DNA of 64,000 nt from Saccharopolyspora ipomoeae. Its GTDB lineage: Bacteria > Actinomycetota > Actinomycetes > Mycobacteriales > Pseudonocardiaceae. Below the pieces are notes generated by a model. The model was not told the origin of the DNA, searched no databases, and saw nothing but the letters and a program-made list of their open reading frames with translations. Position 1 is the first letter of the stretch, and each line of letters starts with the position of its first letter. The stretch spans positions 124,001-188,000 of the forward strand of contig NZ_JASAOF010000001.1 of assembly GCF_029952525.1 (NCBI RefSeq), read 5' to 3'. A program made the translations under genes and the position numbers. Shown here piece by piece: positions 1 through 64,000 of the stretch.

Positions 1-35
1 GCGGCGCGGGCACCGACGTCCTGCCCAACGCCTGA
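1..35 (+). CDS. bioB: C-terminal end of a biotin-operon gene, probably bioB (partial)
   Basis: The reading frame entering from the left edge encodes only [10 protein letters not shown] before a TGA at 33-35 that overlaps the bioA ATG (TGATG). A tail of this type (GAGT..PNA) is what I remember from actinobacterial biotin synthases, and bioB immediately upstream of bioA-bioF-bioD is a common order. Too short for any domain evidence, so the identity is inference from position. Confidence 0.4.
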
Positions 36-1294
36 TGGAGGCCCCCGCGCTGCTGGCCTACGACCGCGAGCACCTGTGGCACCCCTACACCTCGATGCTC
101 GACCCCGCCCCGACCCGGCTCGTCACCGGCGCGTCGGGCAGCCGGATCGAGATCGACGGCGTCGGTGAGGTCGTCGACGGGATGGCCTCGTGGTGGTCGG
201 CGATCCACGGCTACCGGCACCCCGCGCTCGACGAGGCGCTGCGGTGCCAGGCCGAGCGGTTCTCGCACGTGATGTTCGGCGGTCTCACCCACGAACCGGC
301 GGTCGAGCTGGCGCGGCGCCTGGTCGAGATCACCCCCGACGGGCTCGACCGGGTGTTCCTGGCCGACTCCGGTTCGGTGAGCGTCGAGGTCGCGATGAAG
401 ATGGCGCTGCAGCACCAGCGCGGTCGCGGACGCCCCGAGCGCACCCGGTTCCTCACCGTCCGCGGCGGCTACCACGGCGACACCTTCGACTGCATGAGCG
501 TGTGCGACCCCGACGGCGGCATGCACTCGATGTGGTCGGCGCTGCTGCCCGAGCAGGTCTTCGGCGAGCGGCCACCGGCGGTCGGCGAGGACGTGACCGC
601 GTGGGCCGAGGGCTTCCGGGCGCTGGCAGCCGAGCACGCCCACCGGCTGGCCGGGCTCGTCGTGGAACCGCTGCTGCAGGGCGCGGGCGGGATGCGCCCC
701 TACCCCGCCGAGTGCCTGCGGGTGTTCCGCGAGATCGCCGACGAGCACGGGCTGGTGCTGATCTTCGACGAGATCGCCACCGGGTTCGGCCGCACCGGCA
801 CGCTCTTCGCCGCGGAGGCCGGCGGGGTGAGCCCGGACGTGCTGTGCCTGGGCAAGGCGCTCACCGGCGGCTACCTGACGATGGCGGCGACGCTGTGCAC
901 CGGCGAGGTGGCGCGCGGGATCTCCGGCAGCGACTCCGGCGTGCTCATGCACGGTCCGACGTTCATGGGCAACCCGCTGGCCTGCGCGGTGGCCTCGGCG
1001 AGCCTGGACCTGCTGGCCACCGGCGGGTGGGAGCAGGACGTGCGGCGGATCAACACCGGACTGCAGGCGCTGCACGACGTCGACGCCGCCGAGGTGCGGG
1101 TCCTCGGCGCGGTCGGCGTCGTCCGCCTCGACCACCCGGTGGACGTCGCCCAGGCGACCGAGGCGGCGCTGGCCGAGGGCGCGTGGCTGCGCCCGTTCCG
1201 CGACCTGATCTACACGATGCCGCCGTACGTGTGCAGCGACGAGGACGTGGCGACGCTGTGCGCGGGCATCGCCGCCGCGGCGGAGGCGGGATGA
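35..1294 (+). CDS. bioA: adenosylmethionine-8-amino-7-oxononanoate aminotransferase
   Basis: PLP-dependent class III aminotransferase of biotin synthesis: converts 8-amino-7-oxononanoate (KAPA) to 7,8-diaminononanoate (DAPA) using S-adenosylmethionine as amino donor, in the cytosol. The 419-residue protein is full length. It opens with the BioA-typical HLWHPYTS (residues 13-20), has the PLP-contact [11 protein letters not shown] near 245-255 and the Schiff-base lysine in LGKALTGGY (K274). First gene wholly in the window of bioA-bioF-bioD; its stop overlaps the bioF start (ATGA), implying translational coupling. Confidence 0.95.
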
Positions 1295-2421
1295 GCTGGC
1301 AGCGGTGGCTGGCCGAGCAGCGGGAGGAGCGCGAGCGCGCGGGCCTGCGCCGCGCGCTGCGCCCGCGCGCGCTCGGCGAGGACGTCCTGGACCTGGCCGG
1401 CAACGATTACCTGGGCCTGAGCGCGCACCCCGAGGTGCGCGCGGCCGCGGCCGGGGCGGCCCGGTCCTGGGGCGCGGGATCGGGCGCGTCGCGGCTGGTC
1501 ACGGGCACGACGACGCTGCACGGCGAGCTGGAGGCCGAGCTCGCCGACTTCACCGGGCGACCCGCCGCGCTGGTGTGCTCCACCGGCTACCACGCCAACC
1601 TCTCGGCGGTCACGGCGCTCGCCGACCGCGACGCGCTGATCGTCTCGGACGCGCACGTGCACGCCTCGCTGATCGACGCGGCCCGGTTGTCGCGCGCTGC
1701 GGTCGATGTGGTGCCGCACAACGACGTCGACGCGGTGCGGGCGGCGCTGGAGAAGGCCGACGGGCGACGGGCGATGGTGCTGACCGAGTCGGTGTACTCG
1801 GTTCTCGGCGACGCCGCACCGCTGCCGGAGCTGGCCGCGCTCTGCGCCGAGCGCGGCGCGCTGCTGCTGGTCGACGAGGCGCACGGGCTCGGTGTCGTCG
1901 GCGACGGGGGCCGGGGCCTGGTGGCCGGTCTGGGCGAGGCGCCGCAGGTGGTCATGACGGCGACGCTGTCGAAGTCGCTGGGCGCGATGGGCGGGGCGGT
2001 GCTGGGGTCGCCGGAGCTGGTGGAGCACCTGGTCAACCGGGCTCGGCCGTTCATCTTCGACACCGCGCTGGCGCCGGCGCCCACCGCCGGAGCGCTGGCG
2101 GCGCTGCGCCTGCTGCGGGACCGCCCGGACCTGCCGGAGCGGATCCACCACCGGGCCGCGCGGCTCGCCGAGCGGCTCGGCGTCACCCGGTCCGCGGGCG
2201 CGGTGCTGTCGGTGCCGATGTCCTCGCCGCAGCGGGCGCTGGCGGCGCAGGACGCCGCGCGCCAGGCCGGTGTGCGGGTGGGGTGCTTCCGGCCGCCGTC
2301 GGTGCCCGACGGGGTCTCCCGGCTGCGGATCACCACCCAGGCCGGTATCGCCGAGGACGCGTGGGACCGCGCGGTCGAGGTGCTCGCGGGAGTCGTCGAG
2401 CGGCATCGGAGGGCAGCATGA
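1291..2421 (+). CDS. bioF: 8-amino-7-oxononanoate synthase
   Basis: Decarboxylating condensation of pimeloyl-ACP/CoA with L-alanine to give KAPA, the first committed ring-assembly step of biotin synthesis. The ATG at 1291 overlaps the bioA stop and gives 376 residues, the family's usual size. Seen: [11 protein letters not shown] (34-44), the cofactor-stacking TGYHAN (98-103), DEAHGLG (195-201), and the PLP lysine in [11 protein letters not shown] (K228). The stop overlaps the bioD ATG by four bases. A longer in-frame opening upstream is only a bioA shadow. Confidence 0.95.
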
Positions 2422-3074
2422 TCGTCTTCGTCACCGGGACCGACACCGGCGTCGGCAAGACCGTGGCCACCGCCGCGCTCGCCGTCCACTTCGGACCGGA
2501 CGTGGTGGTGGTCAAGCCGACCCAGACCGGCACCGACGAACCCGACGTCGAGGTCGTCCGCCGCCTGGCCGGATGCCGGGTCGCCCAGCTCGCGCACCTG
2601 CCCGACCCGCTCGCCCCGGACACCGCCGCCCGGCTGCGCGGCACCGCGGTCCCGGCGATCGGCGAGCACGCCGCGCACGTCCGCGCGCTCGCCCGCCGCC
2701 ACCAGGTGGTGATCGTGGAAGGGGCGGGCGGAGCCCTGGTCCGCCTGGACACCACCGGGGGCACGCTGCCCGACCTGGCCGCCGAACTCGCCCTCGATCA
2801 CGAGGTGCGCCTGCACGTCGTCACCCGGGTCGGCCTGGGAACGCTCAACCACACGGAGCTGACCGTCGAGGCCCTGCGCGGGCGCGGTCTGGAACCGGCG
2901 GGGCTCGTGCTCGGGTCGGTGCCCGAACACCCCGACCTGGCCGAAGGGTGCAACACCACCGAGCTCCCCCGCGTCACCGGCCTCCCGGTGCTCGCCGCGC
3001 TCCCCGAGCGCGCGGGATCGCTCCCGCCCGAGGAGTTCCGCGGCCGGGTCGCCTCCTGGTTCCGCTCCCGGTGA
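2418..3074 (+). CDS. bioD: ATP-dependent dethiobiotin synthetase
   Basis: Closes the ureido ring of dethiobiotin from DAPA, CO2 and ATP. The ATG at 2418 overlaps the bioF stop; 218 residues. The N-terminal P-loop TGTDTGVGKT (6-15) with the following KPTQTG is diagnostic of BioD, and EGAGGALV near 100 is the conserved second loop. Last gene of the biotin operon; the following gene is convergent, 39 bases away. No BioH/BioC is visible in the window, so the pimeloyl moiety is made elsewhere. Confidence 0.95.
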   Translation: MIVFVTGTDTGVGKTVATAALAVHFGPDVVVVKPTQTGTDEPDVEVVRRLAGCRVAQLAHLPDPLAPDTAARLRGTAVPAIGEHAAHVRALARRHQVVIVEGAGGALVRLDTTGGTLPDLAAELALDHEVRLHVVTRVGLGTLNHTELTVEALRGRGLEPAGLVLGSVPEHPDLAEGCNTTELPRVTGLPVLAALPERAGSLPPEEFRGRVASWFRSR

Positions 3075-3113
3075 TGCCCGAGCGCTGGGGCTGTTCGCCG
3101 CCCGCGCGCAGCG

Positions 3114-3761
3114 CTACCTCGGCGTGACGATGCGGTGGTCGAAGGCGTAGACGATGGCCGCGGCCCGGTCGCGCACGTCGAGCTTGACGAAGATGTGGCC
3201 GACGTGGCTCTTCACGGTCACCTCGGAGATGCCGAGCTCCGCGGCGATCTCGGCGTTCGAGAGGCCGCGGCCGAGGAGCACCAGCACGTCGTGCTCGCGG
3301 GAGGTGAGCTCCTCGACGGCGGTGGCCTCGGGTTCGGGCGCGCTGGTCCGGTAGGCGGTGAGCACGCGACCGGTGACGGCCGGGTCGAGGCAGGCCTCGC
3401 CCGCCGCCAGCGCGCGCACGGCGCGGATGACGTCCTCGGCGGGCGAGTCCTTGAGCAGGAAGCCGCTGGCCCCGGCGCGCAGCGCGCCGGAGAGCAGCTG
3501 GTCGTCGTCGAAGGTCGTCAGCACCAGCACCGGCGGCGGGTCCTCCGCCGCCTGCAACCGGCGGGTGGCCTCGATGCCGTCGACGTGCTTCATGCGCAGG
3601 TCCATGACCACGACGTCGGGACGGTCGGCGGCCACGGCGTCGTCGACCTCTGCCCCGTCCGCGCACTCGCCGACGACGGCGAACCCGTCCTTGCGGCGCA
3701 GGATCCGCCGCAGTCCCGAGCGGACCAGCTCCTGGTCGTCGACGAGCAACACCTTGATCAT
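3114..3761 (-). CDS. NarL/LuxR-family two-component response regulator
   Basis: DNA-binding response regulator, 215 residues from the ATG at 3761. A longer upstream reading would add residues lying inside the kinase gene. Receiver domain 1-120 with acidic pocket DD (8-9), phospho-acceptor D54 in VVMDLRM and the K of LLKDSP near 103; C-terminal LuxR helix-turn-helix LTSREHDVLVLLGRG...NAEIAAELGISEVTVKSHV. Only 16 bases separate it from the upstream kinase gene, so the two are co-transcribed partners. The stimulus and regulon are unknown; the divergent P450 next door is a plausible target. Confidence 0.9.
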   Translation of the reverse strand: MIKVLLVDDQELVRSGLRRILRRKDGFAVVGECADGAEVDDAVAADRPDVVVMDLRMKHVDGIEATRRLQAAEDPPPVLVLTTFDDDQLLSGALRAGASGFLLKDSPAEDVIRAVRALAAGEACLDPAVTGRVLTAYRTSAPEPEATAVEELTSREHDVLVLLGRGLSNAEIAAELGISEVTVKSHVGHIFVKLDVRDRAAAIVYAFDHRIVTPR

Positions 3762-3777
3762 CGGGCCTCCGCGGGGA

Positions 3778-4953
3778 TCATCGGGCATCCGGAGCGGGCG
3801 GGGCGTCGGGCGCGAAATCGGCGCGCACCACCCACCGGCCGTCCTCGGGACCTGCCGAGAGGTGCCCACCCAGGAGCTCGGCGCGCTGGCGCATCCCGGC
3901 GATTCCGTTGCCGGTCACGACCTCGGGGACCGCGCCCGCGAGGTCGTTGGACACCGTGAGCGCGGTGCCGGGACCGAGGACGAGGCGCACCTCGGTGCTG
4001 CCGCCGGGCGCGTGCTTGACGACGTTGGCCAGCGCCTCGCGGGCGATCCGGTAGAGCGCGAGACCCGTTGCGGCCGACACCGTTCCGGGATCGCCGCGGA
4101 CGTCGCAGGTCACCGGGACCCCAGCGCGCACGACGTCGGAGACGAGCTCGTCGATGTCATCGATCCCGGGTTCCGGGCGGACCTTCGTCGGCTCGGAGTC
4201 CAGCAGCCCCACCGTGCGGCGGATGTCGGCGATGGCCTGGCGGCCGAGCCGCTCGGCGTCGGTGAGCGCGTCGACGGCCTCGTCGACGTCGCGGTCCTCC
4301 TGCAGCGCGCGGCGGGCGCCGGTGAGGTGCAGCAGCGTGATGCTCAGCGAGTGGGCGACGACGTCGTGCACCTCGCGGGCGATGCGGCGGCGCTCGTCGT
4401 CGGCGGCTTGCGCGGTCCGCTCGGCCTGCGACCGGCGCTCCTGCTCGAACAGCCGCAGCTGGGTCCGGATGATGTAACCGGTCGCCCAGCCGAGCGCGAT
4501 GGTCACCAGCGAGAACGCCAGCCCGTAGCCGAGGTGGCCGAGCGCGGCGGCGGTGATGGGGACCAGCGCGGCCACCGCGGCGGTCGTCAGGCTCACCCGC
4601 GCCGAGGTGACGGCGGCGCACTCGGCGAGCATCACCACCAGGATCAGCGGCGCGAGGTCGTTCGCGACCGGGTGCACCAGCAGGATCGAGGTGCCCAGCA
4701 TCGCGCAGACGGCCACCCCGAGGGGCCGCCCGCCGTCCGGGATGGGCCTTCCCGCCAGCAGGTGCACCACCGGCACGATCGCGAGCAGACCGCCGACCAG
4801 CGTCCAGTCGACGATCCCGGCGGCCAGCCGCTGCACCACCGCGACGGCCGAGACCACCACCAGGCACGCGTGCCCCGGCAGCACGACGGCCGGCGGGTAG
4901 CCGAACGGCAGCGCCGCCGCCCTGCCGTGCACGTAGCGGATCGCACTCCTCAT
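3778..4953 (-). CDS. two-component sensor histidine kinase (HisKA_3 type)
   Basis: Membrane sensor kinase paired with the response regulator at 3114-3761. The 391-residue protein starts at the ATG at 4953. Residues about 20-165 are hydrophobic with five to six membrane helices; a dimerisation/phosphoacceptor segment follows with DDERRRIAREVHDVVAHSLSI (H196), and a C-terminal HATPase domain with GNGIAGMRQRAELLGG. This is the NarX/DesK-like architecture common in actinomycetes. There is no large extracytoplasmic domain, so the signal is probably sensed within or near the membrane. It is transcribed divergently from the P450 gene, with 114 bases between the starts. Confidence 0.9.
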   Translation of the reverse strand: MRSAIRYVHGRAAALPFGYPPAVVLPGHACLVVVSAVAVVQRLAAGIVDWTLVGGLLAIVPVVHLLAGRPIPDGGRPLGVAVCAMLGTSILLVHPVANDLAPLILVVMLAECAAVTSARVSLTTAAVAALVPITAAALGHLGYGLAFSLVTIALGWATGYIIRTQLRLFEQERRSQAERTAQAADDERRRIAREVHDVVAHSLSITLLHLTGARRALQEDRDVDEAVDALTDAERLGRQAIADIRRTVGLLDSEPTKVRPEPGIDDIDELVSDVVRAGVPVTCDVRGDPGTVSAATGLALYRIAREALANVVKHAPGGSTEVRLVLGPGTALTVSNDLAGAVPEVVTGNGIAGMRQRAELLGGHLSAGPEDGRWVVRADFAPDAPPAPDAR

Positions 4954-5067
4954 CCCGGTCACCCTAGAACGCCGCGAGCAGCGGGTGGATCTCCTCCTCA
5001 GGTAGGAGGCGAAACCGGGCCCGCAGGACGATGTGCGCCCGGTCACCCGCCCGATAGCGTTGCGGGC

Positions 5068-6492
5068 ATGACGACCTCGATCGCCCCGTCCGCAGCGCCG
5101 CACCGGGGACGTTGGTGGGAGGACGCGACGCCGTCCGCTTCCCGCGAGTGGGCGCCTTCGCCCGCCGGTCCGACCGACGATCCGGGCACGCCGCCACCGC
5201 TGCTCGGGACGGGACGGCTGCGCCAGACCCTGCGGTTCGCCCACGACCAGGGCGGGCTGCTGTTCGAGGGCGCCCGGCGGCACGGCGACATCTTCGGGGT
5301 CACCACGATGCTGGAGAAGCGGCCGCTGGCCATCACCGCGCACCCGGATCACGTGAAGTCGCTGTTCACCGCGGGACCGGCGCTGGCGCCGTCGACGGCG
5401 GGCCAGTCGATGCTGCGCCCGATCGTCGGCGATTCGGTGCTGACGGTGACCGGGGAACCGCACCGGCGCAAGCGCAAGCTGCTCATGCCGCCGTTCCACG
5501 GCAAGGCCATCGCCCGCTACCGCGAGCAGATCCAGGAGGCCACCGACCGGGAGATCGGCTCCTGGCGGGCCGGTTCGCGGATCCGGCTGGCCGACGCCGC
5601 CCAGAAGGTCACCCTCGACGTGATCATGTCCGGCGTGTTCGGCATCGACTACAGCTCCGGCGAGGCCGAGCAGCTGCTGCGCACGCGGCTGCGGCAGCTG
5701 CTGGGCCTGTCGGTCAGCCCGCTGGCCCGGGTCAGCGAGGCGCTGTCGATGCGCCGGTCCGAGCCCGTCGGCGTGCAGAAGTGGGGCCTGGCGCACCTCG
5801 ACCGGGCGGTCATGGCGGTGATCGCCGAGCGTCGCGCCGCGCACGTGCCGGGCGAGCGGCACGACATCCTGTCGCTGCTGCTCGACACCCGCGACGACGA
5901 GGGCGAGCCGCTCAGCGACGGCGAGTTGCGCAACGAGCTGCTCACGCTGGTGCTCGCCGGGCACGAGACGACCGCGAACTCCATCGGCTGGGCCTTCGAG
6001 CGCCTGGTCCGCGCACCGGGCCCCTACGGCAGGCTGCGCGAAGCGGCGCGGGGCGAGGACGACGAGGACTACGTGGAGGCCACGATCCACGAGTCGATGC
6101 GGGTGCGGCCGGTGATCCCGATGCTGGGCAGGCGGGTCAAGGCCGACTGGCGCTTCGGTGACGCCGTGGTGCCTGCGGGCACGCGCGTGCTGATCGGGGT
6201 GCTGTCGCTGCACCACCGCGACGACCTCTACGCCGACCCGTTCACCTTCGACCCGGACCGGTTCGTCGGCGTGAAACCCGGCTCCAGCACGTGGATCCCG
6301 TTCGGCGGCGGCGACCGGCGGTGCCTGGGCGCGACGCTGGCGATGGAGGAGATGCGCATCCTCACCGCCGAGATCGCCCGCCGCACCGACCTGAAAGCCG
6401 TGTCGCAGGCGGCGGAACGCCCGGTGCACCGCAACGTCACGATGATCCCGGGACGGGGCGGCGCGGTCGAGATCACCTCGGTGCGACCGTGA
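5068..6492 (+). CDS. cytochrome P450
   Basis: Haem-thiolate monooxygenase, 474 residues from the ATG at 5068. The I-helix oxygen-activation motif AGHETT lies at 297-302, the K-helix ESMR at 342-345 and the haem ligand signature FGGGDRRCLG at 412-421 (C419). There is no transmembrane anchor; a proline-rich leader of about 45 residues precedes the fold. No ferredoxin or reductase gene is adjacent, so the redox partner is encoded elsewhere. Divergent from the two-component system, which may control it. The substrate cannot be read from sequence. Nearness to the biotin operon is not enough to call it a BioI-type pimelate P450. Confidence 0.92.
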   Translation: MTTSIAPSAAPHRGRWWEDATPSASREWAPSPAGPTDDPGTPPPLLGTGRLRQTLRFAHDQGGLLFEGARRHGDIFGVTTMLEKRPLAITAHPDHVKSLFTAGPALAPSTAGQSMLRPIVGDSVLTVTGEPHRRKRKLLMPPFHGKAIARYREQIQEATDREIGSWRAGSRIRLADAAQKVTLDVIMSGVFGIDYSSGEAEQLLRTRLRQLLGLSVSPLARVSEALSMRRSEPVGVQKWGLAHLDRAVMAVIAERRAAHVPGERHDILSLLLDTRDDEGEPLSDGELRNELLTLVLAGHETTANSIGWAFERLVRAPGPYGRLREAARGEDDEDYVEATIHESMRVRPVIPMLGRRVKADWRFGDAVVPAGTRVLIGVLSLHHRDDLYADPFTFDPDRFVGVKPGSSTWIPFGGGDRRCLGATLAMEEMRILTAEIARRTDLKAVSQAAERPVHRNVTMIPGRGGAVEITSVRP

Positions 6493-6586
6493 TCACTCCC
6501 GTGACCTGGCCTACTTCCGGCTAATTCCCGATCATCGCGATGCGATCACCCGTGTGGGGAGACACCTCGTTGACGGGAGCGGAGCG

Positions 6587-6754
6587 ATGAGCACCGACAC
6601 GAGAACGCGCATCATCCTGAGGAACCTGGCGCCGCTGCGGGAGCAGGCCGAGCCGTACGACGACTGGCGGCGGCTGGACCGCGAGGCCGCGGTCGCCGCC
6701 CACCGCATCCGGGACTTCGAGCTCCCCGGCCGGAGCAAGCGCGACGAGCGCTGA
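6587..6754 (+). CDS. small hypothetical protein (55 aa)
   Basis: Begins at the ATG at 6587 with a good purine-rich ribosome site (gggagcgg) a few bases upstream. The product is soluble and highly charged, with a central LREQAEPYDDWRRLDREAA segment likely to form an amphipathic helix. I do not recognise a family. The codon third-position bias fits the organism, which favours a real gene, but the length leaves doubt. Confidence 0.5.
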   Translation: MSTDTRTRIILRNLAPLREQAEPYDDWRRLDREAAVAAHRIRDFELPGRSKRDER

Positions 6755-6823
6755 CCGCGCCCGGGCCCAGCGGTCTCAGGTTTCAGTGGTCTCAGGCCCA
6801 GGGGCCTCAGGCGCTCCGGGAGC

Positions 6824-7246
6824 TCAGGCTCCCGGAGCGAGGATCTCGGCGTCGAAGCCGACGGCTCGCAGGGTGCCGAGCGGGTCGGCGACGAGCTTGC
6901 GGGCGTCGAGGTCCATGATGCCCAGCACGCAGGTGATGTCGGCGGAGATGGTGCCGTCGGCCTTGGTGATCACCGTGTCGAGGTGGAACGACTTGCCCGA
7001 GCCGAACTTGGCCTCGCAGGAGGCCTCGACGTGCTCGTTGGCGCGCAGCTCGCGCCGGAAGTTCACGGTGGTGCTCAGCAGCACCGGCGACAGCTTCTGC
7101 GCGACCAGCCCGTCCCAGTCGCACCCGGCCGCCTGGAACCCGGCAACCCGCGCCACCTCGCCGTACTGGTGGTACACCGCGTGGTTGACGTGGCCGAGCG
7201 CGTCGAGCTCGTAGCTGCGGACCTGAAGCGGAACACGAAAAGTCAC
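6824..7246 (-). CDS. acyl-CoA thioesterase, 4HBT hotdog fold
   Basis: Cytosolic hotdog-fold thioesterase of the YbgC/4-hydroxybenzoyl-CoA type, 140 residues from a GTG at 7246. The N-terminal YELDALGHVNHAVYHQYGE carries the family's active-site aspartate (D15) followed by the conserved HVNHAVY helix. It probably hydrolyses short or medium acyl-CoAs. Monocistronic on the minus strand, downstream of and co-directional with the pxp locus, from which 95 bases separate it. Confidence 0.85.
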   Translation of the reverse strand: MTFRVPLQVRSYELDALGHVNHAVYHQYGEVARVAGFQAAGCDWDGLVAQKLSPVLLSTTVNFRRELRANEHVEASCEAKFGSGKSFHLDTVITKADGTISADITCVLGIMDLDARKLVADPLGTLRAVGFDAEILAPGA

Positions 7247-7341
7247 GTCGCCACCGTAAGCAGCGGGTCCGGCACGCGCTCCGCAATCATGACCAGGATC
7301 GCAAGTGGCCCAGGCCTCATCAGGGCGCCTGGTGGTCCCCG

Positions 7342-8118
7342 TCAGGGCACCTGGTAGTCACTGTCGCGCGCGTCGGTGATGGCCATGTGGCCGGGGGCGT
7401 GACCGATCGCGAACGACGGCCTGGACTGCATCACCGCCGCCTGCGGGGTGACGCCGCAGGCCCAGAACACCGGGATCTCACCGGGCCGGACCTCCACCGC
7501 ATCGCCGAAGTCGGGCGCGCCGAGGTCGGCGATCCCCAGCTGCTCCGGGGAGCCGATGTGCACCGGGGCGCCGTGCACCGCCGGGTAGCGGGAGGTCACG
7601 CGCACGGCCGTGGCGACCAGCTCCGCCGGGACCGGACGCATCGAGACCACCAGCGGGCCCGACAGCGCCCCGGCGGGGCGGCACTGCCGCGACGTCCGGT
7701 ACATCGGCACGTTGCTGCCGGCCTCGATGTGGCGGACCGGCACGCCGGCCTCCAGGAGCGCGGCCTCGAAGGTGAAGCTGCACCCGACCAGGAAGCTCAC
7801 CAGGTCGTCCCGCCACAGGTCGGTGACCTCGGTACGCTCCTCGACCAGCTCCCCGTCGCGGTAGACGGTGTAGGCGGGCAGGTCGGTGCGCAGGTCACCG
7901 GCGAACAGCGACGCGCCGGTCTCCCCCGGCTCGGTCACGTCCAGCACCGGGCACGACTTCGGGTTGCGCTGCGCGAACAGCAGGAAGTCGTAGGCGTGCT
8001 CGCGGGGCAGCGAGATCAGGTTGGCCTGGGTCCACCCGGCGCTGAAACCGGAGGTCGGCACCCGCAGTCCGCCCCGGAACGCCGCCCGGGCCTGCTCGGG
8101 TGAGAAGTCCTTCGACAT
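7342..8118 (-). CDS. putative hydro-lyase, DUF1445 (YcsI family)
   Basis: 258-residue member of the DUF1445/YcsI family, annotated as putative hydro-lyase or D-glutamate-cyclase-like. The family hallmarks are present: the N-terminal [16 protein letters not shown], the central [19 protein letters not shown] and the C-terminal [19 protein letters not shown]. In Bacillus subtilis the orthologue ycsI sits in the ycsF-ycsG-ycsI-kip operon, and the same companions are found here, 18 bases upstream. A role in 5-oxoproline or related lactam metabolism is therefore likely, but the reaction is not established. Confidence 0.85.
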
Positions 8119-8136
8119 CGCGCGCTCCTGACGTGC

Positions 8137-8988
8137 TCAGAGGAATCGGAAGTGGACGTGCTGGCCCGGGCGCGCCTGCGCGGCCTTGGCCACGTCGGCG
8201 GCCACCACCACGCCGATCACCGGGTAGCCGCCGGTCACGGGGTGGTCGGCCAGGAAGAGGGTCGGCGTGCCCAGCGGCGGCACCTGCAGCGCGCCGGTGA
8301 CCATGCCCTCGCTGGGGAGCTCCTCGGTGCGGCTGCGCTCCAGCACCGGTCCGTCGAGCCGCATGCCGACCCGGTTGCTCTCGGAGGTGACCTCGTAGGG
8401 CGCGCTGACCAGCGTCGTCAGCGCCTCGGAGGTGAACCAGTCGTCGCGCGGACCGGGTCGCACCCGCAGCACGACGTGCTCCGGTGGATCGGCGACGGGC
8501 GCGAGGTCCACGACCGGGAACCGCTCCGGCGGCGCCCCGACCGGCAGCGCGGTGCCGGGGCTCAGCGGGTCGGGTCCGAGGCCCGAGAGCACGTCGGTGG
8601 ACCGCGACCCCAGCACCGGGTCGACGTCGAGACCGCCGCGGACGGCGAGGTAGCTGCGCAGGCCGACGGCCGGAACGCCCAGCCGCAGCTCGGTTCCGCG
8701 CGGCACGCGCAGCACCGAGTTGGGCGCCGCACCACGACCGTCCACTGTGATCGGACAGGGCGCCCCGGTGAGCGCCACCGTCAGATCCCGGTGGGCGCGC
8801 AGGGCGAGTCCGCCGAAGGTGATCTCGATTCCCGCAGCGCCCTCGTCGTTGCCGACGAGCCGGTTGGCCAGCCGCAGCGAAACGGCGTCGGCGGCACCGG
8901 AGGTGCCCACGCCGATCCCGGCCAGTCCCGGCCTGCCGAGGTCTTGCACGGTGGCCAGCGGGCCGGTGGCCAGCACTTCCACACTCAT
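8137..8988 (-). CDS. pxpC: 5-oxoprolinase subunit C (biotin-dependent carboxyltransferase family, KipA-like)
   Basis: Part of the PxpABC ATP-dependent 5-oxoprolinase that opens 5-oxo-L-proline to glutamate. 283 residues from the ATG at 8988. Seen: the family start VLATGPLATVQDLGRPGLAGIGV, the SGAADAVSLRLANRLVGN helix, and the C-terminal EGMVTGALQVPPLGTPTLFLADH(P). The start codon overlaps the pxpB stop (ATGA). PxpB and PxpC form the complex that activates the substrate for PxpA. Confidence 0.92.
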   Translation of the reverse strand: MSVEVLATGPLATVQDLGRPGLAGIGVGTSGAADAVSLRLANRLVGNDEGAAGIEITFGGLALRAHRDLTVALTGAPCPITVDGRGAAPNSVLRVPRGTELRLGVPAVGLRSYLAVRGGLDVDPVLGSRSTDVLSGLGPDPLSPGTALPVGAPPERFPVVDLAPVADPPEHVVLRVRPGPRDDWFTSEALTTLVSAPYEVTSESNRVGMRLDGPVLERSRTEELPSEGMVTGALQVPPLGTPTLFLADHPVTGGYPVIGVVVAADVAKAAQARPGQHVHFRFL

Positions 8989-9596
8989 CCGATCTCCCGG
9001 AACCGCACTCGCACGCCCGGTCGCAGCAGGGCCGGCGGGTCGCGGTCGATGTTCCAGATCTGCAGGTCGGTGCGGCCGATGAGCTGCCAGCCGCCGGGCG
9101 ATTCGCGCGGGTAGATGCCGCTGAACGCCCCCGCCAGGCCGACGGCCCCGGCGGGCACAGCGGTGCGCGACTCGGTGCGCCGCGGCACCACCAGGTCCTC
9201 GGGCCCGCCGGTGAGGTAGCCGAAACCCGGTGCGAAGCCGCCGAAGGCGACCTTCCAGTCGGCTCCGGTGTGCCGGTCGACGACCTCGCGCTCGGTGAGC
9301 CCGGTCAGCCGCGCGACCTCGGCGAGGTCGGCCCCGTCGTAGACCACCGGCACTTCCAGCTCCTCGCCCTCGCCGCGCAACCCGTGGCGGGGCTCGGCCG
9401 CGCGCACCGCCTCCTCGATGGCGCGCAGGTCGGCGCGGCGCGGATCCAGTTGCAGCAGCAGCGTTCTCGCCGCCGGGACGAGGTCGATGACGCCCTCGGG
9501 CGGTTCCTCGGACAGCGCCGCGTAGAGGGCGTGCACCTGCTGCAGGTCGGCCAGCTCGATCAGCAGCCCGGAGTCGGCGCAGGGCAGGAACCGCAT
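8985..9596 (-). CDS. pxpB: 5-oxoprolinase subunit B (KipI-like)
   Basis: 203-residue PxpB/KipI-family protein from the ATG at 9596, overlapping the pxpA stop by one base. Family marks: [18 protein letters not shown], the FGGFAPGFGYLTGGP loop (residues about 120-134), and the GAVGLAGAFSGIYPRESPGGWQLIG block near the C-terminus, a cyclophilin-like substrate site. It acts with PxpC next door. In Bacillus the homologue KipI also inhibits the sporulation kinase KinA; no such role is implied here. Confidence 0.92.
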   Translation of the reverse strand: MRFLPCADSGLLIELADLQQVHALYAALSEEPPEGVIDLVPAARTLLLQLDPRRADLRAIEEAVRAAEPRHGLRGEGEELEVPVVYDGADLAEVARLTGLTEREVVDRHTGADWKVAFGGFAPGFGYLTGGPEDLVVPRRTESRTAVPAGAVGLAGAFSGIYPRESPGGWQLIGRTDLQIWNIDRDPPALLRPGVRVRFREIG

Positions 9597-10381
9597 CACG
9601 GGCTCCCCGCTGCGGAGGCGCCCGCCGCGAAGGGTCGCAGCACGACCCCGGCGTCGGTGAGCCGGTCGCGCACGGCCCGGGCGATGGCGACCGCGCCCGG
9701 GCTGTCGCCGTGCACGCAGATCGAGTCGGCCCGCACCCGGATCTCGCTGCCGTCGACGGCGCGGATCGGTTCGCCGGCGGCCAGCGCCAGGCAACGCGCG
9801 GCGATCTCGTCGGGATCGTGCAGCACAGCACCGGTTTCGCGCCGCGACACCAGCGTCGCCTCGGGCGTGTAGGCGCGGTCGGCGAAGGCCTCGCGGTAGG
9901 TCGGCAGCCCCGCTCTCTCGGCCTGGTCGAGCCACTGGGACCCGGGCAGCCCCAGCACCGCCATCGCCGGGTCGTAGGCGCGGACCGCGTCGACGACGGC
10001 GGCGGCCTGCTCGGCGTGGTGCACGATGGCGTTGTAGAGCGCGCCGTGCGGTTTGACGTAGCGGACCTCGGTGCCCGCGACGCGGGCGAAGCCGGCCAGC
10101 GCGCCGATCTGGTAGATCACGTCGTCGGTCAGCTCGCGCCGCGGCACGTCGATGAACCGGCGGCCGAACCCGGCCAGGTCCCGGTAGCCGACCTGCGCGC
10201 CGACGGCCACCCCGCGCTCGGCGGCCAGCTCCACCGCCGAGCGGATCACCGTGGCGTCCCCGGCGTGGAAGCCGCAGGCCACGTTGGCGCTGGTCACCAC
10301 GCCCAGCAGCGCCTCGTCGTCGCCGAGTTCCCAGTGGCCGAACCCTTCGGCCAGATCCGCGTTGAGGTCCACCGTCGTCAC
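9596..10381 (-). CDS. pxpA: 5-oxoprolinase subunit A (LamB/YcsF family)
   Basis: LamB/YcsF-fold subunit that completes 5-oxoproline hydrolysis. The GTG at 10381 ([15 protein letters not shown]) is chosen because a GAGGAG ribosome site lies a few bases upstream and family members begin with this strand; it gives 261 residues. Motifs: [40 protein letters not shown] and CVHGDSPGA. Ordered pxpA-pxpB-pxpC-ycsI on the minus strand with overlaps. The 14-bp tandem repeat array lies just upstream and runs into the ribosome-site region. Confidence 0.93.
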
Positions 10382-10393
10382 TCCCCCTCGCTC

Positions 10394-10489
10394 CTCATTC
10401 CCCGGCGTCATTCCCACAGCATCAATCCCACGGGGTCATCCCCACAGCGTGATTCCCACAGCGTGATTCCCACGGGGTCATTCCCACAG
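10394..10489. repeat. 14-bp tandem repeat, six full copies plus one degenerate
   Basis: Read on the minus strand the unit is CYGTGGGAATSACS. Full copies occupy 10476-10489, 10462-10475, 10448-10461, 10434-10447, 10420-10433 and 10406-10419 in perfect 14-base register, with a degraded copy at about 10394-10405. The first copy contains the last two complete codons (TGG GAA) and the TGA stop of the transporter gene, and the last grades into the pxpA ribosome-binding region. It fills the whole transporter-pxpA junction. Confidence 0.9.
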
Positions 10490-11698
10490 GGCAGCGATGC
10501 CGCTCAGGGAGTTGACGCCCAGGTACACGGTCACCAGCCAGGCGACCGCCCCGAGCACCAGCAGCCAGCGCGGGTAGCGGTAGCCGCCGAGCAGGTCGCC
10601 GCGCCGGGCCGCCACGAACATCAGCACGCCGAAGCCCACCGGCAGGATCAGCCCGTTGAGCGCACCCGCCAGCACCAGCAGTGTGGTGGGCGCCTGCTCC
10701 AGCAGCACGAAGACCAGGGCCGAAACGGCCACGAACGCCACGACGAGCCAGTTGCGGGCCTTCTCCAGCGAGCGGGAGAAGGTGACCAGGAACGACACCG
10801 ACGTGTAGGCGGCGCCGACGACCGAGGTGATGCTGGCCGCCCAGAGGATCATGCCGAACAGCCGCAGCCCGACCTCCCCGGCCGCGTGCTGGAACGCCTC
10901 CGCCGTGGGGTTGCCGGAGCCGAGCGTCGCGCCACCGGCGACCACGCCGAGCACCGCGAGGAACAGCACGAGCCGCATCACGCCGGTGACCAGCAGCGAC
11001 ACCACGGAGCTGCGGCTGACGTCGACGATCTGGTCGGGCCCGGTGACCCCGGCGTCGACGAGCCGGTGGGCGCCCGCGTAGGTGATGTAGCCGCCGACGG
11101 TGCCGCCGATGAGGGTGGTGATGGCGAGGAAGTCGACCTGCTCGGGCCACACGGCCTGCACCACCGCCTGCCCGACGGGCGGCGCGGAGGAGAAGGCGAC
11201 GAACGCGGTCAGCAGGATCATCACGACGCCGAGCACGACGACGATGCGGTCCATCGCCACGCCTGCGCGCCTGCTCAGGAAGATGCCGATGGCGATCACC
11301 GCGGACAGCGCGCCGCCGATCTTGGCGTCGAGGCCGAACAGCGCGTCCAGACCGAGCGAGGTGCCCGCGATGTTGCCGACGTTGAACACGAGACCACCGA
11401 AGACGACCAGCGCGGCCATCGCGTAGCCGAGACCGGGCAGGACCCTGTTGCCGAGGTCCTGGGCGCGCATGCCGGAGACGCCGATGACGCGCCAGACGTT
11501 CAGCTGCACGGCGATGTCGATCAGGATCGACACCAGGATCGCGAAGGCGAACGCGGCGCCGAGCTGGACGGTGAACTGGGTCGTCTGGGTGATGAAGCCG
11601 GGTCCGATGGCGCTGGTGGCCATGAGGAACACGGCGCCGAGCAGGGTGCTGCGTCTGCCCTTCGAACCGTTCTGCCGGGGTGTGCTCGTGTCGGTCAT
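10478..11698 (-). CDS. NRAMP-like divalent metal/solute transporter (YcsG type)
   Basis: 406-residue integral membrane protein from the ATG at 11698, with about 11 predicted membrane helices. The first helix has the NRAMP signature region GPGFITQTTQFTVQLGAAFAFA in place of the classical DPGN, and later GGTVGGYITYAGAHRLVDAG. It heads the minus-strand unit transporter-pxpA-pxpB-pxpC-ycsI, matching the ycsG-ycsF-kipI-kipA-ycsI gene set of Bacillus. The altered DPGN motif and the context suggest an organic substrate such as 5-oxoproline, or its co-ion, rather than Mn2+; that is inference. A GntR-type operator candidate sits in its promoter. Confidence 0.85.
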   Translation of the reverse strand: MTDTSTPRQNGSKGRRSTLLGAVFLMATSAIGPGFITQTTQFTVQLGAAFAFAILVSILIDIAVQLNVWRVIGVSGMRAQDLGNRVLPGLGYAMAALVVFGGLVFNVGNIAGTSLGLDALFGLDAKIGGALSAVIAIGIFLSRRAGVAMDRIVVVLGVVMILLTAFVAFSSAPPVGQAVVQAVWPEQVDFLAITTLIGGTVGGYITYAGAHRLVDAGVTGPDQIVDVSRSSVVSLLVTGVMRLVLFLAVLGVVAGGATLGSGNPTAEAFQHAAGEVGLRLFGMILWAASITSVVGAAYTSVSFLVTFSRSLEKARNWLVVAFVAVSALVFVLLEQAPTTLLVLAGALNGLILPVGFGVLMFVAARRGDLLGGYRYPRWLLVLGAVAWLVTVYLGVNSLSGIAALWE

Positions 11699-11741
11699 GG
11701 CACTCCGATCGCGGTTGCTGCGGTTCGGAACAAGATAGAGA

Positions 11742-11754
11742 ATTGTTGAACAAT
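11742..11754. promoter_or_regulatory. candidate GntR/FadR-type operator
   Basis: ATTGTTGAACAAT has perfect ATTGTT/AACAAT arms around one central base. It lies in the 127-base divergent region between the NRAMP-like gene and the GntR gene, 43 bases upstream of the transporter start. FCD-type GntR regulators often bind short TTGTnnACAA-like palindromes, so this is a natural site for the neighbouring regulator. Confidence 0.55.
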
Positions 11755-11825
11755 CCCGCAATCCCTCAGGTGGAACTTTCCCGCTAAACTGTTGATCACC
11801 TGGACCGACTGCACTGGGAGCCGGA

Positions 11826-12518
11826 GTGACCGCGACCGACCCGTGGGCTGACCTGCTGGCGGCCGACCGGGCGCTGCTGGACCGCACCAGCACCGCCGAG
11901 CGGGTCGCCGACGTGCTGCGCCAGCGGATCATCGACGGCGCCCTCTCCCCCGGCACCCGGCTGTCGGAGGAGAGCGCGGGCAAGGCCCTGGCCGTCTCCC
12001 GCAACACGCTGCGCGAGGCGTTCCGGCTGCTGGTGCACGAACGCCTGCTGGTGCACGAGTTCCACCGCGGCGTGTTCGTCCGGGTCCTGTCCGCCGAGGA
12101 CGTCATCGACCTCTACCGGATCCGCCGCCTGCTGGAGACCAGCGCGGTGCGGCGCGGCGAGAACCCGGACCTGGTCGCCGCGGTCGACCACGCGGTCGGT
12201 GACGGCGAGCGCGCGGCAGCCGAGGAGCGCTGGTGGGACGTGGGCACGGCCAACATGCGCTTCCACGAGGCGGTGGCGGCGCTCGCGGGCAGCCCCCGGG
12301 TCAACGAGACGATGCGCCAGCTGCTCGCCGAACTGCGCCTGGCCTTCCACGTGATGTCGCGACCCGAGGAGTTCCACCGCCCCTACCTCGGCTTCAACCG
12401 CGAGATCGCCGACCTGCTCACTGCGGGCGAGCGCGAGCGGGCGGCGGCCAAGCTCGACGCGTACTTCGACGCCGCCGAGGACCAGCTCGTCGCCGCCTAC
12501 CGCGACCACCAGGGGTAG
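11826..12518 (+). CDS. GntR-family transcriptional regulator, FadR/FCD subfamily
   Basis: 230 residues from a GTG at 11826. The N-terminal winged helix includes STAERVADVLRQRIIDGALSPGTRLSEE and the recognition helix AVSRNTLREAFRLLVHE; the C-terminal FCD ligand domain starts around residue 95 (DVIDLYRIRRLLETSAVRR) with the metal-site FHEAV motif. It is transcribed divergently from the 5-oxoproline locus and is probably its repressor, with 5-oxoproline or glutamate as possible ligand. In Bacillus the equivalent slot is taken by KipR, which is of a different (IclR-type) family. Confidence 0.88.
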   Translation: MTATDPWADLLAADRALLDRTSTAERVADVLRQRIIDGALSPGTRLSEESAGKALAVSRNTLREAFRLLVHERLLVHEFHRGVFVRVLSAEDVIDLYRIRRLLETSAVRRGENPDLVAAVDHAVGDGERAAAEERWWDVGTANMRFHEAVAALAGSPRVNETMRQLLAELRLAFHVMSRPEEFHRPYLGFNREIADLLTAGERERAAAKLDAYFDAAEDQLVAAYRDHQG

Positions 12519-12543
12519 GGGCGACCCACCAGAGGCTGGGCGA

Positions 12544-12864
12544 CTACCAGGGGTAGAGCGCGGTCAGCAGCACGTGCGCAGCCGTTCCTCCGAAGATGCT
12601 CAGGACCGCGTTGCGCTTCCACAGGTGCAGGCCGACGGTGGCCGCCAGCGACAGCGCCGTCGGCACGTAGGCCGAGACCTCCGCGTCGCGCAGGGTGTAG
12701 ACGGCGAGGATCACCATGACGCCCACCGGCATCCGCGCGCCGAGGAAGTGCACGGTGGCACTGCTGCGCAGCGGCGCCAGCGCGGCGAACGGCAGCGCCC
12801 GCAACGCCCAGGTGACCACGGCGGACACCGCCACCACGCAGCCGACGTAGATCGGGTCAGGCAT
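12544..12864 (-). CDS. azlD: AzlD family branched-chain amino-acid exporter small subunit
   Basis: 106-residue AzlD-type membrane protein with three to four helices, starting MPDPIYVGCVVAVSAVVTWALRALPF and containing the family's conserved ALRALPF and RMPVGVMVILAVYTL segments. It overlaps the end of azlC by eight bases, so the two subunits are translated together. Pairs exporting branched-chain amino acids (BrnFE, AzlCD) have this organisation. Confidence 0.88.
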   Translation of the reverse strand: MPDPIYVGCVVAVSAVVTWALRALPFAALAPLRSSATVHFLGARMPVGVMVILAVYTLRDAEVSAYVPTALSLAATVGLHLWKRNAVLSIFGGTAAHVLLTALYPW

Positions 12865-13576
12865 CGGAAGCCTTCCCGCGCAACGCGATTCGGCCCACCA
12901 GCAGGCAGCCGGTGAACATCCCCAGGGCGGCGAGCAGCATCTGGTCGCCGAACAGCAGCATGGACACCAGCGCGCAGATCATCGCCAGCGCCGGTGCGGG
13001 AACGCTGCGCCGGGCGCGGTGGGCGTCGAGCGCGAGCACCACGAACAGGGCGGTGAGGGCGAAGTCCAGCCCGTCGAGCGGGAACGGCACCAGGGCCCCG
13101 AACAGCGCGCCGAGCGTCCCGCCGGCGACCCAGTAGCACTGCAGCAGCACCTGCAGCCACACGATGCGCCTGCCGCTCCAGTCCTGCGCGGCGGGCCCGG
13201 TGGTCAGCGCGTAGGCCTCGTCGGTGAGCGCGAAAGTGCTGTAGAGCTTGCCGATCCGGCCGCGCACCCGGTGCAGCGGGAACGACAGCGCGTAGAAGGC
13301 GTGCCGGAAGTTGACCAGCAGCGCGGTCACCGCGACCTGAGCGAGCGGCGCGGCGGCCGCGACGAGCCCGATCAGCAGGAACTCCAGCGAGCCCGCGTAG
13401 ACCAGCGCGGTGAACGCGCTCGCCCACCACCAGTCGAAACCGGCGTGCGCCACGAGCAGCCCGAAGGCGACGCCGAGCGGGATCATCGCCAGCCCCACGG
13501 AGCTCGAATCCCGTAGTGCAGCGCGGAAGTCGCCGCGCGGGGGCGCAGCGGCCCCCTCGACCAGAACAGCAGGCAT
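12857..13576 (-). CDS. azlC: AzlC family branched-chain amino-acid exporter large subunit
   Basis: 239 residues, about seven membrane helices. Conserved AzlC marks: SVGLAMIPLGVAFGLL, FTALVYAGSLEFLLIGL, TALLVNFRHAFYALSFP and TDEAYALTT. First gene of azlC-azlD on the minus strand and divergent from an Lrp/AsnC regulator, the arrangement seen for brnFE-lrp in Corynebacterium and azlB-azlCD in Bacillus, where intracellular branched-chain amino acids or methionine induce export. Confidence 0.9.
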   Translation of the reverse strand: MPAVLVEGAAAPPRGDFRAALRDSSSVGLAMIPLGVAFGLLVAHAGFDWWWASAFTALVYAGSLEFLLIGLVAAAAPLAQVAVTALLVNFRHAFYALSFPLHRVRGRIGKLYSTFALTDEAYALTTGPAAQDWSGRRIVWLQVLLQCYWVAGGTLGALFGALVPFPLDGLDFALTALFVVLALDAHRARRSVPAPALAMICALVSMLLFGDQMLLAALGMFTGCLLVGRIALRGKASDA

Positions 13577-13651
13577 GACTGCAATTTTAGGTGGCGAACG
13601 GAGTAATATGGTTGCTCACCGTTCCCCGTTTTCGACCCGGAGAGCAATGAT
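13577..13651. promoter_or_regulatory. divergent azlC / lrp control region
   Basis: This 75-base gap is clearly richer in A+T than its surroundings (runs such as gcaattttagg and gtaatatgg) and must hold both promoters. Lrp/AsnC proteins bind degenerate A+T-rich sites, and a CAATATTG palindrome occurs just inside the lrp coding start. No exact operator can be fixed by eye. Confidence 0.4.
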
Positions 13652-14098
13652 ATGCCGATGGACGACCTCGATCGAGCAATATTGTCGCACCTGCATCAGG
13701 ACGGCAGGTTGACCAACGTCGAGCTCGCCCAGCGGGTCGGTCTCACCCCCGCCCCGTGCCTGCGGCGGGTCAAGCGCCTGGAGTCGGAGGGGATCATCGC
13801 GGGCTACCGCGCCCGCATCGACCCGGCCGCGGCCGGGCGGGGTTTCGAGGTGATGGTCTCGGTGGAGATCAGCATCAACGACCTGCAGACCGTCGAGGAG
13901 CTCGAAGCGGCGATCACCGCCTACGACGAGGTCGTCGAGGTCCACCGCCTCTTCGGCCGCCCCGACTACCTCATCCGGGTCGCGGTCGAGGACTCCGCCA
14001 CCTTCGAAACGTTCCTCACCACCAAGCTCATGGCCCTGCGCGCCGTCGCCCGGGTCGACTCCCACATGATCATGAAGAAGCTCAAGACGAGCGACTGA
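13652..14098 (+). CDS. Lrp/AsnC family transcriptional regulator
   Basis: 148 residues with an N-terminal AsnC helix-turn-helix (LDRAILSHLHQDGRLTNVELAQRVGLTPAPCLRRVKRLESEG) and a C-terminal RAM effector domain (residues about 65-145, with FGRPDYLIRVAVED). The second in-frame ATG (13658) is an alternative start. The divergent azlCD export operon is the obvious target, by analogy with Lrp-BrnFE. Confidence 0.9.
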   Translation: MPMDDLDRAILSHLHQDGRLTNVELAQRVGLTPAPCLRRVKRLESEGIIAGYRARIDPAAAGRGFEVMVSVEISINDLQTVEELEAAITAYDEVVEVHRLFGRPDYLIRVAVEDSATFETFLTTKLMALRAVARVDSHMIMKKLKTSD

Positions 14099-14107
14099 GC
14101 GTGGGCG

Positions 14108-14156
14108 GCCCCCAGCGCAGCACCCCTCGCCAGGGACCTTCGCGCTGCGTCGGGGC
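14108..14156. terminator. candidate bidirectional terminator between convergent genes
   Basis: A two-part stem: GCCCC (14108-14112) with GGGGC (14152-14156) and CGCAGC (14116-14121) with GCTGCG (14144-14149), interrupted by a small internal loop. It fills the gap between the ends of the Lrp gene and the convergent gene at 14156. There is no U-run, as is common in actinomycetes. Confidence 0.45.
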
Positions 14157-14491
14157 TACTCGCCCTTGGGTTCGCCCGGCGGTTCCTGGGTGCCGTGGCG
14201 CGGCGGGTGCGTCGGTTGCGGGGATCCGGCCGGTGTCACCGGCGATCCCTTCGCCGAGTCGCGCGCCTCGGCTGGCTGAGCCCGGTGCTCACCCGGCGCG
14301 GGTTCGGCACCGCGGTCGAGCTCCCCGAGCCGCTGGTTGATGAGCTCGACGACCTGCGGCCGGTCGTTGTGCCGCTGCTCGTAGTCGAGCACCTGGCCGA
14401 GCTCGTCGCGGCCGAGCGAGCGAATCATGTGCTGCAGCGAACCCGTCGACAGCTGGTCGTAGTCCGGCAGCGGAAAGTCCTGCTCCTGCAT
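14156..14491 (-). CDS. conserved actinobacterial LPDYD-domain protein (111 aa)
   Basis: The first 60 residues (start FPLPDYDQLSTGSLQHMIRS) match a small actinobacterial family I know by its LPDYD...GSLQHRIRSL...YE..H..R..VVE..N.RL pattern, recently given a DUF number (possibly DUF8129). The rest is a disordered Pro/Gly/Glu-rich tail. The helical domain resembles short lipid- or protein-binding helical hairpins; function unknown. It is followed upstream on the same strand by the CsbD-like gene, suggesting a stress-associated unit. Confidence 0.6.
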   Translation of the reverse strand: MQEQDFPLPDYDQLSTGSLQHMIRSLGRDELGQVLDYEQRHNDRPQVVELINQRLGELDRGAEPAPGEHRAQPAEARDSAKGSPVTPAGSPQPTHPPRHGTQEPPGEPKGE

Positions 14492-14591
14492 CGGAGCCTC
14501 CTGGTCCGGGCGCGTGTCGGCGGGGGCACGTGCGGCCCCCGCCGACCTGGCACCGTTGAATCGCGCGAACTCCCGGGATCGGTGCTGGGAG

Positions 14592-14771
14592 TCACCCGTC
14601 CCGGCGAAAGGCGTCCTTCGCGTGCTCGCCGGCCTGCTTGAGGTTGCCCTTGGCCTGCTCGGTCTTGCCTTCGGCCTCGGTCCGGCGGTCGCCCGTCGCG
14701 CTGCCGAGCTTCTCCTTGGCCTTGCCCAGCGTCTCCTCGACCTTGTGACGGGCCTTGTCCATCGCAGACAT
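14592..14771 (-). CDS. CsbD family stress-response protein
   Basis: 59-residue, lysine/glutamate-rich protein with the CsbD/YjbJ pattern KARHKVEETLGKAKEKLGSATGD and KTEQAKGNLKQAGEHAKDAF. The ATG at 14771 has a strong agagggag ribosome site. CsbD proteins are induced by general stress sigma factors (SigB in Bacillus); the biochemical role is unknown. Confidence 0.88.
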   Translation of the reverse strand: MSAMDKARHKVEETLGKAKEKLGSATGDRRTEAEGKTEQAKGNLKQAGEHAKDAFRRDG

Positions 14772-14856
14772 GTGCAACTCCCTCTCTTCGTCGGGAGACC
14801 AACGGCTACCCGGTGGCCCTGCTCCCGAAACGCGGCGTCCCCGCCCGGAGCGGGCC

Positions 14857-15060
14857 TCAGCTCTCGCGGACCCTGCGGCGGTGGCTGGTGTCGCAGAACG
14901 GGTAGGTGCGGCTGCGGCGGCAGGCGCAGACGGCCACGACGAACCGATCGGAGTCCACTGTGGTCCCGTCGCCCAGGTCCAACCGGACCGGTCCTTCCAC
15001 CAGGATCGGCCCACCGGGCACGACGGTCACCCGCCTGCGGTCAGAGCGTCCGGTCGGCAC
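14857..15060 (-). CDS. CDGSH-type iron-sulfur protein
   Basis: 67 residues with a [2Fe-2S] CDGSH cluster motif CACRRSRTYPFCDTSH; ligands C45, C47, C56, H60. CDT replaces the usual CDG/CDQ, but the 3Cys-1His spacing is kept. Small single-motif CDGSH proteins occur throughout actinomycetes and are presumed electron carriers or redox sensors. The start overlaps the end of the upstream methyltransferase gene by 20 bases, suggesting co-transcription. Confidence 0.8.
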   Translation of the reverse strand: MPTGRSDRRRVTVVPGGPILVEGPVRLDLGDGTTVDSDRFVVAVCACRRSRTYPFCDTSHRRRVRES

Positions 15061-15694
15061 GGATCACCACCAGTTCCTCCCAGCGCTGCCCGGGCGCGAT
15101 CAGGCCGCGCTCCTCCAGCACCCCCGCGCGCTTCCGCAGAACCGGACCGAACACCTGCCGCTGCCGGTCCACCACCGCGGCCTTCAGCCCTTCGGAGCGC
15201 AGCCGCGCCACCGTGGCATCGGCGTCGGCCACGTCGGACTGCACCATGAGCAACGTGCCGCCGCGCTCCAGCAGTCCGGGAGCGCGACCGCACAGGCGGT
15301 CGATGACGGCCCGCCCGTCGTGTCCGGCGTCCCAGGCCCGCGCGAGCCCGCGCGGGTGCTCCGGCCGCGCGGCGGGCACGTAGGGCGGGTTGGCCAGCAC
15401 GACGTCGAACGGTTCCGGGTAGTCGCGGGCCAGCGCATCACCCGGCACCACCCGCACCGGTAGGCCGCGCAGCCACGCGTTGACACCGGCCACCGCGACC
15501 GCGCTCAGCGACACGTCCACGGCCGTCACCTCCCGAGCACCGGCCCGCCCGGCGGCCAGGGCCAGGGCACCCGTCCCGGTGCCCACGTCGAGAACACGAC
15601 TGCCCGGACCGACCCCGGCATCGCCCAAAGCCCGTGCCAGCAACCAGGTGTCGCCCTGCGGCCGGTACACGGCCGAAGTCCTGAGCAGTCTCAT
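15041..15694 (-). CDS. HemK2/PrmC-like N5-glutamine methyltransferase family protein
   Basis: 217-residue class I SAM-dependent methyltransferase. Motif I is VLDVGTGTGALALAAG (34-49) and the catalytic NPPYVP lies at 102-107, the HemK/PrmC/Mtq2 signature for methylating glutamine or related amides. There is no N-terminal PrmC helical domain, which places it in the short HemK2/MTQ2-type group often annotated near iron-sulfur genes in actinobacteria. The ATG at 15694 is followed by RLLRTSAVYRPQGDTWLL, as in that group. Substrate unknown. Confidence 0.82.
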   Translation of the reverse strand: MRLLRTSAVYRPQGDTWLLARALGDAGVGPGSRVLDVGTGTGALALAAGRAGAREVTAVDVSLSAVAVAGVNAWLRGLPVRVVPGDALARDYPEPFDVVLANPPYVPAARPEHPRGLARAWDAGHDGRAVIDRLCGRAPGLLERGGTLLMVQSDVADADATVARLRSEGLKAAVVDRQRQVFGPVLRKRAGVLEERGLIAPGQRWEELVVIRADRTL

Positions 15695-15814
15695 GTCCAC
15701 ACAGGTTTCCGGTCGTGCACCCGGGCAAACCGCTCGCCCGCAGGTTTGGCCCCGTTCGAACCCGGGAAAGCAATGCCGTGCCAGGCCGATCGCAGCCACG
15801 AGGAGGTGCGGCCG

Positions 15815-16951
15815 GTGAACACCCCCGCCGTCGAGGCCGCACCGGCCCGCGCTCCCGACCAGGTGTTGACCTTCGGCGTCGAGGAGGAGTTCCTCGTCGT
15901 CGATCCGCGCACCGGTGAGCCGTCCGACGGCGGACCGGGCGTCCTGGCCGGTGTCTCCGTCCTCGACCCGCAGCAGGGAGCCCACCCCGAACTGCTGACC
16001 GCGCAGACCGAGGCCAGCACCGGCGTGTGCGGCGCGCTGGCGCAGCTGCGCGGCGAGCTGCGCGCGGGACGGGACCGGATGGCCCTCGCCGCGCGCGAGG
16101 AGGGCCTGGCGCTGATCACCTCCGGCACGCCTCCCCTGCCGGGCGCGCCCAGCCCGGTCTCGCCGGGCGCGCGATTCGCGCGGATCGCCGAGACCTACCG
16201 GGCGGTGGTCACCGACTACCAGGCCTGCGGCTGCCACGTGCACGTGGGCGTGCCCGACAGGGAAACGGCGGTGGCCGTGATCAACCACCTGCACCGGTGG
16301 TTGCCGTCGCTGCTGGCGATGTCGGCGAACTCCCCGTTCCACCTCGGCGACGACACCGGCTACGCGAGCTGGCGCATGGTGCAGCAGTCCCGGTTCCCCG
16401 GTTCGGGGATCCCGCCGCACTTCGCCTCCGCGGCCGATCACGACCGGCAGGTCGAGCGGCTGGTGGACTGCGGGGTGCTCGTCGACGGTGCCATGTCGTT
16501 CTGGCTCGCCCGCCCGTCCCCGCACCTGCCGACCGTGGAACTGCGGGTCGCCGACGCCGCCACCACCGTCGGCGAAGCCGTGCTGCAGGCCGCGCTGAGC
16601 CGGGCGCTCGTCCGCACCGCGCTGCGCGAGCTGTCGGCGGGGCGCGAGGCGCCCCGCACCGACGAGCGGCTCACGCAGGCCGCGGTGTGGACCGCGGCCC
16701 GCCACGGGCTCGACGGGCCGGGGATCGACCTGGTCGAGACCAGGCGCGTCCCGGCCGCCGAACTCGTCCACGCCATGGTCCGGTGGGCCTCTCCCGCGCT
16801 GGAGGAGACCCGCGACCTGGTCGTGGTCCGCAAGCTCCTCGCCGGGCTGCTGCACTGCGGCACCGGCGCCCGCAGGCAGCGCGCGGCGGCCGCCCGGGGA
16901 GCGCTGCTGCCCGCGCTGCAGATCCGACCCCGATGGGAGGGAGCCCGATGA
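15815..16951 (+). CDS. carboxylate-amine ligase, YbdK-type glutamate-cysteine ligase
   Basis: Family GCS2 ATP-dependent ligase; YbdK/EgtA-type enzymes join glutamate to cysteine or a similar amine. The GTG at 15815 has a GAGGAGG ribosome site nine bases upstream; the product is 378 residues. Marks: LTFGVEEEFLVVDP (18-31), the metal-binding CGCHVHVGVPD and WRMVQQSRFPG. The next gene overlaps by four bases. An EgtA role in ergothioneine synthesis is possible but no egtBCDE genes are nearby. Confidence 0.88.
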   Translation: MNTPAVEAAPARAPDQVLTFGVEEEFLVVDPRTGEPSDGGPGVLAGVSVLDPQQGAHPELLTAQTEASTGVCGALAQLRGELRAGRDRMALAAREEGLALITSGTPPLPGAPSPVSPGARFARIAETYRAVVTDYQACGCHVHVGVPDRETAVAVINHLHRWLPSLLAMSANSPFHLGDDTGYASWRMVQQSRFPGSGIPPHFASAADHDRQVERLVDCGVLVDGAMSFWLARPSPHLPTVELRVADAATTVGEAVLQAALSRALVRTALRELSAGREAPRTDERLTQAAVWTAARHGLDGPGIDLVETRRVPAAELVHAMVRWASPALEETRDLVVVRKLLAGLLHCGTGARRQRAAAARGALLPALQIRPRWEGAR

Positions 16952-17949
16952 CCGCGCTGCCGCACCCGCGAGGCCCGCTGTCGGAGGCCGTCACCACCGC
17001 GCTGACGGGCGCGGCCCCGGTGCCACCGCCCGCCGCGGCGCGCGGCCACGACCCGTTCGGCGACGACCTCGCGCTCGCCCTGCACACCTGCTACGAACTG
17101 CACTACCGCGGCTTCGACGACGTCTCGCCGGACTGGGAGTGGGAGCCGGAGCTGCTGGCGCTGCGGGCCGAGATGGAGCGCTCCTTCCTGGACGCGCTGC
17201 GCGAGCAGGTCCGCGTCTCCGACGACGTCACCGGAGCGCTCGACGGGCTGCTGGTGGAAACCGTTCCGGGCAGCGGGGTTTCGCACCACCTGCGCGATCG
17301 CGGCGAGTGGTGGCAGCTGCGGGAGCACTTCGCGCACCGCTCGATCTACCACCTCAAGGAGGCCGACCCGCACGCGTGGGTGATCCCCCGGCTGCAGGGC
17401 CGGGCGAAGGCCGCGCTGGTGGCGGTGGAGTTCGACGAGTTCGGTGGCGGCCGAGGCGACCGCGTCCACGCCCGCCTGTTCGCCGACCTGCTGGAAGGCG
17501 CGGGCCTGTCGCCGGAGTACCTGCACTACCTGGACGTGGTGCCCGCACCGCAGATCCGCATCGTCAACCTCATGTCGCTGCTGGGACTGCACCGGGGTTT
17601 GCGCGGCGCGCTGGTCGGGCACTTCGCCGACGCCGAGATCACCACCGCACCCAGCGCGCAACGCCTGGCCACCGGGCTGCACCGGCTCGGGGCGGCACCC
17701 GAGTGCGTGCACTTCTACACCGAGCACGTCGAGGCCGACGCCGTGCACGAGCAGGTGCTGCGCCGCGACGTCATCGGCGACCTGCTGGACCGCGAACCGC
17801 ACCTGGCCACCGACGTCGTCTTCGGGATCGAGGCCACCGAGTTCCTGGAAGCGAAGCTCTCCGAGCACCTGCTGGACGCGTGGGGTGCGGGCCGCACCTC
17901 CCTGCTCAGCCCGCTCGACGGGGCACCGCAGCTCGCTGCGAGCGGGTGA
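16948..17949 (+). CDS. iron-containing redox enzyme family protein (haem-oxygenase-like fold)
   Basis: 333 residues; helical, with histidine/glutamate-rich helices typical of the haem-oxygenase-like diiron fold: HTCYELHYRGF, REHFAHRSIYHLKEADPHAW, VEFDEFGGG, HFYTEHVEADAVHEQ. These H/E pairs could bind a di-metal centre as in the HDO family of oxidases. Translationally coupled to the YbdK-type ligase, so the two probably act on the same metabolite. The exact reaction is unknown. Confidence 0.75.
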   Translation: MTALPHPRGPLSEAVTTALTGAAPVPPPAAARGHDPFGDDLALALHTCYELHYRGFDDVSPDWEWEPELLALRAEMERSFLDALREQVRVSDDVTGALDGLLVETVPGSGVSHHLRDRGEWWQLREHFAHRSIYHLKEADPHAWVIPRLQGRAKAALVAVEFDEFGGGRGDRVHARLFADLLEGAGLSPEYLHYLDVVPAPQIRIVNLMSLLGLHRGLRGALVGHFADAEITTAPSAQRLATGLHRLGAAPECVHFYTEHVEADAVHEQVLRRDVIGDLLDREPHLATDVVFGIEATEFLEAKLSEHLLDAWGAGRTSLLSPLDGAPQLAASG

Positions 17950-17998
17950 CCGCCGGTCGAGAATCGGACCGTCACCGGAGTCGACTCGGGAGTCACCC

Positions 17999-19320
17999 AT
18001 GAGCACAACGGCGCAGATCGGCGTCACCGGCCTGGCGGTCATGGGCCGCAACCTGGCCCGCAACTTCGCCCGCAACGGCTACGCGGTCGCGCTGCACAAC
18101 CGCACGCCCGCGCGCACCCGCGACCTGGTCGAGGAGTTCGGGCAGGAGGGCACCTTCGTGCCCACCGAGTCCGCCGAGGACTTCGTGGCCGCGCTGGAAC
18201 GGCCGCGACGGCTGGTCATCATGGTCAAGGCCGGTGATCCCACCGACGCGGTGATCCGCGAGTTCGCCCCGCTGCTCGACTCCGGCGACGTGATCATCGA
18301 CGGCGGCAACGCGCACTTCGCCGACACCCGCCGCCGCGAGCAGGAGCTGCGCGAGCGCGGCATCCACTTCGTCGGCACCGGCATCTCCGGTGGTGAGGAG
18401 GGCGCGCTGCACGGCCCGAGCATCATGCCGGGCGGTTCGAAGGAGTCCTACGCCTCGCTCGGCCCGATGCTGGAGCGCATCGCCGCCCAGGCCGCTGACG
18501 GGGCGCCGTGCGTCACCCACGTCGGCGCGGACGGGGCCGGTCACTTCGTGAAGATGGTGCACAACGGCATCGAGTACGCGGACATGCAGCTCATCGGCGA
18601 GGCATACCAGCTGCTGCGCGACGTCGGCGGCTACTCGCCGGAGGAGATCGCCGGGATCTTCCGCGCGTGGAACACCGGCCGGCTGGACTCCTACCTGATC
18701 GAGATCACCGCCGAGGTCCTCTCCCACGTGGACGCCGCGACCGGGCGCCCGTTCGTCGACGTGGTGGCCGACCGGGCCGAGCAGAAGGGCACCGGCCGCT
18801 GGACCGTGCAGCTGGCCCTGGAGCTGGGCGCGCCGGTGTCCGGGATCGCCGAGGCGGTCTTCGCGCGCTCGTTGTCCGGCCACACCGCCCTGCGCGAGGC
18901 TTCCACGAGATCGCCGCGGGCAGCGCGCAGTACGACTGGAGCCTCGATCTCGGTGCGATCGCGTCGATCTGGCGCGGCGGGTGCATCATCCGCGCGGCGT
19001 TCCTTGACCGCATCCGCGCCGCCTACGACAGCCGCCCGGACCTGCCGAGCCTGCTCGACGACGCCGAGTTCGCCGAGGAGATCGCCGAGGCGCAGGACGA
19101 TTGGCGCGCGGTGCTCGTCTCCGCCACCGAGCAGGGCGTTCCCGCACCGGGTTTCGCCGCCGCGCTGTCCTACTACGACGCGCTGCGCGCCGACCGGCTC
19201 CCGGCCGCGCTCACCCAGGGCCAGCGGGACTACTTCGGCGCCCACACCTACCAGCGCACCGACCGCGACGGCACCTTCCACACCTTGTGGGGAGGCGACC
19301 GCAGCGAGGTCGAGGTCTGA
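17999..19320 (+). pseudogene. gnd: 6-phosphogluconate dehydrogenase, disrupted by an internal deletion/frameshift
   Basis: NADP-dependent decarboxylating dehydrogenase of the pentose phosphate pathway. The frame from the ATG at 17999 encodes a normal N-terminal domain (GLAVMGRNLARN 11-22, catalytic K185 and E192 in HFVKMVHNGIEY) to about residue 300 (FARSLSGHTALREA). The homologous C-terminal half (GFHEIAAGSAQYDW to HTLWGGDRSEVEV) then continues in another frame from about 18898 to the TGA at 19320. About 40 residues normally linking FARSLSG to the Q-GF helix, including the ALYASK segment, are absent. Read straight through, the first frame runs to 19429 with unrelated sequence. Real inactivation or an assembly deletion. 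Confidence 0.85.
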
Positions 19321-20508
19321 TCAGCCCTCGCGGGGCGGTCTCGCCGCGGGGACCGCGAGCGCCGAGGGCACGAGCAGGACCGCGACCAGCAGCAGGGCGT
19401 GCAGGGTGCCGACGTGGTCGGCGAGGTAGCCCAGCAGCGGCGGTCCCGCGAGGAACGCGGTGTAGCCGATGGTCGACACGACGCTGACCCGGGCGGCGGC
19501 CCGGGCCGGGTCGTCGGCCGCGGCGCTCATGCCGACCGGGAATCCCAGCGAGGCGCCGAGCCCCCAGATCGCGGCGCCCAGGAACACCAGCGGCAGCCAG
19601 GTCCCGTGCACCACCAGCAGGACGCCGACGGCGGCCGTGGCCATCGTCGTCCACAGGACCTTGACGCGGCCGAAGCGGTCGAGCAGGACGGTGCCGCCGA
19701 CGCGTCCTGCGGTCATGGCGCTGAGGAACACGGCGAACCCGACGGCGCCGAGCCACGGCGGGACGTCGTGACCGTCGACCAGCGCCACCGCCAGCCAGTC
19801 GTTGGCCGTGCCCTCGGTGAGCGCCATCGCGAGCACCATGAGCCCGACCAGCAACGTGCGGGGTTCGGCCCAGGCCCGCAGGATTCCGCCGCCGGACTTC
19901 GCGTCCGGATCGGGCTCGTCGTGCGCGGGCAGCAGCGACGGGACGGCCAGCGCCGGGCCGATCGCCGCCAGCAACGCGGCCGCGATCAGGTGCGCCACGA
20001 CCGGCACGCCGAGCGCGGCGCAGGCCGCGCCGACACCGGCTCCGATCACCGTGCCGAAGCTGAACCCGGCGTGGAAGCGGGGCATGATCGTGCGGCCGAT
20101 CGCGCGCTCGACCGCGGCGCCGTCGATGTTCATCGACACGTCCCACAAGCCCGTGCCCAGCCCGAACGCGAACAACCCCGCCGCAGTGATCCACACGCTG
20201 CCGAACAGCCCGGCCCCGGTTCCGGACAACACCAGCCCGGAGGCCGTGACCACGGCTCCGCCGCTGATCACCGCCCGCGCCCCGAACCGGTGCACCGCCG
20301 TCCCGGACAGCGGCAGCGCGAGCAGCGATCCCGCCGAGATCGCCAGCAGCATCCGGCCCAGCTCCCCGGGCGTCACGGACAGCGCGTCGCGCACCTCCGG
20401 GATCCGCGACATCCAGCTGGCCATCGCGAACCCGTTGAGCGCGAACACCACCGCGACGGCGTTGCGCGCCCGCAGCACGCCCGGTTCGGCACGCGTTTCG
20501 ACCGCCAC
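19321..20508 (-). CDS. MFS transporter
   Basis: 395-residue major facilitator protein, twelve predicted helices, starting at a GTG at 20508 with a gggggatt ribosome site. It resembles the YbjJ/AraJ-like group: N-terminal RNAVAVVFALNGFAMASWMSRIPEVRDAL, motif-A-like HRFGARAVISGG, and a cytoplasmic loop around 190-205 (LPAHDEPDPDAKSGG). Convergent with gnd with no spacer. Substrate unknown. Confidence 0.87.
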   Translation of the reverse strand: MAVETRAEPGVLRARNAVAVVFALNGFAMASWMSRIPEVRDALSVTPGELGRMLLAISAGSLLALPLSGTAVHRFGARAVISGGAVVTASGLVLSGTGAGLFGSVWITAAGLFAFGLGTGLWDVSMNIDGAAVERAIGRTIMPRFHAGFSFGTVIGAGVGAACAALGVPVVAHLIAAALLAAIGPALAVPSLLPAHDEPDPDAKSGGGILRAWAEPRTLLVGLMVLAMALTEGTANDWLAVALVDGHDVPPWLGAVGFAVFLSAMTAGRVGGTVLLDRFGRVKVLWTTMATAAVGVLLVVHGTWLPLVFLGAAIWGLGASLGFPVGMSAAADDPARAAARVSVVSTIGYTAFLAGPPLLGYLADHVGTLHALLLVAVLLVPSALAVPAARPPREG

Positions 20509-20786
20509 AGAAATCCCCCAGGAACCGTTGGGCACAGCACCGCGATGCACGGCATCGATCCAGACCGCTCACGAGTCTGGGCCACAACCCTTAGGCGGTC
20601 AAACCACTTTCCGCAAGCATGAGCCGGATCTCCGGCAGGGCCGTTTGAACAGCACCGGCACCCGGTCCAGGTCTGCCGATGCTCCGCCGTCCGAGCCCGA
20701 CCAGTGGTTGCTGGGCAGGACGTTGATGCCGATGGCGTGGCTCGCGGGTGTGAGGTACCGGGTGGCCATCGGTTAGGGTGAAGTCC
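20509..20786. other. divergent intergenic region with an inverted repeat
   Basis: Between the two MFS genes; with the leader region it forms a 458-base gap. CCAGAC (20561-20566) and GTCTGG (20576-20581) make a 6-bp inverted repeat suitable as an operator for the minus-strand MFS gene. A 72-codon minus-strand opening (20591-20809) is present but is proline/arginine-rich and unconvincing. I see no other gene. Confidence 0.4.
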
Positions 20787-20852
20787 ATGTCGAGCCCCGA
20801 ATCGGACACTGCGGGGGCTTTCGGTCACGCCGTCAGCCCCCTGGACCACTGA
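20787..20852 (+). CDS. candidate leader peptide of the chloramphenicol-type exporter (21 aa)
   Basis: An ATG at 20787 preceded by a purine-rich agggtgaag opens a 21-residue reading frame (MSSPESDTAG...SPLDH) ending in TGA at 20850-20852. The ORF contains all three strands of the alternative stem-loops described for this region, the usual design of drug-responsive leader peptides upstream of cml/cmx/erm genes. Peptide sequence itself is not recognised. Confidence 0.45.
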   Translation: MSSPESDTAGAFGHAVSPLDH

Positions 20853-20892
20853 GGTTCCAGCCTTCCCGCCCAGCTTCTGCATGCGTGGGCGG
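20793..20892 (+). promoter_or_regulatory. candidate attenuator with mutually exclusive stem-loops
   Basis: AGCCCC (20793-20798) can pair with GGGGCT (20814-20819), or GGGGGCT (20813-20819) can pair with AGCCCCC (20835-20841); both cannot form together. CTGGA/TCCAG (20841-20845 with 20856-20860) and CCGCCCA/TGGGCGG (20866-20872 with 20886-20892) follow. The stems overlap the small leader ORF and lie just upstream of the exporter at 20967, fitting translation-dependent attenuation. Confidence 0.5.
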
Positions 20893-20966
20893 CTGTTTGG
20901 ACGTTCGATCGGGCTGGCCGTGGTGACGAGACGCCTTCTGCTCGTTTCTCGCCTCGGAGTTGCTCG

Positions 20967-22151
20967 ATGCCTTTCGCCCTCTACATGCTCGCCCTCGCGG
21001 TCTTCGCCATGGGCACCTCGGAGTTCATGCTCGCCGGCCTCGTGCCGAACATCGCCACCAGCCTCGACGTCTCGGTGGGAACGGCCGGACTGCTCACTTC
21101 GGCCTTCGCGGTCGGGATGATCGTCGGCGCTCCCGCGATGGCTGCCTTCGCCCGCCGGTGGCCCGCACGTGCCACGCTCCTAGGTTGCGTGGTGGTCTTC
21201 GCCCTCTGCCACGTCATCGCCGCGGTCACCCCGTCCTTCTCCGTGCTTGCCGCAACCCGCGTCTTGGCCGCGGTTGCCAATGCCGGCTTTCTGGCGGTCG
21301 CCCTGAGTACCGCGACCCGTCTTGCAGCCCCGGACCTGAGAGGACGAGCCCTGGCGGTCCTTCTATCCGGTACCACGATCGCCACCGTCGCCGGTGTCCC
21401 GGCGGGCGCGCTGTTCGGTGCGGCAATGGGCTGGCGGAGCACGTTCTGGGCAGTCGCGCTGCTGTGCGTCCCCGCAGCAATCGGCATCCTCACCGGGCTC
21501 CGCCCCCGCCCGGGATCAGCACCGGAAGGGCCCGGGGGTGCCCCTTCCTTGCGCTCCGAACTGGCCCAGCTCCGAGCGCCCCGCCTGCTCATGGCAATGC
21601 TGCTCGGCGCGCTGGTCAACGGTGGAACCTTCTCCGCGTTCACCTTTCTCGCACCCGTCGTGACCGGAACCGCCGGGCTGGACGAGGTGTGGGTGCCGCT
21701 GGCCCTGGTGCTGTTCGGCATCGGATCCTTCGTCGGAGTCACTGCCGCGGGGAGGCTCTCCGACCAGCACCCCCGCCTGGCTCTCGGCGTGACCGCGCCC
21801 ATCCTGCTGTTGGGGTGGCTGGCTTTCGCACCGCTCGCGGCACACCCCCTACCGCTTCTGGTCCTGGTCTTCGTCCAGGGAGCCTTGGCGTTCGCGGTGG
21901 GAAGCACGCTGATCGCGCGGGTCCTCCACGCGGCGTCCGAAGCTCCCACCATGGGTGGTTCCTATGCGACCGCAGCGCTCAACATCGGCGCTGCCGCCGG
22001 TCCGGCGATCGGGGCCGTGGCGCTGTCCGGTTCCGCTGACCTGGGTCCTGTGCGAGTGGCAACTGCCTTGACCGGGATCGCGTTGCTCATGATGCTGCCA
22101 TCGCTGGGGCTCATCGCACCGCGGGACCGGACCGCGGAGGTCGTCCGTTGA
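20967..22151 (+). CDS. MFS drug exporter, chloramphenicol-resistance (Cml/CmlR) type
   Basis: 394-residue, twelve-helix DHA-type exporter. Its start (MPFALYMLALAVFAMGTSEFMLAGL) and the GLLTSAFAVGMIVGAPAMAAF and NAGFLAVALSTATRLAAPDLRGRALAVLLSGTTIATVAGVPAGA blocks are close to the Streptomyces CmlR/Cml chloramphenicol efflux family as I remember it. The ATG at 20967 has a cggag ribosome site. The preceding leader ORF and stem-loops suggest antibiotic-inducible expression. Whether chloramphenicol is the real substrate is not shown. Confidence 0.88.
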   Translation: MPFALYMLALAVFAMGTSEFMLAGLVPNIATSLDVSVGTAGLLTSAFAVGMIVGAPAMAAFARRWPARATLLGCVVVFALCHVIAAVTPSFSVLAATRVLAAVANAGFLAVALSTATRLAAPDLRGRALAVLLSGTTIATVAGVPAGALFGAAMGWRSTFWAVALLCVPAAIGILTGLRPRPGSAPEGPGGAPSLRSELAQLRAPRLLMAMLLGALVNGGTFSAFTFLAPVVTGTAGLDEVWVPLALVLFGIGSFVGVTAAGRLSDQHPRLALGVTAPILLLGWLAFAPLAAHPLPLLVLVFVQGALAFAVGSTLIARVLHAASEAPTMGGSYATAALNIGAAAGPAIGAVALSGSADLGPVRVATALTGIALLMMLPSLGLIAPRDRTAEVVR

Positions 22152-22272
22152 CTCACGCGAACGCTCCGCTGAGCCTCGAAGTGCGTCGCCGACTCATCAA
22201 CCCGATACCGAATCCGACCGACAGCGGCGGCTGGCATGTCCCCACGGCCGCCAACGTCCTGCCCTCGTACGA

Positions 22273-22875
22273 CTAGTAGTTGCCCTGGCACTCCTGCAGT
22301 TCCTGCTCGGTTGCTTCCGGGCCGCTGTGGAACCGGCAGGAGCGCTCGATCTCGTCGCTGTCGGCGTGGCCGTCGTCGAGCGGCGAGTCACCCGGGCACT
22401 GCTGCGGGTCGTAGACCTCCGGGCTGCTGCAATCACGCGTCCCACCGGATTCGGACTCGCTCGGCGTGCTGGATCCCGACTCGGGGCCCGTTGCTGGCTG
22501 CTCGCTCTCCGGCCGGCTCTTCTCCGCTGACCGCCCGAAGCATTCGTCCCAGGTCATCCCGGCACACGGCCCGATGCGCGGGTCGTCATCGGCCACGTCG
22601 GTGTACCCGTTGCCCGTTCCGTTCAACTGGCACATCCAACCGATCACGTCGTCCCCCCAACGACAATGCTCGTACTTCACCGCTTCGCCGGACTCCGATG
22701 GCGAATCCTGCTGCTGCGCGGAGGAAGGTGGTGGTGGTGGTGGTGCCGGTGCAGGTGGCGGAGCGGGCACGGTGATCGTGACCGGCGGCGGTGCGGGTTG
22801 CGCCGGCAGCACCGAGCACCCGGCCAACCCGAGAGCGGAAGCTGCGAACGCGGTAGCGATGAACCGAATGGACAT
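22273..22875 (-). CDS. hypothetical lipoprotein
   Basis: 200 residues from the ATG at 22875 (ribosome site gggggatcg). The signal peptide ends in the lipobox LGLAGC (cysteine near residue 20), followed by a proline-rich linker of alternating Ala/Pro and Val/Thr, then an acidic, serine-rich domain with about seven cysteines (EHCRWGDDVIGWMCQL, RIGPCAGMTWDECFG, RDCSSPEVYDPQQCPGD) suggesting disulfides. Anchored outside the membrane. No family recognised. Paired with the upstream membrane protein, 32 bases apart. Confidence 0.75.
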   Translation of the reverse strand: MSIRFIATAFAASALGLAGCSVLPAQPAPPPVTITVPAPPPAPAPPPPPPSSAQQQDSPSESGEAVKYEHCRWGDDVIGWMCQLNGTGNGYTDVADDDPRIGPCAGMTWDECFGRSAEKSRPESEQPATGPESGSSTPSESESGGTRDCSSPEVYDPQQCPGDSPLDDGHADSDEIERSCRFHSGPEATEQELQECQGNY

Positions 22876-22907
22876 GAACGATCCCCCGAAGGAAGGGCAG
22901 GGCTCCA

Positions 22908-23327
22908 CTACGCCCTGGCTTGGATGCGCAGCTCGCGCAGACGATCTTGATTGAAGTCGGCCAGCTCGATCGCGGCGTCCCGCGCCGCGGGAGTCGCGGC
23001 CACGTCGATCTGCTCGTGCCAGAACCGCACCGCTTGCTCGTGCGAGGTGATCGCCTCAGCGATCCGGCGCTGCTCGGCCTTGCGCTGCGCGAAGAAGTAC
23101 CGGGACACCGCGATCACCACCGCAGCGATCACCCCGACGACCAAGAACACCGGCCAGAGCTTGGCCACGACCACGCACACGAACAGCAAGGCCAGGAACC
23201 CGGCGCACCAGCGCATCGGAGCCGGCTCCCCGACGGGGGCCGCCGGCCGCACCGACGGCGAGTTGAACTCGACCACGAACCGCATCCCCGTTGACGTGCG
23301 TTTCGGCTCGACGTTGCGCTCTCCCAT
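22908..23327 (-). CDS. hypothetical membrane protein
   Basis: 139 residues from the ATG at 23327 (ribosome site ggggggatc, nearly identical to that of the next gene). Two adjacent hydrophobic helices at about 40-75 (WCAGFLALLFVCVVVAKLWPVF and LVVGVIAAVVIAVSRYFF) are followed by a charged coiled-coil-like cytoplasmic tail with HEQ and RDAAIELADFNQDRL segments. Probably co-transcribed with the downstream lipoprotein. Function unknown. Confidence 0.7.
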   Translation of the reverse strand: MGERNVEPKRTSTGMRFVVEFNSPSVRPAAPVGEPAPMRWCAGFLALLFVCVVVAKLWPVFLVVGVIAAVVIAVSRYFFAQRKAEQRRIAEAITSHEQAVRFWHEQIDVAATPAARDAAIELADFNQDRLRELRIQARA

Positions 23328-23411
23328 GACGATCCCCCCGGGCACTGGTTGCCGGTGGGAAACCGGCCTTCGCCGGCTCCCGGCAGCGGGCTGCTACCCG
23401 CGAAGCAACCG

Positions 23412-23428
23412 TGCACCACCCTGGTGCA
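23412..23428. terminator. candidate terminator hairpin after the metallo-hydrolase gene
   Basis: Perfect 7-bp stem TGCACCA/TGGTGCA with a CCC loop, 30 bases beyond the minus-strand stop at 23458. A second hairpin (CCGGC-cttc-GCCGG) lies close by. No U-run. Confidence 0.45.
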
Positions 23429-23457
23429 GTCACCCAGGGTCGAAGGACCCGGGAACG

Positions 23458-24273
23458 CTAGTCGCTTCCCGCGTGGCGGTCGAAGCCGGCGGGATCGTGC
23501 GCGGCGACGATGTCGATCTCCTCCGGCCGGGCCGCGAGTGCGCGGAGCCGGGCCTGGTTGCGCAGCCGAGCCCGGTTGTCGACGGCCATGACGCGCTGGA
23601 ACGCGCGCAGCGCGGGAGGGCAGTGCGGGGGAGTCGCGAGCTCGCCGTCGGCGAAGACGGCGTCGCCCGCGTGCAGCAGCCAGCCCGAGCCGGTGCTGAC
23701 GGCGACGCCGACGTGGCCGGTGGTGTGGCCGCCGAGCGGGATCAGCAGGATCTCCTCGGGCAGCCCGTCGAGGTCGCGCACCGCCTCGAAGCCGAACCAG
23801 TCCTGCCCGGAAGCGGTCTCGTAGCAGGCCCAGTCGGGACCGTGCGCCCACTGGCTCGCCCGGTAGCGCATGTCGGAAGCCGCCGTGGCCGCGCGCAGCT
23901 CCGGGCCGTGCACGTGCACCTTGGCCTGCGGGAAGTCCCGCAGACCCCCGGCGTGGTCGAGGTCGAGGTGGGTGAGCACCACGTGCCGCACGTCGGACGG
24001 GTCGTAGCCGAGTCGCGAGACCTGCGCGAGCGCCGTCGAACCGGTGTCGAGCAGCGGGTTCATCAGCATCCGGAACTGCTTCGGCAGCGAGGTCCGCGCC
24101 GGGTCGGAGTCGGCGCTGCCGAAACCGCTGTCCACCAGCACCAGTCCGCTCTCGGTCTCGACGAGCAGGCAGTGGCAGACCATCCGCGCGCGGCGCAGCA
24201 CCGACCCCGCACCGTCGATCATTCGGCCGCCGAGGGGACGCATCGGACCGCAGTCCAGGTGGTGAACCCGCAT
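23458..24273 (-). CDS. MBL-fold metallo-hydrolase
   Basis: 271 residues from the second in-frame ATG (24273). It has the metallo-beta-lactamase fold signature VVLTHLDLDHAGGL (HxDxDH type) near 100-113, a further zinc ligand in GGHTTGHVGV, the metal-bridging aspartate in LLHAGDAVF and a terminal histidine in VAAHDP. It resembles quorum-quenching lactonases and related hydrolases, but substrate cannot be called. Stands alone between convergent/co-directional neighbours. Confidence 0.83.
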   Translation of the reverse strand: MRVHHLDCGPMRPLGGRMIDGAGSVLRRARMVCHCLLVETESGLVLVDSGFGSADSDPARTSLPKQFRMLMNPLLDTGSTALAQVSRLGYDPSDVRHVVLTHLDLDHAGGLRDFPQAKVHVHGPELRAATAASDMRYRASQWAHGPDWACYETASGQDWFGFEAVRDLDGLPEEILLIPLGGHTTGHVGVAVSTGSGWLLHAGDAVFADGELATPPHCPPALRAFQRVMAVDNRARLRNQARLRALAARPEEIDIVAAHDPAGFDRHAGSD

Positions 24274-24291
24274 GCGACCCACCCTAGGCGA

Positions 24292-24591
24292 TCATCCGCC
24301 CGCCATCGCCCCGATGATCATGTACGGCTCCTTGCCGGAGACGACCTCCTCCGGCAGCGGATCGTCGATGTCCTCGTTGGACAGGTCCAGTTCGCAGGCG
24401 AAGAACCTGATGAACGCGCGCCGCTTCCGGGTGTCGTGGTCGCGGACGGTGCCGCGCAGCGCCGGGTAGCGGGCTTCCAGCGCGTCGAGCACGAGTCGCT
24501 GCGTCGGAACCCCGTCGACCTCGACGAGGACCTCGTGCTCGGGGATCTTCGCCAACGTGCGCAGGTGCGCGGGAAGCAGGATGCGGATCAT
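24292..24591 (-). CDS. MoaD/ThiS-family ubiquitin-like protein
   Basis: 99 residues with a beta-grasp pattern and the C-terminal diglycine (MIIGAMAGG) that MoaD/ThiS sulfur carriers use for adenylation and thiocarboxylation. N-terminal [16 protein letters not shown] and the [16 protein letters not shown] helix fit MoaD. The start overlaps the stop of the Asp-box protein (ATGA), so both are made together. No moaE, thiG or E1-like enzyme lies nearby, and the partner suggests a role outside molybdopterin synthesis. Confidence 0.82.
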
Positions 24592-25703
24592 CGGAGCGTT
24601 TGCACCTCCACCGACAGGACCGAGGGCAGGTTGGTGACGATGGGGCGCCACGTGTCGCCGGAGTCGGGCGAGACGTAGACGTCGCCGCCGGTGGTGCCGA
24701 AGTAGACGCCGCAGTCGTCGAGCTCGTCCACGGCCATCGCGTCGCGCAGCACGTTGACGTAGCAGTGCTCCTGCGGCAGCCCCTTCGTCAGCGGCTCCCA
24801 CTCGTTGCCGCCGACGCGGCTGCGGTAGACGCGCAGCTTGCCCTCCGGCGGGTAGTGCTGCTCGTCGCTGTGGATCGGCACCACGTACACCGTGTCGGGC
24901 TCGTGGGCGTGCACGTCGATCGGGAACCCGAAGTCGGTGGGCAGGTCGCCGCTGATCTCGTACCAGGACTCGCCCGCGTCGTCGCTGCGCATCACGTCCC
25001 AGTGCTTCTGCATGAACAGCACGTCGGGCCGGTCGCGGTGCAGCGCCAGGCGGTGCACGCAGTGGCCGACGTCGGCGTCCGGGTCCGGGATCTGGCCGGA
25101 GTGCAGGCCGTGGTTGATGGGCTTCCAGGACTTGCCCCCGTCGTCGGTGCGGAACGCCCCGGCCGCCGAGATCGCGATGTAGAAGCGGTCCGGGTTGTTC
25201 GGCGCCTGGATGATCGTGTGCAGGCACATGCCGCCCGCACCGGGCTGCCAGTTCGGGGCGGACTCGTGCTCGCGCAGCGCGGGAAGCTCGTGCCAGCTGC
25301 GCCCGGCGTCGGTGCTGCGGAAGAACGCGGCGTCCTCGACCCCGGCGTAGATCGTGTCGGGGTCGGTCGCCGAGGGCTCCAGGTGCCAGACGCGGGTGAA
25401 CTCCCACGGGCGCGGCGTCCCGTCGTACCAGAGGTGCGTGCCGGGAGTGCCGTCGTAGGAGAAGTGGTTGTCGACGGGGTTCCAGGTGCGCCCGCCGTCG
25501 TCCGAGCGCTGGATCTGCTGCCCGAACCAGCCCATCGACTGGGAGGCGAACAGGCGGTCGGGATCGACCTTCGAGGCTTTGAGGTGGTAGAGCTCCCAGC
25601 CGCCGAAGTGCGGGCCCTCCACCTCCCACGTTTCGCGGGTGCCGTCGGCGGTGAGGATGAACGCTCCCTTGCGGGTGCCGACGAGGACTCGGACACGGCT
25701 CAT
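24588..25703 (-). CDS. Asp-box (BNR) beta-propeller, sialidase-like exo-glycosidase-fold protein
   Basis: 371 residues with five recognisable Asp-box turns: [45 protein letters not shown], spaced as in a beta-propeller. There is no signal peptide, so it is cytosolic, and catalytic sialidase residues are not evident; such proteins are often annotated exo-alpha-sialidase or glycosyl hydrolase without evidence. Translational overlap with the MoaD-like gene is the informative feature. The AraC gene upstream is 37 bases away on the same strand. Confidence 0.8.
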
Positions 25704-25740
25704 GAGTGGCTCCCTGCGCTGGTCACGACTGGTCTCCAGC

Positions 25741-26535
25741 TCAAGGTAGGCCCGCAGCGACCGGCTGTCTTCTCCGATCTTGCGCAATCGGCGAGGCCAG
25801 CGGCGGCAGCGCGACCAGCACCGGGGCCGACCAGGGCGGCACGACCCGCAGGGTGATCTCGCGGTCCTCCGGCCGCCGCCCGGGTCCGATGCGCACGGGC
25901 GCGGGTGAGCCGCCGACGACGTTCCAGCCCGGCACCAGCTGCTCGGTGTGCTCGGCGCGGGCGGAGAACGCCGTGGCCAGCAACCAGTACGTGCCGGCCG
26001 CGATGCCGGTGAGCGCGAAGCAGCCCAGCTCGTCGAGCAGCGCCCCGACGACCGGCACGCCGCGCGGGGCGCGCTGCGGGAACAGGCCGACGTAGATCGC
26101 GGCCTCCCCGCCGAGCGCGAGCAGGGCGTCCGGGGCGAGGTGGACCGCGCCGGTGACGGTGCCGCCCGCGCCGGTTTCACCGGTCATGACGGGCCGGGGC
26201 GGGGCGTCGCTGAGCAGGTCGGGCAGCCTGCGGAACTGCACCGGGGACAGGCCGATGTCGGCGGTGAACCGGCGGGTGAAGGTGCCGACTGAGCTGAAGC
26301 CGACCTCGCAGCAGATGTCGCTGACGCGCTCGTCGGTCTCCAGCAGCAGCCGTTTGGCCCGCTGGAACCGGTGCGCGGCGAGGAACTTGCCGGGTGGCTG
26401 CCCGTGGGCGCGCTCGAACGCGCGGGCGAGGTGGAAGGGGCTGTAGCCGACGTGATCGGCGACGTCGGACAGCGTGATCGGTTCCCGCGCGTGCCCGGCG
26501 ATGAAGCGCGCGGCCTCGACTGCGACGTTCGACAT
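25741..26535 (-). CDS. AraC-family transcriptional regulator
   Basis: 264 residues from the ATG at 26535 (ribosome site ggggaaggtggag). An N-terminal double helix-turn-helix: [50 protein letters not shown] (recognition helix 1) and [33 protein letters not shown] (helix 2), followed by a C-terminal region of about 140 residues probably for ligand or protein binding (GyrI-like possibility). It reads in the same direction as the Asp-box/MoaD-like pair and could be in the same transcript. Confidence 0.86.
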
Positions 26536-26670
26536 CTCCACCTTCCCCCGTTCGGCCCAGTCCCGGCGGCATGACGCGACGGTACCCCGCACATCCGACA
26601 TTCCGGATTCGAAATCGGCCCGAGACCCGGCTGGGCTAGGCTGCACGGGTTTGATCTTGGGAGATCGGGG

Positions 26671-27830
26671 GTGTCGGTGCGGAAGCTGGTGCGGCGAGTC
26701 CGGTCCGGGTTCGATCGCGCGTGGTACGCGGCGGTGCGGGCGTGGCCGCTGTCGCTGGTGGCGCTGGGCGCGCTGCTGATCGCGGTCGCGCTGCTGCCGG
26801 TGGCGGTCGGGATCGCGCCGGCGGTGCTCCTGCTGTGCTGGGCGGTGTCCTGCTGGCCGCGCACCTGCGCGGGGTGCGCGGCCGCTGGGCCGGTCACGAC
26901 TTCTCCCCCGCCGCAGAACCGTTTCCGCACACCGAGATCGGAGTTCCGGCCGCCTACCCGGAGTCCTGGTTCGTGCCGCTGGCCGGTCGCGGGACGGCGC
27001 TGCTCAGCGACGACATCGACCACGCCGTGCGGGAGCGCCGCTTCGCGGTGCGCCTGGCCGAGCGGCCCTACCGGCCCGCGCCGCTGCTGCGCGCGACCGC
27101 ACCGCACCTGCCGGCCCTGCGCTCGGCGGAGAGCCCGCTGTTCAACGGCCCGGTGGTGGGGTTGCGCACCGATCCGCTGCCGGGCCCCGGCGATGCCGAG
27201 GTGCGGCTGCACCGGGCTCGCTTCTTCGACTTCCAGTGCTCCAACGAGCTGTGCGGCCTGCGGATCGCCGAACGCGGGTCCGGCGAGGTGTTCGACGCCC
27301 GCCGCGCGCTGCTGACCGATGCGGCGGGCCGGTTGCGACCGCTCGACGCCGGTGAGCTCGCCGACGTGGTGGGCGTGTCGACGCTGGCGTTCACCACCGA
27401 TGGGCTGCTGGTGATCGTCGGCGACGGCGACCCGTCCGGCAGCGGCTCGCTGGAGCCGCGGGACCTGGTCACCGCGGACGGTGCGCCGCGCCGGGAGCTG
27501 GCCGAGGTGCTGTGCACCGGCATGGAGCGCGAGCTGCGCGAGGAGACCGGGCTGGCGCGGGGTTCGGTTGCCGGAACCGAGCTCACCGGGTTCGCGCGGT
27601 GGATGGAGCGCGGCGGGAAACCGGAGTTCTTCGGCATCACCCGGCTGTCGGTGTCCAGCGCGAGCCTGCACGGCGACGACGTGTCGTTCCTGGAGGTCGA
27701 CCTGGCGACGCTGCGCCGGGAGCTGCGCACCGGCGCGGGCCTGCTGGAGGCGCCGAGCCTCCCGCAGCCGATCCGGGAGCACGGGACGCTGCCGCTGCTG
27801 CTGGCGATCCGCGCGGCGGCGCTGCGGTAG
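26671..27830 (+). pseudogene. membrane-anchored Nudix-like protein with a frameshift
   Basis: From the GTG at 26671 the first frame gives a basic N-terminus and two membrane helices (WPLSLVALGALLIAVALLPV...) to about residue 58. Conserved-looking sequence then continues in the -1 frame from about 26845 (GGVLLAAHLRGVRGRWAGHDF) to the stop at 27830. That part ends in a Nudix-box match (MERELREETGLARG) of hydrolases acting on nucleoside diphosphates linked to X. One base appears to be missing in the tgctgggcgg stretch near 26835-26850. The alternative reading is an intact soluble CDS starting at the GTG at 26874. Sequencing error or true mutation cannot be separated here. Confidence 0.6.
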
Positions 27831-27893
27831 GGGAATCCTTCAGCTCCGCACCGGGAATCACCGATGGCGACCGGTCGCGGATCTTCCTAGCGT
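27826..27893 (+). promoter_or_regulatory. promoter with bipartite cluster operator, upstream of the MHS transporter
   Basis: Box 1 GGTAGGGGAATCCTTCAG at 27826-27843, box 2 GGGAATCACCGAT at 27853-27865 and a -10-like TAGCGT at 27888-27893. Two further promoters of the same cluster (31529 and 33246) carry matching boxes, with 43-45 bases between box 1 and the -10 hexamer. Confidence 0.6.
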
Positions 27894-27934
27894 TGATCGG
27901 CACGAGGCGGTTCCTCGACCGAGAAGGACGCGCC

Positions 27935-29237
27935 ATGCCTGTGCTCAGCGAGAACGGCGCGCGCACCGGTGCCGGGCGGATCGGCCTGGCCAGCGGGGTG
28001 GGTGCGACGCTGGAGTTCTACGACTTCGCGATCTACGGCACCGCCGCGGCCCTGGTGTTCGGGCAGATCTTCTTCCTCAGCGACGACGAGTGGTTCGGCG
28101 CCTTCCTGGGGCTGGCGACGTTCGCCGTCGGGTTCCTGTTCACACCGCTCGGAGCGCTGCTGTTCGGCTGGGTCGGCGACCGGTTCGGGCGCCGGTTCTC
28201 GCTGCTGCTGACGTTCGCGGTGATGGGGTCGGCGACGCTGCTGATGGGCGTGCTGCCCTCGTACCTGGCGATCGGGATCACCGCACCCCTGCTGCTGATC
28301 GTGCTGCGCGTGTTCCACGGGCTGGCGCGCGGCGGGGAGATCGGGGGCGCGGCGGTGCTGGCCGTCGAGCACGCGCCCGCGCACCGCCGGGGCCTGTACG
28401 GGTCGTTCGCCGCGCTGGGCTCGCCGCTCGGGCAGCTGCTGGCGAACCTGGCCTTCTCGCTGGTCCTGCTGATGCCGATGCGGGCCCGTGATCGACTGGG
28501 GCTGGCGGGTGCCGTTCCTGGTCGGCGGGCTCGTGCTGGCGCTGGGCGTGTGGGCGCGGCGCGGTGTCGCCGAGACGCCGGAGTTCGCGGCGCTGCCGCG
28601 CGACCGGAAAACCCCTCTCGCAGCGGTGCTCCGGGAGGGCTGGCGGCGGTTGATGCTGGCGGCCGGGGTGAACCTGGGGCTCAACGCCAACATGTTCATC
28701 CTCGCGACGTTCATGCTCTCCTACGCCACCGCCGCCGCACCGCAGGGCCTCGCGCTGCCGAGGCAGCCGATCGTGCTGGGCAGCGTCGTCGGGTTGCTGT
28801 GCCACTCGGTCACGATCGTGCTGGCCTGCTGGTTGTCGGACCGGCTGGGCCGCAAACCGGTGATGCTGTCGGGAGCGGTGGCCGCGCTGGCCTACGCGCT
28901 GGTGATGTTCCGGATCGCCGACATCGGCACGCCGCTGGCCGTGGGGGTGGCGGTGATCATCGGGTTCACCCTCGGCGGGTTCCTGTTCGGGCCGCTGCTG
29001 ACCTACTTCTCGGAGCTGTTCAGCGTCGAGCAGCGGCAGTCCGGGGTGGGGCTGGCGTTCCAGCTCGGCAGCGTGCTCGGCGGCGGGCTCGCGCCGGTCA
29101 TCGCCAACCGGCTGATCGCGGTCACCGGCAGCTCGACCGCCGTCGGCTGCTACATCGCCGCCGGGTTGCTGGTGTCGCTGCCGTGCCTGCTCGCCCTGCC
29201 CGAAACCGCGCCCGCGCGCACGAGAGGAGCCGCATGA
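27935..29237 (+). pseudogene. MHS-family MFS transporter with a +1 frameshift
   Basis: Metabolite:H+ symporter-type MFS protein, about 434 residues when corrected. The ATG at 27935 opens RIGLASGVGATLEFYDFAIYGTAAALVFG, the MHS signature, and GDRFGRRFSLLLTF (motif A). The frame leaves homology at about 28480 (LLMPMRA) and resumes one base later as VIDWGWRVPFLVGGLVLALG, running to the TGA at 29237. One extra C in the run at 28484-28487 explains it. Likely an aromatic-acid uptake carrier for this catabolic cluster. The disruption is either an assembly error or would make uptake defective. Its stop overlaps the next gene (ATGA). Confidence 0.8.
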
Positions 29238-29782
29238 CCGAGTCGACGATCGCCGCGCTGACCAGGCGGATCGAGGTGCTGGAGGCCGAGGCCGAGGTCC
29301 GCCGGATCCAGGCCCGGTACCTGTTCCTGTGCGACACGCCGTGCCCGGAGTTCGGGGTGCGCGACGACGCCGAGCGCATCGACAGGATCATCGAGCTCTA
29401 CGCCCCCGACGCTGTCTGGGAGGGCGTGGGCGAGCACTACGACGGCCAGTTCGGGCGCGCCGAGGGGCACGCGGCGATCCGGGCGCACTTCGAGCGGTTC
29501 TGGAGCCGGGAGCCGGCGCTGGTGCTCAACGCGCACTACCTGACCTCGGAGCAGATCCGCGTGGACGGCGACGAGGCGACCGGGCTGTGGATCCACCTGC
29601 AGCCGTGGCTGTTCGCCGACGGCAGCGGGGTGCTGCGCTCCAGCAGGCTCAACAACGCCTTCCGCCGGGACCCCGACGGCTGGAAGATCACCCGCACGCG
29701 CACCGAGAACGTGCTCATCGCTCCCCTGCCCGCGCGGTTCGCCACCGACCACCCGACGGCGTCGGTGCTGCTGGACCCGTAA
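29234..29782 (+). CDS. SnoaL-like (NTF2-fold) protein, candidate IacI
   Basis: 182 residues; starts with a coiled helix (TRRIEVLEAEAEVRRIQARYLFLCD) and the NTF2/SnoaL pattern DRIIELYAPDAVWEGVGEHYDG. Translationally coupled to the MHS transporter and in the same cluster as flavin-monooxygenase and Rieske oxygenase genes. The iac clusters of proteobacteria include a small protein of this kind, IacI; the assignment here rests on context. Confidence 0.7.
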   Translation: MTESTIAALTRRIEVLEAEAEVRRIQARYLFLCDTPCPEFGVRDDAERIDRIIELYAPDAVWEGVGEHYDGQFGRAEGHAAIRAHFERFWSREPALVLNAHYLTSEQIRVDGDEATGLWIHLQPWLFADGSGVLRSSRLNNAFRRDPDGWKITRTRTENVLIAPLPARFATDHPTASVLLDP

Positions 29783-29855
29783 CCAGATCGGACCTGTCCG
29801 GGAGCCGTTCCGGCTGCCTAGTCTTGTCCTGTTCCCTGGTTCGCCTGGAGGGATC

Positions 29856-30476
29856 TTGACGACGTCTTCCACCCCGGTGGTGCACATCGTCGACGACGAC
29901 GAGGCGCACCGGCAGTCCCTGGTGTTCCTGCTCAGGACGGTCGGCGTGCAGGCGCTGACCTACCCGGACGCGACCGGGTTCCTCGACGAGTTCGACCCGG
30001 CCGAGCCCGGTGTGGTGATCGTCGACGTGCGGATGCCCGGGTTGAGCGGGTTCCAGCTGCAGGAGGCGCTGTTCGAGCGGGAGTACCCGGCGCCGGTGAT
30101 CTTCTGCTCGGCGCACGGCGACATCCCGATGTCGGTGCGCGCGATGCGCCTCGGCGCGGTGGACTTCCTGGAGAAGCCGTACGAACCGCAGCGCATGCTC
30201 GACGTCGTCCAGGACCAGCTGCGCGAGGCCGAGCAGTCCTTCACCGCCCACGCCGAACGCCTGCGCGTCCGCGAGCGGATCTCGACCCTCACCCCGCGCG
30301 AGCGCGAGGTCCTGCGCCTGGTCGTCGACGGCCTCTCCAGCCAGCTCATCGCCCGGAACCTCGGCACCAGCGTGAAAACCGTTGACGTGCACCGAGCCCG
30401 CATCAAGGCCAAGACGAACGCCGACAGCCTCGGCACCCTGGTCCGAGACCTCCTCCACCACTCGATCCCCCTCTGA
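29856..30476 (+). CDS. FixJ-family response regulator
   Basis: 206 residues from a TTG at 29856 behind tggaggga. The receiver domain has acidic residues D13-D15, phospho-acceptor D57 in VVIVDVRMPG and the lysine in FLEKPYEP; a LuxR-type helix-turn-helix follows (LTPREREVLRLVVDGLSSQLIARNLGTSVKTVDVHRARI). Its natural partner is the PAS histidine kinase at 31622-33112. FixJ/StyR-type systems commonly control aromatic catabolism, and the bipartite promoter element in this cluster is its likely binding site. Its own promoter shows TGCCTAGTCT, similar to the other -10 regions, but no box 1. Confidence 0.88.
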   Translation: MTTSSTPVVHIVDDDEAHRQSLVFLLRTVGVQALTYPDATGFLDEFDPAEPGVVIVDVRMPGLSGFQLQEALFEREYPAPVIFCSAHGDIPMSVRAMRLGAVDFLEKPYEPQRMLDVVQDQLREAEQSFTAHAERLRVRERISTLTPREREVLRLVVDGLSSQLIARNLGTSVKTVDVHRARIKAKTNADSLGTLVRDLLHHSIPL

Positions 30477-30485
30477 CCCCACGAA

Positions 30486-30767
30486 GTTCTCATGAAAACT
30501 GACACCGGAGGTCGATGTCCAGATGAACGAAGTTTTCATGAAAACTTCCCCCACCCCCAAACCAACCAAACCGAGGAACCCCAAGGAGGAAAAGTCGAAA
30601 CCCCCTCTTCACCAAACCCTTTCATCGACCACGAGGCGATCGGCTCTCGATTGAGTGAGACAGTTTTCATGAAAACTGACACCGGAGAACGACCTCGGGG
30701 TGGGAAAGTTTTCATGAAAACTGACATCGGAGGTTGACGTTGGGGTGGGGGAGGTTTTCATGAGAAC
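30486..30767. repeat. array of five palindromic repeats (core GTTTTCATGAAAAC)
   Basis: Copies at 30486-30499 (one mismatch), 30532-30545, 30663-30676, 30708-30721 and 30754-30767 (one mismatch). The second extends to a perfect 20-bp palindrome (30529-30548), the third to 18 bp (30661-30678). Adjacent copies are 45-46 bases apart and three are followed by TGACAYCGGAG; the later two intervals contain GGGGTGGG. The array fills the space between two convergent genes and covers the stop codon of the gene at 30758. Confidence 0.9.
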
Positions 30768-31039
30768 TTCGTTTGGTCGGGTTCGGTCCAGGTGGCTTCG
30801 GCCGTCCAGTAGTGCATGCCCGAGGGGCTGATGCCGTGGTGCCACGGGGTGGTGCGGCGCAGGAGGGGTTCGACCCGGGCGGTGGCGGCGTCGGCGGCGT
30901 CCGGGCCGTCGGCGTCGACGAGCCAGTGGACCCATTCGAGCTCGCGGCCCGCGGTGTCGTGGACGAACAGGTCGACGTGCCGCCAGCCGTAGCCGTGGGT
31001 GTCCTCGTAGCAGGTCAGGGTCATCTTCCGGTCATCCAC
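30758..31039 (-). CDS. hypothetical protein (93 aa)
   Basis: Starts at a GTG at 31039 with gggag upstream, overlapping the flavin reductase gene by eight bases; an internal ATG at 31024 is an alternative. Soluble, rich in aromatic residues and histidine (YGWRHVDLFVHDTAG, WVHWLVDADGPDAAD, TTPWHHGISPSGMHYWTAEATW). Not recognised. Coupling to the flavin reductase suggests a role in the same pathway. Confidence 0.65.
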   Translation of the reverse strand: MDDRKMTLTCYEDTHGYGWRHVDLFVHDTAGRELEWVHWLVDADGPDAADAATARVEPLLRRTTPWHHGISPSGMHYWTAEATWTEPDQTKFS

Positions 31040-31529
31040 GACGCGCTCCCGCCAGGCTGTGGAACTCCCGCTGGAAGTACACGAGGCCGCCGCTGCCGGA
31101 GCGTGTGATCACCCGCTCGACCTCGACGAACATCACCGAGTGCGAACCCTGCGCGCGCACCTGGCTCAAGCGCCCGATCAGCGAGGCGGCCGCGTCGCGC
31201 AGCACCGGCACCTCGGCGAAGTCGCAGACCTCGCCGGTGAACCGCTCGTGCATCGGCAGCGCCCCGGCGAAGCGCAGCGCCAGGTCCCGCTGACCGGATC
31301 CGAGGACGTTGACGCAGGCCCGCTCGTTGGCCGCGAGCACGTCGTGGGCGCGGCTGGCGCGGTGCACGCACACCAGCATCGTCGGCGGCTCGTCGGTGAC
31401 CGAGCAGGCTGCGCTGACGGTGATGCCGGCCCGTCCGCGCGGCCCGTCGGTGGTGACGATGTTGACCCCGGCCGACAGGTTCGCCATCGCCGCGCGGAAC
31501 TCGCGCTGCGCGGCCGTCAGATCTGCCAC
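31032..31529 (-). CDS. flavin reductase (HpaC/IacG type)
   Basis: 165-residue FMN-binding split-barrel flavin reductase from a GTG at 31529 (ribosome site gggaggagg). Marks: FRAAMANLSAGVNIVTTDGPRGRAGITVSAACSVTDEPPTMLVCV and the terminal GLVYFQREFHSL. It would supply reduced flavin to the acyl-CoA-dehydrogenase-like monooxygenase at 33246. Occupies the iacG role in the proposed pathway. It has its own promoter with the cluster operator. Confidence 0.85.
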   Translation of the reverse strand: MADLTAAQREFRAAMANLSAGVNIVTTDGPRGRAGITVSAACSVTDEPPTMLVCVHRASRAHDVLAANERACVNVLGSGQRDLALRFAGALPMHERFTGEVCDFAEVPVLRDAAASLIGRLSQVRAQGSHSVMFVEVERVITRSGSGGLVYFQREFHSLAGARRG

Positions 31530-31578
31530 ACCGCCTCCTCCCACCGGCTTCCCCGCGAACCTACGGCCGCCGACCACC

Positions 31579-31626
31579 CGCCCGGTATCGAGATTTCCCC
31601 GCCGCACCCTGAAGTTTTCCCCTACC
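31579..31626 (-). promoter_or_regulatory. bipartite cluster operator upstream of flavin reductase
   Basis: On the minus strand: box 1 GGTAGGGGAAAACTTCAG (31626-31609), box 2 GGGAAATCTCGAT (31599-31587), then a -10-like TAGGTT 45 bases after box 1. Box 1 overlaps the end of the kinase gene. Same order, orientation of box 2 and spacing as the promoters at 27826 and 33147. Confidence 0.55.
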
Positions 31627-33112
31627 CGGGCGGCAGCGAGAAGCCGAAGACGGAGCCTCCGCCGTCGCGGGGTTCGCACCAGATGGCGCCGTGCTGGCGG
31701 TTGATGATGCGGTGGCTCAGCGCGAGTCCGATGCCGCTGCCGTGCTCCTTGCTGGTGAAGGAGTCGGCGAACACGTCCTCGCGCACGCCGCGTCCCCGGT
31801 CGGCGACGGTGACCGTGCCGCCGTCCTCGCGGGTCTCGGTGACCAGCTCGACGCGCCGGTCCTCCGCGTCGGCCGCGACGATCTCGTCGATGGCGTTGAA
31901 GCACAGGTTGAGCACCACCTGCCCGGTCAGCACCCGTTCGCAGCGCACCGGGACCGGTTCCGGGCTCGCCCGCACCACGACCTCCACGCCCGCCGAATCG
32001 GCGCGCAACCGCACGAAGTAGAGGCATTCGTCGAGCACCGCGTTGAGGTCGACGACCTGCTCGACGTGTTCGAGGTGGCCGACGAACGAGCGCAGCGCGC
32101 CGACGATCGCCGACACCCGGTCGATCTGCCGGTTCGCGCTGTCCAGCCCGTATTCGAGCGCGGCGGTGGTGCCGTCCGGGACCTGGCCGGAGGTTTCGAG
32201 CGCGTGGGCGTGGGCGCGGACCCCGGCGAGGAAGTTGGCCGCGGCGGCCAGCGGCTGGCCGAGCTCGTGGGCGATGGCCATCGCCATGTCGCCCATCGCG
32301 TTGTAGCGGGCCAGGTAGTTCTCGTGCCGGAGCTCCAGTTCGCGCCGCTGCTCGCCGCGCACCCGGGTGGAGACGTCGTGCAGGATCATCAGGAACGCGT
32401 CGACGTCGCGCAGCCGTTCCAGACCGCCCTCCAGCGTCACGGGTTCGGCGCCGGGGATCTCCAGCCGCACGGGCGCGACCGGGTCGGCCGCGGCGGACGC
32501 CTCCGCCCAGCTGGTCTCGGCTCCGTCGCGGCGCAGCCGGGCGTAGGACTCCAGCAGCCGCCCGACGGGCGGGTCGGTGTCACCGGACAGTCCGAGGTGG
32601 GCCAGGGCGGTGTCGGTGGCGAACCGGATCGCTCCGCCGGCGTCGAGCATGAACGCCACGGTCGCGGTGTGCCGGGCGAGGGCGTCGACGTAGGAGGTGG
32701 TCTGGCGCAGCTCGGCCTCCACCCGCTGCTCCCGCTCGACGTCCCGGAACTGCACCATCACCGCAGGTCCCTGGGCCAGTTCGACGCGCACCGCGACGGC
32801 GTCGGTGGGGATGACGCGGCCGGATCTGGACCGGTAGTGCCACTCGATGCGGCTCATGCCCTTCTCGACCGCGTCCTGCAGCCACGCCCGGCCGATCACG
32901 CGGTCGTACTGCTGGGCGGAGCTGCTCATGTGGTTGGCCTTGAGCGGCCGCAGCTCGCTGACGCTCCACTCCAGCAGCGCGCAGGCCGCCGGGTTGGCCC
33001 ACAGGATGTTCTTGGTCGCCGCGTCGTGGATCAGCACGCACAGGTGGGAGGCGCGCATCATCGCGACGAAGTCGGAGTCCACCAGTTCGGGAGCCTGCGG
33101 GTCGACCACCAC
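31622..33112 (-). CDS. PAS-domain sensor histidine kinase (FixL-like)
   Basis: 496 residues from a GTG at 33112, no membrane segments. Two PAS-like regions (about 15-125, with FRDVE at its end, and 140-245), then the phosphoacceptor helix MGDMAMAIAHELGQPLAAAANF (H282), N-box NLCFNAIDE and G-boxes DRGRGVREDVF and KEHGSGIGLALSHRIINRQHGA. Soluble PAS kinases of this type sense cytoplasmic ligands, here probably the aromatic substrate. Partner of the FixJ-type regulator at 29856. Divergent from the iacA-E-like operon. Confidence 0.88.
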   Translation of the reverse strand: MVVDPQAPELVDSDFVAMMRASHLCVLIHDAATKNILWANPAACALLEWSVSELRPLKANHMSSSAQQYDRVIGRAWLQDAVEKGMSRIEWHYRSRSGRVIPTDAVAVRVELAQGPAVMVQFRDVEREQRVEAELRQTTSYVDALARHTATVAFMLDAGGAIRFATDTALAHLGLSGDTDPPVGRLLESYARLRRDGAETSWAEASAAADPVAPVRLEIPGAEPVTLEGGLERLRDVDAFLMILHDVSTRVRGEQRRELELRHENYLARYNAMGDMAMAIAHELGQPLAAAANFLAGVRAHAHALETSGQVPDGTTAALEYGLDSANRQIDRVSAIVGALRSFVGHLEHVEQVVDLNAVLDECLYFVRLRADSAGVEVVVRASPEPVPVRCERVLTGQVVLNLCFNAIDEIVAADAEDRRVELVTETREDGGTVTVADRGRGVREDVFADSFTSKEHGSGIGLALSHRIINRQHGAIWCEPRDGGGSVFGFSLPPG

Positions 33113-33146
33113 CGCCCCAGGTTAGATCCCCGTTGAGGCACCGTCG

Positions 33147-33213
33147 CTGAAGATTTCCCCTACCCGCCACCTGGGCAATCCCGATGTCCTCGCGCGCCGT
33201 CGCTGCCTAGCGT
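33147..33213 (+). promoter_or_regulatory. promoter with bipartite cluster operator, upstream of the iacA-like operon
   Basis: Box 1 is inverted here (CTGAAGATTTCCCCTACC, 33147-33164), box 2 GGGCAATCCCGAT follows at 33173-33185 in the usual orientation, and TAGCGT at 33208-33213 is the -10-like element, 43 bases after box 1. The site also lies upstream of the divergent kinase gene, so it may serve both. Confidence 0.6.
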
Positions 33214-33245
33214 CGAAGCACACCCGGACGACGAGGAGCGTGCCC

Positions 33246-34379
33246 ATGCCCCAGGGAACCGCCGGTGGCGCGCTGTGGGAGTCGGTGCTGGCCGAGCTCG
33301 CCGAGCGCCGCGAGGAGTTCCACGCGCAGTCCTACGTCCCGCGCGACTTCGTCGGCAGGCTCAAGGAGCTGGGCCTGTTCCGCGCCTCCACCCCGGCCCG
33401 CTTCGGCGGCGATCCGATGTCGCCGCCGGAGTTCCTGCGCGCGGTCGAGCGGATCTCGGCGGTGGACGGATCGACGGGCTGGGTGGCCGGTTTCGGCTCG
33501 GCGGGCACCTACCTGGCGTGCCTGCCGCTGGACACCCAGGCCGAGCTCTACGCCGATGGGCCGGACGTGGTCTACGGCGGCGCGATGTTCCCGGTCAACC
33601 CGGTCACCCGCACCGACGGCGGCTACCTGATCGAGGGCCGGTGGCGGTTCGCCAGCGGCTGCATGGGCGCCGACCTGCTCAGCGTCGGCATCCCCGGCGA
33701 CGCCGACGGCGACAACCGGCCGCGCGCGGCGATGCTGCGGCCCGAGCAGGTCGAGATCGTGCGGGACTGGGACGTCACCGGCATGCGTGCTTCGGGCTCG
33801 TTCGACGTGGTCGTCGACGGCGTGGAGGTGCCGCGCGAGTGGACGTTCATCCGGGGCGGCGAGCCGTGCGTGGACGAGCCGCTGTACCGCTACCCCGCCA
33901 TCGGCTACCAGGCCCAGGTGCACGCCGCGGTGGGCCTGGGGGTGGCGCGGGCGGCCCTGGATTTCGCCTCGCGGGCGGGGGCACGCACCGGCGTCACGGG
34001 CGCGCCGCCGCTGGCCGACCGGGCCTACTACCGCACCGGGTACGCCCAAGCGGTGGCGGCGATGCGGTCGGCGCGGGCGTTCTACTACGAGGTCGCCGAG
34101 GAGGTCTGGGGCGCGGTCGACGGCGGCGCGGACGTCTCCGACGAGCAGAACGCGCTGGTCAGGCTCTCGGCGACGCACGTGGCGGCGACCGCGGCGCAGG
34201 TGGTGCACGAGGTGTGCGGGTTCTCCGGGACCGCGACCATCGACAACGCCCACCCGCTGCAGCGGATGCGCCAGGACTCGCAGGTGCCTGCGCTGCACGC
34301 GTTCCTGATGCCCTCGATGTACGACGCCGCCGGGGCCGTGCTGCTCGGGCGGCCGCCGACGGTGCCGGGTTTCCGCTGA
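33246..34379 (+). CDS. flavin-dependent monooxygenase, acyl-CoA dehydrogenase fold (candidate IacA)
   Basis: 377 residues. The ATG at 33246 is chosen over the GTG at 33240 because GAGGAG lies seven bases before it. Acyl-CoA dehydrogenase/HsaA-type oxygenase: LKELGLFRASTPARFGGD, ERISAVDGSTGWVAGFGSAGTYLA, RWRFASGCMGADL, VTGMRASGSFDVVVDGVEVP, and C-terminal QVVHEVCGFSGTATIDNAHPLQRMRQDSQV. Group D flavin monooxygenases of this fold use FMNH2/FADH2 from a separate reductase (31032-31529). In the iac pathway IacA oxygenates the indole ring of indole-3-acetate. First gene of a five-gene operon. Confidence 0.82.
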   Translation: MPQGTAGGALWESVLAELAERREEFHAQSYVPRDFVGRLKELGLFRASTPARFGGDPMSPPEFLRAVERISAVDGSTGWVAGFGSAGTYLACLPLDTQAELYADGPDVVYGGAMFPVNPVTRTDGGYLIEGRWRFASGCMGADLLSVGIPGDADGDNRPRAAMLRPEQVEIVRDWDVTGMRASGSFDVVVDGVEVPREWTFIRGGEPCVDEPLYRYPAIGYQAQVHAAVGLGVARAALDFASRAGARTGVTGAPPLADRAYYRTGYAQAVAAMRSARAFYYEVAEEVWGAVDGGADVSDEQNALVRLSATHVAATAAQVVHEVCGFSGTATIDNAHPLQRMRQDSQVPALHAFLMPSMYDAAGAVLLGRPPTVPGFR

Positions 34380-34399
34380 CCTCGACCCAGGGAGCTGAC

Positions 34400-34768
34400 A
34401 TGACCGCTGCTGCCCCGCTGCGGGTGCTGTTCTGCATCGGCATCAACCAGAACTTCTTCGACCTGCCCCGCGACGGCGTCACCGCCGGCGACGTGTGGAC
34501 GGCGTTCGTCGCGATGATGGACGGCATCAAGGCGCTGCCCGGGGTGGACTTCATCGGCGACATCGACGACGACAGCCACCTGGTCGGCCCGTCGGACACG
34601 TGGCCGTGGACCTGCTACCTGCTGGCCGACGTCGACTCCCAGGAGACGGTCAAGGCCGTCTGCGACCTGTTCCGAACCGTCCACATCGGACGATCGGAGT
34701 GGAAGTTGTGGAAGTACGCCAAGATCGAAGCCCGGATCGGCCGGGCGCTCACGCCGCGCGAGTACTGA
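34400..34768 (+). CDS. small conserved protein, candidate IacB
   Basis: 122 residues, soluble, with a ferredoxin-like alpha/beta-barrel (EthD-type) appearance: RVLFCIGINQNFFDL, VDFIGDIDDDSHLVGPS, WPWTCYLLADVDSQETVKAVCDLFRTV and KLWKYAKIEARIGRAL. The GINQNFF...WPWT.Y.LAD...RT pattern and the position between IacA- and IacC-like genes match IacB as I recall it. It is essential for some iac strains but its reaction is unsettled. Nine bases separate it from the next gene. Confidence 0.65.
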   Translation: MTAAAPLRVLFCIGINQNFFDLPRDGVTAGDVWTAFVAMMDGIKALPGVDFIGDIDDDSHLVGPSDTWPWTCYLLADVDSQETVKAVCDLFRTVHIGRSEWKLWKYAKIEARIGRALTPREY

Positions 34769-34777
34769 GGTGACCCG

Positions 34778-36064
34778 ATGACCGCGAGCAACGCGCACGA
34801 CCTGGCGCCGTCCGACCTCGTCGCGCCCGACCGGGTCGCCGGGCGGATCTACACCGACCCGGCGATCTTCGAGCTGGAGATGTCGCGGATCTTCGAACGC
34901 AGCTGGGTGTGGGTCGCCCACGACAGCGAGCTGCCCGAGCCGGGCACCTTCAAGTCCACCCACGTCGGCAGGCAGCCGGTGATCGTCACCCGCGACCGCC
35001 GCGGCGAGGTCCGCACGGTGCTCAACCGCTGCCGCCACCGGGGCGCCAGCGTGTGCGAGCGGAAGTCCGGGCGCGCCAACGGTTTCACCTGCCCGTACCA
35101 CGCGTGGTCCTACGGCCTGGACGGGTCGCTGCGCGGTGTCCCCTACCCGGACGGCTACACCGGGGTGCTGGACCGCAGCGGGATGGGGCTCCAGCGGCTG
35201 CGCACCGAGTCCTACGGCGGGATGATCTTCGCGACGTTCGCCGAGGACGCCGGACCGCTGGCCGAGTTCCTGGGCGACGCGCGGGGCTGGATCGACCGGT
35301 TCATGCGGCAGGGCGGCGGGTATCCGGTGAAAGTGCTGGGCACGCACCGGTTCCGGTTCAGCGGGAACTGGAAGATCCAGCTGGAGAACACCACCGACGG
35401 CTACCACTTCCCCATCGTGCACCGGTCCTGGATGGCGTCGGTGGACGCCGAGACGGCGAACATGATGAGCTTCATGACCGACCCGCGGGCCATCACGCAC
35501 GCCCTCGGCAACGGGCACTCGGTGATGCAGATGGTGCCCGAGCACTCCGACCTCGACGCCGACGACGGCACGGAGAAGCTGCAGGACCGCTTCGCGGGTC
35601 TCATCGGGCGGCTGGAGTCGGAGGGCGTCGAGGCGGCCGAGATCCGGCGGCTGGTGCGCGCGATGCACGGCACCGGGTTCAACCTCAACCTTTTCCCGAA
35701 CGTGTCGTGCTCGATCTCGTTCTTCCGGGTGCTGAGGCCGATCGGCGTCGGCGAGACGGAGATCGAGCACATCGCGATCGGCCCGGACGGGCCGCCGGAG
35801 ATCACCGGCCCGGTCAACCGCGAGCGGCTGCGCGCCCACGAGCACTTCCAGGGACCGTTCGGGTTCGGCACGCCCGACGACGCCGAGGGCTGGGACCGGG
35901 TGCAGCGGGGCGCGGCGGGCGCCCCGGAGATGCCGATCATGGTCAACCGGGGTCTGGGCCGCGAGGAGCCGTCGCCGGAGGGCTGGCCGACCTCGCACGT
36001 CACCGACGAGACCGGCATGCGCGCTGCCTACGCGCAGTGGAAGGCGATGATGGCCGATGACTGA
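34778..36064 (+). CDS. aromatic-ring-hydroxylating dioxygenase alpha subunit, Rieske type (candidate IacC)
   Basis: 428 residues. Rieske [2Fe-2S] ligands CRHRG (C85, H87) and CPYHAWSYG (C105, H108), then the mononuclear iron site in ENTTDGYHFPIVH (D207 bridging, H210 and H215 as ligands). Length and motifs are those of a full alpha subunit. With the beta subunit overlapping downstream, it would form the terminal oxygenase acting on an aromatic ring. In iac pathways IacCD converts an oxindole intermediate toward catechol. No ferredoxin or reductase gene is in the cluster. Confidence 0.88.
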   Translation: MTASNAHDLAPSDLVAPDRVAGRIYTDPAIFELEMSRIFERSWVWVAHDSELPEPGTFKSTHVGRQPVIVTRDRRGEVRTVLNRCRHRGASVCERKSGRANGFTCPYHAWSYGLDGSLRGVPYPDGYTGVLDRSGMGLQRLRTESYGGMIFATFAEDAGPLAEFLGDARGWIDRFMRQGGGYPVKVLGTHRFRFSGNWKIQLENTTDGYHFPIVHRSWMASVDAETANMMSFMTDPRAITHALGNGHSVMQMVPEHSDLDADDGTEKLQDRFAGLIGRLESEGVEAAEIRRLVRAMHGTGFNLNLFPNVSCSISFFRVLRPIGVGETEIEHIAIGPDGPPEITGPVNRERLRAHEHFQGPFGFGTPDDAEGWDRVQRGAAGAPEMPIMVNRGLGREEPSPEGWPTSHVTDETGMRAAYAQWKAMMADD

Positions 36065-36548
36065 GGTGCGGAACCCGGTGGACGCGCGGGTGACCCGCGC
36101 GATCGCGCTGGTGTGGCGGGAGGCCGAGCTGCTCGACCGCAAGGACTACGCGGCCTGGCAGGAGCTCTACGCCGACGACGGGATCTACGTCGTCCCGATC
36201 GACCGCGACGCCGAGGAGTTCGACGACGTGCTCAACATGGTCTACGACGACCGGCGGATGCGCCGGCTGCGGGTGAACCGGATGACCGAGGGCTACGCGA
36301 TCGCCGCCGTGGATTCGGCGGTCACGGTCCGCACGGTCTCCCGCTTCACCACCACCAGGGTCTCCGACGCCGAGGTGTCGCTGCGCGCCGCGCAGGTGCT
36401 GGTGGCCTACAAGCGCGGCACCCACGACCTGTGGGCGGCGGACGTGGACTACACGATCCGGCTGGGAACCGAGGACACGTTGGCCCGCAAGGTGGTTCGT
36501 CTGGTCAACAGCGACGATGCCGTTCCGGCAGCGGGATTCCTGCTGTGA
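36057..36548 (+). CDS. aromatic-ring-hydroxylating dioxygenase beta subunit (candidate IacD)
   Basis: 163 residues with the SnoaL/NTF2-like fold of ring-hydroxylating beta subunits: VWREAELLDRKDYAAWQELYADDGIYVVP and YDDRRMRRLRVNRMTEGYA, the conserved DDR-R-R--R block. It overlaps the alpha-subunit gene by eight bases and the dehydrogenase gene by four. Structural partner of the Rieske alpha subunit. Confidence 0.87.
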   Translation: MTEVRNPVDARVTRAIALVWREAELLDRKDYAAWQELYADDGIYVVPIDRDAEEFDDVLNMVYDDRRMRRLRVNRMTEGYAIAAVDSAVTVRTVSRFTTTRVSDAEVSLRAAQVLVAYKRGTHDLWAADVDYTIRLGTEDTLARKVVRLVNSDDAVPAAGFLL

Positions 36549-37273
36549 CGGCCGTGGTCACCGGCGGCGCGAGCGGGCTGGGCGCGGTGATCGCCCGGCG
36601 CTTGCACGCGGACGGGCACGCGGTGGCGATCGCCGACGTCGACGGCGAGGGCGCCCGGGACCTGGCCGCCGCGCTGGACCCCGCGACCGCGCGCGGGCAC
36701 ACCGCCGACGTCACCGACCGGGCGGCGCTGGTCGGCCTCCTGGAGTCGGTGCGCGCCGAGTTCGGGCCGGTCCAGGTGCTGGTGAACAACGCGGCGCGCA
36801 CGCGGGCCACGCCGCTGCTCGAGATCGGCCCGGAGGAGCTGGAGGAGGTCATGGCGGTCAACTTCACCGGCACCTTCCACGCCTGCCAGATCTTCGGCCA
36901 GCACATGGCCGAGCAGGGATACGGCCGGATCGTGAACATGGCATCGCTGGCCGGGCAGAACGGCGGGACGGCCACCGGGGGCCACTACGCGTCGTCGAAG
37001 GGCGCGATCATGTCGGCCACGAAGGTCTTCGCCCGCGAGCTCGCCGCCCGGGGCGTGACGGTCAACGCCGTCTCCCCCGGCCCGCAGGACTCGCCGACGG
37101 TCCGCGCCATCGTCGGCGAGCGGAACCTGGAGGCGTTCCAGCGCGCGATCCCGGTCGGCAGGCTCGGCGACCCCGCCTTCGTCGCCGACGCGGTCGCCCT
37201 GCTGGCCTCCCCGGCGGCCCACTCGGTCACCGGCGCGTGCTGGGACATCAACGGAGGCCTGCACATGCGGTGA
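36545..37273 (+). CDS. short-chain dehydrogenase/reductase (candidate IacE)
   Basis: 242 residues from a GTG at 36545 that overlaps the beta-subunit stop. Classical SDR: cofactor loop TGGASGLG (6-13), NNAA (81-84), catalytic S134, Y148 and K152 (YASSK), then SPGPQDSPTVR. Last gene of the iacA-B-C-D-E-like operon; IacE is an SDR whose step is not firmly assigned. It probably oxidises or reduces a ring-hydroxylated intermediate. Confidence 0.85.
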   Translation: MTAVVTGGASGLGAVIARRLHADGHAVAIADVDGEGARDLAAALDPATARGHTADVTDRAALVGLLESVRAEFGPVQVLVNNAARTRATPLLEIGPEELEEVMAVNFTGTFHACQIFGQHMAEQGYGRIVNMASLAGQNGGTATGGHYASSKGAIMSATKVFARELAARGVTVNAVSPGPQDSPTVRAIVGERNLEAFQRAIPVGRLGDPAFVADAVALLASPAAHSVTGACWDINGGLHMR

Positions 37274-37334
37274 TCCTTGTAGGGGTCGGCCGGTGTCGCT
37301 TAGGGTGCGGCGAAGTCGACGCGAGGGGTACGCC

Positions 37335-37802
37335 GTGGCCGAAGTGGATCGGGACATGCGCGCGGAGGTCGTCATCGAGGCTCCGCCGGAGCGCGTGTGG
37401 GAGCTGCTGACGCGCACCGGCACCCACGCCGAGGCGAGCCCGGAGCTGGTGGCGATGCTGCCGCTCAAGCCGGGCGGGTTCCGCGCGGGGCAGTGGTTCC
37501 TGGGCGTCAACCGGCGCAAGGCCGCGGTCTGGCCCACGCGCAACGTCGTGACGATCTTCGAACCGCACCGGCGGTTGGCGTGGGTGACCACCACCAGCGG
37601 CGCCCGCTGGCTCTTCGAGCTCGAAGCGACCGGCTCCGGCACCCGGCTGGTCCAGCGCCGCGAGCTCGTCCGAGCGCTCCCGAAGATCAGCACGCTCTTC
37701 GCCAACCTCGCACTGGGCGGCGAGAACGGCCACGCCGACGAGCTGGAGACCGGCATGGCCGCCACCCTCCAGCACATCAAGCGGGCCGCCGAGACCGGCT
37801 GA
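37335..37802 (+). CDS. SRPBCC (START-like) family protein
   Basis: 155 residues from a GTG at 37335 with gaggggt six bases upstream. Polyketide-cyclase/SRPBCC pattern: MRAEVVIEAPPERVWELLTRTG, a glycine-rich central strand region, RLAWVTTTSGARWLFELEATGSGTRLVQRREL and a long C-terminal helix (LETGMAATLQHIKRAAE). Such proteins bind small hydrophobic ligands. It lies 61 bases after the SDR gene and could be a loose part of that transcript. Confidence 0.75.
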   Translation: MAEVDRDMRAEVVIEAPPERVWELLTRTGTHAEASPELVAMLPLKPGGFRAGQWFLGVNRRKAAVWPTRNVVTIFEPHRRLAWVTTTSGARWLFELEATGSGTRLVQRRELVRALPKISTLFANLALGGENGHADELETGMAATLQHIKRAAETG

Positions 37803-37884
37803 TCACTCCTCGCACGACGATCATGACACCCGTCGGGAACCGCTGCATTCGCGCCGCGAAGAACGGCGTTTCGGCACCGGGTGG

Positions 37885-38592
37885 TCAGCGGGTGACGGCG
37901 ACGTAGACGGTGTTGGCGGAGGTGCCGCGCGTGTAGTGGTTGTCGAAGGTGACCACGTGGGCGGTGACGTCGTCGAAGACCTCGTCGAGGACGGCGACGA
38001 AGCCGTCTTCCGGCGGGTCGTCGGACCAGAGGGCGAAGACCCCGCCTGGCCGCAGGTGCGCGGCCATCCGCCGGAGGCCGTCGGGGGTGTAGAAGTCGGC
38101 GTGACCGCCGTCGAGGACGTTCTGCGGGGAGTGGTCGATGTCGAGGAGGATCGCGTCGAACGCGCGTCCCCCGTCGAAACCCTCGGCGGAGGCCGCTAGC
38201 GCGAAGAAGTCGCCGTGCAGGAACCGGTTCCGCGCGTCCCCGGTGAGTTCCGGGGCCAGCGGGAGCAGGCCGCGCTCGTGCCACTCGATCACCTCGCCGA
38301 GCCCCTCGACCACCAGCAGCGACCGGACGCGCTGATCCTCCAGCGCCGCCCGCGCGGTGCAGCCGAGCCCGAGACCGCCGACCACGACGTCGAGCTCCGA
38401 ACCCGGCACCGCGGCCAGCCCGAGCCGGGCGAGCTCCTCCTCGGCGACGGTGAACAGGCTCGACATCAGGTACTCGTCGTCGAGCTTCACCTCGAACACG
38501 TCCACGTCGAGCGCGGGATCCCGCCGACGCCGCAGGCTGATCGCCCCGATCGGCGTCTCCTGCCAATCCAACTCCTCGAACCGCGCACCCAC
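37885..38592 (-). CDS. spermidine synthase-like methyltransferase-fold protein
   Basis: 235 residues from a GTG at 38592. Rossmann-like fold with glycine-rich VVGGLGLGCTARAALED, LVVEGLGEVIEWHERGLL, and DAILLDIDHSPQNVLDGGHADFYTPDGLRRMAAHLRPGGVFALWSDDPP. It belongs to the spermidine-synthase-related group without a recognisable polyamine-binding loop, often annotated spermidine synthase. It lies 56 bases below the STAND gene on the same strand and could be its last co-transcribed gene. Confidence 0.7.
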   Translation of the reverse strand: MGARFEELDWQETPIGAISLRRRRDPALDVDVFEVKLDDEYLMSSLFTVAEEELARLGLAAVPGSELDVVVGGLGLGCTARAALEDQRVRSLLVVEGLGEVIEWHERGLLPLAPELTGDARNRFLHGDFFALAASAEGFDGGRAFDAILLDIDHSPQNVLDGGHADFYTPDGLRRMAAHLRPGGVFALWSDDPPEDGFVAVLDEVFDDVTAHVVTFDNHYTRGTSANTVYVAVTR

Positions 38593-38648
38593 GAAGTACC
38601 CACCTCTCCCGAAAACCCCGACCCTACCCGCTACCAGCGAGAACGGGG

Positions 38649-41015
38649 TCAGGAGATCGCGGCTCGCAGCCGGGCGAGCATCCGCCTCGCCGGAGGGTCG
38701 GTGAAGCTTCCCAGCAGGCCGACGGCCTCGCTCCGGTGGGTGCGCGCTTCGGCGAGCGCGCCGGTGGCGCTGAGCGCGTCGCCGAGGTGATCGAGCACGA
38801 GCGCGGTGCGCCACTCGTCCCCGAGCTCCCGGAACGCGGTCAGCGCCAGCTTGTAGAAGCTCATCGCCTCCTCCGAGCGCTCCAGCAACGCGTAGACCTC
38901 GCCGGTCGCGTCCAGCGCCTCCGCTTCCCGGGCGCGGTCGCCGAGGCGCCGCTGCTTCGACGCCGCCCGCTGGTAGGACTCCAGCGCCTCCGACAGCGAC
39001 CCGAGTCCGACCTGCGCCCTGCCCAGCTCCAGCAGCCAGAACGCCTCCCACGCCTGGTTCTCGCAGCGGTGGGCGATCGCCACCGCCGCCTCGGCGTGCT
39101 CGCGGGCCGCACCCGGTCTGCCCGCGCCGCGGTGCGCGCAGCTCAACCCGCGCAACGCGTCGCCCTCACCGCCGTGATCGCCTCGGCGCCGGTAGATCTC
39201 CAGGGCTTCCCGGAGGAGCTCACCGGCCTCCTCGAAGTTCTCCAGTCCGAGGTGGACGTTGCCGATGTTGTTGGTGGAGATGGCGATCCAGTGCTCGTCG
39301 TCGAGTTCCCGCGCGATCTCCCGCGCCCGCTCGAACCCGGTCGCCGCGCGGTCGAGATCCCGCCCCCGGAAGTGGGCCATCGCGATGGCGTTGGTGGAGT
39401 TGAGCTCGCCGCGCCGGTCCCCCAGCTCGCGCCGGATCTCCAGGGCGGCGGTCTGGTAGCGGATGCCCTCGGCGAACTGCGCGGACTGGGTGTGGGCCTT
39501 GCCCAGGCTCTCCAGCATCCCGGCCTCGGCGTGGCGGTCCTGCAGCTGGCGGGCGGCACCGAGCCCGATCCGGCTGGTCTCGAACCAGTCGTCGAACCGG
39601 TTGCGCAGCGCGAACACCGCGCGGAGCAGTTCCGCGAGCCGCCACGCGAGCTCGGGCATCGCGGCCTCGTCGGCCACCCGCGTCGCGTCGACCAGGTTGT
39701 CGCGCTCGCGTTCGAACCAGTCGATCGCCTCGGCGTGCGTGTCGAACACCGGCAGTTCCGACTCGCCCTCGTCGGGCAGCTCCGGCCGCCGGAACACCGG
39801 TGCCACCACCGCCACCGCCCGGTCGGCGGCCCGCAGGTACCAGACGAGGGTTCGGCGCAGCGCTGCCCGCGCCGTCTCGGCGGTCTCCTCGGCCCGCGCC
39901 TGGTCGGTGGCGTAGGCGCGCAGCAGGTCGTGGAAGCGGTACCGGTCGGGGTCCGGGTGTTCGAGCAGGTGCGCGCCGACCAGGTCGTCCAGCAGCCTTC
40001 GCGTCCGGTTCAACGGCAGGTCCGCCAGCGCCGCCGCCGCGCCCGCCCCGAAGACCCGTCCCGGGTGCAGGCCCAGCAGCCGGAAGAGCCTGCCGGTCTC
40101 GGGCGACAGGGCGCGGTAGGACCAGGCGAACACGGTGCGCACGGCATCGGACTCGTCGTCGTCACCAGCGGTCAAGGCGTCCCAGAGGGCCGATTCGTCG
40201 CGCAGCTCGGCGATGAGGTCGCGCAGCGGCATCGACGGTCTGCTGACCGCGCGTTCGGCGGCGATGCGCAGCGCCAGCGGCAACCGCGCGCACAGCCGGG
40301 CCAGCTCCACGAGCTCGCCCGAGTCGTCCTGCAGCCGATGGCCGTCGGCCAGCACCCGAAGCAAATCCACGGCCTCATCTTGGGGCAACACGTCGAGCGC
40401 CACACGGTAGGCCCCGTCCCGGGCGACCAGACCGGACAGCCTGCTCCGGCTCGTGACCAGCACCAAGCAGGCTCCGGTGCCCGGCAGCAGCGGCCTGACC
40501 TGGCTCACGGTCGCCGCGTTGTCCAGCACGATCAGCATCCGGCGCCCGGCCAGCAACGAGCGGTAGAGCGCCGACCGGGACTCCACGTCGGAGGGGATGC
40601 TCTCGGGCGCCGCGCCCAGCGTCCGCAGGAATCGGCCCAGCACCTCGGACGGGGTGACCGGCGGCCCCGGGTCGTACCCGTGCAGGTTGACGTAGAGCTG
40701 CCCGTCCGGGAAGCGGTGGGCAACCCGGTGCGCCCAGTGCACGGCCAGCGAGGTCTTGCCGACGCCGGCGGTGCCGACCAGAACGCACGGCGCGTGGCTG
40801 CCGGACGCGTTCTCGATGATGACGTCGAGCCGCCGGAGCTCGTCCCGCCGGTTGACGAAACCGCGCGCGTCGGCGGGCAATTGGCGGGGCACGCCCTCCT
40901 CGGCGGGACCCCAGCCGTGGAAGTGGATGCCGCCGCTGACGTTCCCTGCCTGCACGACCTCGTTGGCCGCTCCGGAGAGATCGTTGCGGGGGTTGTCGCC
41001 GTCCTGCTCGCGCAT
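38649..41015 (-). CDS. AfsR-like STAND NTPase with NB-ARC and TPR domains
   Basis: 788 residues from the ATG at 41015; longer openings upstream are not needed. An N-terminal short tag QAGNVSGGIHFHG (22-34), NB-ARC NTPase with Walker A GTAGVGKT (81-88), Walker B LIVLDNA (161-167), the SRS sensor and a winged-helix region to about 420 (FHDLLRAYA). About eight tetratricopeptide repeats follow (e.g. AGMLESLGKAHTQSAQFAEGIRYQ, ISTNNIGNVHLGLENFEEAGELL). It lacks the DNA-binding BTAD domain of AfsR/SARP regulators, so it looks like a sensor/scaffold STAND protein. Last of a three-gene set with 41041 and 41645. Confidence 0.85.
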   Translation of the reverse strand: MREQDGDNPRNDLSGAANEVVQAGNVSGGIHFHGWGPAEEGVPRQLPADARGFVNRRDELRRLDVIIENASGSHAPCVLVGTAGVGKTSLAVHWAHRVAHRFPDGQLYVNLHGYDPGPPVTPSEVLGRFLRTLGAAPESIPSDVESRSALYRSLLAGRRMLIVLDNAATVSQVRPLLPGTGACLVLVTSRSRLSGLVARDGAYRVALDVLPQDEAVDLLRVLADGHRLQDDSGELVELARLCARLPLALRIAAERAVSRPSMPLRDLIAELRDESALWDALTAGDDDESDAVRTVFAWSYRALSPETGRLFRLLGLHPGRVFGAGAAAALADLPLNRTRRLLDDLVGAHLLEHPDPDRYRFHDLLRAYATDQARAEETAETARAALRRTLVWYLRAADRAVAVVAPVFRRPELPDEGESELPVFDTHAEAIDWFERERDNLVDATRVADEAAMPELAWRLAELLRAVFALRNRFDDWFETSRIGLGAARQLQDRHAEAGMLESLGKAHTQSAQFAEGIRYQTAALEIRRELGDRRGELNSTNAIAMAHFRGRDLDRAATGFERAREIARELDDEHWIAISTNNIGNVHLGLENFEEAGELLREALEIYRRRGDHGGEGDALRGLSCAHRGAGRPGAAREHAEAAVAIAHRCENQAWEAFWLLELGRAQVGLGSLSEALESYQRAASKQRRLGDRAREAEALDATGEVYALLERSEEAMSFYKLALTAFRELGDEWRTALVLDHLGDALSATGALAEARTHRSEAVGLLGSFTDPPARRMLARLRAAIS

Positions 41016-41040
41016 CGCCCACCCCGAGACGTTCAGCCGG

Positions 41041-41652
41041 TCATCCGGTTCCCGGCGGCCTGATCCCGGCGACCTCCCGGTCGAAGAACTCCGAGAGCGC
41101 TTCACCCCGGTCGTAGGTGGATCGGATGAAGCGAATCGCCTTCTTCGCCTCCGCGGCGTCCACGGACCTGATCGCCCCCACCGCGATGCCCTCGTCGTCG
41201 TAGACGACCTCGTACACGGTGTCCGGGCCGATGACGAACAGCTCCGGGAGCGGGCCGTTCTCCTCCAGGGCGGTGAGCCGGTCGGCGTCGATCACCCGGA
41301 TCCAGTCGCCGAACTCCTCGCGGAGGCGCAGCGAGTTCAACTCCCAGATCAGGTAGGGGCTGAGCGGGCGTTCGACGACGCGGAGCCTGCGAACCTCGAA
41401 GCCGTGCTCGGCGATCCGCCGGTAGTACTCGCGCATCTCCGGCCGCCGCTCCTCGATGAGCCGCAGCGCGCGGTCCCAGTCGCCCTGGTCGAACGCGGTC
41501 CAGCTGGCGCTCTCCGGCTGCCGGAAGGTCTGCCTGCGTTCGAGCTTCCACCCACCGGTGTTGGCGGTGCTCCAGAACCTCTCGTTGAAATCCCGGATGT
41601 ACTCGTCGAGAGTGAGCTCCTCACCCGAGATCTGCGCGATCGCCTCACTCAT
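41041..41652 (-). CDS. DUF6879 family protein
   Basis: 203 residues. Central LRVVERPLSPYLIWELNSLRLREEFGDWIRVIDADRLT and the C-terminal ELFVIGPDTVYEVVYDDEGIAVGAIRSVD fit the actinomycete family now called DUF6879, usually found beside a small protein like the next one and XRE or NTPase genes. Function unknown. It overlaps the preceding 89-aa gene by eight bases and is 25 bases from the STAND gene. Confidence 0.65.
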   Translation of the reverse strand: MSEAIAQISGEELTLDEYIRDFNERFWSTANTGGWKLERRQTFRQPESASWTAFDQGDWDRALRLIEERRPEMREYYRRIAEHGFEVRRLRVVERPLSPYLIWELNSLRLREEFGDWIRVIDADRLTALEENGPLPELFVIGPDTVYEVVYDDEGIAVGAIRSVDAAEAKKAIRFIRSTYDRGEALSEFFDREVAGIRPPGTG

Positions 41653-41914
41653 CGGGAATATCCACCTTCGCGGATCGCATCATGCGTCCGGGAATGACGA
41701 CGAGCCGTTCGTCCTCGCCCACGTCGACGCCCTCGGGCAATCGCCCTTCGTAGGAATCGGTGAGATCCCGGCCGATCACCGCGACATCGCCGTTGTCGAG
41801 CTCCCAGACATCGGGGCACGTCGGATCGTTCTCCGTGGCGCCGAGTTCCAGCGCCGATTTGCCCAGCCGTCTCTTGAACGACGCCGCCGGGTCGGCTTCC
41901 CACAAGCGAGGCAT
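41645..41914 (-). CDS. small conserved actinomycete protein (89 aa)
   Basis: Starts at the ATG at 41914 behind ggagggggatccc; a longer form from 41947 is less likely. Pattern CPDVWELDNGDVAVIGRDLTD...LPEGVDVGEDERLVVIPGRMMRSAKVDIPDE is typical of small proteins that accompany DUF6879 in actinomycetes. First gene of the module; the minus-strand TAGTAT at 41963-41968 is a reasonable -10 box for it. Confidence 0.65.
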   Translation of the reverse strand: MPRLWEADPAASFKRRLGKSALELGATENDPTCPDVWELDNGDVAVIGRDLTDSYEGRLPEGVDVGEDERLVVIPGRMMRSAKVDIPDE

Positions 41915-42479
41915 GGGATCCCCCTCCGCGAACACCCGCTTCGGCACGAAGTTTTCGCGACCATACTAGTGGTCCGCGCGAACCGACGAGAGCATTCTCG
42001 CATGACGACCCCATCGTCGGTGCCCGCTTCGCAGTCGCAGTACGGCGGGTGAATCATCCGGGGCATACCGTTGCTCTGCATTACAACACTCCGCTGCCGC
42101 CATTCGGCATTCCGAGCTCAACTCATCCTTTCGGGCTAAGCACTCGTTCACTTCGGCGGACTTTTCCGAACCTCGGCCGAAAGCGGAATCGCGGCACGCC
42201 ACCTGCTCACCGGGAAAGCATCGACCACCGGTGAATTTCAGGAACATTTGGCGTGCGCGCGGGGCGCCCGACGTCGTTCTTCCGACGAGCGACGATCCGG
42301 ATGAAAGGGATTCCGGGAGAGGTTCCCGGATCGCGTGCAACGTTCGAACGCGGGGGCGGTTCGCTCCGCAACGAATGCGGCTTCTGAAGTACGCGCTCGG
42401 CTCGCTAACGTGTCGCGCCAGCGAAGTGCGGCAGAGCACATCCGGACGGGCGCCTAGGGCGTCCACAGTGGAGGATTTC
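41915..42479. other. 565-base divergent intergenic region with inverted repeats
   Basis: Lower in G+C than the neighbours. It holds a minus-strand -10-like TAGTAT (41963-41968), a hairpin CGAGA-gcat-TCTCG near 41988-42001, a perfect inverted repeat TCCGGGA-gaggt-TCCCGGA at 42312-42330, and a 10-bp palindrome CGTTCGAACG at 42341-42350. A 16-codon ORF at 42002-42052 lacks support. I see no convincing gene; the long untranslated space before the permease may be regulatory. Confidence 0.4.
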
Positions 42480-43910
42480 GTGGTGGAGGACGCTCTCGCG
42501 CCGTCGCGGGGATCGGGGAACGGCCTGCGAACGCAGCTGCTGCGGCGCAAGCCCGTCGCCGATCTCGTCGCCGACAGCGGGCGGGGTCAGGGCGGGGAGC
42601 TGCGGCGCTCGCTGGGGTTGTGGCAGCTGACGATGCTCAGCGTCGGCGCCACGCTGGGCACCGGCATCTTCGTGGTGTTGGGCGAAGCCGTGCCGCTGGC
42701 CGGCCCCGGTGTGGCGCTGGCGTTCGTCATCGCCGGCGTCACCGCGCTGCTCTCGGCGCTGTCCTACGCCGAGCTGGCGGGCATGATCCCGGTCGCGGGC
42801 TCCTCGTACTCCTACGCCTACGCGACGATGGGCGAGCTGGCGGCCTGGGTGTGCGGCTGGTGCCTGATGCTGGAGTACGGCGTGTCGGTCGCGGCCGTGG
42901 CGGTCGGCTGGGGCCAGTACGTCAACGAGCTCCTCCAGCTGCTGGTGGGCGTGTCGCTGCCGGAGTCGCTGAGCGCGCCGCCGGGCGACGGCGGAATCCT
43001 CAACGTGCCGGCGGCCGCGGTGGTGGTGCTGGCGATGGTCGCGCTGCTGGGCGGTGCGCGGGAGAGCGCGCGGGTGAACACCGCGATGGTGCTGATCAAG
43101 ACGGCGACGCTGGTGCTGTTCTGCGTCCTGGCGTTCACCGCCGTGCAGGACGGCAACTTCTCGCCGCTGCTGCCGCTGGGCATGGGCGGGGTGAGCGCGG
43201 CGGCGGGCAAGCTGTTCTTCTCCTACATCGGTTTCGACGCCGCTTCCACCGCCGGGTCCGAGGCCCGCGACCCGCAGCGCGACCTGCCGCGCGCGATCAT
43301 GCTGTCTCTGGTGCTGGTCACGGTGCTGTACTGCCTCGTGGCGCTGGCCGCGGTCGGCGCCATGCACTGGACGGAGTTCGAGGGCACCGAGGCGGCGCTG
43401 AGCAAGGTGCTGGGCGGCACGACGGGTTCGATCCTGCTGTCGGCGGGCGCGATCGTCGCGGTGGCCAGCGTGGTGCTCACGGTCCTGTACGGGCAGACCC
43501 GGATCCTGTTCTCGATGTCGCGGGACGGCCTGGTGCCGCCGATGTTCTCGCGGATCCACCCGCGCACCGGCGTGCCGCGGGCGAACACGCTGCTGGTGTC
43601 GGGCTTCATCGCGGTGCTCGCCGCGGTGGTCCCGCTCGGCGAGCTCGCCGACGCCACCAGCATCGGCACCCTGTTCGCGTTCGCCCTGGTCAACCTCGCG
43701 GTGGTGGTGCTGCGGCGCCGCAGCCCGGAGCTGCACCGCTCGTTCCGCGCCCCGCTGGTGCCGCTCGTCCCGGCGCTCGGCGTGCTGTCCTGCTGCTACC
43801 TGATGTTCAGCCTCGGCGCACCGACCTGGCTCGCCTTCGGCGCGTGGATGCTCCTCGGCCTCGGCGTCTACTTCGCCTACGGCAAACGCCATTCCGGTCT
43901 GGCGAGCTGA
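42480..43910 (+). CDS. APC-family amino-acid permease, cationic amino acid transporter type
   Basis: 476 residues from a GTG at 42480 with ggagg just upstream (a second GTG follows immediately). CAT-type N-terminus (LRTQLLRRKPVADLV), LWQLTMLSVGATLGTGIFVVLGEA at helix 1, SSYSYAYATMGELAAWVCGW, and KLFFSYIGFDAASTAGSEARDPQRDLPRAI; about 12-13 helices. Imports amino acids, perhaps basic ones. Standing alone with a long upstream region. Confidence 0.88.
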   Translation: MVEDALAPSRGSGNGLRTQLLRRKPVADLVADSGRGQGGELRRSLGLWQLTMLSVGATLGTGIFVVLGEAVPLAGPGVALAFVIAGVTALLSALSYAELAGMIPVAGSSYSYAYATMGELAAWVCGWCLMLEYGVSVAAVAVGWGQYVNELLQLLVGVSLPESLSAPPGDGGILNVPAAAVVVLAMVALLGGARESARVNTAMVLIKTATLVLFCVLAFTAVQDGNFSPLLPLGMGGVSAAAGKLFFSYIGFDAASTAGSEARDPQRDLPRAIMLSLVLVTVLYCLVALAAVGAMHWTEFEGTEAALSKVLGGTTGSILLSAGAIVAVASVVLTVLYGQTRILFSMSRDGLVPPMFSRIHPRTGVPRANTLLVSGFIAVLAAVVPLGELADATSIGTLFAFALVNLAVVVLRRRSPELHRSFRAPLVPLVPALGVLSCCYLMFSLGAPTWLAFGAWMLLGLGVYFAYGKRHSGLAS

Positions 43911-43944
43911 GCCCCACCACGGGGGCCGGTTCGGGGTGGCGCTC
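43909..43944 (+). terminator. terminator hairpin of the amino-acid permease gene
   Basis: GAGC-C-CCACC (43909-43918) pairs with GGTGG-C-GCTC (43935-43944), nine base pairs around a single C-C bulge with a 16-base loop. It begins inside the stop codon. No U-run. Confidence 0.55.
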
Positions 43945-44043
43945 AGGGATGTTCCCGATGTCGCCCGGCGGTTCGCGGCGCAGTGTTGATCGACGTGGAT
44001 CGCATCGCGATACGCGAAATCGGTTGACATCGGAGGAGATTCT

Positions 44044-44370
44044 TTGACCGACACACCGAAGAGCGACGTCACGCCACCGCGCGGTGCGCGTGCCGTCGTC
44101 CAGGTGACACCCAATCCCGTGACCGAACCGAACCAGGAGGTCACCATCACCGGGCACTGCGGCGGCGGTACCGGGCTGCGGGCCGTCTTCGCCGGGCTCA
44201 CCGACAACCAGGTGCTCGAGGACATCACGATCGTCGAGGCCGGCCCCGAGGAGTTCGAGGCGAGGGGCAGGTTGCGCCACGGCATCGGCCACGGCGCGGG
44301 CCCGGTCGTCGTCGACTGCGGCGGCGAGCTCGGAACGACCATCCTGGTCACCAGGGTCAAGCACGAGTGA
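44044..44370 (+). CDS. hypothetical protein (108 aa)
   Basis: Starts at a TTG at 44044 with ggaggag five bases upstream. No signal peptide; the segment VVQVTPNPVTEPNQEVTITGHCGGGTG resembles the opening strand of Ig-like or bacterial surface beta-sandwich domains, with two cysteines (HCGGG and VDCGG) that could pair. Probably all-beta. Family not recognised. Confidence 0.6.
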   Translation: MTDTPKSDVTPPRGARAVVQVTPNPVTEPNQEVTITGHCGGGTGLRAVFAGLTDNQVLEDITIVEAGPEEFEARGRLRHGIGHGAGPVVVDCGGELGTTILVTRVKHE

Positions 44371-44487
44371 CCCCAGCGCGTGGCCGGTGAGGTGGGGCCG
44401 ACCGGGCCCCACCTCACCGCAGCGCCCGTCGCGTCGCGGCACGTACGGTCGGGGGGGGAGGACGAACCCGACGAGAAGGGCGGCGCG

Positions 44488-45579
44488 TTGCGCAAGGTCA
44501 AGGACCTCACCGGACCGGGAATCACCGACCACCTGGGCATCGGCGGCACCGACCTGGGGGTCACCGCGGTCGCGCCGGACGGCAGACTGGTGGCGGTGTT
44601 CGGCGACACCTTCGACCGGGCCGGTGTCGGCGGCCCGGGCTGGCGCTCGCCGGTGGTGGTCTTCGGCGACGCCGGCAGCGCGCGCAGCGGCATCCGGTGG
44701 ACGGGTTCGCTCGGCCCGCGCAGCGACTACGCCGACCAGGCGCTGCCCTACCAGCACGATTCGGTGATCCACGGTCGTCCGGTCTCGACCGTGCTGCCGA
44801 CGGACCTGATCACCGTCGGCCGCGAGATGTTCCTGCACGTCATGGTGTGCCAGGGGCTGGGCAACGTGCACTGGACGGAGATCCACCGCTCGGTCGACAA
44901 CGGCGAGACGTGGCAGCACACCGGCGCCACCTGGCCCGGCGACGCGCACGGCGGGCTGTTCCAGATGCTGACCTGGGAGCTCGGCGATGACGGCTTCGTC
45001 TACGCCTTCTCCACCGGGTTCCAGCGCGACAAGGGCCTGATCCTGCAGCGGGTGCCCGCCGACCGGATGACCGATCCCGCCGCGTGGCAGGGCTGGGGCT
45101 TCCGCGACGGCCGGTGGGCGTGGGGCAACCCGCCGACGGTCGCGCTCACCGGCGCCTACGGCGAGCTGTGCCTGCGCCGGGTCGAGAACCGCTGGCTGCT
45201 GGCGCTGTTCAACGCGGGCGACTACCGGATGGACGTCCTCAACCTGGACGGCCCGACCGCGAACCTCTACGAGGCGGTCCGGGGCACGGTCCTGCACGGC
45301 TGCGCGTGGGGTTGCGAGGACCACGAGGCCGGTCACGTCGCGCAGCTCTACGGCGGCTACATCGTCCCCGGCTCGACGCTGGACGACCTGCACCTGGTGG
45401 TGAGCCAGTGGAACACCGAGCGGAACTGGCCCTACCGCGCGATGCAGTTCGCGGGCACCGCTCCCCGCCCGGGCGACCGGCCGCTGGCACCTCCGCCGCC
45501 CCCGGGTGAGAGCGGCGGTCCGCTCAAGGACGCCCTGCTGAAAGGCGCGGGGAAGCTCGCGAAGCGCTTCCTGCCGTGA
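44488..45579 (+). CDS. DUF4185 domain-containing protein
   Basis: 363 residues from a TTG at 44488 (gagaagg upstream); a GTG at 44380 would add 36 residues that look unlike the family. DUF4185 marks: KVKDLTGPGITDHLGIGGTDLGVTAVAPDGRLVAVFGDTF, LPTDLITVGREMFLHVMVCQGLGNVHWTEIHRSVDNGETW (one Asp-box turn), AWGNPPTVALTGAYGELCLR, and LYGGYIVPGSTLDDLHLVVSQWN. A five-bladed-propeller fold related to glycoside hydrolases. No export signal is visible with this start. Confidence 0.75.
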   Translation: MRKVKDLTGPGITDHLGIGGTDLGVTAVAPDGRLVAVFGDTFDRAGVGGPGWRSPVVVFGDAGSARSGIRWTGSLGPRSDYADQALPYQHDSVIHGRPVSTVLPTDLITVGREMFLHVMVCQGLGNVHWTEIHRSVDNGETWQHTGATWPGDAHGGLFQMLTWELGDDGFVYAFSTGFQRDKGLILQRVPADRMTDPAAWQGWGFRDGRWAWGNPPTVALTGAYGELCLRRVENRWLLALFNAGDYRMDVLNLDGPTANLYEAVRGTVLHGCAWGCEDHEAGHVAQLYGGYIVPGSTLDDLHLVVSQWNTERNWPYRAMQFAGTAPRPGDRPLAPPPPPGESGGPLKDALLKGAGKLAKRFLP

Positions 45580-45602
45580 CTTCCAGCACCGGCGGACGTA
45601 GG

Positions 45603-45616
45603 TTACTGGCGGGTAA
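45603..45616. promoter_or_regulatory. candidate TetR-type operator TTACTGGCGGGTAA
   Basis: TTAC/GTAA arms with a six-base GC-rich centre, 16 bases before the start of the DUF4442 gene. In actinomycetes, regulators of fatty-acid and acyl-CoA metabolism often use TTAC-N6-GTAA-like sites, which fits an acyl-CoA hotdog gene. The regulator is not in the window. Confidence 0.45.
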
Positions 45617-45632
45617 TATAGCCTCTCGGGTC

Positions 45633-46109
45633 ATGAGCTCCCAGACTCCGACCCACGCGCTGTGGACCAAGCTGTCCGGCGTCCCCGGCGGCCGCGCCCT
45701 GTTCTCGCTGAGCGTGAGCCTCAAGGCCCCGTACTTCCGGACCGTGCTGCCCTCGATCCAGGAGATGGAGCCGGGCCGCTGCGTGGTCACCTCGCCCAAG
45801 TGGTGGGGCGTGCACAACCACATCGGCACCTACCACGCGATCGCCGCGTGCAACCTCGCCGAGGTCGCGATGGGCATGGTCGCCGAGGCCACCGTGCCCA
45901 CCTCGCACCGCTGGCTGCCGAAGAAGATGCAGGTCGACTACGTCGCCAAGGCCGAGACGAGCATGCGGGCCGTGGCCGAGCTGGAGTCGATCCCGGAGTT
46001 CGGCGACGAGGGCCAGGAGGTCGACGTCCCGGTCAACGTCCACGACAAGCACGGCAAGGTCGTCGTCCGCGCCGTCATCACCATCTGGGTCACCCGCAAG
46101 AAGAGATGA
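45633..46109 (+). CDS. DUF4442 hotdog-fold thioesterase-like protein
   Basis: 158 residues from the ATG at 45633. DUF4442/PaaI-like hotdog: MEPGRCVVTSPKWWGVHNHIGTYHAIAACNLAEVAMGMVAEATVP, with HNHIGT at the active-site turn. Probably acts on an acyl-CoA or acyl carrier in the cytosol. Standing alone under a TTAC...GTAA element. Confidence 0.78.
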   Translation: MSSQTPTHALWTKLSGVPGGRALFSLSVSLKAPYFRTVLPSIQEMEPGRCVVTSPKWWGVHNHIGTYHAIAACNLAEVAMGMVAEATVPTSHRWLPKKMQVDYVAKAETSMRAVAELESIPEFGDEGQEVDVPVNVHDKHGKVVVRAVITIWVTRKKR

Positions 46110-46183
46110 ATCGTCCCGTTCCCGCCTGAACTCCCCCGCCGCCCGGGTACCGTGCGTCGAGGTGTTCCGGCAGGGAGGCGGCC

Positions 46184-46546
46184 GTGGCGGTGCGCAGCGG
46201 GAAGAGGCGGTGGCCGTGGGCGGCGGCCGCGACGGGTTCGGTGCTGGTTCTCGGGCTCGCCGGGTGGTGGTTGACCGGCCAGGTCACCGATTTCGCCCGC
46301 AGGCCGCTGTCCGATCAGGACAGCCTGGCCAGCGTGACCAGCATGGTCATCGGGGCGGCGGCGCTGCTGGTGGCGCTGGCCTCGCTGGTGGTGGCCGTCC
46401 TCCAGCTGCGCGCGGACCGGAAGCCGGAATCCTCGGGCGGCTCGGTGCAGATCGGCACCGCGGAGGACCGCGGTCGGCTGTTCATGGTCTCCGGCGGTGA
46501 CGTGCACGTCCACGAAGCCGACGAGCACCGGCAGGACCCGTCGTGA
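46184..46546 (+). CDS. small two-helix membrane protein with C-terminal VSGGDVHVH tag
   Basis: 120 residues from a GTG at 46184 (ribosome site agggagg). Helix 1 at about 11-31, helix 2 at about 52-75, then a cytoplasmic tail ending RLFMVSGGDVHVHEAD (99-113). The tail resembles the tag at the N-terminus of the AfsR-like STAND protein at 38649-41015 (NVSGGIHFHG). Its stop overlaps the start of the large NTPase gene (GTGA), so the two form one unit. A membrane effector or anchor for the NTPase is a reasonable guess. Confidence 0.7.
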   Translation: MAVRSGKRRWPWAAAATGSVLVLGLAGWWLTGQVTDFARRPLSDQDSLASVTSMVIGAAALLVALASLVVAVLQLRADRKPESSGGSVQIGTAEDRGRLFMVSGGDVHVHEADEHRQDPS

Positions 46547-49302
46547 CCGACGAGCACCGTCCGGTGCACCAGGAAGTCCGCGTCGAGGGCGGTTTCGGCT
46601 ACGGCGTGATCGGCGCCGACCTGCACGTGTTCGCCGACCGCGGACCGGTCTACGTGCTGGAGGAGTTCCGGCCGCCGACCGAGCCCGACCCGGCCTGGCT
46701 GGTGGAGATGCCCAGCCGGATGCTCAACGCGCGCCACGAGATCGTCGAGTTCACCGGCCGCCAGGACGAGCTCGACCAGCTCCGGCGGTGGCGCGGGACC
46801 GGCCCTCGGCTGGCCGCGCGGTGGCTGCACGCACCGGGCGGGCAGGGCAAGACGAGGCTGGCGGCGCGCTTCGCGGAGGACTCGATCGAGGCCGGCTGGA
46901 AGGTCGTCACGGCGACGCACGGGCCGGGAACCGTGCTCCCGCCACCCGGCAGCCAGGACCTGCGCACCGACGGCGCGAACGGGCTGCTGCTGATCGTCGA
47001 CTACGCCGATCGCTGGCCGCTGACCCACCTGACCTGGCTGCTCAGCAACGCCCTCCTGCACCGCAGCGGCGTTCCCGCGAGGGTTCTGCTGCTGGCCCGC
47101 AGCGCCGACGTCTGGCCCGCCGTCCGGGCCGCGCTGGCCAACCACCAGGCGGGCACCTCGGCGCAGCGCCTGCCGGAACTCCCCGACGACACCGGCCTGC
47201 GCGGCGAGATGTTCGACGCGGCCCGCGAGAGCTTCGCCCGGCGCTACGGCATCGAGGACTCGGGGGCGATCGAACCGCCCGGACCGCTGGGCGCTCCCGA
47301 TTTCGGGCTGACGCTGGCCGTGCACGTGGCCGCGCTCGTCGCGGTCGACGCCCGCCACACCGGCCGCAGGCCGCCCGCCGACATGGCGGGCCTGACCATC
47401 TACCTGCTCGATCGCGAGCACCTGCACTGGACGAACCTCTTCGAGGAGCGGGGCCTGCGCATTCCCCCGGCGGTGATGAACCGGACGGTGTTCACCGCCG
47501 CGCTCACCGGTCCGGGCCCTCGGGCCCCGGCGACGGCCGTGCTGGAGTCGCTGGATCTCGCGCAGCCCGCCGAGCAGGTCCTCGACGATCACGCGCTGTG
47601 CTACCCGCCCGCCGGGCCCGCGAACTCGGCGCTGGAGCCGCTCTACCCGGACCGGCTCGCCGAGGACTTCCTCGCCCTGACCCTGCCCGGCCACGACGCC
47701 GACTACCCGGCCCAGGACTGGGCCGCTCCCACCACCGCCACCCTGCTCGACGGCCCCCAACACCCCGACTACACCGGCCATCTCGCGGACACCGGCCATC
47801 TCGCGCGCGGCATGACGTTCCTCGCCGCAGCGGCGCAGCGCTGGCCGCACGTCGGGCCGCGGCACCTCTACCCGCTGCTGCGGGAGTCACCCCGCTCGGC
47901 GGTCGCGGCCGGGAGCGCGGTGCTCAGCGCGCTGGCGGACCTCGACGACGTCGAGCCCGATCTCCTCGAAGCGATCGCGGCGCACTTCCCGCGCGGACGG
48001 CGGGCCGACCTCGACGTGGGGATGGCCGCGGTCGTGGTTCGACTCGCCCCGCACCGGCTGCGCACCGCCGACCTGCCCGCGGAGTACGACGTGCACGCCG
48101 AGGTCGGCGCGCGGCTGGGCAACGCGGGCCGCCACCAGCAGGAACTCCCGGCGCGGCAGCAGGCCGTGGCCGCGGCGCGACGGCTGGTCGACGGCTCGAC
48201 GACCCGGCGTCAGCGGCTCCTGGCCGATCGCGCGCTGACCACGTCGCTGCGGGATCTGAGCCGGTGCCTGCACCACCTGCAGCGCGACGGCGAAGCCCTC
48301 GACGCGGCGGCCGAAGCCGTCGCCACCGCCCGCCGGGTCGCCCGCGCCGCGCCGGGCGCGCACGACGCCGAGCTCGGCCACGCCGTCTACGCCCACGCCA
48401 AGGCGCTGTCGAACCTCGGACGGCGCCGGGAAGCGCTGGCGGAGCTGCAGGAGGCGGTGGCTCTCTTCCGGGATCTGGCGGCGCGGGATCGCCGCTACGA
48501 GAAGGACCTGGCGGTCCACCTGACCGCGCTGGGCGCGACCCTCACCGATGCCGCGCGACCGGCGGAAGCGGTCGAGGTCAGCGCGGAAGCGGTCGGCGTG
48601 CTGCGGAGGCTGGCCGAGACCGACCCCGCCGCCCACCGGGTCGAGCTCGCGGAACTGCTGCTGCACCTGGGGAATCGGCTGAGCCAAGCGGGTCGGCCCG
48701 AGGCCGCCGACGTCGCGACCGAAGCCGTGGAGGCGTACCGCGAGCTGGCCCGGCTCAACCCGGCCGCCCACGAACCGATGCTCGCCCGAGCGCTCCAGTC
48801 GCAGGGGCCGTGCCTGGCCAGGGCCGGGCGGCTGCCCGAGGCGCTGGCCGCGCTGGAGGAATCGGTGGCGGTGCTGAGCCGGCTCGCCCGCGCCGTCCCC
48901 GCCTCCTACGAGCCGCGGCTGATCGAATCCTCGCTCGTGCTGGCTGGTTTCCTGTTCTTCGACGGGCAGCAGGAGCGGGCGCTGGGCATCCAGCACGAGC
49001 AGCTCGCCGCGTACCGGCGGCTCGTGCGCGGCGATCCCGACGCCCACGAGCACCGGTTCGCGGTGCTGCTGCTGAGCTTCGCCGGGCAGTGCGCCGGGAT
49101 GCCGGACGGGACCGACCGGGCGCTGGCGGCCGTGCGGGAGGCGCTCGCGCTGTGCGAGCGGCGACCGGCCGACGTGCCGGTGGTCTTCCACGGCATGTTC
49201 ACCGAGGCGGGGCGCGGCGTCCGGGAACGCCTCGAACAGCAGGACCGGCACGCCGAATCGGCCGAGCTGCGCGCGAGGATCGCTGCGCTGACCGGCCTTT
49301 GA
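46543..49302 (+). CDS. large P-loop NTPase with tetratricopeptide repeats (STAND-like)
   Basis: 919 residues from a GTG at 46543. N-terminal VRVEGGFGYGVIGADLHVFADRG (13-34) is a variant of the VxGG-HxH tag. P-loop APGGQGKTRLA (97-107), Walker B GLLLIVDYADRW (147-158), an arginine-rich sensor region, then from about 540 to 900 tandem TPR-like helices (LTTSLRDLSRCLHHLQRDGEALDAAAEAV, YAHAKALSNLGRRREALAELQEAV). The order tag-NTPase-TPR is that of STAND signalling proteins, including several phage-defence and programmed-death systems. Coupled to a small membrane protein. Confidence 0.75.
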   Translation: MTDEHRPVHQEVRVEGGFGYGVIGADLHVFADRGPVYVLEEFRPPTEPDPAWLVEMPSRMLNARHEIVEFTGRQDELDQLRRWRGTGPRLAARWLHAPGGQGKTRLAARFAEDSIEAGWKVVTATHGPGTVLPPPGSQDLRTDGANGLLLIVDYADRWPLTHLTWLLSNALLHRSGVPARVLLLARSADVWPAVRAALANHQAGTSAQRLPELPDDTGLRGEMFDAARESFARRYGIEDSGAIEPPGPLGAPDFGLTLAVHVAALVAVDARHTGRRPPADMAGLTIYLLDREHLHWTNLFEERGLRIPPAVMNRTVFTAALTGPGPRAPATAVLESLDLAQPAEQVLDDHALCYPPAGPANSALEPLYPDRLAEDFLALTLPGHDADYPAQDWAAPTTATLLDGPQHPDYTGHLADTGHLARGMTFLAAAAQRWPHVGPRHLYPLLRESPRSAVAAGSAVLSALADLDDVEPDLLEAIAAHFPRGRRADLDVGMAAVVVRLAPHRLRTADLPAEYDVHAEVGARLGNAGRHQQELPARQQAVAAARRLVDGSTTRRQRLLADRALTTSLRDLSRCLHHLQRDGEALDAAAEAVATARRVARAAPGAHDAELGHAVYAHAKALSNLGRRREALAELQEAVALFRDLAARDRRYEKDLAVHLTALGATLTDAARPAEAVEVSAEAVGVLRRLAETDPAAHRVELAELLLHLGNRLSQAGRPEAADVATEAVEAYRELARLNPAAHEPMLARALQSQGPCLARAGRLPEALAALEESVAVLSRLARAVPASYEPRLIESSLVLAGFLFFDGQQERALGIQHEQLAAYRRLVRGDPDAHEHRFAVLLLSFAGQCAGMPDGTDRALAAVREALALCERRPADVPVVFHGMFTEAGRGVRERLEQQDRHAESAELRARIAALTGL

Positions 49303-49309
49303 GAACGCG

Positions 49310-49344
49310 GACGAGCCCCCGTCCGGAGCGGACGGGGGCTCGTC
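49310..49344. terminator. strong bidirectional terminator
   Basis: Perfect 15-bp stem GACGAGCCCCCGTCC (49310-49324) / GGACGGGGGCTCGTC (49330-49344) with a five-base loop, between the convergent NTPase and katG genes, 8 and 19 bases from their stops. Confidence 0.85.
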
Positions 49345-49362
49345 GGTGCTACGAGGTCCGGA

Positions 49363-52031
<2,669 letters not shown>

Positions 52032-52053
52032 GAGATCCACCCTGCCGCATTTT

Positions 52054-52068
52054 CTTGAACTAATCAAG
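52054..52068. promoter_or_regulatory. candidate FurA operator
   Basis: CTTGA-actaa-TCAAG, a perfect 5+5 inverted repeat in an A+T-rich pocket 23 bases upstream of the furA start. FurA autoregulatory sites in actinomycetes are A+T-rich dyads in the same place. Confidence 0.6.
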
Positions 52069-52176
52069 TCAAGGATTCGGCGTGTCCCCGTCCGGGTGAT
52101 CCGGATGGGGCCCGCGGGACGTGTGAGGGGCGCGGGGACTCCCCCGCGCCGCACGCGAACAGGAAGCGAGAACCCC

Positions 52177-52821
52177 GTGCCCGAACCAGGTTTTGCACCC
52201 GGCGCGCTGGACACCGACGGCGATCCGAAGTGGATCACGGAGCTGGCCTGCGCCGATCCCAACCACGTCCTGCACGTCGTCCGCGGCCTGGACCCGAAGG
52301 CCGCGCTGGAGGTCATCGGCGCCAAGCCGCACCTGATCCAACGCTGCGAGCTGCCCGCGAGCAAGCCCGACGACTGGACCTCGCTGCCCGGCCTGGCGCT
52401 CGGGATCGACCCGGGTACGTCGGCCGCCCTGCTCGCGGGGAGCGTCGGCGGGTGGACGTTCGTCTACGACGACTCCGGCCACACCGACTCCGAAGCCGCC
52501 GAGGCGCTGTCGGCGTCCGGCCGCACCGCCGCGACCAGCGTGTTCACCATCAACGCCGACGCGAGCATGACCTACTTCGCCGACGGCGAGGAGCTCGCCT
52601 GGATCAACGTCGACGACCTCACCGAGGAGGACGTCGCCGACTTCCCCGATGAGCTCCGGGCCGCCTTCGAGACGGCGGGCGTGGTGGAGCAGGACTACCT
52701 GGAGCCCGGCGACTTCGACTACGCCGTCACCATGCGCGCCACCTGCGCCCTCGCCGGACTCACGGCCCTCACGATCGAGGACCTCCGCGCCCTCCCCCTC
52801 CTCGGAGCCGCCTTCGGGTGA
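52177..52821 (+). CDS. DUF6461 family protein
   Basis: 214 residues from a GTG at 52177, behind aggaagcgag. The pattern ALLAGSVGGWTFVYDDSG...TAATSVFTINADASMTYFADGEELAWINVDDL is that of the actinomycete family I know as DUF6461, often linked to polymorphic-toxin immunity or conflict loci. Acidic and cytosolic. Divergent from furA and convergent with the siderophore-binding gene, with the first 72-bp hairpin element 14 bases after its stop. Confidence 0.7.
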   Translation: MPEPGFAPGALDTDGDPKWITELACADPNHVLHVVRGLDPKAALEVIGAKPHLIQRCELPASKPDDWTSLPGLALGIDPGTSAALLAGSVGGWTFVYDDSGHTDSEAAEALSASGRTAATSVFTINADASMTYFADGEELAWINVDDLTEEDVADFPDELRAAFETAGVVEQDYLEPGDFDYAVTMRATCALAGLTALTIEDLRALPLLGAAFG

Positions 52822-52835
52822 TCTTCGCTCGACAA

Positions 52836-52907
52836 GGGGCGGTTTTTCCTCGAACTGACCGGGCAAAACGGACTTCGATCATGGGTGATTCGAGGAAAAA
52901 CCGCCCC
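52836..52907. repeat. 72-bp hairpin element, copy 1
   Basis: Perfect 19-bp arms GGGGCGGTTTTTCCTCGAA (52836-52854) and its reverse complement (52889-52907), separated by 34 bases. It lies between convergent genes and may act as a terminator. A second copy with the same loop length occurs at 55741-55814. Confidence 0.92.
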
Positions 52908-52954
52908 CTGCCCGGGAACTCCCACCGCGAGACCACCGCGGGACGCAGAACGGG

Positions 52955-53899
52955 TCACGTCGCGGCGGCGGCTTCCAGGGACGGGAGGAACTGGTCGAGG
53001 GCGTACGGGAGGGACAGCGGTGACGGGGTGTTGAGACCGGCGATCGTCGGGTAGGCGAGCACCTCGACCGTGCCCGGGAGCTGGGCGAAGCCCGGGATGC
53101 CCGAGAGGGCCGAGCGATCTCCTCCGGTCACGAGGAAGGCGACGAGGTCCGCGCGCAGCAGGTCCACGCGCTCCGGGCTGACCCTGATCCGCGCCTGGTG
53201 GGTGGCGGTTCCCGCCTCGACGACCGGCGGGTGGATGCGCATCCCGAGCGAGCGGAAGAGCTGCGTGGCGCCGTCGTCCTCGTCGGCGACGAGGTAGATC
53301 GCGTCGCCCACCACGTACCGCCCCATCGCGAACGTCTTGCCGCGCAGCCCCGGCAGGCGCCGCGCGGTCTCGGCGATGCGGCCCTCCACCGAGGACACCA
53401 CCCGCTCGGCGTCGGCGGGCCGGTCGAGGAACCGGCCCGCCGTGCGCACCAGGTCCTGCCAGGCCGGCACCGAGTCGGCCTGGGACGGCGCGGCGATCGT
53501 GGGCGCGACGCGGGACAGCAGCCGGTAGGTCGCCGGATCGGTGATCGCGTAGGACGACACGATCAGATCCGGCTGCAGCGCGAGGATCCGCTCGACCGGC
53601 ACGCCGCCCGCGACGTCGACGCCGACGGCGTCCGGACCGAGCCGCTCCCACGGGACCTGACCTGCCGGCATCATCCGGTCCACGCCGTAGCCGACGGGCT
53701 GCACCCCGAGCGAGAGCAGCACGTCGGTCCACTGCCGGTCGAGGCTCACCACGCGCTTCGGCACGTGGTCGATCGTGGTGGTCCCGAAGCGGTGCTCGAC
53801 GGTGACCGGCGAGGCGAGCGCCCCGCCCCCGGAGTCGTGCCCGGCGGGCGCGCAGGCGGTGACGCCGAGCAGGACTAGGAACAGTGCGACCAGCCTCAT
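52955..53899 (-). CDS. iron-siderophore ABC transporter substrate-binding lipoprotein
   Basis: 314 residues. Signal peptide with lipobox LGVTAC (C16), then a Fe-siderophore periplasmic-binding fold: RVVSLDRQWTDVLLSLGVQPVGYGVD, VERILALQPDLIVSSYAITDPATYRLLSRVAPT and the C-terminal LPYALDQFLPSLEAA. It delivers a ferric siderophore to an ABC permease; no permease or ATPase genes are adjacent, so it is an orphan receptor. A Fur/DmdR site was not seen. Confidence 0.87.
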   Translation of the reverse strand: MRLVALFLVLLGVTACAPAGHDSGGGALASPVTVEHRFGTTTIDHVPKRVVSLDRQWTDVLLSLGVQPVGYGVDRMMPAGQVPWERLGPDAVGVDVAGGVPVERILALQPDLIVSSYAITDPATYRLLSRVAPTIAAPSQADSVPAWQDLVRTAGRFLDRPADAERVVSSVEGRIAETARRLPGLRGKTFAMGRYVVGDAIYLVADEDDGATQLFRSLGMRIHPPVVEAGTATHQARIRVSPERVDLLRADLVAFLVTGGDRSALSGIPGFAQLPGTVEVLAYPTIAGLNTPSPLSLPYALDQFLPSLEAAAAT

Positions 53900-53945
53900 G
53901 ACCGGTGAGGCTAGCCCCGCTCCGATCTCCCGGGAACCCGGAAGA

Positions 53946-55397
53946 TCACCTGCGCCGCAATTCCACCGGAAGTCCGTCCACGGGCACCGGCAGCGAGACG
54001 TAGTCCCACTTCACCTCGTAGCCGCGCGGCACCGTCCAGGTGTAGCCGCGCAGCATCTCGTGCAGCAGCGCCTTGACCTCCAGCGTTCCGAAGTGCAGCC
54101 CGATGCACTTGTGCGCGCCACCGCCGAAGGGCACCCACGCGAACCGGTGCGACTTGTCCTCCCGGCGCCCCTCGGCGAAGCGCTCGGGGTCGAAGTCGAA
54201 CGGGTTGCTCCAGTGGTCGGCGGAGAAGTGGTTCAGGAACGGCGAAACGCCCACCATCGCCCCGGCCGGCAGGTGGTGGCCGAGGACCTCGGTGTCGCGG
54301 ACGGTCGTGCGCACCATCGACGGCACCGGCGCCACCAGCCGCAGCGACTCCTTGATCACCAGGTCGAGGGTCTCCAGCTTCTCCAGCGCCTCGATGTCGG
54401 GGACCTCGTCGCCCAGCGCGAGGGATTCGGCGCGGGCGCGCTCCTGCCACTCGGGGTGCTTGGCCAGGAAGTAGGCGACCGCGGTGCTGGTGATCGTGGA
54501 GGTGTCGTGGGCGGCCATCATCAGGAAGATCATGTGGTTGATGACGTCGTCGTCGCCGAACTGCTCGCCGTCCTCGCTGCGCGCGTGGCACAGCGCCGAG
54601 AACAGGTCGTCGCCCTCGGAGCGGCGGGCGCGGCCGATGTTGTCGGCGAAGTAGCGCTCCAGCAGCTTGCGCCCGTTCACGCCCGCGGCCCAGCGGGTTC
54701 CCGGGACGGGGTAGCGCACGATGGCCGTGGCCGCGCGGACCGAGTCGACGAAGGCGCGGTTGATGCGGTCGGCGTCCCGGCCGCTGCGCTGGTCCATGAA
54801 CACGCGCGTGGCCACGTCGAGGGTGAGCTGCTTGAGCAGCCAGTACAGCCGCGGCCGGTCCTGGCTCCCCCAGGCCCCGACGCCCTCGCGCAGCGTGGGG
54901 CCCATCTGGTCGACGTAGCCGGTGAGGCGCTGCCGGGTGAAGGCCTGCTGCATGATCCGCCGGTGCGACATGTGCTCTTCGAAGTCCAGCAGCATCAGGC
55001 CGCGGTGGAAGAACGTGTCGATGAGCGCGCGCCAGCCGCCCTGGGAGAACGCCTTGTCCTTGTTGATCAGGGCGATCGAGGTGGCTTCGGGCCCGCCGAG
55101 GGTGACCATCGGGCGTCCGAGCGAGTGCGCCCAGGAGATCGGGCCGTAGAGCTGGAACCGGCGCAGCGCGAACGTCGGCCCGTAGCGCATGAAGTCCAGG
55201 GAGTGGCCGATGAGCGGCGGTCCGGCGTCGCCGAGGATGGGTTTTAGCCCGCTCCCGGGCGGTGGCGGGGCGAGTTCGGTGACGGGCCACCGCTTTTCGA
55301 GGATGCGCTGGTCCACCGACCGCGGCAGCGGCAGCGACGTCAGCGGCGGGACTCGTCGTCGGATCGCTTCGTTGACCTTCTCCAGCTGGAAAACCAC
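53946..55397 (-). CDS. cytochrome P450
   Basis: 483 residues. I-helix AAHDTST (295-301), K-helix ESLR (350-353), haem signature FGGGAHKCIG (424-433, C431). N-terminal PPPGSGLKPILGDAGPPLIGHSLDFMRYGPTFALRRFQLYGP resembles CYP51/CYP120-like P450s that act on sterol- or retinoid-like lipids. It lies downstream of the mce operon on the same strand, separated by 432 bases holding a hairpin element; a lipid substrate imported by Mce is conceivable. Confidence 0.9.
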   Translation of the reverse strand: MVFQLEKVNEAIRRRVPPLTSLPLPRSVDQRILEKRWPVTELAPPPPGSGLKPILGDAGPPLIGHSLDFMRYGPTFALRRFQLYGPISWAHSLGRPMVTLGGPEATSIALINKDKAFSQGGWRALIDTFFHRGLMLLDFEEHMSHRRIMQQAFTRQRLTGYVDQMGPTLREGVGAWGSQDRPRLYWLLKQLTLDVATRVFMDQRSGRDADRINRAFVDSVRAATAIVRYPVPGTRWAAGVNGRKLLERYFADNIGRARRSEGDDLFSALCHARSEDGEQFGDDDVINHMIFLMMAAHDTSTITSTAVAYFLAKHPEWQERARAESLALGDEVPDIEALEKLETLDLVIKESLRLVAPVPSMVRTTVRDTEVLGHHLPAGAMVGVSPFLNHFSADHWSNPFDFDPERFAEGRREDKSHRFAWVPFGGGAHKCIGLHFGTLEVKALLHEMLRGYTWTVPRGYEVKWDYVSLPVPVDGLPVELRRR

Positions 55398-55829
55398 TGC
55401 TGCTCCTCACCCTTGAAGAACGGCCCCGTTCGGGGAACGGGTGGGTCCTGCCGAGTTTCAACCGATCGTCGAGCAACACCCCCGGCAACGGCTTGAGCGG
55501 GAAGAGACCTCAGCACGCAAGAGGAAGATCAGCTCTGGAACTCAGCGGAACGGGCTCTGACACGGCTCGTCGTGGGCAACGTCGTCCGTCCGATAGTCGC
55601 ACCGCAACACCCCGCGGTCAATGTCACACCAGAACTGGCACGTACCCACCCGCATCACCCGTTCGCACCCCGAACCCCCAGCTCACACCCCCGCGCGCCA
55701 GGACCCCGAGTTTCGCCCTGCAAGTGGGGAGGGGGAGGCAGGGGGCGGCTCTTCCTCGAACCATCCGGACATAACGGACATTGATCATGGTCAATTCGAG
55801 GAAGAACCGTCCCCTGGTGAGGGACGCGA
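55398..55829. other. 432-base intergenic region upstream of the P450 gene
   Basis: Contains the second hairpin element (55741-55814), a CCCCGTTCGGGG palindrome at about 55427-55438, and a C-rich stretch. Small plus-strand openings here (55493-55774 and others) have no ribosome site or family likeness. The P450 promoter must lie in this space but I cannot place it. Confidence 0.4.
55741..55814. repeat. hairpin element, copy 2
   Basis: Left arm GGGGGCGGCTCTTCCTCGAA (55741-55760), right arm at 55795-55814 pairs over 20 positions with two mismatches; loop of 34 bases. The loop shares CGGAC and TGATCATGG-like stretches with copy 1 (CCGG.CA.AACGGAC.T.GATCATGG). Located just beyond the end of the mce operon. 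Confidence 0.9.
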
Positions 55830-56360
55830 TCAGAGGGTGTCCATTGTGGAGATTCGCCAGGTGTTCTCGGGAGTTCTGGTGAGGGTCACCCGGATCCTGG
55901 CGCCTTCGATGAGGGGCGTGGGGTGCCGGGAGCTGGTGGTGAGCTGGTTGATGAAGGCGAGCAGCACCACCTCGTCGTCGGTGGCCGTGACCACGCCCAG
56001 GGCGGAGAGGGTGGTGCGGGTGGTGATGCGGTCCCGGGTGGCGGCGGGGCGGATCGCGGTGCGCTGGAGTTCGAGGTAGTCGCGGGCGAAGGGGCCGGTG
56101 ACGGCGCGGGCTGCGGTGGCGAGGTCCCGGTCGAGCGTGTCGTGGCTGTAGCTGAGGACCTCGGGGATGTGCTCGACGGCGGCGCGGGTGGCCTCGGCGC
56201 GAGCCTCGTCGAGGCGGGCGGCGGCGGCCTGGCGCTGGTGGAGCACCGCGACACCGGCTGTGGCGGCCAGCAGGATCGCCACGACCAGCAGCGGGACGAG
56301 CGGGCGGCGCTTCGGCTTCGCGGGGGCGCCGGTGTCGTCGACGACGTCGGTGGCGGTCAT
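55830..56360 (-). CDS. Mce-associated membrane protein (Mam)
   Basis: 176 residues; proline/lysine-rich cytoplasmic start, one membrane helix at about 21-40 (VPLLVVAILLAATAGVAVL), then an external alpha+beta domain (SYSHDTLDRDLATAARAVTGPFARDYLEL...WRISTMDTL) typical of Mam/DUF-type proteins that stabilise Mce complexes. Overlaps the preceding Mam gene by four bases; last gene of the operon. Confidence 0.85.
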   Translation of the reverse strand: MTATDVVDDTGAPAKPKRRPLVPLLVVAILLAATAGVAVLHQRQAAAARLDEARAEATRAAVEHIPEVLSYSHDTLDRDLATAARAVTGPFARDYLELQRTAIRPAATRDRITTRTTLSALGVVTATDDEVVLLAFINQLTTSSRHPTPLIEGARIRVTLTRTPENTWRISTMDTL

Positions 56361-56836
56361 GGCACGAACTCCAGGTTGGCGACGAGCCAGGTCTGCGCGG
56401 TCTTCTGCACGGTGATCCGCAGCCGGTACTGGCGCTGCTCGCCCTCCGGCGCGGCGGCGTTGCCGACGGTGGCCCGCACCGCGGCCAGCGCGACCGCCGT
56501 GCGTCCGTCGGAGCGCTCCAGCGCGGCCTCGACGACCTCGCCCCGCGAGGTCACCTGCGAGCCGGTGACGATGTCGCGGAACGCCGTGGCCTGCGAGGCG
56601 AACTGGTCCTTGAACGCGCCCGTCGCCATCCCAGCCAACCGCCGGGCGTCCTGGTCGATGGTCCGCGCGCTGAGGTTGGTCAGGCCCAGCGCGGCCTGCC
56701 GGGCCGCGGCCACGGCCTGCCGGTCGGACTCCTCCTCCTCGGCCGCGGCCTGCGCCGTCTGGTGGAACCGGGTGCCCAGCACGGCGAGCCCGATCAGCAG
56801 CAGCGCGGCCGACACCAGGCCGACCCCGCGCCTCAC
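56357..56836 (-). CDS. Mce-associated membrane protein (Mam)
   Basis: 159 residues from a GTG at 56836 that overlaps the mceF stop. One N-terminal membrane helix (VGLVSAALLLIGLAVLGTRF), a coiled segment, and the same external domain as the next gene (LSARTIDQDARRLAGMATGAFKDQFASQATAFRDIVTGSQV). Two tandem Mam genes after mceF is the usual mycobacterial-type layout. Confidence 0.85.
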   Translation of the reverse strand: MRRGVGLVSAALLLIGLAVLGTRFHQTAQAAAEEEESDRQAVAAARQAALGLTNLSARTIDQDARRLAGMATGAFKDQFASQATAFRDIVTGSQVTSRGEVVEAALERSDGRTAVALAAVRATVGNAAAPEGEQRQYRLRITVQKTAQTWLVANLEFVP

Positions 56837-58128
56837 TTCAGCAGCAGATCGCGCCACGTCCCCTCCTCCGCTCTCGGGTGTTCCCGCACGTCGCCCAGCA
56901 GCACCAGGTGACCGTCGGGCAGCATCGCGTTGCCGGTGTCCGGGTCGTAGGTCGCCACGACCTCGGCGGGCGCCGCGCCGCAGGAGGCCGCGGTGGGCCC
57001 GCGACGGCGAGGATCGTTGGCGCACGGGTAGTTCCGGGCACCGCGGATCGAGCGCGGGTCGTCCGGCGCGACCTGGCAGTGCTGGTCCCGCGGGACCGCG
57101 GCCGGCGACTCGTCGTCGAAGGAGCGCTGCTGCGACATCGGCGCGTAGCCGGAGTAGCACGGCGGCGGGTTGTTCACCGAGATCCGGATTCCCAGGTGCG
57201 CGCTGCCGGGCGCGGCACCGGGCTGCTGCACGACGCGCTGCAGCGCCGCCGTCACCGCCGGGTAGAGCACCAGGGTCTGCGACACGCCCGGCAGCTGGGT
57301 GCGGATCACCTGACCGGTCGCATCGAGGTCGGTGAGCAGCTGCGGCAGCGCGGGCGTCAGCCGCTGTTCGAGGCCGATGAGCTGCTCGGCGGCGGGCGGG
57401 GTGTGGGCGAGCAGCCCGCGCAGGTCCTGGTCGCTGCGCCGCAGCTGCTCGGTGAACGAGGCCAGATCCCGCAGCGCGGAACGGGATTCGGGCGCGATCT
57501 GCTGCTGGGTGCGCAGGAACGGGCCGAGCTGGTGGATGAGGTCGACGGTGGGTTCGAGGTGCAGCCCGGCCTGGTGCAGCGCGGTCCGGGTGTTCTCCAG
57601 CAGCGTCGTCACCTGCGGTTCCTCTCCGCTGAGCCCGGTGGTGAGCTCGTCGAGGACGATCGCGAGCTTTTCCTGCGGGATCGACGCGGCCAGGTCGTCG
57701 AGGCTGGTGATGAGCTCGTCGGCCCGCGGCAGCGTCGTGGTGGCCGTGATCCGGTCACCCGGGCGCAGCCAGGGCGGCCCGTCCCCGTCGGGGGTGAGGT
57801 TCACCGACTGCTCCCCGATCGCGGACTTGCCGCGGATCGCGGCGCTCACCCGGGCCGGGACGCGCACGTCGTCATCGATGCCGAGGGTGGCCACGGCGGT
57901 GCCGTCACCGAGGTCGACCGAGCGGACCTTGCCGATCTCGACGTCCCGGTAGCCCACCATCGCCCCCGGGTAGAGCCCGGTGGCGTCGGGGAACACGGCG
58001 GTCACCTCGTACTGCCCGAAGCCGAGCAGCTGGCGCAGGTCGAGGTAGTTGACCAGCACCGTGCCCACGCCGAAGACGGTGAGCGCGGTGAACACCGCGA
58101 GCTGGATCCGAACCCGCCTGGTCAGCAT
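56833..58128 (-). CDS. mceF: MCE family protein, MceF position
   Basis: 431 residues; N-terminal helix (AVFTALTVFGVGTVLVNYL), MlaD/Mce domain at about 38-118 (YEVTAVFPDATGLYPGAMVGYRDVEIGKVRSVDL), long helical tail and a C-terminal Cys-containing region. Part of the hexameric lipid channel. Overlaps mceE by one base. Confidence 0.9.
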   Translation of the reverse strand: MLTRRVRIQLAVFTALTVFGVGTVLVNYLDLRQLLGFGQYEVTAVFPDATGLYPGAMVGYRDVEIGKVRSVDLGDGTAVATLGIDDDVRVPARVSAAIRGKSAIGEQSVNLTPDGDGPPWLRPGDRITATTTLPRADELITSLDDLAASIPQEKLAIVLDELTTGLSGEEPQVTTLLENTRTALHQAGLHLEPTVDLIHQLGPFLRTQQQIAPESRSALRDLASFTEQLRRSDQDLRGLLAHTPPAAEQLIGLEQRLTPALPQLLTDLDATGQVIRTQLPGVSQTLVLYPAVTAALQRVVQQPGAAPGSAHLGIRISVNNPPPCYSGYAPMSQQRSFDDESPAAVPRDQHCQVAPDDPRSIRGARNYPCANDPRRRGPTAASCGAAPAEVVATYDPDTGNAMLPDGHLVLLGDVREHPRAEEGTWRDLLLK

Positions 58129-59285
58129 CAGTTCCCTCCCAGCAGGTCGCCGAGCAGCGGGATCGCCGGGTCCGGTGGCGGGTTCTCCGGCGGTGGTGAG
58201 GGCGGCGGTGGCTCGATCGGCGAGCCGATGCCCAGCGGCCCGCGGATCGGGTCGGTGGCCTGCAGCGCGGTGCGCGCGGCGTCGAGGACGGGTTCGGCGG
58301 GAGTGCCTGCCAGCAGCCCGGATTCGAGGCTGGGCACCGAGAGGTCCAGCGTCACGGCCAGGTTCAGGAAGTCACCGCGGATGACCTTCCGGTAGGTGCT
58401 CAGCGGGAACAGCAGGGTTCCCAGCGTGTCGAGGGATTTCGGCACGTCGTCGCCCGCCGCGACGAGCTGCTGCAACGACGGGCGCAGGTCGTCGACGACG
58501 GCCAGCAGGTCGTCGCGGGAGCGGTCGAGGACGTCGGTGCCGACCGCGCCGAGCCTGCTGGAGGCGTCCAGCGCGGAGCGGAGCGAGTCGCGCTGCTCGT
58601 TGAGCACCCGGATGCCCGGCCCCAGCTCGTCGACGGCGCGTCCGAGGCGCTGGGAGTTCGCGCGCAGCCGCGCGGCGAGGCCGTCGACGGCCTCGATCGA
58701 GCGCACGATCTGGGCCTTCTGCTCGTCGGCGGAGCGGGCGAGGGCGCCGAGCTGGTGGATGAGGTCGCGGGTCTGCTGCTCGTTGCCGCCCAGCGCCCGG
58801 TTGAGCTCGTCGGTGATCACCCGGACCTGCCGGAGCCCGCCGCCGTTGAGCCACAGCGACAGCGCCGCCAGCAGTTCCTCGGTGCCCGGGTAGCGGTTGG
58901 TGCGCTCGGCGGGGATGACGGCGCCGTCGGCGAGCCTGCCGACCGGATCGGGCGGGGCGGCGAGCTCGACGTACTGGGCGCCGAGCAGGCTCTTCTGCCC
59001 GACGGAGGCCACGGCGTTGGCGGGCAGCACCACGCCCGGGTCCAGGCCGATCTCGACCTCGGCCTGCCAGCCGTGCAGACCGATGCGGCGGACCGCGCCG
59101 ACGGTGACGTCGTCGACCTTGACCTCCGAGCGGGGCACCAGGTTGGCGACGTCGGCGAAGCGCACCACGACCCGCCGCGAGTCGCCGCCGCTGCCGGGGC
59201 CTCCGGGCAGCGGCACCAGCTGGGCGCTGTCCACCGAGCACCCGGCCAGCAGGCAGCTGATCAGCAGCAGGGCGAGTCCGCGCAT
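58128..59285 (-). CDS. mceE: MCE family lipoprotein, MceE position
   Basis: 385 residues; lipobox CLLAGCS (C16), as in MceE/LprK, then the Mce domain (VVVRFADVANLVPRSEVKVDDVTVGAVRRIGL) and a proline-rich C-terminus (IEPPPPSPPPENPPPD). It anchors the Mce tube in the outer leaflet by a lipid. Confidence 0.92.
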   Translation of the reverse strand: MRGLALLLISCLLAGCSVDSAQLVPLPGGPGSGGDSRRVVVRFADVANLVPRSEVKVDDVTVGAVRRIGLHGWQAEVEIGLDPGVVLPANAVASVGQKSLLGAQYVELAAPPDPVGRLADGAVIPAERTNRYPGTEELLAALSLWLNGGGLRQVRVITDELNRALGGNEQQTRDLIHQLGALARSADEQKAQIVRSIEAVDGLAARLRANSQRLGRAVDELGPGIRVLNEQRDSLRSALDASSRLGAVGTDVLDRSRDDLLAVVDDLRPSLQQLVAAGDDVPKSLDTLGTLLFPLSTYRKVIRGDFLNLAVTLDLSVPSLESGLLAGTPAEPVLDAARTALQATDPIRGPLGIGSPIEPPPPSPPPENPPPDPAIPLLGDLLGGN

Positions 59286-60400
59286 CACGGGCCTCCCGGT
59301 GCGGGCTGCTGGTGGGGCGTTCCGGTGCGGTGCAGCGGGTCGAGGCCGATCGGCGGGTAGGGCAGGTCGAGGGGCTTCAGCAGCGGGTCGAGCGCGGCGC
59401 GGCAGTCGTCGATGGTGCCTCCGGCGGAGAACACCATCTGGCAGGTCAGGCTGGACACGCTGGCGGTGTAGGGCATCTGGACGCGGGTGCTGGCCGAGCC
59501 GGTGCCGGGTTCGTAGACGTTGTAGAGGTTGGCCAGCGTTTGCGGCGCGACGTGCAGCACGTCGGCGAGGTCCCCGCGACCGGCGGCGAGGGTGGCGCCG
59601 ACGTCGCGGAGCTCGCCGACGGTGTCCCCGAGCTGCTGCTGGTGCGTGCGGGTGAACTCGGAGATCGTCACCAGCGCCCGGTCGGAGGCCGCCAGGGCCT
59701 GGCCGAGTTCGGCGCGGTTGTCCTCGGCGAGCGCGCTCAGCGAGGACAGCTGCGTCGAGAAGGCCTTGAGCTGCTCCTGGCTGTCGTTGAGCCCGGCGGT
59801 GAACTCGTCGAGCCGGCGCAGGCTGGTGAACAGGTCCTCGCTGCCTGCGGCGACCGTGCCGGAGGTGCCGGCGAGCTGGTCCAGGGTGCGGCGGAACTCG
59901 GCGCCGTTGCCGCCCAGGTTGTGCGCCCCGGCCTCGATCGCCCGCGACACCGCGCCCTGGCGGTTCGCCCCGCCGGGGCCCAGGGCCCGCGCGAGTTCGG
60001 TGAGTTCGGCGTTGGTCTGGTCCCACTCGGCGGGCACGGCGGTGCGCTCCACCGGGATCTCGGCCTCGTCGGCCAGCACCGGCCCGCCCCGGTAGACCGG
60101 CGCGAGCTGCAGGTACCGGCCGCTGACCAGGCTGGGCGCCACCAGCGCCACGGAGGTGTCGGCCGGGACCTTCCGGTCGGCGTCGTAGCCGAAGCGGACC
60201 CGCACGTGGTCGCCCTCGGGCACGATCTCGTCGATCTCGCCGACCCGCACGCCCAGCACCCGCACCTCGTCGTCGACGTGGATGCCGCTCGCGCTCGGGA
60301 GGTGGGCCGTGGCGTGCTTCTGCCGCTCGGCGGTCAGCAGGTGGATCGCACCGCCCACCAGCAGCGCGCCGATCAGCAGCGCCAGCGCTCGCCGGATCAT
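59285..60400 (-). CDS. mceD: MCE family protein, MceD position
   Basis: 371 residues; N-terminal helix, Mce domain (ATAHLPSASGIHVDDEVRVLGVRVGEIDEI), long coiled helices to about 280 and a C-terminal region ending in Pro/Gly. Overlaps both neighbours. Confidence 0.9.
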   Translation of the reverse strand: MIRRALALLIGALLVGGAIHLLTAERQKHATAHLPSASGIHVDDEVRVLGVRVGEIDEIVPEGDHVRVRFGYDADRKVPADTSVALVAPSLVSGRYLQLAPVYRGGPVLADEAEIPVERTAVPAEWDQTNAELTELARALGPGGANRQGAVSRAIEAGAHNLGGNGAEFRRTLDQLAGTSGTVAAGSEDLFTSLRRLDEFTAGLNDSQEQLKAFSTQLSSLSALAEDNRAELGQALAASDRALVTISEFTRTHQQQLGDTVGELRDVGATLAAGRGDLADVLHVAPQTLANLYNVYEPGTGSASTRVQMPYTASVSSLTCQMVFSAGGTIDDCRAALDPLLKPLDLPYPPIGLDPLHRTGTPHQQPAPGGP

Positions 60401-61377
60401 CGGGTCCCCCTCCCCAGCAGGTCCTGCAGCCCTGGAACGGCGTTGGTGGGCGGGATGTTGGCGAAGTAGGCGTCCAGCGCGGGCATCGTGGACAGCACCT
60501 CCCCGAGGGTGCGCAGCATCGGCACGGCCTCGTGCAGGGCGGCGGTGAGGTGGTCGCGGTTGTCCCGCAGGATCGCCACCGCCGAGCGGAGTTCGGTCAG
60601 CGCGGGCCGCAGCTGGGCGTCGTTCTCGCGCGCGAGCGCGTCGAGCTGGTCGGCGGTCGTGGTGAGGTCGGCCAGCAGCCGCTCGATGGCGGCCTGGCGC
60701 TGGTTGAGCGCGGTCAGCAGCGCGGTGCCCTGGTCGAAGATCGCCCGCAGGTCCTGCTGGTGCTGCGCCAGCACCTCGGTGGTGGCGCGGGAGTGCTCCA
60801 GCAGGGAGCGCAGTTCGGCGTCGCGGGCGTTGACGCTCTCGGCGAGCCGCCGCAACCCGCTCAGCGCCCCGGGCACGCTGCGCGCGGTGCCGTCGAGGGT
60901 GTCGGCGACGGCGGTCAGCGCGGTGGTGAGCCGGTCGGTGTCGAGCCGCGAGGTGGTGTCGGTGAGGCTCTGCAGGGCTTGGGTGACGTCGTAGGGCGCG
61001 ACCGTGCGCGACAGCGGGATCTGGGCGTCGTCCGGCATCTCCCCGGGCCCGGCCGGGCCGAGGCTGAGCGCCTTCTCGCCGAGCGCGCTCTGCGCCTTGA
61101 TCGCCGCGGTGCTCTCCTCCCCCACCCGCAGGTCGGGTTCGTCGACGGTGAACGACACCAGCACGTCGGTGTCGCGCAGCTCGACGTCCTCGACGCGGCC
61201 GACGGTCATGCCCGAGACCACCACCGGATCGCCCGCCACCAGGCCCCCGGCCTCGGAGAACACGGCGTGCAGGCCGCGTCCGGCCAGCAGCGGCGAGATC
61301 GCGTCCCCGCTGAGCGAGAGCAGCACGACGGCGGCGAGCACCACCGAGCCGATGACGCCGAGCCGGGAGTCGTTCAC
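60397..61377 (-). CDS. mceC: MCE family protein, MceC position
   Basis: 326 residues from a GTG at 61377, one base after the mceB stop. N-terminal helix, Mce domain (LHAVFSEAGGLVAGDPVVVSGMTVGRVEDVEL), then heptad-rich helices. Shorter C-terminal tail than the others. Confidence 0.9.
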   Translation of the reverse strand: MNDSRLGVIGSVVLAAVVLLSLSGDAISPLLAGRGLHAVFSEAGGLVAGDPVVVSGMTVGRVEDVELRDTDVLVSFTVDEPDLRVGEESTAAIKAQSALGEKALSLGPAGPGEMPDDAQIPLSRTVAPYDVTQALQSLTDTTSRLDTDRLTTALTAVADTLDGTARSVPGALSGLRRLAESVNARDAELRSLLEHSRATTEVLAQHQQDLRAIFDQGTALLTALNQRQAAIERLLADLTTTADQLDALARENDAQLRPALTELRSAVAILRDNRDHLTAALHEAVPMLRTLGEVLSTMPALDAYFANIPPTNAVPGLQDLLGRGTR

Positions 61378-61378
61378 G

Positions 61379-62401
61379 TCAGTTCCCGCCTTCCTCGGCG
61401 CAGCGCCGCACGTCGCTGTCGATCCACGGGGTGTAGAGGTAGCCGCCGGTGGGGGTGCTGGTGCGCACCCGGACGCTGCACAGGTAGGCGTTGAAGAAGT
61501 TGCCGTTGACGCCGATCCGGCCGATCCGCCGGTAAGCCTCGGGCAGCTCGCGCAGCGCGGAGCGCACGTCCTCGTCGTGCGCGTTGAGGGTGCCCGCGAT
61601 GGTGCGCAGGTCGCCGATCTCGGCGCGCAGGTCGGGCCGCAGCCGGGGCAGCAGGTCGGCGGTGGTGGCGGTGAGGCCGTGCAGGTGGTCGACGGCGCCG
61701 GTGATCGAGCCGCGGTCGGCGGCCAGCCCGTCGACGAGCCGCCGGGTCTGCCCGATGACCTCGGAGACCTGCCGGTCGTGGGCGTCGAAGGTGGCCAGGG
61801 CGGCGTCGAGGTTGCCGATGACGTCGCCGATGAGCCGGTCCCGGTCGGCGAGGGCGTGGGTGACCGAGGCCAGCGAGGTCAGGAACGAGTCCAGCGCCCC
61901 GGCCTCACCTTGCAGCACCTGGATCAGCGAGCCGGAGAGCTGGTTGACCTGCTCCGGCGAGAGGGCTCGGAACAGCGGCTGGAAGCCGCCGACGAGCACG
62001 TCGAGGTCGAGCGCGGGCGCGGTGCGCTGCAGCGGGATCACCGCCTCGCCCAGCGGCGCGCCGCCGTCGCCCTCGGCGAGCTCCAGGTAGCGGTTGCCGA
62101 CGAGGTCGCGGTACTTCACCGCGGCGCGGGTGCCGGTGGTCAGCGGGGGCGCGCCGGAGACCGTCATGGTCACCAGCACGGTCGCGTCGGGCCGCATCCG
62201 CAGGTCCTCGACCTGCCCCACGCGCACGCCCGCGACCCGCACCGGGTCGCCGGGTTCGAGGTAGGACACGTCGGCGAACTCGGCCCGCACCTCGGTTTCG
62301 GTTCCGGCCCTGCGGGTTTCGCCGAGCAGCAGCGCGATGTAGCCGGCGGCGAGCGCGGCGATGGTGAAGAACACCCCGAGCTTGACGACCTCTCCCCTCA
62401 C
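61379..62401 (-). CDS. mceB: MCE family protein, MceB position
   Basis: 340 residues from a GTG at 62401 overlapping the mceA stop. N-terminal helix (LGVFFTIAALAAGYIALLL), Mce domain (VRAEFADVSYLEPGDPVRVAGVRVGQVEDLRM), helical tail, Cys-containing C-terminus (YLCSVRVRT..RRCAEEGG). Confidence 0.9.
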   Translation of the reverse strand: MRGEVVKLGVFFTIAALAAGYIALLLGETRRAGTETEVRAEFADVSYLEPGDPVRVAGVRVGQVEDLRMRPDATVLVTMTVSGAPPLTTGTRAAVKYRDLVGNRYLELAEGDGGAPLGEAVIPLQRTAPALDLDVLVGGFQPLFRALSPEQVNQLSGSLIQVLQGEAGALDSFLTSLASVTHALADRDRLIGDVIGNLDAALATFDAHDRQVSEVIGQTRRLVDGLAADRGSITGAVDHLHGLTATTADLLPRLRPDLRAEIGDLRTIAGTLNAHDEDVRSALRELPEAYRRIGRIGVNGNFFNAYLCSVRVRTSTPTGGYLYTPWIDSDVRRCAEEGGN

Positions 62402-63573
62402 CGGCCACCTCCCAGCGGCGTGAGCGGGCCGAACAGGTAGACCGCGAGCAGCTCCGGGTTGACCCGCACGGTCTCGTCGGTGCCGGGGTACGGGTTCGCG
62501 CCGGTGTCGTAGTTGACGTAGGGCGGGATGCCCCGCACCTCCGGCAGGCCGTGGCAGTCGGGCCCGGTGTCGACGCCGGTCTTGGGCAGGTCCTGCGGGT
62601 GCTGGTAGGCGGGGATGCCGGGCAGCATGCTGACGGTGACGTGCGTGTTGGGGTGCGTCCCGCCGAACTCGGGCCCGCCGGTGACGGCCCGGATGATGTC
62701 GCCGTTGTGCACCACGCCGCCGAAGAAGCACGGCACGACCGGCGAATACCGCTGCAGCAGACCGGTTGTCGGCTCCGATTCGTCCAGTGCGGACACCAGC
62801 GGGTCGCCGTTGGCTTCCAGGAACTCGCCGGTGCCGTTGCCGAGCTCGGTCAGCGACAGCAGGAACCCGGCGAAGGCCCGCTCCTGCTCGACGAGCGTGC
62901 CGCCGGTGCCACCGAGGTTGCTCGCGGTGGCGGTGAGATCGTCGGTCACGTCGCGGTAGTGCTCGGCGACGGCGGTGACCTGCGGCAACCGGGATTCGAG
63001 CTCGGGCAGGTTCGGGTTGAAGGCGCGCAAGTAGCCGTCGGTGTCGGCGATGAGCGCGCGGATCCGCTCGCCGTTGCCCTGCAGCGACCCGGACACCGAG
63101 GTCAGGGCCGCGTTGAGCTTGCTCGGCGGCACGCCGCGCAGGGTGTCCATGACGTGGTCGAAGGTGTGGTCCAGCTCGACGTTGACGCGCGTGCGGTCCA
63201 GCACCGCGCCCGCGGCGATGTGCTCGCCGGTGTCGCGGCCGGGCCGCAGCTCCACGTACTTGGCGCCGAACACCGTGGAGGGCACCAGGTTCGCGGTCAC
63301 CTCGGCGGGGATCCGCTCGGCCTGCTCGGGATCGAGCTCGACGGCGACGCGGGCGCCGGTGCCGTCGCTGGTGACCTCGCCGACCGAGCCGACCTCGACC
63401 CCGCGCAGCTTCACCGGCGAGCCCGGTTCCATCAGCAGCCCGGAGCGGTCGGCGAGCACGGTGATCGGCACGACGCGGTCGAAGGCCCGCTGGTACTGCG
63501 CGACCGACAGCACCGCCAGCAGCGCGACGAACACCGCGAACCCGGCGCCGATGAGGACGTACCGCGAATTCAC
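62398..63573 (-). CDS. mceA: MCE family protein, MceA position
   Basis: 391 residues from a GTG at 63573, five bases after the YrbE gene. N-terminal helix (YVLIGAGFAVFVALLAVLSV), Mce domain (ITVLADRSGLLMEPGSPVKLRGVEVGSVGEV), long helices, C-terminal region with NTHVTVSMLPG and PPYVNYDTGANPYPGTDETVRVN. First mce gene after the permeases. The operon would import lipids such as steroids or fatty acids; the substrate is not known. Confidence 0.92.
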   Translation of the reverse strand: MNSRYVLIGAGFAVFVALLAVLSVAQYQRAFDRVVPITVLADRSGLLMEPGSPVKLRGVEVGSVGEVTSDGTGARVAVELDPEQAERIPAEVTANLVPSTVFGAKYVELRPGRDTGEHIAAGAVLDRTRVNVELDHTFDHVMDTLRGVPPSKLNAALTSVSGSLQGNGERIRALIADTDGYLRAFNPNLPELESRLPQVTAVAEHYRDVTDDLTATASNLGGTGGTLVEQERAFAGFLLSLTELGNGTGEFLEANGDPLVSALDESEPTTGLLQRYSPVVPCFFGGVVHNGDIIRAVTGGPEFGGTHPNTHVTVSMLPGIPAYQHPQDLPKTGVDTGPDCHGLPEVRGIPPYVNYDTGANPYPGTDETVRVNPELLAVYLFGPLTPLGGGR

Positions 63574-63578
63574 CGGCC

Positions 63579-64000
63579 TCACCCCGAGATGTGGACCGAG
63601 GAGGCGGAACCGTAGATGGCCAGGTCGAGCAGCAGGTCGACCAGCATCACGCCGATCAGCGAGCCGCGCACCGCCTTGCCCACCGCCTGCCCGACACCCG
63701 CAGGTCCGCCGCGGGCGGCGAAGCCGTGGTAGCAGTGCACCGACATCACCACGACCGACATGGTCAGCGCCTTGACGAACGACCACAGCAGGTCGGAGGG
63801 CACCAGGAAGGCGCTGAAGTAGTGGTCGTAGGTGCCGCCGGACTGGCCGTAGGCGACGGTGACGACGAGCCTCGTGGCGGCGAACGACCCGAGCACGGCC
63901 AGCGAGTACAGCGGGATGATGGCCACGAACCCGGCGATGATCCGGGTCGTCACCAGGTACGGCACCGACCGGATCGCCATCACTTCGAGGGCGTCGATCT
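63579..64000 (-). CDS. MlaE/YrbE-family ABC permease, YrbEB position (partial)
   Basis: The gene continues beyond the right edge. The 140 visible residues hold the EIDALEVMAIRSVPYLV motif at the edge (the MlaE coupling helix) and four hydrophobic helices with LTMSVVVMSVHCYHGFAARGGPAGVGQAVGKAVRGSLIGVMLVDLLLDLAIYG. It is the integral membrane permease of the Mce system; an upstream partner yrbEA is expected outside the window. Confidence 0.9.
   Translation of the reverse strand, partial: IDALEVMAIRSVPYLVTTRIIAGFVAIIPLYSLAVLGSFAATRLVVTVAYGQSGGTYDHYFSAFLVPSDLLWSFVKALTMSVVVMSVHCYHGFAARGGPAGVGQAVGKAVRGSLIGVMLVDLLLDLAIYGSASSVHISG

Follow-up and report, generated by a model that had tools for sequence, protein, structure and literature searches.

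The promoters of an auxin-catabolism-like cluster in Saccharopolyspora ipomoeae share a two-part element, and from sequence comparison we consider it highly probable (roughly 0.87) that its boxes form the operator through which a FixJ-type two-component system switches on auxin catabolism together with its own genes. The window, meaning the whole stretch of DNA that we analyzed, is 64,000 nt long (GCF_029952525.1, contig NZ_JASAOF010000001.1, positions 124,001-188,000) and belongs to a genome of 6.63 Mb. In the mechanism that we propose, the FixJ-type response regulator encoded at 29856 would bind box 1, an 18-bp quasi-palindrome, as a dimer. Box 2 would be a second, weaker copy of this operator, in register with the first, 21-22 bp closer to the promoter and bordering the -35 region. 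A PAS kinase would sense auxin or a breakdown product and phosphorylate the regulator, whose dimers would fill the tandem operators and activate rather than repress, bringing RNA polymerase to promoters whose -10 hexamer reads TAnnnT. The targets would be a transporter-SnoaL-regulator unit, a flavin reductase gene, an iacA-E operon and, with box 1 read in reverse, the kinase gene, and the net effect would be a self-reinforcing catabolic switch.

By degrading auxin, bacteria of soil and plants shape the growth of roots; control of this degradation is mostly described as MarR-type in the account of PMC11630574. Here an actinobacterial cluster of this kind offers a precisely definable candidate activator operator.

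Boxes and promoters of the cluster

The initial annotation had described three promoters (sites A, B and C), each with a box 1, a box 2 and a TAG-containing hexamer 44, 45 or 43 bases after box 1. We relocated all of these elements in the sequence, and the spacings are correct. Box 1 at the third site had been called inverted; its orientation is as described but is not anomalous, because box 1 (GGTAGGGGAANNCTTCAG) is an 18-bp imperfect palindrome. The three sites are real, and a fourth promoter had been overlooked: site C box 1, read the other way, stands before a divergent kinase promoter (TAACCT, 33124-33119), which brings the number of promoters from three to four. The features, with operators and promoters as predicted, are:

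27826..27843, + strand: site A box 1, candidate distal operator of the transporter-SnoaL-regulator unit; exact genome match, with corresponding sites in relatives; centre about -64 from the predicted start
27853..27865, + strand: site A box 2, candidate promoter-proximal degenerate operator adjoining the -35 region, in register 21-22 bp from box 1
27888..27893, + strand: promoter A, predicted -10 TAGCGT, offset 44 after box 1
27935..29237, + strand: MFS transporter gene, frameshifted near 28490 here (two ORFs in different frames)
29234..29782, + strand: SnoaL-like protein gene, start inferred from translation
29856..30476, + strand: FixJ-type response regulator (Response_reg and GerE domains), proposed to bind the boxes
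31032..31529, - strand: flavin reductase, iacG-like (Pfam Flavin_Reduct)
31558..31563, - strand: promoter B, predicted -10 TAGGTT, offset 45 after box 1
31587..31599, - strand: site B box 2, candidate promoter-proximal degenerate operator, in register with box 1
31609..31626, - strand: site B box 1, candidate distal operator; exact genome match, conserved in relatives
31622..33112, - strand: PAS sensor histidine kinase (Pfam HATPase_c, PAS), predicted leaderless transcript
33119..33124, - strand: divergent kinase promoter, predicted -10 TAACCT, offset 22 from box 1 and 6 bases before the start codon
33147..33164, - strand: site C box 1, candidate shared operator, distal (about -64) for iacA and proximal (about -43) for the kinase; exact genome match, conserved
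33173..33185, + strand: site C box 2, candidate promoter-proximal degenerate operator for iacA, in register with box 1
33208..33213, + strand: iacA promoter, predicted -10 TAGCGT, offset 43-44 after box 1
33246..37273, + strand: iacA-iacB-iacC-iacD-iacE-like operon, names by homology

The regulator gene is probably cotranscribed from promoter A; in most fetched relatives the SnoaL-like gene adjoins it, and the transporter counterpart in relative L131 is an intact ORF of 448 amino acids. Site B box 1 includes the kinase stop codon. Besides the kinase promoter, with the autoregulation that it would imply, the palindromy of box 1, the probable status of box 2 as a second copy and the probable drive of the regulator from site A are absent from the initial annotation.

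Exact copies of box 1 number three in the whole genome, all at sites A, B and C, and the chance-level occurrence that the initial annotation had named as grounds for refutation was not seen. With up to three mismatches there were 87 matches, against 14 for a reversed control pattern, and about 70 of the 87, by our count, are accounted for by the arms of an unrelated palindromic repeat, GGTGGGGGAAGTTTTCATGAAAACTTCCCCCACC, that occurs genome-wide. That the boxes are themselves copies of this repeat, coincidentally linked to promoters, seems to us exceedingly improbable: a GGGGAA core is common to both and repeat copies lie nearby at 30480-30770, but the listed repeat copies, which are spread genome-wide, depart from box 1 at two to three of the 16 positions that are fixed. 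Box 1 in its exact form occurs nowhere in this genome outside the present locus, and relatives conserve it at a constant spacing. A degenerate box 1 derived from those relatives (VTARGGRAWWNCYTYAV) returned the same three exact sites and three one-mismatch sites in this genome (control, one match); the latter were dropped as operators because TAnnnT was absent at offsets 0-54 on either side. Across 84,980 GTDB genomes, exact box 1 occurred on 69 contigs, three of them from Saccharopolyspora (records of this genome were possibly excluded); the other 66, from other organisms, were taken uninspected as chance matches.

Conservation and promoter registers

At orthologous iac loci of the Pseudonocardiaceae, every intergenic region that we extracted contained box 1: all 32 for the flavin reductase promoter and all 34 for the kinase/iacA promoter. 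These counts include the window and use a matrix trained on the same regions. Leaving aside L130, which a contig end truncates, we scanned 37 fetched stretches with a matrix built from the window's three sites alone. The top match was at the B or C promoter in 26 of them, and in eight of the remaining 11 the top match, of at least 20 bits, lay elsewhere within the same stretch. These scans bear out conservation in orthologous promoters, the lack of which the initial annotation had also named as grounds for refutation. One relative has a site upstream of ORFs read as muconate cycloisomerase and catechol dioxygenase, and in one complete genome the only detected kinase-regulator pair lies 1.8 Mb from iac, with box 1 still upstream of iacA. 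Counting against the operator reading, top matches of the window matrix were weak in L157, L158 and L159; no site was found in L157, which has a kinase-regulator pair without iac, or in L158 at 14.5 bits. Loci L004-L030 of this genome, tried as a scan control (26 of 27 top scores at or below 18.3, one at 26.0), were discarded as biased because they had been fetched for resemblance to box 1 and L030 adjoins the window's sites.

The -10 hexamer follows box 1 in three registers. Reading both directions from 99 sites (198 directions), we found TAnnnT 31 times at offsets 21-24, 84 times at 43-46 and 15 times at 65-67, a register recognized after inspection of the data, as against five times at all remaining offsets from 0 to 99. 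Some register was occupied at 96 of the 99 sites, which puts box 1 near -43, -64 or -86; at random positions the eight offsets 21-24 and 43-46 held TAnnnT in 0.33% of directions. At 84 promoters, the sequence after box 1 fits the box-1 matrix best at a centre spacing of 21-22 bp, where the mean score of box 2 (-18 to -20 bits) forms a clear peak yet is negative, most other offsets scoring about -30 to -50. Box 2 is thus probably a degenerate copy of box 1, 21-22 bp downstream; because its mean score is negative, it may be no more than a half-site or an element tied to the -35.

The nearly fixed spacing between box 2 and the -10 hexamer would also be expected if the boxes were -35-type elements of an alternative sigma factor and not an activator operator. 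We judge this very unlikely, since box 1 is dyad-like and is found in either orientation and at three registers separated by about 21-22 bp, box 2 is similar to box 1, and the -10 hexamer is a plain TAnnnT.

The two-component pair and distant iac loci

The assignment of the boxes to the regulator at 29856, acting with the PAS kinase at 31622, had been put forward in the initial annotation, and this proposal gains support from several sources: resemblance to FixJ sites, the regulator's structural match, its co-occurrence with iacC, the genome that keeps box 1 before iacA with the pair 1.8 Mb away, and dyads at distant loci. The regulator has the receiver (PF00072) and GerE/LuxR helix-turn-helix (PF00196) of a FixJ/NarL-type protein. 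Its nearest solved structure is FixJ (5xso, E 1.9e-46), and 1yio, which we take to be StyR, is also among the closest. NCBIfam FixJ (NF006900) is its best-matching model at 209 bits, below the cut-off of 255, so that we do not file it as a FixJ ortholog. The nearest NCBIfam model for the 496-aa kinase is FixL, with a match confined to the kinase core (residues 254-494); Pfam gave PAS and HATPase_c only, and no receiver domain of the StyS hybrid type was found.

By domain content and order, iacA, B, C, D and E (acyl-CoA-dehydrogenase-like oxygenase, small protein, Rieske alpha and beta, SDR) cluster with the flavin reductase, iacG, as in an iac locus. IacC shares 56-63% identity with copies from records of Cupriavidus, Burkholderia, Caballeronia and Acinetobacter. 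None of the NCBIfam models among the matches shown is named for an Iac protein, and the scores of the enzymes fall short of the cut-offs shown, so we infer auxin as the substrate. The regulator was present in all 55 genomes with iacC, all Pseudonocardiaceae, among 390 searched.

Because a wider class sample of 394 genomes yielded iacC (E<=1e-110) in this genome only, we made the distant comparison through plasmid records, of which 55 match IacC; the 14 fetched span records with and without kinase matches, "kinase-less" meaning that the roughly 25 kb fetched, rather than the whole genome, gave no kinase match. The FixJ site described in the literature is the imperfect palindrome TAAGTAATTTCCCTTA; fixK also has a TAAG element at around -64 (PMC4999443). 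On visual inspection, GTAAGGAAAACCCTTAC (L149) and GTAGGTAATTTCCTTAG (L159) resemble such an operator, palindromy included; the window's own sites are further from this form, with at least two mismatches to the relaxed patterns described below.

The actinobacterial matrix did not tell kinase-linked loci of Betaproteobacteria apart from kinase-less loci (the best scores were 9.6-11.5 in L175-L177 and up to 12.9 in kinase-less L173). Three relaxed patterns combined, at no more than one mismatch, matched nine of nine kinase-linked and none of eight kinase-less loci; they were picked after inspection of L159, L175 and the FixJ site, only one of them fits the FixJ site itself, and none matches the window's sites. 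The first pattern matched only seven of 20 newly fetched Burkholderiaceae loci, and footprinting by sequence comparison then revealed that 12 of the 13 others have a related dyad (TAGGTA-N4-TACCTA). A still looser dyad expression matched 22 of 30 kinase-linked loci (3.1 in shuffles) and three of eight kinase-less loci (1.35 in shuffles); not all matches lie at promoters of interest, that of L172 being near the stretch end, and L156, L158, L174-L177, L185 and L202 are missed. Overall, distant kinase-linked iac loci of other orders, including Betaproteobacteria, carry related dyads, and no convincing dyad was seen in the eight kinase-less stretches examined.

It is unlikely, in our judgment, that the boxes serve another regulator encoded elsewhere, for example of MarR or LysR type, and that the linked pair controls something else. 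Such proteins do control or accompany some iac loci, the pair of L157 has no site, and binding of the regulator to the boxes is a prediction; against this stand the likeness to the FixJ site, the constant presence of the regulator with iacC, and the contrast in dyads between loci with and without a linked kinase, the former extending to other orders and to a second phylum. Returning to the FixJ-type operator, we hold it possible, at somewhat less than even odds, that a single FixJ-type, auxin-responsive regulon, comprising the kinase with its regulator, the catabolic genes and the operator, extends over two or more phyla (Actinomycetota, Betaproteobacteria), its promoters built from one to three operator units in steps of about 21-22 bp, with unit number and the shared divergent operator setting each promoter's strength.

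Relation to known systems

The rhizobial FixLJ system and its fixK promoter resemble the present system in regulator architecture, palindromic site and a compound upstream region (PMC4999443), but FixLJ regulates nitrogen fixation and respiration rather than auxin catabolism, and neither protein here is a full match to its Fix counterpart. StyR, of the StyS/StyR system for styrene catabolism, is likewise a FixJ-type activator of an aromatic catabolic operon and acts from a high-affinity site at about -40 and an upstream site (PMC2442086); the strongest site here is mostly distal (-64), and StyS is a predicted hybrid, whereas no receiver was found in the present kinase.

In Pseudomonas and Paraburkholderia phytofirmans, iac-like operons have LuxR/IacS two-component genes, and two-component control of such an operon has been proposed (PMC11630574); iacS is named in PMC7225977. 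Whereas the available text of these accounts gives no operator, a candidate is defined here across Pseudonocardiaceae, with a variant form in Burkholderiaceae. The iac and iad operons under IacR and IadR hold the same or related catabolic genes, but those MarR-type proteins are one-component repressors.

With the candidate element as a marker, the regulon can be annotated in the 55 Pseudonocardiaceae genomes of our sample that carry iacC, and the element may guide a search for an auxin-sensing kinase usable as a biosensor. With the operator at -43, -64 or -86, the relatives also supply a natural promoter series in which the effect of binding position on promoter strength is directly testable.

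Box 1 in the genome and across the family

The bipartite promoter boxes of the initial annotation are present in the window as described, and the observation is real. Box 1, an 18-bp quasi-palindromic site followed by the degenerate element box 2, occurs in three copies, listed here with the genes around them:

27826: box 1, site A, ahead of genes for an MFS transporter, a SnoaL-like protein and a FixJ-type regulator
29856: gene for the FixJ-type regulator
31609, minus strand: box 1, site B, ahead of a flavin reductase gene
31622–33112, minus strand: gene for a PAS histidine kinase
33147: box 1, site C, between the kinase gene and an iac-like operon

The operon beside the kinase, with genes named by homology, resembles the iacA-B-C-D-E genes of auxin catabolism; no NCBIfam model naming Iac proteins was among the matches shown. 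The MFS transporter gene is frameshifted near 28490, reflecting either a real loss or an assembly error, and is a single intact ORF of 448 aa in the related stretch L131.

With no mismatches allowed, GGTAGGGGAANNCTTCAG occurs three times in the genome (6,632,632 bases, 47 contigs), only at these sites. At up to three mismatches there are 87 matches, versus 14 for the reversed control, and about 70 of the 87 (counted from the listing) are arms of an unrelated palindromic repeat. The degenerate consensus of the relatives found the same three sites exactly and three more with one mismatch, with one control match; a TAnnnT hexamer was sought at offsets 0–54 beside those one-mismatch sites and none was found. 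Exact box 1 is present in other named genomes, among them those of Saccharopolyspora flava, S. endophytica and S. rhizosphaerae. The repeat that supplies the roughly 70 arms is a high-copy palindrome, GGTGGGGGAAGTTTTCATGAAAACTTCCCCCACC; it is found genome-wide and lies at 30480–30770 in the window, where it is intergenic.

Among 390 family genomes, own genome counted, the regulator was found in 57 (E<=1e-45) and iacC in 55 (E<=1e-130), and all 55 fall within the 57; among 394 genomes sampled across the class, iacC at E<=1e-110 was confined to the own genome. We fetched 38 stretches from further Pseudonocardiaceae genomes; the kinase–iacA region could be extracted from 33 of them and the kinase–flavin reductase region from 31. 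With the window counted, box 1 scored at least 14.5 bits in 34/34 and 32/32 of these regions, respectively, under a matrix trained on them. A second matrix, built from the window's three sites with no relative included, was run on 37 stretches (L130, which a contig end truncates, was left out) and placed the top match at the flavin reductase or kinase/iacA promoter in 26 of them; eight of the remaining 11 had a top match of at least 20 bits elsewhere in the same stretch, and L157, L158 and L159 gave weak top matches only. Scanning 753 kb yielded 91 matches of at least 17 bits, none within the iac-locus genes mapped there, and 5 Mb of first-order random sequence, both strands, yielded two.

Promoter architecture

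We surveyed spacing at 99 box-1 sites (198 directions) in 41 stretches, 39 of which had a site. TAnnnT followed box 1 at offsets 21–24 in 31 cases, 43–46 in 84 and 65–67 in 15, and at all other offsets from 0 to 99 in only five; one or more of these registers held the hexamer at 96 of the 99 sites. At random positions, the eight offsets 21–24 and 43–46 held TAnnnT in 0.33% of directions. The 65–67 register was noticed after looking and is post hoc; none of its 15 cases had a hexamer in either other register in the same direction. Assuming a start 6–7 bases past the hexamer, box 1 would be centred near −43, −64 or −86, in steps of about 21–22 bp, or two helical turns.

Within the −64 class (84 promoters), the sequence downstream of box 1 and ahead of the −10 fits the box-1 matrix best when the two centres are 21–22 bp apart. 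Even there the mean score stays below zero (−18 to −20 bits; most other offsets average about −30 to −50), so box 2 would be a degenerate second operator at best. A single box 1 at site C is predicted to sit at −64 relative to iacA and, in the direction of the divergent kinase gene, at about −43. The kinase −10, TAACCT, ends six bases ahead of the start codon, and a leaderless mRNA is therefore predicted. The kinase promoters of three relatives, L132, L133 and L134, carry one extra operator-like unit with the register of 22 + 23 bp kept, and amount to a natural spacing experiment. In 25 of the 32 B sites (31622–31626 in the window, and relatives), box 1 contains the kinase stop codon, so the candidate operator there overlaps the end of a coding sequence.

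The candidate binding protein and its putative targets

The closest solved structures to the regulator are FixJ 5xso (E 1.9e-46) and 1yio, which we take to be StyR; it scores under the NCBIfam FixJ cut-off. In the seven regulators compared from such kinase–regulator pairs, the motif TVDVHR in the helix-turn-helix region is invariant. Among the box copies, those most like a FixJ site, GTAAGGAAAACCCTTAC (L149) and GTAGGTAATTTCCTTAG (L159), come close to the one published for Sinorhizobium meliloti, TAAGTAATTTCCCTTA; those in the window resemble it less. A TAAG element is found around −64 in rhizobial fixK promoters (this and the FixJ site from PMC4999443).

The genome G361, a single contig, has one kinase match (E<=1e-10) and one regulator match (E<=1e-45), with 8 of 80 candidates scored. 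The two genes are adjacent to each other and 1.8 Mb away from iac, and despite this distance a strong box (30.7 bits) lies upstream of iacA; the 20 kb around the pair (L157) held no box at 14.5 bits and no iac genes nearby. In L142, iacC and iacD were undetected between iacB and iacE, and the kinase, regulator and sites are still there.

The proposal that the boxes are the operator of the 29856 regulator, acting with the PAS kinase, is supported and extended, with binding as a prediction. Most likely, predicted auxin catabolism would be switched on by an autoregulated FixJ-type activator system, in which the regulator would activate the predicted catabolic promoters and its own system.

Sites in relatives lie at more than the four promoters seen in the window, the divergent kinase promoter included. 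In L140 a site precedes an ORF read as muconate cycloisomerase, then one read as catechol dioxygenase, which fits catechol as the end product reported for iac-like loci in PMC9613470. In L149 a site lies upstream of a transporter ORF. Beside that transporter, at about 15850–17960, are ORFs read as an octopine/nopaline dehydrogenase-type protein and a 3-hydroxyacyl-CoA dehydrogenase, and the Acinetobacter iac plasmid locus L181 has genes with names similar to these two.

Iac loci beyond the family

LuxR and IacS two-component genes are mentioned in iac-like operons of Pseudomonas and P. phytofirmans (PMC11630574), iacS in C. glathei (PMC7225977), and a LysR-type regulator in P. xenovorans (PMC11676955). 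Among the titles and abstract openings searched, drawn mostly from open-access literature, none announced an operator for such an iac two-component system.

Outside the family, kinase-linked iac loci have recognisable sites that score 24.4 bits in Streptomyces and 16.1 and 14.3 bits in Rhodococcus; the actinobacterial box-1 matrix fails on Betaproteobacteria loci. Alignment of 22 flavin reductase–regulator and eight kinase–iacA intergenic regions from Betaproteobacteria gave the conserved dyads CTAGGTATTTTTACCTAG, TAGGTAGAACCTTTAG and TACGTAATTTCCTTA, followed by more conserved blocks and a −10-like hexamer. Relaxed dyad patterns had no match in eight kinase-less iac stretches, and the loosest expression had scattered matches in three of the eight. 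The claim of a cross-phylum operator is weaker than the within-family one, because the relaxed patterns were picked after seeing part of the data, miss the window's own sites and, for the first of them, matched just 7 of 20 newly fetched loci. A TAGGTA-N4-TACCTA dyad, found afterwards, is present in 12 of the 13 loci that the first pattern missed.
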